A stretch of 64,000 bases of DNA, taken from the NCBI GenBank assembly GCA_019055375.1, contig JAHQIW010000381.1, positions 1,087,815-1,151,814 of the forward strand. Direction: 5' to 3'. The DNA is from Parelaphostrongylus tenuis. Lineage: Eukaryota; Nematoda; Chromadorea; Rhabditida; Metastrongylidae. The notes beneath the pieces were generated by a model, which was given only the letters and a program-made list of their open reading frames with translations, was not told the origin of the DNA and searched no databases. Positions within the stretch are counted from its first letter, which is position 1, and every line of letters starts with the position of its first letter. The translations under genes were made by a program, and so were the position numbers. Shown one piece after another: positions 1 through 64,000 of the stretch.

Positions 1-1280
1 GTGCGCTGTGAAGTGAAAAAAAAAATTACCACCTTCGCTCTCACATCACCAACCCGTGAAAGCGAGGTATCCAATGTTGTGAACGGAAGTGGTTGAAAAA
101 GTAGTCAGTAACTGTGTAAAGCGGGATGTAAAGCAAAGAGATTATAGAAGTGATGTTACTACTCCATACAAAATTTAGTCGCTAACAAACAAGTTTTCAG
201 CCAATTAATTTCGACCTGTAATCACTGAGAAGATGAGAAGGCGAATGATCTACTATAACTATCATCAGAAAGAAAACTTCCAAATACAGTGCAGAATTTA
301 TTTTTGGTTATTTTGGCTCTCCCACCTGGTCCACATCAAATGAAGTCCTCTCCACATGCACTGTGAGCATTTGACTGACTCGGAAAAATGCAGTCTCCAT
401 CAAAGCCAGAGCTGAGAGCGCTGAGATTAACGGACAACCGGAGACACAAAATATTTCCAAGTTCGGACAACAGCGAGCTACAGAGCGTGATAGTTTGTCC
501 GTAACCTAAAATATTCCCAAAGTTGTGATGCGCGTCAAAATTCTTATAGATAAGCCATCAATAGACAGATGACAAGGCATCCATTGAATTGAACATTTCA
601 GAAGGGTCACAAGTAATTCTTCTGTGTTACAACTATCACCTCTGGATCAAAAATTGCTTCGTGGAGCAGAAATCAAGTACCAATCAAGGCTGTTTTATAG
701 CCGAAAACATCCGCCTAACTGGTTGGTGGTCTTTCTTAGACTGTATGACTCCCTGGAGATTTCCGTAACCTTGTAGTCGCTCTTTTTATTTTGTGGATAT
801 AACGCTTGTTTCTAGAACAAGCTAAATTTTGAGTAAGAGAAATAGCTCTTCCAAATGCAGTCACGTGAACTCGTAAGTTCTCAACATATCCTCAACGAGT
901 AGAACATAAGCACAACGACAGCTGACGGCATGTCCTTTCTAACTCAAAAAATGCTATATGAGCTAACATAGTCTGGATCTACTAAAGCTTGAAGACAAAG
1001 ACTATAACTCCTATAACTATATTATAGCATCAGCAATCAATCTACCGTCATTCGTGTACCTTGATATTAAAGCTCAGTATGAAGTGCACTTGGCTTTACT
1101 TCCTTCCTGGTGCTGCTGCTGGCATCTAATTCAGCCGAATTTAATTTGAAGCCTCATCAGATGGATACTCATTTTCGAGCAACTTTTGATATTTCAACGA
1201 AATGTTGCACTATAGCTTCGACTGTTAACGTAATGTGACCGATTAACACAGCGATCAGCATTCAGATAGTTGAATAAAAA
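1..1280. other. No gene seen
   Basis: Stops in all frames; no repeat recognised. Confidence 0.5.
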
Positions 1281-1573
1281 AGGATAGAGCTCTTGGCGTT
1301 GATCAATCCCTGGGGGATGCGCTATGCTTTCGACTTCAATCTTTAACTTCGCTTGAGGTGATTGAATGCATACCTAGCCTTCACAATGACTCGCGGTGGA
1401 CTACCGCAGTATAGAGTCACTGCTGCTTCTCCTTCCAGATAAGTCTGAGAGCGTTTGGTACCAATTTTACGACCTCAGAAGGATGTATGGCTTGGTGAGC
1501 TATGAGCGCGAGATCTAAGCCTTAACTATCTGTGTGATGTAAAGCATCTCTAACCATTGCACCACATGCACTC
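1281..1573 (-). repeat. tRNA-derived SINE, family A
   Basis: Reverse-strand copy: GGCGTTGATCAATCCCTGGG at the 3' end and CATTGCACCACATGCACTC at the tRNA-like head. Confidence 0.7.
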
Positions 1574-2869
1574 CTACATAGTGGCATGTTTTGGGTACTT
1601 GGAAGGAATTTAGACTAAAAACACTTATAATCCTTCAACTGCTGTGCTACGCTGAGTGGTCGAAGGTTATTTACATCATTACAATTAGGTTGGATGAAAT
1701 CTAAAACAATGTATGAAGCATAAAACACCAGTAAAGAAACACGTTCGGCACTGTAGGCACTGGTTTTTAGCTTGTCGTATTTCAGCCGATTATTATTTTG
1801 ATCAAAGCAGACATTTTCGGCAATTCATATTTATCGCTTGGAAACGGTTCTCACAACAGTTTGAAGGCTACTCATTTTTTAACTTGACTCACGTCAACTT
1901 AAAGGTTTATAAATACCAGCTTGTAATTCCTTTAGGCAGCAATCGATAACCATTAATAGCAGATCGATGTATGCCGTAGTTGAATGTACTCATGAGCTTC
2001 GTTTCTCTGAAACCTCAATGGTCGCTGGTTATACCAATCGCAATCACCAGAGCTCTATCTCCCGTATCCTTACCAAAGACAATTCATTTCCGTTCTTTCG
2101 TGTGACGTTCGGCAAACCGTCACCTACTTTACTTTATTTGATCCGTGCCCAGCTTTTCCAGCATCCAACTCGTTTCCTCGCATTCAACCCTTCATTGAAA
2201 TACCCTACAAATGTCGTAGAATAGTGGCAGAGCACGTGCTTTTGCAATCTCGAGGATAGCCAAACAGAGGCGTTACGTGAGGCGTACGATATTGCTTGGA
2301 GGCCGGTGAAGAGAGGTGGGGAATCAACCCCACGTTGAGACACGCTGAGCATCTCCAGTCACTCGGCCGGCGGCTTCAAAGCGGCAAGCTAGCTTTGGCA
2401 AAAACCGTAGTTTACAGAAATAATCTGCCTACTCATCAGCGTCTTTTCAGACTCTCAACTTTCCAGAGCTTCAACTTACTAAATAGTTAAACAACCAAGA
2501 ACCCTCTCTCACCAGTCCTTGATGGGTTTGGTGAGCTAACCTGAAAATTGTCATTGATTTCCAATCTCCAAAGAGTGCTGAACGATGGGGCTATCCCTCG
2601 CACAATGTAGCTTTCTGGCAGTGGAAATTTACATCCATCAAAAATTATCTGAAACAAGCATTTTCACTGAAAGAACTACAAAGAACAAGATACTAAGCCA
2701 ACTACTATACAAAAACCAACTCCACCTCATGAAGACGATTAAACTGCGCCAACTGTGCCAGAGTCCATGGTTTTACGGCAAGAAAATCGCAATTGGATAG
2801 AGCAAGTCTTGAAAGGGAAAGTATAGCAATTCTTTAGCAATATGTTCAATTTTATGCGTAAATAGACCA
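1574..2869. other. No gene seen
   Basis: Short opposing open frames at 1,713-2,490 lack splice support or recognisable protein. Confidence 0.5.
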
Positions 2870-2985
2870 AATATTAAGTAATATGCAGAACTTTAAACCT
2901 AGGGCGGGAACTGAACACGCACTTTATCTCGAGAGCGCGCGCTAACCACCGTATTACCGGGGTCCTGCTCTGCTCTGAATAGTCC
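2870..2985 (-). repeat. Decayed tRNA-like repeat
   Basis: GGGCGGGAACTGAACACGCA and GCGCGCGCTAACCACCG in reverse look like boxes B and A of a tRNA-derived repeat. Confidence 0.35.
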
Positions 2986-3734
2986 GTCAACATAAAGCGC
3001 GAGGACGCATTGGAGCTTCCGAATTTCTGGTGTCTCATCGTTCGCGCATCTCGCTTTCCTGACGATGAGAGAGATGAGCTATGATGCTCACAGTTCCTCA
3101 CCGCATATAGTCCTTGATTATTATGATAGCATGAAAGTCCACCTCACTGCAACCAAGGTTTTCAAGAACGGTAACAACTCGTGATACTTTCTTAATAACT
3201 GTGATTTTGAATGCAGACATGATGACCAATATTCCTACTGTCAAAATCAGAACATTAAACCGGTGAGGAGCTTCTGTCAGATAAAGCTCAAACATGTGTT
3301 GCTGAGCCTCGTTGGAGTGGTTGTGATACTCATCACGGCGAGCGCGGGTCGAACTCCCCCCCCCCCCCCAATATTTTGCGGTAATCAACAACGAACGCCC
3401 TATGGAACGTCACAGCCGGATTATTCTCGAGGTTGCAAGAAGACGCGCTCAAACAGTATTCCACGACGTCCAAGAAGAAGAAGAAAAACGGACTGCATTC
3501 TGGAAGTACTGGAATCCGCACAGCAAAAAAAAAAACACTGTGAAGACGGATCAGAAAGTGCGGAAAATGGTGAGCCTGATATAATCAAACTTTGTAACTG
3601 TAATTCACATATATTCGACAGTTATTGGCTTGACTGGATTCAATGCCAAAATGTGCTAATCACACAAAGCCGTTGATGGTTGGTTGCTAAAAGAATCGCA
3701 GTTCGCATCACAGAAGGAAGTTAACAGAATATAA

Positions 3735-3835
3735 GCCCCACAATGCAGTAGTTGGCATGCGCTCTCGAAGGGCGTAGGTGAGGCGCAAGTTCAACTCCCA
3801 AAGCTCAAATTTCGCGTATAGGATAACGCGGCCAT
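3735..3835 (+). repeat. Decayed tRNA-like repeat
   Basis: CAATGCAGTAGTTGGCATGC (box A-like), then GCAAGTTCAACTCCC (box B-like) about 50 nt on. Confidence 0.35.
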
Positions 3836-4052
3836 TTCGAAAACGTAAATTATGACAACAATTGAACATCCATAAAAACGATGAAATCTGAATGCTGTCA
3901 AAAAACGGAAAAAGAAATATTTTAGTTTCTAACGATTATAGAAAGCACGTCCAGAAGCTCCCAAATATAAACAATAAATATCTACCTAACAGGCCTTATT
4001 AACGAACTAATCAACTAACAGGAGATAAATACCAAAAGATGTGCAGATATTA

Positions 4053-4068
4053 TACATATATATATATA

Positions 4069-4100
<32 letters not shown>
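4053..4100. repeat. AT microsatellite
   Basis: (TA)n interrupted by single C and AA bases. Confidence 0.9.
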
Positions 4101-4307
4101 GCTAAAAGCAAGGAAATTTTGAAATGCAGTGTACCTGTTTAGAGGCGCACAGTCGCATCGACAAAGCAGTTCATACAAATGGTCGTCTGTAATGCGACCA
4201 CGAGCCAATTCGTCCTCCAATTCCAACGAAGTAGCATCTTAATAGAAAAAGTCCTATTCTAACATACTATTGAGTAAATCGTTTTGAGGCAACATGACCA
4301 CCGAGAA

Positions 4308-4521
4308 TTCAACCCTTTCGAGACCACGGACCCACGGCCTCTGCACCTCTAACTGGCAACTCCGGACGGCCTGCTCCACCTCCTCTGAATCCCTAACGCC
4401 AACGTGCTGCGTACAACAGTGGCACGCTGGGAGTTAGTCTTAGAAGAGGTGGAGCAGACCCTCCAAAGTTGCCGATTAGAGATCCAGAGGGCCGTAGATC
4501 CACGGTTCCGAAAGGGTTGAA
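4308..4521. repeat. MITE-like foldback, CCGTGGACC family, copy 1
   Basis: Terminal inverted repeat TTCAACCCTTTCG...CGAAAGGGTTGAA, with arms carrying GGACCCACGGCCTCTGCACC and its inverse. No coding capacity. Confidence 0.75.
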
Positions 4522-5059
4522 CCAAGTATATGTTTGTCCGCAAAAGTCACTGACATATCATACTTAGGAATTTTGAAGGAAGAGAAAAATATATCGCTTC
4601 CGTACCTAAATTCACACTGTGAGGCACCAACGATGACAGGATATAACGAAGGGAATTTGTCCTCAAGTGGATCTTATCAAATGTTCCAGATCATTTTCGA
4701 ACCTGGTCTCGTCCTCCATAACTCTCTTTAACCCACTGTTGTGTCAAACCTTTTCGTGACGATACGATAGAAGCGAAAGAGCAGACAGATTTAACCAAAT
4801 ATACCCATCTCGAGTAGGCTCCTTATTTAACACAGTCTTTTAAACTGATAGACTCATTAATTTCAATTTATGCCTCACGAGAACAAAAACGTGAAGAACG
4901 AAAGAAGTGTTTCAGGGCGATGAATATAAGAGAAAGGAATCTAATGTTAGAAATAATGGGACCGCAGAGCAGAAATGTGATAACGCATTGTTTGTGTTAA
5001 AAGATGGTCATCTAAAGTTAGACTATACTAGAAGACGTACACTATAAGAGCAGATGCTT

Positions 5060-5480
5060 GACACCCAAGAGGAGCTATTGCTTTCAGACACAAGTATATT
5101 GAAATAAACGAAAGTCTTGCAATCATTTTCAAGCCACGCATGTCAGTGGTCTGTCAAACAGGGCTGACTTATAGAGCCCGATACACGTGTTTCGATTTGC
5201 GATCTCGTCAGTCGGGCAGTTACCCATTCTCGTCTTTTGCTAATCTCTGTGGGAGCTCCAGTCCCCACACTAAGAGTTAGCGATGACGAACGTTTTACAC
5301 TCTATGTCCAGTGAAAAACTCACCAAACACAGAGTGTTCTTTATGAGTCAGCCCTGCTTAAGGCTCTAAAAGTCAGCCCTGTTTGACAGACCACTGACAT
5401 GCGTGGCTCAAAAATGATTGCAAGGCATATTGAAATTTGAGCTGTGGTCCTAAGAAAACACTCGAAACGAAAGTTGAACG
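5060..5480. repeat. Foldback of two opposed units of the CACGTGTATCGG ribozyme repeat family
   Basis: The left part (5,100-5,310) is a minus-strand unit with a hammerhead and the GGAGCTCCAGTCCCCACAC block. The right part (5,345-5,475) is a plus-strand unit with the ATTGAAATTTGAGCTGTGGT arm. The two share an inverted 'gtcagtggtctgtcaaacag' segment. Confidence 0.7.
5176..5217 (-). ncRNA. Hammerhead ribozyme motif, best-preserved copy
   Basis: On the minus strand: perfect 6-bp stem I GCCCGA/TCGGGC, CTGACGA, stem II GAT/ATC with a CGCAA loop, GAAA, stem III ACA-CG-TGT, cleavage site GTA. Every invariant base and all three helices are intact. It lies 1.4 kb past the mog-1 stop codon on the same strand. 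Confidence 0.8.
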
Positions 5481-6361
5481 AAAGTCGTCGTGAATGCTTC
5501 AGTTCGGTCACTACAAACTTATCACATCGTATTGAAATGATGCCTCAACGTCTCATTCGTTTGATCTATCTGAGTACCGACATTTGATTTGTGTCTGCTG
5601 GTTTTATAGTCAAAATATTTCCACAACAGGACTCTAAATGCAACTTTACAGATAGCCTAGTAGTGTGTGAAGTAATCCTTATTCTAAACAGATTAGGGCT
5701 GAAATATAATTATGAAAATTTCTAAAAAAAAAAACTTACTACTCATAAGCCGTGGAAATATATAGAGGACCAGTGACTGTGTGTCGTGATGGTTACACTG
5801 GCAAAGAAATAGGGAACTCTCACTATCATGAACGCGAGCTGTTGCAGGACAATTGCCAATTTGTACGCGAACTCTCGATGGTCGTGGGAGAAAGTTCTCT
5901 GAATTGGCAATGGAAGATCAAAAGCACATAAATCTTTAGTAAAAAAAAACATCGACCAATCGTTGTCTAACGGGTACGTTATGCTGGGTTGCAAACTATC
6001 TTCTTCGTAATCAGAAAAAAACTGGAATATTCTGAGCTAATAGTCTGGAAAGAAGTTCCAAAAATTGGGTTAACTAACCCAAGACAGAGAAGATTCGCGT
6101 ACAAACAAGACAAAAATTTAGTCGATCTGTGTGTTCCAAGAGGAGTCCAATCCGTTGCAACAGTTCAGGAGGTAGTAGTTCCATCTTAAATTGTACCAAA
6201 TACAACCATACCTAACGAAAGAATATATTGAAGCTGCAAAGATACACAAATCAATGGATTGGATTTACAACAAAAAAATGCGCAGATAAACACAAAATCA
6301 AAAAGTAAAGGTGGCAATCAACCGCCAGATAGTTCAAGAGCGATATACAGCTTGATTGACT
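5481..6361. other. Region downstream of mog-1; no gene seen
   Basis: A 66-codon plus-strand frame at 5,989-6,189 and an 83-codon minus-strand frame at 5,743-5,994 overlap head to head. Neither looks like a known protein. Confidence 0.45.
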
Positions 6362-6367
6362 TTTATT
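6362..6367 (-). promoter_or_regulatory. Candidate poly(A) signal of mog-1 (AATAAA)
   Basis: The minus strand reads AATAAA about 245 nt past the mog-1 stop codon. It is the first clear canonical hexamer I noticed downstream. The A/T-rich background makes chance occurrences common. Confidence 0.35.
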
Positions 6368-6611
6368 TATAAGATCACAAGTTAAAAGATCTCTAAGGGA
6401 CTCGATATTAACGTCACAGAAGTAGGATTATTCCACAGAATACCTGACTGATACACGGCTTTGTAAAGCGCCAAAGCGTAAATAAAAAGCAGAAATAAAT
6501 AGAAACAAATAACATAACAAAGTAAAACTCATATCTTACGAGGTACTGTCGTATTTGAGAGGTTACGTAATGTATAAGGTAACCCTGAAACCGATTTCCA
6601 GCGTGATATCT

Positions 6612-19756
<13,145 letters not shown>

Positions 19757-19764
19757 CTGTAAAA
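19757..19764 (-). promoter_or_regulatory. Probable spliced-leader acceptor of mog-1
   Basis: The minus strand reads TTTTACAG immediately before the ATG of mog-1, with a T-rich run upstream and no coding sequence between. In nematodes this layout marks an SL trans-splice acceptor with a zero-length 5' UTR. Because REEP lies about 0.87 kb upstream in the same orientation, an operon-type leader is possible. Trans-splicing is inferred, not seen. Confidence 0.65.
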
Positions 19765-20623
19765 TCCCGACACTTCTAAAAAAAATAAAGATTTCTACAG
19801 ACAGACAGAACATAGGAAAATCTCTTACAGCTTTCATATCAGTGAATCTGAAGGAAAAAAAATAATAGACACCAAATATGTGATAGCAACGGATAACTCG
19901 TGGCCGTTATAAACTTGGATGAAACAACCACCTTAAGAATCTACATATTTACTGTACACTGAGCATTAAAACCAGCACTATACTTGGGTCAGCACTATTC
20001 ACAAACTCGCGATAACCTAAATGAGAATCAAGAACGAGCCTGTCCGTAGTACCAAACAAATAATATGCATAATTCCGGTCAAATCCGGGAATAACAGACT
20101 GGAAAAAAAGAAAAGCTAAGAGGTGAATAGAGAAAGGCACGGATAGGGTGGGCATGACTCCGCCATTAACAGCAGGGTACAAGGGATACGAGGGACTTGA
20201 TCAACGCGAATCAAGAAGAATGCCGCTCGGCCATAGGTCTCTATAGACCAAGCAACTTGCAGTACAAGACGGATATAATCAAAAACATAACGAATCGCTG
20301 TGAAAGGTTTAAAATGGCGACCAGAGACGTCACCAAATAGCACGCAGAGCAAAATCATATCGAATACAATCAGATATGAGAAAACAAAACACAATGCAGC
20401 TGCACAAGGCAAGCAAAGTCAGCTGTTAAGGCAAAGGAAAAGCTATAAAATTGTAAAGATTTAGCTTGGAAAAAAAGGAAATGGTGTTGAACGAGACATA
20501 GAAAGCCATATCTACATTGCTGTGAAAGTAGATACCTAATATGCGAAGCAGCACTTCGACCCGAATCGAATCAAATTTGGGACAATTCAGAAGATCACAC
20601 TGACTGATGATATCAGGAGAAAG
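19765..20623. other. Spacer between REEP and mog-1
   Basis: About 0.86 kb with no exon recognised. It should hold the REEP 3' UTR and, if the two genes are co-transcribed, the leader region of mog-1. Confidence 0.6.
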
Positions 20624-23600
20624 TCAATGATGCCGACGCTGACTTCTTCGTGGCATTGTGTTGTAGGTGTTGTCTCCACCTTCCATGGTACGTGACCGAG
20701 ATCGTTCAGCGCTCGATCGGCGACGCGACGATACCTTCAAAAATTAGACGATATGATCTATATAAATCCTTTGTTTCTTCCGCTGGGCATTTTCGAGGTG
20801 TGAATAATAGCAATCATTGAATATCAGTGATGCAGTACAATAATACGGTGTAGGAATTGAGCACATAGCGCATGTGGCGCAGTGGTTAGAGGTGCCCTGC
20901 GTCGCACGCGAGGTCAATAGTTCGATCTCGCGCTCGTGGCTCACCAAGCCATCCATCCCTCCGGGGTCGGTAAATTGGTACCAAACAGGTCTCAGACTTG
21001 TCTGGGAGGATAAGCAGCACTGACTCGGTTCAGCGGGAGGCCTCCGCGAGTCATTATAGATGCCAGATATGCATTCAATCACCTCAAAACGAAGTTAAAA
21101 ATTGAAGTCGAATGCATGGCGCATCCCTCAGGGATTGATCAACGCCGAGAGTTTTTTTTTAATGCAGCACAAACATACAATGATAGCCCAGTGACTAACG
21201 CTTCGGCGAAGCTCGCTTTCTTCACAGCCTGGAAAGGTCAAATTGACCCGCAAATCATCCAGTCAAAAACCTCCATAACCACAGCAGAAAACGTAAGAAA
21301 CGAATTTACGAATTCGTAACAAAATTTGTCTTTTTACGTTTTCTGTTGAAGTTATGGAGCTTTTTGACCGAATGTTTTGAGAAAAAGTTCGACCTTTGCA
21401 GGCTCTGAAAAAGGCGAGTCTCGCCGAAACTTTAGTCACTGGACTATTATTGCATTGTTTGTGCTGCATTATCAAGCTGTATTATTATTGTAGTGCATCA
21501 CGGATATTCAATAAATACTATTATTAACACCTCAAAACTGCTCAAGAGAAGAAACTGCTGATTTATTTCAAATATGCTGCGGTTAATCTATAATTGATCT
21601 TGGGGATAGCTTTCTTTTGGGCAGTGGTATGATGTTCTGAGTGCCAAGCTAAACAGTCGACCTCAGGCGGAAGTTGAACCCGCGTTTTACTCGCTCGTGT
21701 TGCGACTACACCAGCGAGACCACCGCTTCGCTATCACTCTTTCTCAGAGTAACCCCATTAGTTGTCAACAACGAACCCTTAGAGGCGTTTGGTTGGTTGA
21801 GCAGTCAAACGCACTATACCCAATCGGACTGACAGTTACTGCATATGTATAATCTGCACAAATCCTTCATTTTGCTGCTTTTTCAGCTGTGGTATGATAA
21901 TATCAAAGAAAAGGTTCTAATAAAGCGGTGGCATTGGTGGTAGCGGTAGGCGCCGCCGGTATCGTTGAAACACTGGTTTGACTCTCGCCTGTGATCGAAT
22001 GCTTTGCATACCACGCAACATTTTTAGAGGATATACTCATCTTCAAAACCGACTATTTATCAACTCATCATGTTCAACAGTTTCAGAGGCTTTCTTAAAT
22101 AGGCCAAAACAAATTACTATACTATAATTTATTCGATCACCTAAAGTTTTAGGCGATTCCTCAGAGCCTGGAAAGATCAGGTAGTCTTCAACCCAATCAG
22201 CCAACTTCGATCTCTTCAAGAGAAAAAAACTGTTCAGCGATTTTCAAACCTTTTCTGATGAAATACGGAGGTGTTTTGCTGACTGGATTACAAACGACCC
22301 GATCATCAACCCTTCTGGAACCGTGCACCCAACCCTCTACGTCTCTAACTCCAGCACGTTTCATCCAATAATGGTGTTTAACCCTCAGATGTCATTGGTA
22401 GACACAGCACGCTGGAGATAGACGCGACACGCTGCGGTTAGAGAAGCAGGGCGTTGGGTCGATGGTCCCGAAAGGGCTAAGAGCTCTGAAGGAGACGAAG
22501 CTGTCATGACGTCAGCTGTTCAGATAGTTCATTTATAGCTACTTCGTGTTTCGACCAATCAAGAAAGACTAAGTAAACTCAATCGAAAACTCTGCGTTTG
22601 AAACCACAAAACCTCTTCGCTGTCAGAATGATGGTCGTCAGTGTCGCTCGGGCTCTCCACAATCTCCTCAACTTGACGACGTTGTCGATAATCTTCCTCA
22701 GTTTCATTGATAACGAGGTTACTCTGTGACCTGGAAAATCGGAGAAAGTATAGAAATCATCACGACAGAGTTCCTTCTGTAGCTATCTACATTATTTTTC
22801 AGTCCAAGATTTTTCGCAAGAAGACGTCGCGCATTACGAAAGAGCTCATGGAGGATCAAACATGGACCCCAGACAATTGTGCTGGACTCGATCTCAGAGG
22901 AAGCAGGTGAGATTGATGTGTGTGCTTCTTTGTCTCTGCTGGGCTGAATTGACTTTTACATCTTATAACCTTCATATTCAAACATAAGGGCTCAGTCGCT
23001 GTGCTTGTATATGAGCCAAATTTATCCAGAATGCCGTTTCAGCCAAAAACTTGCAAACGGGTCACTGAGGACCAAGTATGGTATACGGTTGGGATTCGCT
23101 TTAATAATGTGAGCCATATGTATTCCGAATAAAAATTTACGTTGTCTTCGACGAGCTACTCGTGGCTATCCTCACATCTAAATCCCTAAAAATGAAAAGC
23201 CTCCCATGAAGAAGTTTAACTTTCTCGTTTCCTTTCAGCAGATGGGGTCCACTGACCGCCAAGTATGATTATCGAATGGAAATGAACTTTTTCAATACTC
23301 GCTTAGGTCAACTGACGAATGACAGTTATTACAGGTAACATGAATATGTATGGGATCATGTATATCTCTGCCAATGAGTGGATATATCAGGACCGCGACA
23401 TCGTTTGCGATTTCCATTTTATCGACGGTCTTCAATCCTAGTTTTAAACATCCAATATAGTGTGTGAGAATGTTCAAAGCCTTCTCGAAATTGCTACGTC
23501 AGAGCCATACGCACGTCTCGCTGGTGTCGCCCGCTTATCACTGGCCCACGCCCCACACTGAACCCCAGTTTATAGCAGGGATGAGCACACGCTATTGACG

Positions 23601-26600
23601 GTGATAGCTCATGATATTATGTCACCACCATTTATTTCAGTCGATGGTATACTGTCGATATCGAAGAATGGTGGTAACACAATAATCACAGGCTCTAACC
23701 ATAACATCTACTCCTCATTCTTGCTAAAAATTACTGATCAGTGTGGGCCGCTGATGAAGCGGGCGACACCGCCGAAGCGTACGTATGGCTCTAAAAACCT
23801 CGAAAAGGCTTCAAACGTTCTCATAAACTATAGTGAATGCTTGCGACCATAATTCCACTATAGGATGACAGCTTCTAGCATCCGCGGTAATGACCCACTA
23901 TAGTCAACTCGAAAAAAGCGGTTCTTCTTCTGATCTTATTCCTTTTGAGCTGAAGGAAAGAAAAATGAAGGCTAGGTATTACCTTTGGAGCTTGTTGACC
24001 AGCTGGGCTTGTCCGCGCAAAGCAGCTTCAGCCACGATATCACGAGCACACAACAGGCTACGACTGCCGAGACGAACAAGCTGAAACAAACTGTGTTTAA
24101 CAAAGAACAAAAAAGGAGAACACAGCTTTTTAGAAAAGACCTCAGAAACCAAACTTTGTTCAAAAATTGGAGAAATCTATGGTTTCAAACGACTACTGAA
24201 AGTCTGGTGCAAAGTCATTCACAAACTCAGCCGAAGAAATGTGAACCCGAAGTAAAACGTGACCTTATCTTTTCAGCTACAGTACACTAACAAGGTCTTT
24301 TTACGTGCACTATTATGTCATGCACTGGGATTTCCAAGATTTAAGATATCAAATGACTACTTGAAGTCAAGGAGATAGGAGAATAGAGTAAAAGGTCCAC
24401 TCGGTTCCAAAAGGGTTAGAATAAGTGGGCTTCACATTAGCATTCTATGTTCTCAGTCGTATGATCCTACAACGTACAGGAATAACTTTCAACGAAACAT
24501 ACTTGATTATAGCTTTCTGACTTCGCCTGCTCTAGCATAGCATCGATCTCTTGTTCATGCTTACAAAGAGTTGGATGAATCCACTAAAATGAAAACTCTA
24601 TTAGATCTAATAAGTCATTCCCCAAAACTTGCCCATACACATGTGAAAAAATAGTACTTTGTGAGAACATACCTTATTTTGAGTGCCTTATTAAGACCAC
24701 GCTCAAATTTCAATAGATCCTTTCATTACTATTTGAGCCATCTTGTCTGTGACCTGGTGAGGGCTCTTGTACAGCCCGATACACGTGTTTCGCCTTTACA
24801 GACTCGTCAGTGGGGCAGAACCCGTCGTCTTTCGATATTTTTGAAGTCAGTTCTCTCGGGAGCTCCGCTCCCTTACAGGAATTCATAGAAGACGAACGTT
24901 TGACAGACCACAGACAAGTTGGCTCAGATAATAATGAAAGGATCTATTAAAATTTGTAAAACAATTGGGCATTTTTGCTTGACAGCTATGAATAGTTGAA
25001 AAATCGAAAGAGAAATGTAGCCACGAACGAATTTTTGTTAACCCTTTCGGCACCGTGGACCTACGGCCCCTGAATCTCTCACTCTGGATGGTCTGCTCCA
25101 CCTCCTTTGCATCCTTAACCCCCAGCGGTGCTGCGTCTAACAATGGCACGCCGTTGTGTTTAGCAATGGGTCGCTCCTGCGCCTAACAATGGCATGCTGA
25201 GGGCTAGAGATGCGAAGGGGGTGGCCCAAACCGTCCAGAGTTGTCAGTTAAGAAATGCAGAGGTTGTGGGTCACGGTTCCGAAAGGGTTGAGGAACCAGA
25301 ACAAGTACAATAAACAAAAAGTCCAAACCTTTCTATACAAAATCGACGCTCCTTTCGTCCATGGACTCAGCAACCAAAAGATGAAAACAATCTTCAACTG
25401 ATAGTAGAAAGGAAACCAAAACGATATGAAAATGTCGGCTAAAGTCTCCACAAAGGAATATAGAGCAAAAACAATCCAATACATCATCCATTTTACGTAT
25501 TCGCGAACGTCCTTCGTTCGAATAGCCTAAAAATGGGAACCGATGGAAAGAAGCAGTCGCAAAACTCAAATCATACTGAATGTACTCATAGATGAATGGT
25601 ATTAAGAAAAGCATTTACCTATGAGAATTAAGTGGTGAGCATAAACCCGGCCTCAGGTGGGAATCGAACCCGCGTTTCATCCTATCCGGGGACGCGTGCT
25701 CTACAACTACACCACCGAGGCACGTTTACCCGACCACTCGTTCTTTAACATCTCTATGTTAGCTATCAGCTCACCTACCTCCAACAGATTTAGTCGGGTA
25801 TGCGATTTCGCTCTATAAATCCAGTTGAGCCGACAGCCATTTAGATGTAATACTCCGAGATTCCAGTATATTAACTGCTTTTTTTCGCAGTGTTATAATG
25901 TTACATATATACCTATGAGAACTGAGTGATGAGCGAAAACACGGCCTCAAGCGAGAATCGAATTCGCATTTCATCCATACCTGATAGCTAAAATAGCGAT
26001 TGTTGAAGAATGAGAGGTTAAGCAAACGTGCCTCTGTGGTGTAGTGGTAGCAGCACGCGTCCTCGGTATGGATGAAACGCGGGTTCGATTCTAGCCTGAG
26101 GCCGTGCTTTTGCTCACCACTCAGTTCTCTTAGATATATAAAGGATAAAGGATAAAGCTCTCGGCGTTGATCAATCCCTGAGGGATGCGCCATGCATTCG
26201 ACTTCAATTTTTAACTTCGTTTGAGGTGATTGAATGCACATCTGGCCTTTTACAATGACTCGCGGTGGCCTCCCGCTGAACCGAGTCAGTGCTGCTTATC
26301 CTCCCAGACAAATCTGAGACCTGTCTGGTACCAATTTACCGACCCCGGAGGGATGGATGGCTTGGTGAGCCATGAGCGCGAGATCGAACCATTGACCTTG
26401 TGTGCGACGCAGAGCACCTCTAACCACTGCGCCACACGCGCTCTTCTTAGATATATGTAACATTAATCACTGCGGAAGTAAAAATATTGAAATTTCGGAG
26501 AAATACATTCATTTATTCATTTTTTAGAGGATGGAGGGGCATGGCCGAGTGACTAGTGATGCTCGGCGTGACTTAGAGCACAATTGTCGCGATAAAATTG

Positions 26601-28009
26601 GGAAAAAATCAGACTTTAACGTTAGATTAGTAAAAAAAAATCGCCCTCATAATTATCACTACTGGTCAACATCAGCAATCAGCTGCCGAAAAAACTGTAA
26701 ACCCCAACGGGACCGTGGACCCATGGTCTGTGGGTCTCTAACCTTCAACATATTGCGTCTAACAATGGCAGACGCTATTAGACGCCATTGTTAGAAGCAA
26801 CACGTTGAAATTCGGAGACGCACAGGCCATGGGTCGACGGTCCTGTGAGGGTCAATGTCTTTGTTACATGAGACTTGCGCGAGATTGGTACTTCCTCTGC
26901 GAAATTGATGGCTAACGTCTCCGTGACTTCGCCTCTTTCAGAGCCGTTAAATTACTTGGTTTCAAACGAAACTCTTTCTATTTAACCGCTTCAAGCGGTG
27001 TTATGATGTTACAACTAGATACCCATTGATGTAGAGCGATGTGCAAAACTTTCGCGTCAGGCGGGACTAGAACTAGACTAAAATGGGCGTCAGTAGTGTA
27101 ACGGATAGAGCACGCATTCCCGGAAAGAGTGAGGTGCGGGTTCTAGTCCCGCCTGACGCAAAAGTTTTGCACATCGCTCTACATCAATGGGTATCTACTT
27201 GGTTTTACTTTTTTTATTTGTTGATCAAGCGCGTAACGAGAGGCTGGTAACGAAAATTTTATTCGGCTAACGTTTCGACGCGTTTCATTTTCTTCAGAGG
27301 TGACGATGTGAGCCGATCGTCCACTCTCCTCGTCCTCATTGTAGATCTTCGCCTCATTCTCAATCTTCTTCGCTCGACTCGGATCATTTTTAATCTAATT
27401 TCTAGTCATTTAAGTAGATTGGCGGCTTTAAGGAAGGCGAAATCGCCAAAACATTAGCCGTTGTTTCTGAAGATATCTACTTTGCACAAGCTTTTTATAC
27501 ATAGAAAAAAACAGTTCGCGAGGCAGTTTTCATTTTTCACGCCGATGTTTTTCAAGAGTCGACCCTCTGATTTGAAAACACGTAATAATAAACACCTAGA
27601 CACCTGAACGCCCCGCCTTCACTGACAGTGCGAGCGTCTGCTTTCTTCTCTGGAGTCCTGAGGTAAGCCTAGCCGAGGCTTCCTTAGGTCGTCACCACAT
27701 TAGAGCAGTCGCCGGCCCTTGTTGATCAGAGGGAGATTACCACCTTGCGACTATAGCTACCGAGACGACGGTCATTCCTGGTACGGTTTCTTCTTTTAGA
27801 TGGGCCTTTGTAGTGGAAACGTCGGAATCCTCAGCTTGGGTGGCCCTGCTGAGGGCTTGAACCCCTGCTGTAGTTTGCAATCCAACACTCAAGAACCACC
27901 TGCGCTCCCAAGTAGATAAATAAACATAAATTCTAACCTTATAACTTTTGTAAGCCGGATACAGCGTCCCAGCAGTTAATGTGATGATACGAGAGAGTAC
28001 CACCGACAT
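20624..28009 (-). CDS. REEP1-4-type ER membrane-shaping protein (TB2/DP1/HVA22 family), 6 exons, about 225 aa
   Basis: REEP1-4 proteins sit as hairpins in tubular ER membrane, shape it and link it to microtubules; human REEP1 is a spastic paraplegia gene. Exons in reading order: 28009-27938, 25526-25329, 24583-24503, 24080-23983, 22730-22613, 20734-20624, all phases closing. The protein opens [20 protein letters not shown], then [18 protein letters not shown] and [18 protein letters not shown], the diagnostic TB2/DP1/HVA22 hydrophobic block, then [20 protein letters not shown], an amphipathic helix. The tail is acidic ([18 protein letters not shown]), then Ser/Arg-rich, ending RRSQRRHH. The start at 28009 gives the family's usual N-terminus; a TTG-initiated extension is not needed. 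The introns hold many repeats, including copies of one foldback family and hammerhead motifs. The last acceptor (TTTGAAG) and the exon-5 donor (GTTTTG) are atypical. Confidence 0.93.
20866..21151 (+). repeat. tRNA-derived SINE, family A
   Basis: The head GTGGCGCAGTGGTTAGAGG (box A-like) and AGTTCGATCTC (box B-like) are followed by a conserved tail (CACCAAGCCATCCATCCCTC, TTGGTACCA, ATTCAATCACCTC) ending in GGGATTGATCAACGC. About 285 bp. It lies in the REEP intron before the last exon. Confidence 0.75.
21150..21480. repeat. Foldback repeat with decayed hammerhead-like arms
   Basis: Arms AATGCAGCACAAACATACAA and TTGCATTGTTTGTGCTGCATT pair, as do CCAGTGACTAACGCTTCGGC and its inverse. Each arm holds a GGCGA...TCGCC hairpin followed by GAAAC or GAAGC, preceded by a damaged CTGAAGA. 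Lies in the REEP intron before the last exon. Confidence 0.6.
21600..22050. repeat. Inverted pair of family B tRNA-like repeats, in a REEP intron
   Basis: Minus-strand head at 21,660-21,725 (GAAGTTGAACCCGCGTTTTA). Plus-strand head at 21,935-22,045 (GGTGGTAGCGGTAGGCGCC, then GCATACCACGCAACATTTTT). Confidence 0.5.
22308..22480. repeat. MITE-like foldback, CCGTGGACC family, copy 2
   Basis: Inverted arms CAACCCTTCTGGAACCGT / GGTCCCGAAAGGGCT with CAGCACGCTGG-type centres. It lies in a REEP intron. Confidence 0.65.
23470..23845. repeat. Foldback of the GCGGGCGACACCGCC ribozyme repeat, in a REEP intron
   Basis: Inverted arms carry hammerhead-like sequences at 23,502 (minus, core mutated) and 23,745 (plus). 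The outer ends (TGCTACGTCAGAGCC and GGCTCTAAAAACCTCG) also pair. Confidence 0.65.
23745..23791 (+). ncRNA. Hammerhead-like motif in a REEP intron
   Basis: GGGCCG, CTGATGA (23751-23757), stem II GCGG/CCGC, GAAG in place of GAAA, a CG-TA-CG stem III, and stem I 3' strand TGGCTC that pairs through wobbles. A matching but more decayed copy on the minus strand at 23502-23547 forms the other arm. Confidence 0.45.
24690..24950. repeat. Copy of the CACGTGTATCGG ribozyme repeat family
   Basis: A minus-strand unit carries the hammerhead at 24,774 and the GGGAGCTCCGCTCCC block, followed by an opposed partial unit (gacagaccacagacaag). It lies between REEP exons 2 and 3. Confidence 0.65.
24774..24816 (-). 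ncRNA. Hammerhead ribozyme motif in a REEP intron, sense to the gene
   Basis: On the minus strand: stem I GCCCCA/TCGGGC (five of six pairs), CTGACGA, stem II GTC/GGC, GAAA, stem III ACA-CG-TGT, cleavage after A. All invariant core bases are present. It lies in the intron between REEP exons 2 and 3 and in the transcribed orientation, so it could cut the pre-mRNA intron. Confidence 0.65.
25038..25291. repeat. MITE-like foldback, CCGTGGACC family, copy 3
   Basis: TTAACCCTTTCGGCACCGTG at the left and CACGGTTCCGAAAGGGTTGA at the right. The right end lies just 37 bp from REEP exon 2. Confidence 0.75.
25885..26140. repeat. Foldback with a tRNA-like head, family B
   Basis: The right half has GTGGTGTAGTGGTAGCAGCA (box A-like) and GCGGGTTCGATTCTAGCC (box B-like). 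The left half is its inverse (CGGCCTCAAGCGAGAATCGA). A single minus-strand copy lies at 25,640-25,735. It looks like two tRNA-derived SINEs head to head. Confidence 0.65.
26150..26443 (-). repeat. tRNA-derived SINE, family A
   Basis: Reverse-strand copy of the 20.9 kb element, complete from GGCGTTGATCAATCCCTGAG to the box A region CACTGCGCCACACGCGC. Confidence 0.75.
26698..26853. repeat. MITE-like foldback, CCGTGGACC family, copy 4
   Basis: Arms GGGACCGTGGACCCATGG and CCATGGGTCGACGGTCC with the CTAACAATGGC centre seen in copy 3. It lies in REEP intron 1. Confidence 0.7.
27017..27196. repeat. Near-perfect hairpin around a tRNA-like head, family B
   Basis: Left arm 27,017-27,073 and right arm 27,140-27,196 are inverted copies over 57 bp with one mismatch. 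The loop and right arm hold CAGTAGTGTAACGGATAGAG and GCGGGTTCTAGTCCCGCC, which resemble pol III boxes A and B. It lies in REEP intron 1. The near identity of the arms implies a young element. Confidence 0.75.
27240..27480. repeat. Inverted pair with decayed hammerhead-like sequence
   Basis: The plus strand at 27,426-27,462 reads CGGCT, TTAAGGA, a GGC/GCC hairpin, AAAAC and AGCCG: a hammerhead with intact stem I and II but mutated core. The minus strand at 27,265-27,305 holds a CTGAAGA...GAAACGTTAGCCG copy. It lies in REEP intron 1. Confidence 0.45.
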
Positions 28010-28111
28010 GCTGCTAACCAAGACTGATCAGTGTAGAGCAGCGATTGGTGCGCTCCTTCAAATAATTGCTTCAATAATAAAAAATAATTCATAAATTACG
28101 TAAGAAAATGA

Positions 28112-28258
28112 GTTAACTTTTGAGGTACAATGGACCTGTCGCCTCTGCGTCTCCGACCTTGAACGTGCTGGTCTAAAATAACATCTAACCCCCCAACGAG
28201 GACGCGTTGAAGGTCAGAGACGCAGAGGCCGTGGGTCCACGGTAGCGTAAGAGTTAAC
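28112..28258. repeat. MITE-like foldback, CCGTGGACC family, copy 5
   Basis: GTTAAC at both ends; arms CGCCTCTGCGTCTCCGACCT and its inverse. It lies 0.1 kb upstream of the REEP start codon. Confidence 0.7.
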
Positions 28259-28394
28259 GATGTATCAAACAGAACTAGCGATCCACTATCAACGACGTCC
28301 ACACAATGCCCAAGATATACCCGTTGCCGCTGGATCCACGACAATCATACGGCATAATTTAGCAACGAGTAGGGATGAATATCGTCCAAACAAG

Positions 28395-28634
28395 AAGGAA
28401 AAATGAGAGAAGAAAAGAGAGAAAGAAGAAAATAAAGAAGAAGAAAAGAGAGAGAGAAAGAAGGAGAGGGAGAAAAAGAGAGATATAGAGAAGTAGAGAG
28501 AACAGAAGACAAACGCTCAATGCTGTAGAGGAAAACGGCAGAATAATGTATAAACATCGGATAAGATTAAAGTAAAAGAGTAAATAAACATGATAAACCT
28601 TGTAACAGGCGCCGGCCGAAACGATAATGGAGAC

Positions 28635-28669
<35 letters not shown>

Positions 28670-28715
28670 AGAGGAGAGAGAGAGAGAGGAGAGAGAGGAG
28701 AGAGAGAGAGAGAGC
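28395..28715. repeat. GA-rich simple repeat near the REEP 5' end
   Basis: Two (GA)n/(GAAA)n tracts about 100-120 bp long with a unique stretch between, 0.4-0.7 kb upstream of the REEP start codon. Polypurine on the plus strand. Confidence 0.85.
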
Positions 28716-28829
28716 CAGTGTTGTTCCGAATAAATCTTCTTAACAATCTCATGTCTGCTCCTCAAGAAAACCACTGGAATTACCTGGTCAATACCCAGGT
28801 TTGAAGAAAATCGGGTTTTTTGTGGTTAT

Positions 28830-28985
28830 AAAGGGATAAATGAAAAATCGATCTCATTCGCTGGACAGGCACTTTCCACTGGAATTTTAGTAACCATTCG
28901 AAAGCTTGGTTTTCTGGCTAGAACCCTACGTCGCCGGTTATTCAAAACATCCCTTTATAACGATGTAAACTTTGAAAAGTTCCTC
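28830..28985 (+). repeat. Arm fragment of the large foldback family
   Basis: AAAATCGATCTCATTCGCTGG, TAGTAACCATTCGAAAGCTT and CGTCGCCGG match the left arm of the 47.6 kb copy. Confidence 0.5.
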
Positions 28986-30094
28986 TCCATCGAATGAGGG
29001 TGGGTTTTTCATTTGTCTCCTTGAACCATAGAGTACCGAAAATCGCCCCCAGGAGGACTATGGGGATCGGACATCAACCGGAACCGTACGGGAAACTGGC
29101 ACTTCGGAAATCGGACAGCAAATGGGAACTCCTCTTCAGTAACAGAACGGAAAGAAATCAATACAGAGAACCATTTTAGTATTTCGTTTGTGAGTAGATC
29201 AAATGCGTAGAAATCGATGATCTCAGTAGGAAAATGCCCTCATATGCGACAACTTCGGAGGGAAACTATCGATAACTCAGCGGTCACGTGAAGAGGAGAG
29301 CGCCAAGTTTCCCACTGCCATTAACCGCTATCTGGCCGCTCGGGGTCAGAAAATGGGTTAAGACAGAAGAGATACGAGCTATTTTCATTACATTTATCGT
29401 AATGTCTTTATTGATTGGCCAGCAGCCCGAGGCTGACGACAAAAAAACCTTCAGAGCCGATGGCGAGTGCGGGACTCCAAGGCCCTAACCTGTGACTGGG
29501 GTTTTGAAGAAAAGATGAGGGCTACGAAACCCTTGAAAAGCCGGAAAAGGTCTCTTTCTTATCAACCTCGGGTTAACGAAAAAGCGACGAAAATACTCTC
29601 GACTATTCGATGCCGAGAGGGAAAATCGATTTTCGAAATACATTTATTTTCATATCACTTTCGAATAACGCTCAAAGACTAGCAAACAGATCAGTAACAG
29701 ATCAGAAAAATCGATAATAGATCACAAATACGTCACCAGCGGGCGTCACGTGGGGTCTCGATATCGATCGAAGTGCGGAAAACCGCGTTGCAACCGATCG
29801 ATGAGGAAGTGTCGTCGTCGGCTGTCGCTCGTCGTTGACGATGAGGTGGAGTGACAAGTGAGCTCGTCCGGCCCACTGCAGACTACCACCTGATGGTCCT
29901 TCCCGTTTTTTTTCCGGGCCATAAGGTCCGATTTCTCGTTCGGTTTCTAAGCGAATCGATTCTTATCTCTGAGATTGAGGCTTTCACAGCGATAGTTTCG
30001 TCCAACTAGCGGTCAGAGTCGTTAAGCCAAACGCCAGTGCTCTTCTTCCTTTAACTTCTCTATGTTTTTTTTTCTCTCGTTTCGAGTGTTTTCT
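28986..30094. other. Upstream flank of REEP
   Basis: Somewhat richer in G/C than its surroundings (for example GTCACGTGGGGTCTCGATATCG near 29,747). No exon recognised; promoter function is only a guess. Confidence 0.35.
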
Positions 30095-30225
30095 TAAGAT
30101 CACAGTTCAAATTTCAATATGCCTGGTAATTATTTCTGAGGAAACACGTGTATGGGGCTCTCTAAGTCAGCCCTCTTTGATAGACCCTAACATGCCTGGC
30201 TTAAAAAGATTACCAGGCATTTTTC
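30095..30225 (+). repeat. Truncated copy of the same ribozyme repeat family
   Basis: The TTTCGAGTGTTTTCTTAAGA terminus, the CAATATGCC arm and a partial ACACGTGTATGGGGCTCT segment are present, but the CTGANGA half of the hammerhead is missing. Confidence 0.55.
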
Positions 30226-30324
30226 TTTCTCTTTTTCACTTCTTCTAGCTCAACAATTTCTATAATTCACAAGTGGTCCGAAATCCAGTAAAAAGCTAGA
30301 TAATTTTCTCGCGTACTATTCTCA

Positions 30325-31185
30325 GACACAACTCATGATGAAGCCATGGTGTGAAGGTGAGCGAGTCGAATTGAATGGTTTTCTGGTCAAGGAGATCACC
30401 TCGTACGTGTACCTTGAACGTTTAATAAACATCGAGAACAACATGAAAAGGAACTAGACAGAAGAAGGATAACAGCACGGGCTCTATTCAAGCCTCCCAA
30501 AGAAGCCACTGACCAGATAGCGGACCCCAAACTCCGTGCTCACGTCCTCAATTCGACAGTCCTCTCAGCGCTCCGTTATCCTTTTGAGGGTCAACATTGA
30601 TAGGCAGGCGGCGTCGCGTTGTCGCCTTCCCACGAAACGCGACACCGCCATTACAGTACTTAAGCAGATTTTACGTCGCGCGGTGAGAAGCAAAATGTCT
30701 TTCGTGGTCCTTAAGGACAGATGGCCATGCGGCAGAGACGTGGGCTGATGCTACGGCCTCGTCAGGAAGTCTGCGTACAACTCACAGGGCGTTTGAGCGA
30801 AATCTTCTGAAAATCAACCGGCACTCAAAGCGTCTAGCCGGTTTGCGCAGCTTCGATCTTCGAAAACTGTCTCATCTACATGATCCAGAAACATGCACAT
30901 CGATAGCGAAACGGATTGACCGTTATTTATCAAGAAGAACAAATGAGAGAGGGACGAAAAGAGCAACGGAGTGGACTTGGAGAGAATGCAAGCGCCCTCT
31001 CGGAAGGCCACCCAAACGATGAGCGGACGTGTTTGTGGCTAACGTCAACCATCTGCATCCACAGATGGCAACCAGTTTGGATTCACGGAATGAGCCTCGC
31101 CTACGTCGCCATGCTCCACCTCTTTGGACGACAGTCGCACGAGGATAAACGGTAGGAAACTGAGCTGGAGCCCGCACTACCACGG
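30325..31185 (+). mobile_element. LINE reverse-transcriptase C-terminal remnant
   Basis: In shifting frames the plus strand reads ITSYVYLERLINIENNMK, then DPKLRAHVLNSTVLSALR-like sequence, then AETWADATASSGSLRTTHRA and FERNLLKINRHSKRLAGLRS, then WTWRECKRPLGRPPKR. This is the order found at the C-terminus of abundant endonuclease-reverse transcriptase LINEs of strongylid nematodes. A stretch of about 125-150 bp between the second and third blocks does not fit and looks like an insertion. Frameshifts and stops make it non-functional, and no endonuclease or RT palm was seen upstream. Confidence 0.7.
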
Positions 31186-31314
31186 AAAACGGACCCTTCA
31201 AGTATCAAGTGTCAAGTGCTTCTGTTAGGGTATTCGACGTTCCAGGCTTTTTTCAACCATTGTGGAACATATGACATAATCTGCAAGCATTCTTCGTCTT
31301 ACAGCTCATATAGC

Positions 31315-31730
31315 AGTGTTATAATGCTATAATTATATATCCAGGATGGTGAGTGATGTGTAACTCTTTGATGATCTCAAGTGGGCGTTGAACCCGCGTC
31401 TCACCTATACCGTGAGCACGTGCTACCATTACGCACTACCGACCCTGCAATGCTATCACTCTTTTCTCGATATAAGCTATCGAAACTGCCAGCCACTAAC
31501 ATTTTAAGGGGTTCGGTTTGAGAAAGACAACGGTGTTAGTCTCAATCAAGCTGACATCTGTTGAATATATAAACATGTCTGAGGAACAGGATTATCACAA
31601 ATGCGGTAACCTCGATCGAGTGATGATAGCACACACATCCTGACATGGATGAAACGCGGGTTCAAGTCCCGCCTGCGGTTAAAAGTTTTGCACATCACGC
31701 AGCATCTTTGGAGTTATGTTTATACTTTCC
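31315..31730. repeat. Inverted pair of family B tRNA-like repeats
   Basis: Minus-strand head at 31,380-31,440 (GTTGAACCCGCGTCTCACC) and plus-strand head at 31,600-31,700 (GAAACGCGGGTTCAAGTCCC, AAAAGTTTTGCACATCACGC). Confidence 0.6.
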
Positions 31731-33839
31731 ATTAAATTAGAAAATTTTCATCTCTGCTTTTTTATATCAAGAATTGTCTACATATCCTTCGCTTTCATTG
31801 TATCTCATCCCTAACACATTTGAATTTTTCATTGTACGAGACTCAGCAATTTCAGCATCATAATCGTCTCCTCCATGAACGTCGGGGAAGTGCTGATTGG
31901 GCGTATCGCCTTGCACCTCGGGATAGCCAGGTCGGGACACTCGTTAATGATTGCTGAAAAATGCTGGAGAGGGGGAAGATCAACTCCACGTCGAGCCGCA
32001 CTCGAGCATCACTATCCACTTGACACCGATTCATGTCTACATATGACGCATAAGGACAAATTTTGTGAATCATTAACATTCCTATTGGATCAAGAGTGCC
32101 ATGGGTAACTCAAACGTCTGATTCTTATGATTTCACCTTCCAACTCACAAGGTTCTCTTTCCTTTATTCACGACTCTTGTACTTCGTGTCTTAGTGAGTT
32201 TTCACTTAATTTTCTGCATGATGATTCTGTTTTTGATCTCCATGGGTGATCTTTGCATTTTTCGCTGATCCATTCAAAATTTACTTACAGTTCTCGGTGA
32301 GACTTGACATAATCTTTATGTGATTCCCACATAAACCCATTTCTTCAGAACTTTCCTGATGGGATTTTGAAAATGGTGTGTTTCCAGTTCTCCAACGTCT
32401 CTTATTTTCCATTTCTAATTGTTGAATTGAGGTTCAGATCCGATTAAAACTTATCACTGTGAGTAGAATAATCGCTGTTTATTGCGCCGTCTGAGATTCC
32501 ATCAAAATCGGCTCATATTGCCCCGATTTCGATCCCTAATATAGCATAAGGTCATTATATTGACCATACACGGTTGAACATTCCTGATGCGCCAACTAAA
32601 ATTCCTTTTTATGGCTCGATATCTCTTCATTCCCATTCTTTCTTTTTGGAAAAATGGGCAGTGCAACATTAACTTCGAAAAACCTCGTCAGCCGCACTTT
32701 TTTAGGTCCCACGGAAAAATGGGCTAGTTTTGGTGCATATAGATTTCGCGCTCCAATCGCATGCCTCAAAGCTTTAACCGTTTCGGGTATTTGAATACAC
32801 GATTTTCTAGAGGCTCAGACAGAATAAACAATCTACAAAACAACATTATCAAAAAAAAAAAAACACGCTATGACGTTTAAGAGACGAGTTAACTATTTTG
32901 AATGCAAATCATGTCTTATTTTCGCTCTAATATCGTTCTGTTTAATTTTTTGAAAACCAATTTGCGCATCAAATACGCCGAGATATGGGCCTATCGAATG
33001 ACTACCAATAATCCAAGCGAAAATCCATCCACAGACCACAACCGAGCAAACAAAACAAGGTCAATGTGGGACATAAGATTATTTTCGCTACGACAACGCG
33101 AAAAGATTTTCAAAAATCAACCACATTCTGAAATTTACGAGATTTCCGTTTTTAAATGATCATTACAAGTTCAATGGAGAGACTTTTTTCAACGAGAAAG
33201 GTCTCTAAAAAACAGTCTTTTCAAATGGAGGCATTCCATCGTGAAAGGGTTGAAGGGAATCCCTAATTTTCAATCGTTATAAGACCATCCTCATGCCATC
33301 GCATATCAGCGTTTGATGGAAAGACACTACTTGAGATATCCAATTGTTCCTTCGTTGAACTTGAAAAGCTAAACAATCCACATAAAATCATCCCAAAAAA
33401 AAAGGAGCTGCATGTCGAACTGATCAATGAAATTGGTTTATGCTGTGATTTGCAATAATGTTTCGCTAAACCATTGAGAGTTTGTAAAGAAATGATTCTT
33501 TCGCCCTGAAAAACGCTAGGATTCTCAAGACTCTTTATCGTTTGTTTCAAGATAAAAACTCAACTGTTCAATCATTGTAAAGAATGGTTCAGGATTCTTG
33601 TCCTCTGACTGAACGAACTATCGAATGGAAATCAAGCAAAGAAGAGGAGAAATTCAAAGTTTTACTGGTTTCTATCAAAACGCTTGATGCTGTCACTTAT
33701 CAGGAAGAGGTTTGTGGATGAATTTGGTTCGTTGGAATGTTGTCACTGACATAGTGCTAATTACCTATGAATTGAAGAGGACGTTAGCGCATAAAGATGT
33801 CTTTCTCAAAGAGATTTCAAAAAACACTTGAAACAGCAA
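31731..33839. other. No gene seen
   Basis: A/T-rich; an 85-codon plus-strand frame at 32,902 has no recognisable product. Confidence 0.45.
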
Positions 33840-34020
33840 ATAGGATAATTCACTATTGCCAGCCAAGAGCAATCGAGAGAAGACTACCCGTTGGGTGATT
33901 TTAGCACCTAACGGCCCGTGTAAAACGACTTTCGGCGTTGGCCTGACGAGGTTGGGAGGCCGAAACACGTGTATTGCACTGTATACGTGCCATACAGATC
34001 TCATGAAAGGTTGAGAATAT
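33840..34020 (+). repeat. Diverged copy of the same ribozyme repeat family
   Basis: Holds the GCCAAGAGCAATCGAG block and the hammerhead at 33,937. Confidence 0.5.
33937..33978 (+). ncRNA. Hammerhead ribozyme motif with decayed stem I
   Basis: Core CTGACGA (33943-33949), stem II GGT/GCC, GAAA and stem III ACA-CG-TGT are intact, but the flanks no longer form stem I. It lies in a diverged copy of the same repeat (GCCAAGAGCAATCGAG at about 33,857). Confidence 0.5.
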
Positions 34021-37000
34021 AGTATCAGATTACAGACGTCTTTCTTCGTTCTCCTCACGATGACTCGTGTAGCGCCTTGTAATTGGTAACGTTATTGGTT
34101 CTTTCTCAACTCTCGAGCAAAGCATGTCTTCATTGCTTTGAGGTCGGCGTGCTCTTATCAGACTCATCTCGGGGATTGATGGCATATACTTCTGCAACGA
34201 TAAGCACTCGTCCGTCATTGTATGGACTAAACTTACATTTAATATATCATAAATTACCTATTGGAAGCGAATATATAAATCATACCTAAGGGCTCTAACA
34301 AAGCTTAACGTATTAGCTTTCGTCTTCATCGTGTTCAAATGCCGTTCTAGCAGCGTAAATCTAATTCGCTAAATTTTGTGCGTCTGATAGGGCAAGCGGT
34401 CATCAGTTTTCACAGCTTGTTTCTGAAAAAGTTTTGCTTGATGTTTCTTTCTGGACGTGATTGATGATGGGTTAGTGTAGGCCCCTTATTTAGGTTTTTT
34501 ACTAAAGCAGAAGCAAGTGACTTGGACAAGTGGGCACGCTGATTTGGGTCTTTTATCATGGGATTAGGTCATAAAAGTTTGTTTTTTTCTCCGTATTTCT
34601 TACTTTTTCTTTCATGTCGTCTTCCTCGTTCATCCCATTTCGGTGTATTCGTGTATGTTATCGATAGATGATAAATAGATAGGGATTTTTAGTCAGAAGA
34701 TGTTTCTTATCACTCACGAATAACTTCATTATGCACTATGAATCTGTGACGAACGGAGTTAACGATTAGGCTGCTGTGTGAGACCATTTCCTTGTTACAT
34801 CGTAAGAAGGCTGTTTTGGTGATAAGTGGGGAAAGCAGATGGCAACGGTTCCAGCAGTTTAAGATCCATTGTTCGGCTGACGAATGCCGAGATAACTGCA
34901 TTTGCTTTGGCGCTGTAATATGTCAATCTCGTAGTCGACGATTTTCAAGGCACAGAAAAAGTTGTACTCGAGAAAGACCCCGATTAGACGACTTATTGTT
35001 TACATGTGATGATTAAAGCAGAGCCTCTTTCGATAATTGATCTGATATTGTCACGAGCCGCTTTTCATGATAGTGGCTTGTGATTCTAGTACAATGAAGC
35101 TACTAATGTCTAAAAGGGTTATGTAAAGGGGAAGTAATGTTTCAAATCTCTGTAGCGATTCCATTTTGCAAAAGGCAGTTTTTGTCTCATTTAACCAACA
35201 GCATAACATTGGTCTCAGAGGTCGGAGATCCCAGTGACAACTCAGATCCATAGTTTTCTAGATCGCGATCAGTAATTTTCTTCAACTAGTCGTCTGTAGG
35301 AATTTGAGCCATAACGTTCACCGCGTACAGTGTAACGTATGTAGGTACGGTATTTATGGATATTCAAGATCATTTTCTAAGCCCTTTTGAGCTATTCCCA
35401 AGCTGTTTTCCCATTTCGTGAACCGAAAAATAGAACGTCATTTCTAATAAATTAGTTCATCGAGTCCTTACTGATTACTAATTACCAATTAAATGCTGCG
35501 TACGTTTCCGTGAGGTGGGCGAAATTGGAGAAACGATCCTCTTTGTTAGACTTAGACTTTCCATTACACTTTCAGTGATCACTCGAAAGCCCGTACAAGG
35601 CTCTTGTCACAAACTATCTAACGCTGTAGAAATATCAGGTTCTCCCGTATCTACACTAGAGCAGTAAGCACCAAATTTAACAAACAGAAATAATCAAAAT
35701 TCCTTAACAATACTATTCAATTGCGTATTTTCTTGCGGACATTTTGGCATGCAATTTGTCATACTTGTTTGAAGATGGAACTATCGTGAGAACAAATTCG
35801 CTTGCTACTCATGCACGAATGATATGGCAATGGAAAATGCTAGTGAAGCACAGCAAGATTAATTGAATTTTCTATGAACGGCCCGAGCGCGTTTGATCCT
35901 CCAGATTATCTTCTCCAGCTTTGGACTTAGCAACCACTTCCTAGCCGTCCTTCTTGCAACCGTATCATTTCCTCAAGTTCCTTAAATCTAGCGCGCTGCT
36001 TCACTTGAGCATTTACCTCTACGCGCCTATTCTTGCATGAGTATCTAGTGAATTTGGTCCTGCGACAGCTCTACTTTGAGCAAATATAGGTAACTTGTAT
36101 ACTAAAATCTCTCACAAGAAATTGCGCAGTTGAACGATACCAAAACTATGGAGTTTAAATTCCTTGTGGTATTAAGTCGGTGTTTATTGCACTAGTGCCC
36201 AAAGTTATGGAACGACCTAACAAATTTATGTTTTACTCGCACTGCGCTATTTTATCATCATCGACACTTATATTCTCACTGGACGAAATTCTTTTCTTGA
36301 AGTGCTAATGATCGCTCGATAACTTAAATCTCGGAGAATACAATGGTATGTTTACTTTCTAGAAAGTCTTTTTATAGCGCTGTACAAGAAGAAAATATTG
36401 ATGTTTCACATACGCGTATTTCTCATAGGACAGAGGTGTTCTCTTGAATCATGAAGGGCTATCTGATATCATGAGTTTCGACGATTCCAACGCTGCGATG
36501 GTTTTCTGGAATAACCGTTTCGCGCCAGTGTAGCAGTGAAAATAAGATTGAGTTTCACAACGTTGCGCAAATGCTTTCTCGGCCAGTGTTTGTGCTGGTC
36601 ATGCTCGATAACGCCATCGATAGACCACGAGGGCGCGTTTCACATGTGAAGTGCGATTTTTTCTATTGAATCCACGATTTTTCTTTGCTCAGCAAAAGCA
36701 CCAGATACAACGTGTTAGGTGAAGGTATTTATTTTTCTGGCCATTTTTCTGTTTTTCAATTGGGCTTGTGATTTCATCTGAAATCTCTCAGTGCTCTACA
36801 TTTCTCCATCTGTTTTTCATTATCAATCGGAGCTAATAGCCTTTAGTCGGTAATGTTGTACCATTAGTGCTTTTAACTATTCTTGTAATATTATCTACAT
36901 CTGTCCGCCGGGCGGAACGGCGTCGAATACATCTGACTCGTGCCCAACAGTCGCCATGCTCAACATTACGAGAAAGCAGTTTGTGTTCACAATCACAATG

Positions 37001-38004
37001 CAAATTGTGTAAGCCCAAGCATGTAAGCTATCGAACTTCTATCGTTTTTTTGCTACCTACTACTGCTGCTATTGTCGCTCTCACGTCGGCCAGGGGAGAT
37101 AAGTCCATGGACTTCTAGAATAACTACTCAGATAAGGGATCACGTAAAACATCGGCTACCATCGAGCTGGGTGGCTGGTCGTTGGAACCCCTGCAGTGCC
37201 ATCCTCACTGGTCATCGAAGTGAAATCTAGAATGCCGCATTCCTCTGATGTCATAATTCAAAGGTCTTACATAAGATCTTCATGGAGGATATATTTGAAC
37301 TGATTGCGGAGCAGAAGAATGCCTATGTTCACCAGAAAAACGGTGTTTAAACAAGACGATGGTCAACAAAATGAGGAAATTTTTTGGCTTGTGCCTCAAA
37401 ATGTCTATCGTCGCATTATTGCGCCGACAACTGCTACGGCAACATTCCCATAGCTGCGACGCTGTTGTGAAGGAGAACATACCTGACCGGCTGCAAAAAG
37501 AAACGAAAGGTGTGCCGTAAGAGATCCTACAGGAGAAACTGCGCTAGAATGAGTGGAGATCGAAGCACTACCAGAGTATTGTGATGGTGCTAAATTGGTT
37601 GGACGCGAGAGAGGTTCAATGCTTTACACAAAGCACTGTTCCAGAAATCCTATAACGGAAAGTTTGAAGTTGTTGGGAACTGCAATGTGAAGATGGGATT
37701 TGTGGATTTCTCCGACCACATGGTGTGATTGTTTGCGGAGTGCCAAAGTGTACTGCGCCTGCGAAGCACTAATTAAGTTCAATGCGTTAAGGAGGAGGTT
37801 AATATCAGATATCGAAGAGACACTCCTCCGTCGATAGAAAACTAATTTTTCTGAACGGCGTCACCACGACAAGGTGAGCGGTTTACTAAGTGCTATACAG
37901 CTGGCGGGTTGTGTAAAACCTCAATATGCTCAAAATTTTGTTAAAAACCATGTGGAAGGACAATCAGTGTAAAACCAGTTCTGATCATAATGCTACAATT
38001 TTGT
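34021..38004. other. No gene seen
   Basis: No ordered exons on either strand. A short plus-strand EVVGNCNVKMG string at about 37,670 faintly recalls a LINE endonuclease. Confidence 0.45.
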
Positions 38005-38808
38005 TCGGTAAGGCTACTCATTCCGAGGTAGGAGGGCTAGATGAGGCGTTTTCGTTAAGACTTCTAGAGAAAAGGTTTTGGATTCAGTGCGCATCCATCA
38101 TTCAGTAGCTTTGGTAGAAGTGTTAAGGTTGTTGAGTAGATATGGAAGAGATTTCACGTATTTCAAAGTCTGTTAGTTTTGTTATTTTCGCCACAACTGA
38201 TTTGGTTTCCATCGTCATTATAAGTCTGCTTACTTTCTTGAATACTCGAAGCTCGTCTTCACTAATGGTGATATTTTAGGTCTTGCTCTCCCCGACGTCC
38301 AGGTCGACGCCACAGGTCAAACCTTCTTCTCTGGTGCGCTGGATGGACGAAAGAAGGTGCCAGAGATCTTAACTTAAACGCCTAGTTTCCCCGACTTCCA
38401 GGTCAACGCCACAGGTCATGATGAGTCAGGTAGGTCAAATATTTGATCTTGAAACCGAGTAATTAAATAGTTATAGTTGTAATCACTTTTATCTTCAGTA
38501 AGGCGACTCATTCCGAGCAACTATTCCAAGCAAGGGGAGAGCAGGCGTTTCTGAAGAACTCTGGAGAAGGTTTTGGATTCAGTGCCCATCATTCGGCAAC
38601 TTTAGTAGAACTGATAAGGTTGTTGAATTTAACACGCATATGTTCTTAAATATGGAAGAGAAAACATGTCCTTTATTTTCGTTATCTTCGCGATAAAGAC
38701 CAATTCGGTTTCCATCGTCATTATAAGTCTGCTTACTTTCTCGAATACTGGGAAGCTCGTCTTCACTGATGGTGATATTTTAGATCTTGCTCCCCCCCCC
38801 CCCCCCCA
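38005..38808 (+). repeat. Diverged tandem duplication, period about 490-505 bp
   Basis: AAGGCTACTCATTCCGAG at 38,009 recurs at 38,499, and GGTTTCCATCGTCATTATAA at 38,204 recurs at 38,707, with TTTTGGATTCAGTGC in between in both. Two short copies of CCAGGTCGACGCCACAGGTC lie at 38,300 and 38,395. The array ends in a 16-base C run (38,792-38,807). No coding frame spans it. Confidence 0.65.
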
Positions 38809-39474
38809 ATTGATTGTTTATGCTACTAACTGTTGTTACTTTAGGAAGTGCTGAATGTTGACTATAAGGAGTGCGAACTGTTGATCGCTTTAGGATGTAC
38901 CATTCATCGATTGTCTCAATGAATATTGATTGTTGATTGTTAAAGTATAAACTTTATGCAAGAAGGGCGGAATGGTGCTCGATACCGACTTTCCATGGTG
39001 TTTTGTTGATGGTTGATGTTTGCTGTGTAAGTTGTTGAGTGTTGAATAAATGTCTTGAGTAGAACTTCAAAAACATCAATAAAATGTTTGAGAAATGTGG
39101 ATGAAGAAAAAGCATCATTTTCAAGGGACTACTCCACAATTCAATGAATGCGAACTCTTTAAAGCTTCACTCCGACACATACTCAAATGTCTTACATAAA
39201 GTTTCTTCTAATATATATACATTGTTGAAAATCTAGTTCTCGGATTCTAATTTTTTCAAGATTGTCAAAAGCAATGTGAATTAAAGAACTGGGAACGTGT
39301 CATTTTCTCAAGAATGCAGCTTTCGCATTGGGAGTGGGATTTTTCAGGACACGTGGGCGTACTCATTAAAATACGTTCATTAAGGTCCCTTCAGTAATGT
39401 TTTGGTTTTTCATGGTGATAAGTGATTCTAGGATTAAAAGTACAAGACACAGATGAGCCGGCTACATAATGAGA

Positions 39475-39660
39475 AAAGATTATAAGATGGGTGAAAAGGA
39501 CTGTGGAGGGGAGCAGACGTCCTCTTGTAAACGATGAGCGGACGTGTTTGTGGCTAACGTCAATCATTTGCATCCACAAATGTCAACGAGTTCAGAATCA
39601 CGGATTGGGCTTCATGTACGTCACTATGCTCGAAGTAGACTACCACTATGGACGATAGTT
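39475..39660 (+). mobile_element. Second fragment of the same LINE 3' region
   Basis: The bases from about 39,530 repeat with small changes the stretch at 31,010-31,140 (gatgagcggacgtgtttgtg and the following CATCTGCATCCACA-type sequence). It is a short 3' piece of the same LINE family. Confidence 0.6.
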
Positions 39661-40734
39661 GAGCGAGAGAGAAAGAGAGATGAGCAAAAACTATGCTAGA
39701 TTTGCACTTCCATTAAACATGAGCCATTCCAGCGAATAAGTAAATCAAAATTCCACCACATAAGTGCCAACAAATCCTCAGTAAAACTCAAATTACGGGC
39801 TAACTACTACAAAGCAAAACATTTTCTTCTTTCCATCAGCAGAATGAAGAAACGGAGGGTATTCCAGAAATCAAGCTTAGCATTGGAATCTGCTTTCTCA
39901 AGCCATCGCGTTATTGCAAAAACATAGATAAAGTGATAAAAATGCTCAATAACAGTAAAAAATAACAGTAAAAGTTCTTTGTGCAAAAGTTGTGGTTTTT
40001 TTTGCATAAATCATGAGGAGCTTTTTGATGTATGGGCGTCCTTTTGAACAAAATCTCCTTGACAGAAGTGTTCTTCAGTGATACTTCATCATATAGTATC
40101 GGTGATCTCCACTCAAAACCTTGATTTACTAAATAACTACCAGATTTCCGTTGGGACGTGCATCACTTCAACTTAGTCGATATGCTATGGCGAAAATCGG
40201 TGAGTTGAAAGCGATGTGCTACGTTCCGAATGTGTCGATATAGTGATGATTAGCACAGTTCGAACTAATACCACAAATAAGATGGGCTCAACGATAAAAA
40301 GAGGGTACGATAGATGGACGAAGCTATCCTTTTCGAAGAATTCAAGAAAATAGGTGGCGTATTTCTTTTTGCATGAGCAATGTGTATCACATCCATAGTT
40401 AATGTCTTCTTCCTGATCCTATTTTCACAACTCCCGTTCTCGCATGTACCACTCCCATAATTGGATAATTCTTTCATCAAAAATCACTAAGTGAATGGCG
40501 TACAGTTTCGTGAAACACTTCACGATAGATATCTCAAATCTCGTAGCAATCATGTGGTCACAAAGTGCTGAGTCGAAGTTAGTATCAAATATACAAGTTA
40601 TATGTGAAAATTAGCTGAGGAGAAGGGCAGATTTATGAAGTCTGAAATCGTTTTTTCACTGATAGTGCTTGAATATCCGTGGCCTAAAAATTCAAATGCG
40701 AAGACACTTCGAAAAGAACGGTATAACGTGTCTC
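39661..40734. other. No gene seen
   Basis: A/T-rich, no coherent coding or repeat structure. Confidence 0.45.
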
Positions 40735-40990
40735 AAAATACCAGCCGAAAGCAATCGAGTGCACGAAACTGCTCTCGAGTGATTTTCACTTGACAGCAGT
40801 GTAGTGTAAATCGTTCGCCGTCGGCTACTCTTAGTTTGGGGACTGGAGCACCCACCAGAGAGAGGATTGGCTAACGATACGAGGGTTCTGCCCGACTGAC
40901 GAGAGTGTCAAGGTCGAAACAAGTGTATCGGGATGTTCAAGAGCCCATCATCAGACCACATGACAAGTTGGCTCAGATAGCAATTATGAG
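40735..40990 (+). repeat. Near-full single unit of the same ribozyme repeat family
   Basis: Runs from the GAAAGCAATCGAGTG block through TTTGGGGACTGGAGCACCCA and the hammerhead at 40,890 to CACATGACAAGTTGGCTCAGA. Only one ribozyme is present. Confidence 0.65.
40890..40932 (+). ncRNA. Hammerhead ribozyme motif
   Basis: Stem I GCCCGA/TCGGGA (five of six pairs), core CTGACGA (40896-40902), GAAA (40916-40919), stem III ACA-AG-TGT, cleavage after A40927. Stem II is short and imperfect (GA...TC). It belongs to the same repeat family as the 42.7 kb pair. Confidence 0.65.
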
Positions 40991-42504
40991 ACAAATGCGA
41001 AGAGTTTTTCTATTGATAGTAGCCAATGATTAATTTTCGCGAGAAATTCGTGTGTTGTACGGAACCAATTTTCTATGTTTTCTCTTCATCTTGGAGATAT
41101 TTTGAAGCTATTTTCATTGTTGAGCATCATTTTAACGAAATGCATCTCTATTGGATTTGGGTGTAATCTAGTGGCTGAATTTGGTTTCCTTGGCTAGCTT
41201 CAAGTTTTCTTATGCAGTTTTGCGTATGAGAAAGTTATCACTAGAAAAAGCGAGTCTAAGACATTTCTGCCGCATTCGCTGTTGCCTCGAGTCTTCGCGT
41301 ATTGTTTGTTGAAAAAAAGGGAGAGACTTATCCTTTCTCATTAGTAATTAGTGCTTAGAATAGATAGACATCTTACATTGAGCGTTAAGCAGAAATGCAA
41401 ATGAAAGTGATGGAGTGAGGGAGCGACAACGCTGAGCGCTGGCGGTGCAATGGAAAAGTTGTCGAGAAAAAATCTGCTATGATTATATTTTAGTAAAGAA
41501 AATGCTATTGATAGAACGATAACGAGTAATTGACAAAAAGCGTTCGACGTTAATCCTAGCAATGGGTCTTGAATCCGACCACGTTTATGCATTGTTCAAG
41601 TCACTGAATGCTTATGTTCTCAATGCTTTTGGCTTCTTTTTTTTTTGTTGAAACGCACTCCATGAAAGGAATTTATTTATTGCGAAGGAATTGTGGATTG
41701 TCGCCAAGTAGAAAGCAGTGATACTTCCCAACAAGTAAATAAAGTAAGTAAATGAAGAATGAAGAAAGCAAGTGCACAGAAAAATATGGATGTGATGGCA
41801 ATTGTAGACTCAAACTTATTCTCACAGTTCTATTGTATTCCGGCCCATCATGAATTATCGGAGGCCAGCGACATCGAGTCTCACATAGGCGTGCGTTTTT
41901 GGCTTAAGCTCACAAAAATGCGGTGCGAAATCACGTGTAGCAGCGAGGCACTGATCTCTGCAACCTATTTTCGGATTTTCACATGGATTCATGACGCTGC
42001 GAGAGTTTTTACGCGCTAAGATTTCACTTTCCTATGCAAGGCTTGTTACTTCTAATTCAAAATCTACCCCTTCTGTGCCTGTAATCTGAATACTCCTAGT
42101 GCGATCTTCGATTTGAAAGTGCTTTCTTTTCGGATATAAGGAGGTCTGTCAGTTTTGACATTGTATTCGTATATGCACGCTTTACAAGAGAAGAGGTGAA
42201 TTGTTCCTAAAGTCATGCAGTCACCACCTCTACCGTTGGTCGTATCATGCAAATGTTCGTTTGGCAGAAACGGTCATAAAATCGTTTAACGTCGAAAGAC
42301 TCCATCACGTACGAGCACTACGTAGACGATCCAAGAACATTTGGGAACTCGTAAGATGGGCTACGATTTGTTTTAGCCACTTTAGGAGTAATAGGTATTT
42401 ATGAAATCAAGCTATTCTTTCTGTGGTTCCGCCTACATAACTGATGATAGGTATACTTGAACACTTGCAGACTTGAAGGACTGTAAAACAATAAAACAGT
42501 ATCT
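40991..42504. other. No gene seen
   Basis: Only short overlapping open frames on both strands. Confidence 0.45.
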
Positions 42505-42666
42505 TTCGTTTCGAGTGTTTTCTTAGGACCACAGCTCAATTATCAATATGCCAAATAATCATTTTTGAGCCACGCATGTCATGTAGTCTATAAGAAGGGT
42601 CGTTAACTCTTAGTTTGGGGACTGGAGCACCCACACAGGATTGGCAAAAGTCGAGAAAAGGTGGCT

Positions 42667-42709
42667 GCCCGACTGACGAGACTGCAAGGTCGAAACACGT
42701 GTATCGGAC
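42667..42709 (+). ncRNA. Hammerhead ribozyme motif, upstream copy of the tandem pair
   Basis: Stem I 5' strand GCCCGA (42667-42672), core CTGACGA (42673-42679), stem II GAC/GTC closed by a TGCAAG loop (42680-42691), GAAA (42692-42695), stem III ACA/TGT with a 2-nt loop, cleavage after A42703, and stem I 3' strand TCGGAC (one mismatch). All invariant core bases are present. The very short palindromic stem III is typical of Penelope/retrozyme hammerheads, which often act as dimers. Confidence 0.75.
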
Positions 42710-42994
42710 TCTATAAGTCAGCCAAATTTAACAGATCACATGACATGGGGGCTCAAAAATGATTCTTTGCATATTGAAATTTGAGCTGTGGTCTTAAGAA
42801 ATCACAGTATACTAGCCAAGAGCAATCGAGTGTACAACACTGCTTGTTCGGTGATGATTTTATCGAATATGGGGTGTAGAATGTTCGTTGTCGCTAACTG
42901 TTAATGTGGGCACTGGTGCACCCACAAAGGATTGGCAAAAGACGAGAAAGGGTAACTGCCCGGCTGACGAAACTGCAAAATCGAAACACGTGTA
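42704..42994 (+). mobile_element. 291-nt retrozyme-like unit bounded by two hammerhead motifs
   Basis: Two direct copies of a hammerhead-bearing sequence lie in tandem. The sequence before each ribozyme (about 42,610-42,666 and 42,890-42,957) is the same: a GGGNACTGG-GCACCCAC block, GGATTGGCAAAAG, then CGAGAAA. The predicted cleavage sites fall after 42,703 and 42,994, so cleavage of a transcript would free a 291-nt RNA. The unit contains the TTGAAATTTGAGCTGTGGTC arm and the GCCAAGAGCAATCGAG block found in other copies at 33.85 kb and 40.75 kb. Metazoan retrozymes have this tandem layout and size. The second ribozyme has a damaged stem II. Confidence 0.6.
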
Positions 42995-43000
42995 TCGGAC
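42958..43000 (+). ncRNA. Hammerhead ribozyme motif, downstream copy (stem II decayed)
   Basis: Core CTGACGA (42964-42970) and GAAA (42983-42986) are kept, with stem III ACA/TGT and stem I CCCGG/TCGG (a G-T wobble at the base). Stem II (AACTGCAAAATC) no longer pairs, so activity is doubtful. Confidence 0.55.
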
Positions 43001-44077
43001 TCTATAAAACAGTGAGTATTCGGAAGCAGCTGTTTACTGTGAGGTTGAATATTTATGCACCGAGTCGTATCTGCATTAGTTATGAGAGTGTTCGACTGAG
43101 AAGATTGCATATCAAATTGAATATTCCAGGCTCTGAACAAGAGAAGAGGCCGAAACGTTAGCCACCGAAACGAACTCTATTGTACTATTTTGTACGAAAT
43201 AAACTTGTTTTGACAATATCATGTTTGCTGAATAAAAGAGGTAAAGATTTATAAAACTTCGTGTTAATTCAAAATAAGGAGGGAATGTCAGTCATTCTAT
43301 TGCCGAGTTCCAAGGAGCAAAGAAGGAGCAAAGGTATTTCTGGCCAAAAAAGGCCGGTTGAAATTCAAAGGACAACTCAATTGTGTATAGACACTATAGC
43401 GTTCAAATGATCCGAGATGTCTTGAATACCAGTGTTACCAGTTTGAATAAAGCTTGTTTTACCAGTTTGTGTTCGGAACTGAAAATCCGTTCAACTCTAG
43501 ATATCTCTATCTACAACTTTATTTAGGCTAGATTTGATTACCCCATTGAGATGAAACTCTGATTTTTGTGTAGATGATGTCAAATACTTCCTTCACTTAT
43601 TTTGCACCATACTAGTAATTTTATCAAGTTAGTAATTTTTGATTGCATCCAGCTGGACAATATGGTGTAGCTGGACAATGTATCTTGAATTTATTAGAAA
43701 ACTACAGATCCTCTGGTTAACAAAAAATCATTGCTTGTTCTCGTGAAACAGCCTTCAATGTAAAATGTTGATGAGAACGTCGATTGTCGGTTTTTTTTAT
43801 GAACTAATACTAGAGATTTAGCATGTTAATAAAACCACATTTGTGTGCCGTGTGAAAAAACTAAACTACATCAGTGAAAAATGTCAATGTCCATTGATAC
43901 TGTGTATTTCCATGATAACTAAGTATTATTTTTGGTGACAGTACAAGTGCGGTCGCTTTCAGCTATACACTAATGCAAGCGTGTATGTCAGTATGTATCC
44001 TTGGAAGTGGCAAAAAAAAACTCCGTGAAAGAGGGTTCACCACATTAGGTCGATGAGCTGTCGAACGTTATGCTCAC

Positions 44078-47000
44078 CCATATACGAAGGTAGATCTCCA
44101 AATTGGAGAGCCTTTAAGAAAAGTAATATCAAAATTGCTACCATTAGAGGTAAAGAGTTGTTGAAGAAAACTTTTCGGCATGACGACGTTTATGTACGCG
44201 TACTGCCGTGGATTCTTTACTGATCTATGGGACATCCGGAATTTCAAAGCGTTCAAAATCACAAAGGCCACTATCATTTTTTCTAAACGAATACAAGCAC
44301 TCAGCTTGATACTATTTATCATCATGATCATCGTGGTGATCTACTACTGTCTAAGGCTGGCATAAGCTTCCTCTGAATGGAGCACAAATACTACAATCCC
44401 TACCAACATTCGTGCAACGATGCATTTAATAAATGGCATATAGACAACAGTATTTCCAGTTTCCGTAGGCCAGTCTGGATAGTTTTCCAGGGATCATAAA
44501 TAAAGGGAAAGAGGCGTTCTTTATATGGAAAGTTTACCGAAAGGATACTTCTGACGTTGCTCCGAACGGTAGGTATGATGACTTTAGGTCTCTCTATGCA
44601 AGTAACCGAGCCACTCACTTGCCAAATTATAAACCAAAAGTCAAACACGCTGTTCATACCGGACTCTTCACTCGCACGATATTAAGACCGCAAAAGAATG
44701 GTACAACACGTTGCGCATTGGTCTGGAATCTATCCGTAAAGCTTAAAGAGAATATTTATACCTCGATCAGTACTCTCTAAGGGGAAAAATGCGTTCAAGT
44801 TGCACCATAAACTGCAACGTAATAATCGGACAATTAGAGGTACGTTTCAAGAACAGTGGTGGATTGAGAAAATGTGAAAGTGACCAATGGCTTTAGCAAA
44901 ACGTTTATTTCATATGTCAGCTTTTCTTGTACTTCATCACGCTTCACTGGCACAACGAGAAAACCATTGCCATCAACTGCTTCGTAATCACCTTGAGTTG
45001 ACGGTTTGTACTTCCACCAAACAGTGCAGCAATGAACAGGTTATCCTTCACGTTTTGCTGTTTCCAAGTGCTTAGGCCGCCATTCAGCGAAACGAACTCC
45101 TCGTAAAGTCCTTTGTAGGCGTTGTCAATTGAGAACTCAGTTAAAAACCAGCAATTTGTCTGAAAAACTCTAAATTTATTTCTTGCGAACCTCTCTAGAA
45201 ACCTTGTGAGATGAATGTAGGACAAAATCTATGCTCACTAATAAATCAACGGAAAGCCACCCGCAAAGCCTAGTCGAGCTAACAAAGAAACTTAATGCTC
45301 TTTCTGCCCGCTTATTCCCTCTCTTCGCACTTTTTTCTTGCGCCTTACTTTACTTACTTTTACCACTCAATGGCTCGCAGAAAGAGTCACTTTCATGTCC
45401 AGAAAAGTTGTGTCTCCTTCTACATCACTTACTGCATATTCTATTTAAACTCCTTGCCACGATTTCGAATACACCAAATTAGCCTTTCTCGTGAAATCCC
45501 CTCAATTTTTAAATTTGAAAAAGAACCTAGCGAACGGCTCTGGGACGATGGAAGGAAAGCGAACGAAGTGAAGGTACAACAAAGAAAACTGAATGGTTCA
45601 TCATTTGCAAGCTATAGTCAGTGTCTCGCTTTGCACGTTGCAATGAAGTGCCGAAATTGAGATGAGTGAAATGGATACCTTTGATATTTTCTGAAGACTT
45701 CGTTCATGTAACAGACTTGTCAGCAATTCTGAGCGTTTGCTATTTCATGAGAGTATTAAAATGACTTTTATCCTACCGCAAAACACTTAAATACTCTCAT
45801 CCATGATAAGTGATTTCGAACAAAATCATGATTGCCGTTAACAAACTGATAGTAAACAAGTTTTGTAAAGTCGCTGATAACATTACTCATGTGAAGTGAT
45901 CTTTTCCCGGTTGTTATTTTATTGATGTAACTGAGTGTTGGCATCACGGTTAATTCACCACTCATCTAGATTTTACTTATTGATTACTCGAACCAACCAT
46001 GTAAAGTGATGCGTGTATAGCAGTGCTTACAGATGCTATCGAATGCACTCTGTATCGCTCTTTGATTCAATCCCGCGCTCCCGAAAACCGATTCCACCGT
46101 GCTTCTTGTGTCTGCAAATTGGTATCAGACCTGTCTGAGAAAATAAAACAATGAGTCAGGTCATTGGTAGGACCCGAAAGTCTTCGTAAGATCAAATTGT
46201 ACTACCTCATCTCCATCATGCTTTACAGATAAAAGGTAGCATTTAGCGTGAATAAATACTAAGCAATGCACTCGATTTCCCCAAGGATTGCAGGTTCTAA
46301 CGTTGGTTTTTCTCTATGCCATGCATTATGTAGGATAATTTTGAGTTGACCTCTAGACGATGTGCAATAATTCTCCCAGCTTGCATGACGCCTAGGCTTC
46401 CAAGGCGTCGATCCGTAGTTCCCGATATCGTTTAGTTTTCGGTTTTTCGTGCAACTCCACGATCCTCCAAGCTTTCCAAATGATAGTAGATTTGTATTGT
46501 GACAGTCATTCTCGATCTGTAAGTTGGTGAGAACTAGAGTGAGGCTCCTCAAACATTGTCGCTAATCAGTTGTAGTATATGGTGGTAATTGTACCCTATA
46601 CAGGACTTCAGAGTAAAGTCCCGTTATGAAGGCATGTCTATCGAGAACATTGGAAAGGAATTCGCGAATAAGTTTTTCTCGTCATCTTCGGAATGAAGCA
46701 GCTATTATAATTAGGCAGCAAAGGAATGGTAACACTGGTTTGTAATAAATGAGGTACCTGAGCACTACCTTTTTTCACTATATTTCTTTCAACAACTTAC
46801 TGCACAACTCGCAAGTCGGAAGGCGACTCGTCTACCGTAACAGCGGTTTATAATCTGTGCATGTTGACTTTTGTTATTAACTATGAAGCTTTCGGCTTTT
46901 TTTCCAGATATGAAATTCGTGGTCATATACCTAGTGCATCATTTCGATATGAGTGTCTTTACAAAAGCTAAGTACAGAAACAAGTAAATCCTAACCAAGT

Positions 47001-47552
47001 GCGGCTTTGGTTTTTGCGATAATTCAATTTAGAGATGAAATACTGAGAGTCGTGGCATCAGCTAGGAAAAATGTCAACATTATGATGCAGTCAACACAGT
47101 AGTAGCACACCGTTGAGAAATTCTTGCGTCCAACACTGACGGTAGAGACTGCGAAATCTTCAAAGCTATGAACAATTCTGATAAACGCGATAAAATCACA
47201 AAGTCTCTAACCGTGCTTCTTCATATAATTTCGTCGGTCTGTCACACCTAGATCGCGAGCAGGGAACGACTGTGAGCTATTAATTCACTCCTTCCTATTC
47301 TAGAGAGGGTAAAAGCTCTGTAACGTCTTCAGAACAAAAGTTTTTACCAAATGCAAGAAAGAGCTGAGGGTAATCCGCTTCTTTCCAGAGCTGAACGCCA
47401 CGAAATAGTATCGAAAGTCAAGTAACCAAAATAAACAAATTCATTACCTTTATACACATAATTTATGTAATAAAAACCATACATCGATATCATGCAATGA
47501 ACAGCTACAGGAATGTGCACAGGAGAAGAGGAAAGGATGAAAACGCCCAAAT
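44078..47552 (-). CDS. Possible unrecognised multi-exon gene (partial model)
   Basis: Several minus-strand segments look like real exons, but I cannot name the product. The best, 45159-44992, is flanked by TTTTTCAG and a GTGATT donor, is open in phase 0 at both ends (56 codons) and reads TNCWFLTEFSID...LSTWKQQNVKDNLFIAALF. Others are 47552-47448 (hydrophobic, MISMYGFYYINYVYK, acceptor GTGCAG, donor GTAATG), 45963 down to about 45770 (acceptor AAATCTAG), a short one ending at 44619 with a GTGAGT donor (NSVFDFWFIIWQ), and one ending at 44078 with a GTGAGC donor. The mix of hydrophobic and extracellular-looking blocks loosely recalls patched-related membrane proteins, but that is a guess. A decayed gene is equally possible. 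Confidence 0.3.
46030..46280 (+). repeat. Decayed family A SINE
   Basis: Weak box A/B remnants (TTTGATTCAATCCCGCGCT) and the GGTATCAGACCTGTCTGAGA tail block. Confidence 0.4.
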
Positions 47553-47584
47553 CTGCACAATATCCACTTCTTTCTAATTAGGAG

Positions 47585-48600
47585 GGAACAAATGAAAAAT
47601 TGATCTCATTCGCTGGAAAAGAACTTTTCCAAGAAGTCTTAGAAACCATTCGAGAGCTGAGGCTGGAGACTACAGCCCTATATCACCGGTTTTCAGAACA
47701 ACCGTTTTATAACGCTGTAGCATCCACATCAAAAATTATGTCTGACATCCGCCGTTCGTCTTCATTTTTATCACGCATATAATCACTGAAAACCGAAAAG
47801 CATATCAATGTGTGGGAAAATTTTCTTAGCATTCTAGTCAATCGTTCTATCAGGAGTTTCTTTCAAAGCGGAGAAAAAATTCCTAATTGAATAACAAAAT
47901 ATCGACCGTTTCGTCTTGCCCTGCCCCTGCCACGCCCCCAGCCACGGCCCTCGCCTTGTTGAATAGCCGGTAAACAACTTTGCTAAGAATGTAAAACTCG
48001 ATTTTATTTTCTCTGCTAAACCGTAATTCCAGAAAATAAGCACATCGCTAAATTAGGAAACATTACGTTATCAGATGATCATCAATTGTTTTAAGAAAGA
48101 GCTGTGTCCGGCTACGTCAAAGCACAAATCAAGAGACCGGAGGAGATCAAAAGATCAGAGAGCTGTCTGAGAAGCAAACACATTTTTGAGTTCTTTGAAG
48201 CTTGTGCTCTAGTTTGAGTACTAGCACTTTGAGGAAGAAGTTTTGCCTAGCGAAATATAAGCGAGATAAGAGAAAAAAAAACACAAGTTTCAATGAAACA
48301 TGGTTTTATTCTGAATGTTACAGCGTTATAATGAGAATCGGAAACGATTACGCTGTCGAACGATTACTGATAGTCCAAAGAAACAGTTCTGTCCGACGAG
48401 AAATATGCGTGTCTGAAGCCAAGAAATCTCCTCCTCTAGCACCGTAAAAAAAAGTTTTTTTTTCGAAAACCGGCGACGTGGGGCTGTAGGCTCAAGTCTC
48501 AGCTTTCCATAAGTTATCAACACTCCTCTGAAAAGCTTCTCTCGAGCGAATGAATCTCGGTTTTTCAATAGTTTGCTCCTAATCAGAAAGAACCATATAT
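47585..48600. repeat. Large foldback element, copy 1
   Basis: The left arm (GATCTCATTCGCTGG, TTTTATAACGCTGTAGCATC) returns inverted at 48,290-48,580 (GTTACAGCGTTATAATGAGA, CGAGCGAATGAATCTCG). The centre holds a GC-rich TGCCCCTGCC segment and TAGCCGGTAAACAAC. No transposase was seen. Confidence 0.6.
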
Positions 48601-51030
48601 CCATCTGCATTAAGTACGAAACAGCAGCTACTCAGTTCAGTCTGAGGAGAGAGTTAGGCCTCAAAAGTATTAGAACCGCAGATTGGAGGAAATAAGAGGA
48701 CACTTTTGTTAATCTCCCTTTATAGCGAACGAATTAATCGTCGTTGACAAAGAGAGCGTTCAAAAACGGATAGTTTTGTAGTAGATATTGAACTACAATC
48801 CATCAAACACGTCGACTCGTTTAGGTTTCTAGATGATAACCTATATAAAAAATTGCACGATTTGCACAGATAGCACAAGCTGCGACCGCACTAGCTCAGA
48901 CACAGTGAACTTGTTCTTTTATAAGCTACGCGATAATGGATACATTGGCGAAACTTGTGAACCATTTATGTTAAGAAAAACACTTGAATGGAAAGTTGAA
49001 ATCCGACAAAGTACTTCCTGACGTACACATATGGCACAAAAACAACAGGTGGCAGTCACGAGCTTGGCGACAAAAATCAAAAACACCAAAGTACGAAATC
49101 ATAATGAATCATGAATTCTTTTTGTTTTACAAGACCCGTCATCACAATTTCCTGTGCGGACCCCAGCACTTCTTGAATTCAAGTTCATTTCCTCACATTT
49201 TTTCTCCACAGTGGCCTTCGGGCATTTGTTGTGTAATGGATGCAGGCGCCCTTAATACGAGTGAAACACGGGTCGAACCCTCATCTGCTGTCGAATGTTT
49301 TGCATACTACTCACCACTCTCTTCGTCTTTGAACCTTTCACGTGTTGCTTCAGCTTCTGCTTGGGAATTTCATCCTCATTATGGACGTCGAAGAATGCTG
49401 GTCGAGACGATTCTCTTTGGAATCTTGGAAGTAATCGAGCCAAGACGTTCCTAGATGTTGTTTTCGATTAATTGAAAGAGAATGTTGTCCTATAGGATAG
49501 AACTAACGCATCGCTTACCACCCGCTTTCTGACACACTACATCATTGACCACTGCGATACTTCGTCTCCGACATTATGAATGAATCTCAAGATTTTAGAT
49601 AGAACGAAAGGAGGAATTTCCCTGCTCTACCATATGTTCTCCTTAACAATATTGAATCTGTCGTACGTAGAAAAAATCAAAGAGCGTCCACTTATTAGAA
49701 AACAAAACTCTAGGCTCATTTTGTCAGGCTAGACTTTGGTCTGTGTTCTGCCTTTTCTATTAGGATTGTATAACATCCATTAAGTAATGATGTATTACAA
49801 TACCCAAGCTTGAAAAAGGCGAAATTACGTGTGTTATCGCAACAGTAAAAGTGGTGTTCAGTAATCCTTGCGAACTTCTTATTCAAACTACATCAATGAC
49901 TAACTGAACTTCTCAACCACTCATCACTGGAGAATTACCACTTGTCTTGAAATCTCCCTCCAAACTACAGAGGCTGGTAACTTTCTGTCTTAGAACCAAA
50001 AAGTGCCCTTGCAGGTTTATGCCACGATTCCAGTAAAACCGACTCAACTAGTATTCAAAGACGGTCACAAGAATTAGGATCAAGCAGCATCCGAATCAAC
50101 GCGCAAATGCAAGGACCTTAGGCGATGGTGCTTTTATCGAAGTAACTGAGCAATGTTGGTGAACTGTGGATAAGTTCAAAGCAATAGGACATCTTTCGAC
50201 CACATGCATATTTGCACAAAACATGGGCATACATCAAAATATGGAATGAAAAACACAATAGGAAAAGCGGATCCATTCATTGAGAGATCTCGTGACGGTA
50301 CGACTTGTGTCCGTTTCACGGTGTCCTGATGAGCACCAAATCTTACTATGGAATAACATGCAACCTGATGGGACACCTTTAGAACACAACCTCTCAACAC
50401 ATACTTACACCAACAAAGACTTGACAATGAAACTTTTTGCTCTTTTGAAACTTATAGATTAACAAAAGTGAACCGAGTTAGTTGTTGATGTTGTATGATT
50501 TATTCACCTGCACAAGTAAAAATCCACAGTTACAAGTCGAGTTATCCTAATCCTATATCTCATCCAACTTTCACTATATACAATAGCAACGTACACGCAT
50601 TTCAGTTCTAAAAATCGTCATGAGCGCTGACGTTTGATAAAAATTTATTAATTTAGAGGAATACTGCTTCATGTTTATGGGCAAACGCAACAGTTCCACT
50701 ATGAGCGCTCTCAGTTGTCTAGTATGGCTTCCTTTCTCGAGAAAAACTGTTGTATCTATGACAAAAAATGGTGGGGGAAGACCATATGAAAACATGAAAC
50801 TTCTACCTACTTAGTGTTTGTAGAAGTAAAGCTCACATAAAAAAAAACACCAGGGTCACGGTGATGCCTTCCTATGATTTACTGCAGGAAATAAAAATAG
50901 AAGAAATCTATATACTCTATACAGTAATAAAACTATGGATCAAATGAAACCACTTTAGACAAACGCACTGTGGACAACACTCCAAAGTACGCACACAAAA
51001 TCTCGTCATGGCTTGAACTTATATTTCTTA
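48601..51030. other. No gene seen apart from one tRNA-like repeat
   Basis: A 156-codon plus-strand frame at 48,984-49,454 runs through the tRNA-like repeat and does not resemble a protein. Confidence 0.45.
49215..49325 (+). repeat. Family B tRNA-like repeat
   Basis: GTTGTGTAATGGATGCAGGC, GAAACACGGGTCGAACCC and TTTTGCATACTACTCACCAC match the family layout with decayed boxes. Confidence 0.4.
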
Positions 51031-51036
51031 TTTATT
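51031..51036 (-). promoter_or_regulatory. Candidate poly(A) signal of the NIPA gene
   Basis: AATAAA on the minus strand, about 405 nt past the NIPA stop codon, in A/T-rich sequence. Confidence 0.3.
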
Positions 51037-51441
51037 TGCTCAGCAATACTCTGGAGATTTGTGGCCATCATGAGAGAGTAGTGTGAAAATTTCGAGGATG
51101 AATTAAAGTAAAAACCAACAAGTATCAAAGAGGAAAAAGAAAAAATGATTTGTTTCTGTTCAAAAAAACCTCCTAAGTTGACAGGATGTATAGATACAAC
51201 GACACGTTTCTTGAAAGCCACGGCAAGTTAGAACAGTTAACATATCTTTGTAGTAAGAGCCTGTAGGCAATTTGCTAGAAAACGTGGGAGATGAGAGCAG
51301 AGTCGCAGTCCGCTCGCTCAGTAATACCCGACAACCGCTCTTCCTAGCCGACAGAATATTACGTGTAAGCTTGTCTGTTAGCACCGTTTTCGTTGCGAAA
51401 AGTTGAAATCATCGACGAGATTTGTGACGGAATTCGATATA

Positions 51442-54400
51442 TCAAGACTGGCCAATGATGCTGACGGTCGATGCAGGAGCACACGTACTTTGTCGCAAAC
51501 TGATATTCACGTCACGGAATAGTTGCATCTACAAAACAAACTTTGGTCATAGTCAGTAATTTCGAAAGGCAGCTGTGCCGAAATGCTTCCGAATACACAC
51601 CTGAAATATTCCAATGATTGTCGTTAAAAATCCGATAACATTTCCAAGAATGTCGGAAGCACCAAGACAAGACCATTCCTGAAATTTATGTGAGACCCTG
51701 CGAAACGCTGTTGCATAGCATATTGTAAAAAAAAGAGTGGGTAGCAAATAACGGCCTGTTCGTTACTCATACGATCTAACCTATTGGGTAGGTATGAAAT
51801 TTCCATTACTTTATCGTTTTTGTCAAATATTTTGCATGTATTTGGGTTTGCTTCATTCTATCCTTTAGAGCAGCTTCTTGTGATTAATTGATATATATCA
51901 TTTACACATTTGCTCTAAGATGAAATTGTTCTGAAAGCAAAAACGAGTGTTGATGCTACACGAGCCTCGTTTAGATTCAAGCGCTGCTGAGACTATCCAC
52001 CGAAAACGATGCTTTGCGTTTTCTGGTCCGCTCATTGCGTTGAGCAATGGTTGTTGTTGGAGCAAGGACAAACAGTCTAGTCGGAGGTCTGCTGTCGTCA
52101 ATTGGATGAGTTGAATCGACGTTTGGATCGCCACCTTCGAGCTCAAATTGTTTTCAACCATAATGAAAAGCCTCATCGTTCAGAATGACAAATGCAAAGA
52201 CTGAAGAACTTGGCTGGGATCGTGTTGACCACACGCCTTAATCTCCGAATCTGGCCCCCAGAGATTTTCACCTCTTCCGGTCGTTATAAACTTCTTGAAA
52301 GGAGAACGCTTTGAAAACATTAATGAGGTGGAAGCACTTGAACAATTTTTTGACTCAAAAGACAGCGAGTTTCACCGCCGCAGGATCATGAAATTGCCGG
52401 AAAAGTGGGAGGAATTGATTGAAATCAAAAGGGAATACCTTGATAAATCTCTTTTGTTTTCATTTGTTGAGAAAAGGAATAAACTAGTAGAAGAACGGAA
52501 AAGTTCAGAAAATTTCTTGCCAACAAAATATTTAGGCAATGGTTCGACTCCTCTCCAAATCTACCTAGCTTTTGATGTTTCACAGCAGTGAAATTGGCAA
52601 CCAGAGTTTTCTGGGATATGACCTTAGGTTCCAGGGAGTATCAACTTCATCAGCATTCAACGACATACGTACAAAGAATAAGAGTTCTCCAATAAGAGCA
52701 AACTTATGCTCAAAAAAGAAGTTCGAAGATCCTTGTGGATGGTGAGTGCAAGGGAATAAACCGAATATAAGTAGTGCTGGAATCTGCACAAAATAGCAGA
52801 TGTGATGTCGGGTCATGCAATATTAATAAAAAATAAACATTGATGAAGAGAACGATGGCGTGACAAAGGCAATCCAAAAACTCTTTAATTCAACTTCGCA
52901 CAAATCATTAGAATATCTGATAGATAAGTTATGGTACTTATATGTTTGGGGCGCTAAATTTTGAAGCTATTCTCACTCGCTGCACAGGAACTTCTAATAG
53001 AAGTGTTAGTAATAATTAGAAAGCTCAAATCTCTGGCTACAACTCAACGTTGCTGATTTTTCAAAAACTCTTTTATAACACTGTAGCATCCAAAATAAAT
53101 TTTTTTTTACATTCTTCTTTCGCCGTTTTTATCACACGTTTGAAAAGCTGATAGTACAAAAAGCATATCAGCTTATAAAGAATTTTTCGTACTATCAGAA
53201 CCTTACACTTAGGTAAAGTTTCCGTCGATAGGATGAAAAAATCCTGTTGAATAACAATATTTCGAAAACGATTGATCGTCCTGCCCCTGCCCCTCGTTCC
53301 GTGAGTTGGCCGGTAAACAAAGTCACTGGAAAGGTTCACAGCCGAATAAAGGTGAAGGAAAGTCACAGCAACGACCTGTTAGTGAGATGATCGCCTGATT
53401 TACTGCGTAGCTTGACAGTGATTTACCACACAATGCGTTCAAACGGCGGCAACCATTATTATTTTACTAAGGATTTTTTTCTTGATTTTTCACCGCGTCA
53501 ACAGAAACTCTGGATAGAAACGCATGAGTCTGATACTATGAAAAATTCTCTACACACCGATACGCTTTTCGTGCTTCTAGCGATTTATACTCGTAGTAAA
53601 AACGAAAGCCACAGACGAGTGAGAAGAAGAAATTTTATTCTAAATGCTTCACCGTTATGAAAAGGTGTTTTGAATAATCGGCAACGTAGAGTTGTAATCA
53701 GAGAATTGACCTTTCTAATTATTACTAGCACTCCTACAAAAATTTCTTGTCCAGTGAATGAGACCGGTTTGAAAATTTGTCGTCCTATGATATATAAGTA
53801 CCAAGTTATTTCCCCAGATCTCAATAGTGAAAATTTGGTCTGGACAGAACCTAAATCCCTGAACACTTCGCTCATGTCTATTTACTTCTTATTAGAGGAT
53901 GAACCACAAGGTTTCTTGTGAACCCAAAACACAAACTTCCATACTAATCAGAAAACACAGTTAACGCAAAAATTAAGAACGATTGTTCTTATACCGATGG
54001 TGGATCATGATTTCTTAGTTATATGCCGTTTTTGAAGTCATATTATTATTTTATTATTAATTTATTACTATTATTTTATTATTATTCTTGTCACGATTAT
54101 GGCTTCCTGTAAACCTACTTTATACAATATTCGAAGACGCCATATAACAAATGAGGTGAAGAACACGTAGTAGATCGGAGTCACCATAGATGTGTTGAAC
54201 ATATCGAGCGCTTTATTCAGATATACCTATGATTGAATGATAAGCCAAAACATTCTGCAGAAATGGCTTTGAAATCAAGAAATTCTGAATGATAACGGTA
54301 TCGTACCAGTTGTACGGAAACACAAGCGATGACAGATCCCAACCAGAAATAATGTAAGTATATTTTGTCAGTTGTTGATTTCCAGATATGGTTTCTTTTA

Positions 54401-57400
54401 TCGCCAAACCAAGACCCTTGAATATTCACTATCATAATTCAACCATAAAACCGAACTGGCTGAACAGCTTCATAATATTCTGTGCAGAAAATCCGAGATT
54501 TGATTTACCTTAACGGAAAGCACTGATAGTGACCCGATTAGAGAACACACACTTATATAAACGATAATGTTCGATCTACCATAGCGAGGAGCAACGTAGA
54601 TAGTAATGAACAGAGTTACCAGTATCACAGTAACCACATATAGTATAAACACTGAAACATATCAAATTTAATAAGTATTGAAAACATTGATAGAATGACC
54701 GCGTATCTTCAAATAATGTAAGTTGACCTGCATCTTTCATCTTCAGAGCAAGGTCTGCCATCGATGCCACTTCTTCCTCTTTTGGTGAATGAATTACAAT
54801 AACTGTTGAGCCTAGTAGGCAAACAGCACCAACCAATTTTTCCCAAAAGATTCAGCCTTTCCTTCAGAAGATGCGATGAAAGCACAGCGCTAAACGAACG
54901 AAACGAAATCATTTTTGTAAATAATGGAGGAACGATTTTCGAAAGAACACTCACGTCACTAAAACGGACAGCGCACCCAGAGGTGTGACTAAGCTGGCCG
55001 GCGCGAATGCATATGCTGCGAAATTGCACGCTTCACCAACACCCACTGTAATGAGATGCACTTCAATAGTAACAAGAAGAGCTTACAAAATTCGATTATA
55101 ACACAAATTGAGCTAGCGAAATAATGCAGATGTAGTCTCGTTCATTATCTGCTGTTGATGGAACACTTCTCTCAATATTTCACATCTAGATAATTGACAA
55201 GTTACTCATAGTTCTGTTGCTAAAGAACGGAAAAGTGCTCAAAGTATTGTAGAAAATGTGAATCCAAAATATTTTCCATCTGCTTTGGTAACTTTAAAGC
55301 TTTATCAGTAGATGTGATTAGAATATTTAATGGACTCGATAACAGCTTGATAGGTCGTCGTTCTCTTCACTGAGATTTTATATATTGAACAAGCGTACGC
55401 TTCTTTTTTTTTTCACAGATTACAGTATCTCAGTGCTCTCAGGTCTTCATTGCAAGCAGTCGCTAGACAATGAGGGACGGAAGGCTTAAACTTTCGTGAT
55501 CATTGTCTTCCCAACATGCAAGCAATTTTTGTTATTAGCCGACAAGCTAACTTGCTTGGAACCAAATTCACGTTCTTAATGCACTGAGATCCGCGCCACC
55601 TCACGGTTTACTGGGACTAATTGTTATGGGTGTGCGTCTACGTTATTAATTTGATTACTACTATTTTTACACAACTTATCTGATTAATCTTGCAACATTC
55701 ATAACAGCCTCACAATAGCCTACAAAGAATTTATACCCAATTGAAGCATATTTAATAACGACTTCTCACGATATACATAAACAGATTCAGAAAGATTAAT
55801 AATGTAAAATCGCATAGTAAAGCATAAATTTCTATGCGTTGTGCATAAAATATTCCGACCAGCGATTGGTTGTTTTATTTGCTCATTAGAAAGCATTGGT
55901 GTTATTCCTATCACCGATAGACTTAATGAAGTCTCTTCAGTGACATTTTTATCTTTTAGTGATCACAAAACCTCCTTAGGTAACGATAAGACTAGATCCC
56001 ATTACGAATCAACAGTGCCATCCGAGCGCGCCCGAACATCGTCAGTCGACCGCTCTGCGAGTCAGGAGAAAGATTAACGCGGTACCGAACGTAGTGAATT
56101 TTACTCTAAAAATATGGATATGGTGCACCTTTCTCTTGTTGAGAACTCCAGTGACTGTGAACTGAAGAGAATGATGTGTGTCCGCTTGAAATTCTACTTT
56201 ATAAATAGTTTCACTTCTGAGCTGAAAATTTAAGGTTAGTATTTATGACGTGCAGAAATAGGGTACAGAGGATACATCAGCACAGTATGATTTCATCGTC
56301 AGATTTCAAAACCTTCTAAAAGGTCACTTCATAATCTGCAAGCAAAACTCATTCAGAAAACGCTTTTCTTCGAGACACTGTTTATTTTGAATGACGTTGG
56401 TGAAAGTAGAAAAAGGAGGTGTGTACGACGACATTTCAATGTGTTCGTAGAAACACTTCGTCTTCTAAATCCCGTCGACAATTGAGAAGATGTCCTGTTT
56501 TCGTAAATGTCAGGTCGCGGTGAACTGCTGGTCCGCATCCACGAAATTACTAACACAAATGAAGTTGTTCCCAACAGTTATCGTATGCACTAAAATTCTC
56601 TTAAGTTCTTCATGTGCAATGATTGTAAAGCAATACTTCATCAGTTTAGTTTGCAAAGACGACTCAAAAGACGACATGAGTGACGCAGAGTATTATACTA
56701 TACGACATTCGAGGACAGCGACACTGCACACAGCTCGCTAGTAGATGATGGCGCCAAATAAGTTATAACTACTACGATATGCACTGCACTTCAAACACTT
56801 TTTCTCTGCTATTTTCTCAACTAGGTATATTTTTCTGGTACATCTTGTAGATCGGATAGATAGTCCCCTAACGCAGATTTTCATTCGACGCCCGATCAAG
56901 ACCAGCTGCTCTCTACAGATAAAGTTTTCTGAAAACGCTCTAGCAAGTTTGTGGTAAGTTCATACTTTTGTACCAACAATATAACACAAAATTAAGCTGT
57001 TGATGAGGACGATTCTTGATCAATCCCCGATTCAGGAGGGGAAAAGAAGTTCAACCGCCGCGTGTGCGGTTTACCGATCACGCACGCGCGCAACGGCTAC
57101 ATGAATGGCATCAATTTGTTGAGTCTGTGTCCTAATGAAGTGTGAAAAATTCGAAAAAGAAAGAACAGCCAATTAACAGCTACTTATTACCAAAAGTGCA
57201 AAGGTATATGCTGAAATTGACAACACGTTAGCCCGTCCACATATGTAAGCGTACTTTATTTTTCCATCTAAAAGATACTCCTAGAAGCAGTATATTTCAC
57301 GAGTAAGATTCACTACCAACTTTGCAGTAGCTAATAACAATTTTCATCTTTAGTAATCATTATAAATCGCAAAAGGAAAACGTACTGGTGATGACGCCCA

Positions 57401-57816
57401 TCCACCACATCCACTCGCGTAAATACCCGTAACCACCTTCACTTGCTCTTTGTGAAACATCGCCGCTTGCAAGCTGTAATAGTTTGGCTAGCTCAATATC
57501 TCTACCACACTATGGGTAACTGAATGCCACATTTGATAAAAGATGATTAAAATCGAGATAATTGCCTAACATTAATAATTTGGTTTCAAAATGTCGTGGT
57601 GTCAAAATCGAGTAGGATCTCTTTAAATAAGTTCCTCGAACGAACAAATGTCGACCAATACGGTGGATTCTTACGGGAAAAATCTCACATTACCTTTAGT
57701 AAAGCTTTCTTTTTCACAATAAATGAGCTTCCAATGAATAGTGAAGAAGAAACGGCCAACGCAAGGCCGATATAAAAGTCTGACATCTTCGACGGAGACG
57801 TCGTTCCAGATGACAT
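51442..57816 (-). CDS. NIPA-family magnesium transporter, 9 exons, about 329 aa
   Basis: NIPA proteins are polytopic membrane transporters (DMT superfamily) linked to Mg2+ uptake at endosomes and plasma membrane. Exons in reading order: 57816-57694, 57473-57386, 55045-54955, 54889-54728, 54651-54509, 54416-54307, 54226-54119, 51678-51601, 51528-51442. Matches to NIPA2 run along the whole length: [40 protein letters not shown], the block between the fourth exon's frame break and its end ([13 protein letters not shown]), [47 protein letters not shown], and [20 protein letters not shown]. Expected topology is about nine membrane spans. The cytosolic tail is short (28 residues after GIFQ) compared with vertebrate forms. 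Exons 4 and 6 each carry a frame break that looks like a sequence error. Intron 7 is 2.4 kb and carries an opposing mariner remnant and a large foldback repeat. Confidence 0.92.
51900..52585 (+). mobile_element. Decayed mariner-type transposase, in antisense within NIPA intron 7
   Basis: Plus-strand fragments in three frames line up in order with mariner transposases: [10 protein letters not shown], then LLEQGQTV and [15 protein letters not shown], then [10 protein letters not shown] (the second catalytic Asp region, where Asp is replaced), then [11 protein letters not shown] and [14 protein letters not shown] (third catalytic Asp present), then [18 protein letters not shown] near the C-terminus. 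Stops and frameshifts separate the pieces, so the copy is dead. The N-terminal DNA-binding part and clear terminal inverted repeats were not seen. Confidence 0.8.
52950..53890. repeat. Large foldback element, copy 2, in NIPA intron 7
   Basis: Same layout as the 47.6 kb copy: CTTTTATAACACTGTAGCAT, central CTGCCCCTGCCCCTCG and GGCCGGTAAACAAAG, then an inverted arm at 53,630-53,870. Confidence 0.6.
54040..54086. repeat. (ATT)n microsatellite, next to NIPA exon 7
   Basis: Imperfect ATT/TTA repeats, 33 bp from the exon's donor. Confidence 0.85.
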
Positions 57817-57836
57817 CGTCCCATTTTCTTCCCATA

Positions 57837-57845
57837 CTGAAACAG
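57837..57845 (-). promoter_or_regulatory. 5' splice or trans-splice acceptor of the NIPA gene
   Basis: CTGTTTCAG on the minus strand lies 20 nt before the NIPA start codon. It could take a spliced leader or end an intron in the 5' UTR. An earlier out-of-frame ATG lies in the 20-nt leader. Confidence 0.5.
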
Positions 57846-60800
57846 TTATTAATTATCAGTAAAATCAGTATGATTAAACTGACAACAAGTGATTTGACTA
57901 ATAAAAATAATTTTTATAGGTGCTTCATTGTCACCAGATTTCACTAAAATCATTTCTGAAGGTATAGGCGTAATCTGACTCAAAATCTAAGTGGATATGA
58001 GTTCTTGTAAGTCCTAACTAGACAACTAGCAATTCACCAGGAGCACATGGCTTACTACTTCACTGCAGATATTGTTATCTCTTATTGATTTGCTCCATGT
58101 ATTAGTGCAGATAAGAGGCACAGATAACGCTGTGGTTGTGATGCAGTTTTGATACGTTAAAGATCTCGTGCAGAGTCCGAACATCTTCATGATAGTCTAT
58201 GCAAGAGCACGAATCGAAAAGATAAATTATGTAGCTCGCAAAATACATGATTTTGAGCCGCGTAAGATAAAACTGAACATAAACAAATATTAATCTTTGG
58301 TGGACGAACTCATATTCGGAGGTGGAGGAATTCATATTTGGCCTACACAAAGACTTGCGGGAAGCTGCCATCTATTGTGTTTTTTTATCAATCCTGCGTA
58401 GTTGGTACCGATTTTCTGACTCTGAAAGGTGGAAAACTTGGTTAGCCGGAAACGAGCGAAATTGAGTGGATCGCGCATCACATAGGGATTAGTCCACATC
58501 ATACATTATCACGTTCAATACAAATACACTCGAATCAGATATTGCAAATAAAGCGTTTAGAATATTTTTAGAAAAAATTCTAGAGGAACAGAATCTCAGA
58601 TCCGTGTAAAATTCACTTTCATCAATTCAAAGTGAATTATAATTCACTTCAGCAGCAGTCAGAAGACGTAAAGTCACGAACAGGAAATGAGAGCGTAACG
58701 GTATTATGGTAATGTAGTTCAGAAACTGCGTGAAACTAGTTGATTGCAAGCAATATAATGAGCTCGAAAAATTTTTAACATGATTAAAACTCTTAGGACC
58801 TTCGTAAGACAGACATTTGCATCTTATAAATAGAAATTCATTTATGTATATCGATATGTCAGACATATGATCGATGCCCAAACGGTTACGTTAGAGAACA
58901 AAAAGGAAAGAGAACGAAAACGGTGCATATGACCTCAAACTTTGTCGCTTGAATACATCCCGCATATTGGAGGTGTCTGAACTTTGCGAGCATACAAAAG
59001 TTTTTTCCTCAATCGCTTTGAAAGATAATTGACTCTTTCTGAAGTTTTGTTTTAATCCAAACTTCTTCAGTTCTTCCGCGTGGCTTTCGAAAAAATTCTA
59101 AGTTGCGCTGAAATTCCTAGAACCTACAATGCGATGCAGCAGCGCCAATATCAGCGATGTATTCTGCGACCTCACGCTTCTATGGACGAAATTCCACTTA
59201 TTTGACTTGCTCGATATGTAGCACTCCGCAAGCGAGTCAAAATATAAAAACATTTTAAGGGATTCAGGAGACTAGACCTTCACGGTTTCGTTATAAGATG
59301 CCTCAACATGATATCGTCTGTGCTTCTAAATCACCTGCGTATCTTTACATTGAGGAAGAGGGGTGACCGGGTGCATAGTAATGTAAGTTATTTAGGAAGT
59401 AAGGTGTTTAGTTGGCTTATCCCGTAAAGTTCTCTTGCACAGACCTGAGAGCGTCTTAGCCTGGCTACACTCAAGATTACAAATGGATTAAACTAGACTA
59501 GATCTCTAGATGTTCATAAATAAGCCGAAACCATCAAGTAGCAGTAGAAAGTACACGCGAAAATGTTCGAAGGATGTATGCGAGAAAACGAAACGTATGC
59601 CAGAAATGCTGGTACCCTACAGTCGATGTGATGACGACTCATGTAGAATGTAAATGGATTTACATTGATTATTCAGGCCCTATTTACACAACAGTCCATT
59701 AATATTTCAAAGATATATGATAACGAATTTCTGAAGATGCTAGCTGAATAAAAAATTTTTTTATTCCCAAATGATGGACGTCATGAAAGTGCACTGAAGT
59801 CGTGTCTACGATGACGGAGATAAAAACAAACCAATGCACATACTTTTCACTGAGAACGTCCCAAAACAAGAAAAAACTGGTTTTTTCAAGCGGTAATCTG
59901 CATCGAGATAAGTGATGTACTCATACATGAAAAAAGAGGATTTTTTCAAAAACATAGGTTTCTCTCAGAATAAAACATGGATCGCTCAGAACACATATTA
60001 TGTAATCATACGAATTTTTACAATTTTATCACAAACGTTATTGACGCACGACCTTGGAAAAAAAAAGTTCATTCTTTGAGCTGTTTGTACAGGTTTACGA
60101 AGAGCGGTAGATTCTATATGTATTATTTCAAGCACTTGTATCGGCTTCCACATATACTTTCAAAAAGATAAGAACGAATTGGAAAAGATTTGTGCTCATC
60201 CCAAATGATCTGGAAAGGCGGATGGCATAAGCTGGAATGAAAACTCCAGGCATCGAACCACATCCTGAATGCAAATATGCATGGACGGAGATTATGATGG
60301 AAAATACAATGTTCGACAGAAATCATGATATTGCTCGAATTTTAGCCAATTATCATAACAGGCAAGCAAGTAATACCACCCAATTCGGGTAGGTATAACC
60401 CTAAGACACACACAAATACACTCTTAGCGACAACATCGACTATCGACATTGATCAATGGAGAGGGACCAACAGTACTGTTGAATAACACACGAGAACAAG
60501 TCAGCGATCAGCACGTAAAGTTCATAGAACGTAAACGTTCAGTAACACGAGAACAAGAAATTCTACATCACCGAGGTTGGCCACAGGTTTGCTCAATCGC
60601 CCTTTTTCAGACATCGTGAAGACCAACTTTCCATAGAGTCATAACTAGAGGCTGAATATACTTCAAAACTCTTAACCTTCATAAAATTCGCAACTTAGCA
60701 TAATGAAGTGAATGATGCGGTGATCTTTTCTTCAGAAAATTGCTATAGTTTTCTAACAACCTCTCACATAAATCCATGAGTTTACTAGGGGCTGAAATAC

Positions 60801-62988
60801 GTCAATTTGATGCTGTGTATTAGGAACGGCATTTTCCAGACATTCCCACAGAGGGGGCTGTCAATGAAGGATACAAATGCCACAAGTAACTAAAAGAGTA
60901 ACTACAGAACGGGTTGTAATGGAATAAAATTATATCTCATAAGAGATAATAAGCCAGATGTGTTTTCTAGACATGAAAAACATGACGTTTGAAAACTTGG
61001 ATTGAAATCGATTAAAATCAGTAGGGCAAATTTCCGCATAAATCTAAACCAATGGTCGAACGGCAACTATGATATGTGTAATACTCACAAATGTAACTGA
61101 TGGACAGATGAATGTTGTATCAAATTTGTACATAACTACTACCATCACAACAGAGCTTTATGTCGTAAATTTTACAGTCGTACTACATAAAGAATACGCA
61201 TTATTTACAATGTGCCTGCAGTCTAAAACTTATTTGTTGAACAGTATTTTCACTGCTACAATTTCTTCTATTTAATTTCTGATTTTTATTTAATTTCAAC
61301 AACATTATTCTCTTTGAAGTGATGGTTAGAAAAAAAATTCGAAGCCCTCTGCCTTAGTTTGAGTTCAAAATCTTATATAAAGTATCGGAGACACACACAG
61401 AAAAGCATAGGTTATGGAATTGCTCGTGAGCTAAAAAAAGCCAGAACATGAAAAAACCTATAGGAATGCCAGTCATGTAATGGTATATTGAACAAACATT
61501 GTTGTTTGATGATGCGCATACCTCGAAAAAATATTGATAGAACAGCAAAATACGTTTTGGAGAGAGAGAAAAAAAAATATAATGGAGGTGCTGATGGCTA
61601 CACATGGGAAAATCTTACAATCGATATAAATCGTAATCACCTGGATCGGCTTGATAATTAATCAGTTTCCCTTAATGGAAACTTCCAAGATTATAGACCT
61701 TTTATACATAACAAAACAAGAAAATTTCAGCTCATAACCTCAATAACGGAATAAGAAGACCGAAACGTCACCGAAAGCTCAATTATTTACAACACTAGGA
61801 AGAGAGTTTTCTTCCTGTTTGCTCAAGAAGAAAACGTCGATTTATGTAAATAAATAGAGTAATCACACGTAAATTTCACATATATTAAGCATAACTATTT
61901 TTTGAGAGATTTAGCGCAGTGTTACTCGAAAAAACTACGCACTCTAATGTTGGCATGGACTAGCAAACATACTGCCACGCATTTCAGGACACTAAACGAG
62001 GAAACAGGGATCTTTGCCATAGAATTGGTGCTATATTCAAGCTGTGTAGAATTCAGAGAGACATATTCTTCACTGATGTGATAGAGAAGCAATCTAGATG
62101 CTAAGGTATTAGGCACCGAAAATTAAATGCGTTCAACTACAATGGCTTTGATTGAAAGAAAAAAAAAATCGAATACATGATGTTTTCAAAAGGAAAATCA
62201 ATGCGCTTCGGTCACTCAATTATCAACTGGCGACGTGCCCGTAACAGATAACACCAGCACTGCATGGTAACGAGATAAGCGGCTTTGTCGGCACCAAAAA
62301 AGTATGTTATTCATGGAACTAGCCTAATATCGAAATTGATATGAAGCCCTACTAAAGAGCAAATTAATTTTTTTACATACTTCATGCTTCACATCCTTTT
62401 CGTTATTTACATTGACATTGATAATAAACTATATTTGATCGGGTTGAATACCAACTATATTGACATTAGAAGATCGCCTTTTGCCAAATCTCGGCGTGAC
62501 AACTGAAAGTTATCTCACTCACTGCCTTTTTCAAATGAAAATTCTCACGACGTTGCTACATCCCAAGACGTTGGCCTTTATTTTGAAGTAGATTTATCCA
62601 ACGACAACTTTATATAAAGAGGGAAAATTCATCAATAACGTATCATCCAAAACTCTAGACATTTACTAGATACGAACTCCTCATTTTTCTCTGCAAAACA
62701 ATTTAAAAATCTCGATAACAGCGTTCCTCTAGTGCCTCACGCTAATGAGGTGCAAGCAACTTAATCCATTTAGGATCGCTCACTTCGAGATGGAATCTTT
62801 TTACTTGTCAGAGTTCATTTAAAAAAGCTACACAATTATATTTCAACCATATGCCGCTTCCGTTTTCACAGAAAGATTAATTTTTACAATTTACAATCTA
62901 TTCCACTAGTACGCTATAGTTAAGAAGTGTTTTTCTCTGGTTTGACAAAGTCATACTTTCTGCCGAAATTCTTCAATTAGAAAGATCA
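57846..62988. other. Upstream of the NIPA gene; no gene seen
   Basis: 5 kb of A/T-rich sequence with short frames only. A GAAGACCGAAACGTCACCG stretch at about 61,757 resembles a decayed hammerhead 3' half. Confidence 0.45.
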
Positions 62989-63199
62989 TCACAGTTTCTC
63001 TTCAAACTCTTCCAGAACCAGAAATACAATAGCGTCCGTTCGAACTCCCCGCAGTTTTAGTTTGACCACAACAGCGACGGTGCCTTTGCAATGCGCTCGT
63101 AATCCCACAAAATGCAATCCGCTGTCGACTTTTATCCCGTGATTGTCACTGAAACGCATGACGTATTCAGTCAACTGATTCTCAACAATATGGTGCACG
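62989..63199 (-). CDS. Possible terminal exon of an unidentified gene
   Basis: A CTATCAG acceptor at 63200-63206 precedes about 70 open codons that end in tandem stops at 62989. The peptide is balanced and non-repetitive (LTEYVMRFSDNHGIKVDSGL, then HCKGTVAVVVKLKLRGVRTD, ending LEEFEEKL), unlike the surrounding A/T-rich noise. I do not recognise the family and found no convincing upstream exon before the window edge. Confidence 0.35.
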
Positions 63200-63206
63200 C
63201 TGATAG

Positions 63207-64000
63207 CGCGAAGTTGAGATTTTCGAGACGTATATCCAGACAGGTGAAATCATGTAATTGATGATATTGCATCCAAGTGATGGTCTTGTCTTCTTGTTGT
63301 TAAAATGTCGTTATGGACTACTCGAGTAGGTCGCTTCGTCTTCCTTTTTTCAGTCACCACATCACTGAGCACGATTTCTTAAGTCAGAAGACATAGATAA
63401 ATGGATCACTTTGAGCTGACTACCCCCATGATCTTAAATCACGGTTTCTCAACACATCTGTTTTTCTCAGACAATTTTCGCTCTTCTCTTTGTAGTCAAC
63501 GAATAACTTGTATTTCTCCACGTGTCCGTCAAAATATTACAGTAATCGCTAATCATGAATACAGTTTCGTGTTGAGAAAACGACATCGTTCCATCGTGGC
63601 TGACGGCTACTGACTTTCATTCTTAGGTTTCTTTTTATTCGTATTCGTACGACGTTTCTTCATAGTAGAGTAAAATAGCTTTGGCGCGATCGTATCAACT
63701 TTTGGAATTCTTCGTCGAGGCCGATATTCCAATTGATGACGATCCATTTACAGGTCATGAGAATCATTGTGGATGAGTAGCGAGATTTTCAATGCGTAGT
63801 TTCCACAACTATCATCGTCTAAGTTGTGCCAACGCTGCTGACGTCAATGGAAACGCAAAAATGCAGGCACGTCGAAGCATAGTGATAGTCATAAGTTGAC
63901 TCTCTATGTGAAGGGTAAAATCCACCACACAAAATCCGTTTCAGCATACGTTTCAAATATGACCGTTATTTTTGTTGAATGTTCTGTCGATTTCCTTCGA
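63207..64000. other. Window edge; no gene confirmed
   Basis: The plus strand at about 63,688-63,778 reads RSYQLLEFFVEADIPIDDDP and then a stop. This is a coding-like peptide without a clear acceptor, so it is not called. Confidence 0.3.

Follow-up and report, generated by a model that had tools for sequence, protein, structure and literature searches.

The assembly analysed here carries a nematode retrozyme family whose usual two-armed copy is a head-to-head inverted dimer of an apparently non-coding, hammerhead-bearing unit, with the ribozymes facing outward. The anatomy of the insertions suggests that they were probably made by Penelope-type machinery priming off both target strands. The mirror-image pairs, each with one short and one long end, hint at the class of enzyme that mobilises animal retrozymes, and the interest lies in the family as a whole rather than in the decayed locus at 42.7 kb of the window (the entire 64-kb stretch of DNA that was analysed, the end of contig C292).

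The assembly searched has 5,105 contigs and a total length of 481.5 Mb. The host is a nematode, and a 22-mer that we take to be the SL1 spliced leader has 102 exact occurrences (reversed control, 0), most of them in SL1-like genes arrayed at intervals of about 568 bp (contig C3131, 160-24504). This array gave 36 Rfam matches, all under the cut-off, its divergent body reaching 47 of the 75 bits needed. The exact ribozyme core of the family, CTGACGA...CGAAACACGTGTATCGG, was found 4,548 times in the 481-Mb assembly (2,300 + 2,248), with no match to the reversed-pattern control. Tandem units elsewhere in the genome, expected in the preliminary description, were recovered as 263 exact core pairs with a gap of 280-310 (142 + 121; control, 0). 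A genome scan with the Rfam hammerhead model RF00163, in which 74 candidates were scored, yielded at least 31 matches, at least 20 of them above the cut-off; most of those inspected are members of another hammerhead family.

At 42.7 kb of the window, two direct copies, each ending in a hammerhead and 291 nt apart, had been reported, and this arrangement was confirmed. The copies at 42599-42716 and 42890-43007 are 87% identical at an offset of 291 nt. At a permissive threshold, RF00163 matched 42667-42709 with 31.9 bits (E 8.7e-6 in 1 kb, 5.5e-4 in the window) and 42958-43000 with 23.6 bits. Both fall under the gathering score of 34, at which a scan of the 64-kb window returned no hammerhead; the proposed Rfam check succeeded at the permissive threshold and failed at the gathering score. 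A relaxed hammerhead core pattern matched the window five times and 100 shuffles of it not once. A covariance model of the family, built from 62 ribozyme copies at loci outside the window, scored 69.6 bits at 42667-42709 and 57.0 bits at 42958-43000, both on the plus strand. Judged on sequence, a type I hammerhead with its core and stems is present, although both window motifs score under the Rfam gathering threshold. The upstream ribozyme has the full core and three stems attributed to it, and its motif is consistent with the predicted cut after the GTA at 42703. Free-energy folding of six single ribozyme copies was not unusual (z -1.05 to +1.00) and lent no support; the window unit folded with z -1.3 (21 of 200 shuffles), and the unit at locus L061 with z -3.9 (0 of 100 shuffles).

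The insertion at 42.7 kb spans about 42501-43003, longer than first reported, and lists no open frame of 120 aa or more. It begins with the post-cleavage segment in inverted orientation (42501-42589, minus strand; a long end of the class of about 118 nt), followed on the plus strand by a distal part of the unit terminating in hammerhead 1 (42599-42703) and by the 291-nt unit delimited by the predicted cuts (42704-42994). The element ends a few nucleotides beyond hammerhead 2. The sequence ATAAAACAGT flanks it at 42491-42500 and 43004-43013, a match that 18 of 4,000 random flanks equal; the first 4 nt of the right duplication overlap element sequence. In the model alignment, two stem II positions of hammerhead 2 are unpaired, and this ribozyme is probably inactive. 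Release of a 291-nt RNA had been predicted; the spacing of the predicted cuts agrees with it, but release from this locus is doubtful because of the two stem II mismatches in the second ribozyme. The spacing is itself unusual, since eight of nine tandem pairs measured lie 314-318 apart. The 42.7-kb copy is a decayed, end-truncated and atypical member of its family.

Across the whole window the family model found six copies at 38 to 70 bits (42667, 5176, 24774, 42958, 40890 and 33937), among them the copies previously placed at 5.2, 24.8, 40.8 and 33.9 kb. The 5.2-kb copy (5117-5476, minus strand; hammerhead 5176-5217, minus) has a short end of 66, a long end of 117 and a 10-bp duplication at 5107-5116 and 5477-5486. 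A copy of the second subfamily (r2) at 24674-24956 (minus strand; hammerhead 24774-24816, minus) has ends of 106 and 76, and no duplication was found around it. The copy at 40748-40991 (plus strand; hammerhead 40890-40933) is one-armed and also of the second subfamily, and the hammerhead at 33937-33979 (plus strand, 38.1 bits) is degenerate. An additional, previously unreported head-to-head copy at 30074-30223 (30.07-30.22 kb; plus strand) has an internal deletion, no intact hammerhead, ends of 115 and 73 and an imperfect flanking repeat. Next after the six copies came a weak match at 14257-14305 (20.5 bits), possibly a third hammerhead-like motif, situated between two direct repeats of 74-76 bp that lie 270 nt apart.

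The pairing of the ribozyme stems was examined in the 62 distinct copies. In stem II, A-U, U-A and G-C pairs interchange, as do C-G and U-A. Two-sided changes occupy 39 cells against 15.9 in shuffled data, and paired cells make up 92.5% against 88.2%, neither value being reached in 500 shuffles; the signal is lost when the partner is slid. Two of the five covariation measures were no better than shuffles (two-sided-change pairs, 2 versus 3.2; further types, 14 versus 13.7). Stem I keeps its pairing in these copies and showed no covariation. Conservation of the core is uninformative, because the copies were picked by a fixed core.

The architecture of the family was examined in 93 loci and the window; the other 16 of the 109 fetched loci were overlapping or duplicate stretches, members of the other hammerhead family, or L109. 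Most loci carry the unit on both strands, with ribozymes pointing outward and a post-cleavage segment (X) at either outer end. Both orientations are present in 81 of 108 groups before any splitting, 77 of them arranged minus then plus and four compound, with no plain inward pair. Among neighbouring ribozymes less than 700 nt apart in the pattern-drawn loci and the window, 31 pairs are minus-plus, five minus-minus, four plus-plus and three plus-minus. Over the whole genome, pairs of exact cores separated by 200-230 form 61 outward, head-to-head sites and one inward, tail-to-tail site. Splitting the groups at every plus followed by a minus gave 83 two-armed elements, whose layout is partly by construction because of that splitting; the unsplit figure is 77 of 81. 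The usual two-armed copy is thus a head-to-head inverted dimer, which the preliminary description had missed. Its retrozyme reading held for the host, the type I unit, the tandems, the dispersal and the duplications, and did not hold for the tandem as the usual layout.

The outer ends of these elements fall into two classes. Measured from the cut, the end point of X has a bimodal distribution, with most values at 54-77 or 108-131 in the first subfamily and at 48-77 or 96-119 in the second. One short end (about 70 nt) and one long end (about 115 nt) were found in 70 of the 79 two-armed elements with two measurable ends: all 23 elements from the discovery loci L010-L038, 44 of 52 from L039-L108, and three of four in the window. 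The rule was written down before L039-L108 were fetched, and the 88-nt limit between the classes was set after the distribution had been viewed. Given the marginal frequencies and treating elements as independent, a binomial calculation yields p of about 3e-7 in the discovery set and again in the set fetched later. Seven of the nine exceptions are short-short and two long-long; the exception in the window is the 42.5-kb copy, where the second end as measured reads through into the second unit.

Flanking duplications accompany about half of the elements. Flank repeats scored at least 9 in 40 of 78 elements, against 1.5% of 6,006 mismatched flank pairs, and at least 12 in 18 of 78, against 0.1% of mismatched pairs; the remaining 38 of 78 gave no convincing target-site duplication. 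The 30 perfect duplications vary in length (9 bp, 5; 10 bp, 7; 11 bp, 3; 12 bp, 9; 13 bp, 5; 14 bp, 1) and are AT-rich, with a GC content of 0.287 versus 0.407 for the fetched DNA. Ends bounded by perfect duplications measure 51-76 when short and 91-144 when long, most of the latter being 109-118. Inverted arms between flanking duplications could also describe a palindromic DNA element of the foldback or MITE type, moved through its terminal inverted repeats by a transposase and carrying its ribozymes incidentally. We consider this very improbable: the 9-14 bp spread of the perfect duplications rejects a transposase with a fixed duplication length, the outer ends are ragged and in two classes, the number of units per arm varies, and stem II of the ribozyme covaries.

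The centres of the elements point the same way. Among 53 first-subfamily elements, central junctions agree within 4 nt in three of 1,378 element pairs. Since junctions differ in nearly all elements, the palindrome was not copied as a unit, which also counts against a foldback or MITE, and a master palindrome copied whole was ruled out on the nearly always different junction coordinates. In 50 of 79 elements at least one arm contains two X segments or more; the template was therefore at times longer than the unit, or circular. Arms of six units occur on contig C290. Arm likeness in 33 elements was 0.808 within an element and 0.769 between elements (p 0.05). An arm's own partner was its best match in five of the 33, and a single RNA templating both arms is unsupported.

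Inverted chimeras are a known artefact. The longest arrays among those listed, six cores on the minus strand (7889-9488) followed by six on the plus strand (9975-11574) of contig C290, present identical six-unit arms, as seen from core positions, and could be one. It is extremely improbable that the palindromes in general arose in assembly or amplification, given that 40 of 78 elements have flanking duplications, that arms differ in sequence, and that the ends obey a rule.

A LINE enzyme could be an alternative source of duplications of 9-14 bp, which lie within the LINE range; PMC4918200 compares Nematostella repeats with 15-bp duplications to LINEs. A retrozyme mobilised by a LINE, twin priming on a single RNA having produced the inverted arm, nevertheless seems quite unlikely. 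With one linear RNA, simple twin priming does not produce a pair of arms each running from the 3' segment back through the ribozyme, and the ends lie at two fixed internal positions rather than at a 3' terminus.

Insertion by Penelope-type machinery can be set out as follows. The starting element would be a unit of about 316 nt closed by a type I hammerhead. By analogy with published retrozymes, the ribozymes would cleave transcripts of tandem units, and the units would then circularise. An enzyme, putatively Penelope-like, would make a staggered cut in the target, and both DNA ends would prime reverse transcription on the retrozyme RNA. Synthesis would begin within the post-cleavage segment, at about 68 nt for one arm and about 116 nt for the other, and would copy the ribozyme and then the unit, some arms extending beyond a single unit. 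Joining of the two cDNAs would follow centrally, at a new point each time. Inverted arms, short duplications and a tail confined to one end characterise Penelope-like elements in the literature; the nine of 79 elements that violate the end rule and the 38 of 78 without a clear duplication speak against this reading, as do the slight excess of likeness between arms within an element, the two covariation measures that shuffles matched, the lack of covariation in stem I and the absence of a sequence match to the one GIY-YIG 3' flank compared. We hold a more specific version tentatively, at a little under even chances: each insertion would be made anew by two reverse transcriptions, one per strand of a staggered break, on retrozyme RNA that is often circular or multimeric, the primers being forced to two start sites about 45 nt apart. 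The copies would thus record Penelope-type enzymes mobilising animal retrozymes, the one-sided tail marking the strand primed at each site.

Candidate enzymes are encoded in the same genome. GIY-YIG domains (PF01541) gave at least 150 matches (150 of 1,723 candidates scored) in open frames of up to 902 aa, and at least 20 minus-plus neighbour pairs within about 4 kb were seen in a list read by eye; these frames are putatively Penelope-like. One 3' flank of such a frame (L109) contains a minimal hammerhead-like motif. The window contains similar pieces at 43088-43169 (plus strand; motif 43133-43159), 21348-21430 and 21195-21279, so that a minimal motif of the Penelope type adjoins the retrozyme at 42.7 kb. 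BLAST of this flank, the sole one compared, gave no match to the retrozyme unit. It is unlikely that the copies are simply Penelope-like elements internally deleted down to their pLTRs, with no separate retrozyme lineage. Their terminal structure is that of a Penelope pLTR, but the retrozyme ribozyme has a stem III loop and a sequence unlike the minimal motif near the GIY-YIG frame, and tandem pairs of period 316 are frequent. A coding family with matching pLTRs may exist, because the comparison covered one GIY-YIG frame. This alternative departs from Penelope-type insertion of a retrozyme more by ancestry than by mechanism.

Other repeats and hammerhead-like motifs were observed alongside. 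A second hammerhead family (CTGATGAGTCC...GGACGAAACAGGCG), present in L001, L002 and L006-L008, includes matches above the RF00163 cut-off; it forms outward pairs in L002, L006 and L007 among seven loci inspected, with a 12-bp flanking repeat at L006 (by eye). In the window, either arm of the palindrome at 21160-21471 carries a hammerhead-like core of the minimal Penelope type (21197-21207, minus; 21423-21433, plus), with one core mismatch each. Palindromes at 11477-11721 and 23446-23842 have outward hammerhead-like motifs of other sequence (CTGATGAAGCGG...CCGCCGAAACGTA or close), and further self-inverse palindromes lie at 4308-4521 and 26701-26852. Three tRNA-family matches above the Rfam cut-off fall within repeats (25649-25721, 26030-26103 and 27087-27160), one of them inside the self-inverse stretch 27012-27201. 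Exon-like frames occupy 10324-16256 on the minus strand, of which 14881-15114 matches PRP16. A mariner-like reading of 52229-52591, made by eye, was dropped, as Pfam finds no family there or in five other frames.

The closest known systems are the metazoan non-LTR retrozymes defined in PMC7229834. As described there, their units are non-coding; the features in common are a unit of about 170-400 nt, tandem type I hammerheads, low GC, large target-site duplications and co-existence with Penelope-like elements. Tandem units of a few hundred nucleotides (the 263 pairs) and duplications longer than 4 bp are both found here. The nematode host, apparently non-coding type I unit, tandems, dispersal and duplications all accord with a metazoan retrozyme, and the interpretation in the preliminary description is partly supported. 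The difference lies in layout: PMC7229834 describes tandem copies, and its main text contains the terms "inverted", "head-to" and "orientation" 0 times, whereas the two-armed copies here are mostly head-to-head inverted dimers with one short and one long end. Penelope-like elements are named there as strong candidates for mobilising retrozymes, a proposal made in PMC7229834 and PMC8969392 from co-occurrence and shared hammerheads. With several thousand cores, an end rule, duplications and junctions that rarely recur, the present family adds positional evidence on the mobilising enzyme and opens the question to assays of reverse transcription in vitro.

Penelope-like elements with GIY-YIG domains share an inverted pLTR at one end, a one-sided tail on inverted ends, short duplications and AT-rich targets, and have their hammerhead in the pLTR (PMC3846280, PMC11167929). 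An inverted pLTR-like arm, a tail at one end and short duplications are likewise found here. According to PMC3846280, Penelope insertions have an inverted pLTR and duplications of 8-10 bp, and one of the inverted pLTRs may carry a 31-bp tail; self-priming on an antisense template is suggested there as the origin of head-to-head repeats. The junctions described here fit priming from both target ends instead, and the family offers an extensive natural archive of the origin of Penelope inverted repeats. In PMC11167929, a Penelope-type protein cleaves and extends both target strands, initiating at two neighbouring positions within the RNA, which delimit the tail. Start sites showed no difference between strands in that study, so its data do not predict the one-short-one-long rule. 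Unlike Penelope-like elements, the retrozyme unit has no open frame of 120 aa or more, a period of about 316 nt, a stem III loop and no match to L109; it is not classed among them because a reverse transcriptase and GIY-YIG frame is absent.

More distant systems differ in further respects. The minimal hammerheads of Penelope and Terminon elements share the type I family and the association with retroelements, and are described in PMC7761336 as being without helix III or loop-loop contacts. Plant LTR retrozymes (PMC4918200) are likewise non-autonomous and have a unit bounded by ribozymes, but they have type III hammerheads, LTRs and 4-bp duplications. The fixed duplication length and fixed ends of a DNA transposon or MITE contrast with the 9-14 bp and two ragged end classes found here. 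The main texts of PMC7229834, PMC7761336 and PMC4918200 do not contain the string "nematod", and none of the literature titles listed for retrozymes or hammerheads together with nematodes or Caenorhabditis concerned such an element. Relative to the texts compared, this is a retrozyme family in a new host group, the nematodes, with an insertion anatomy of the Penelope type.
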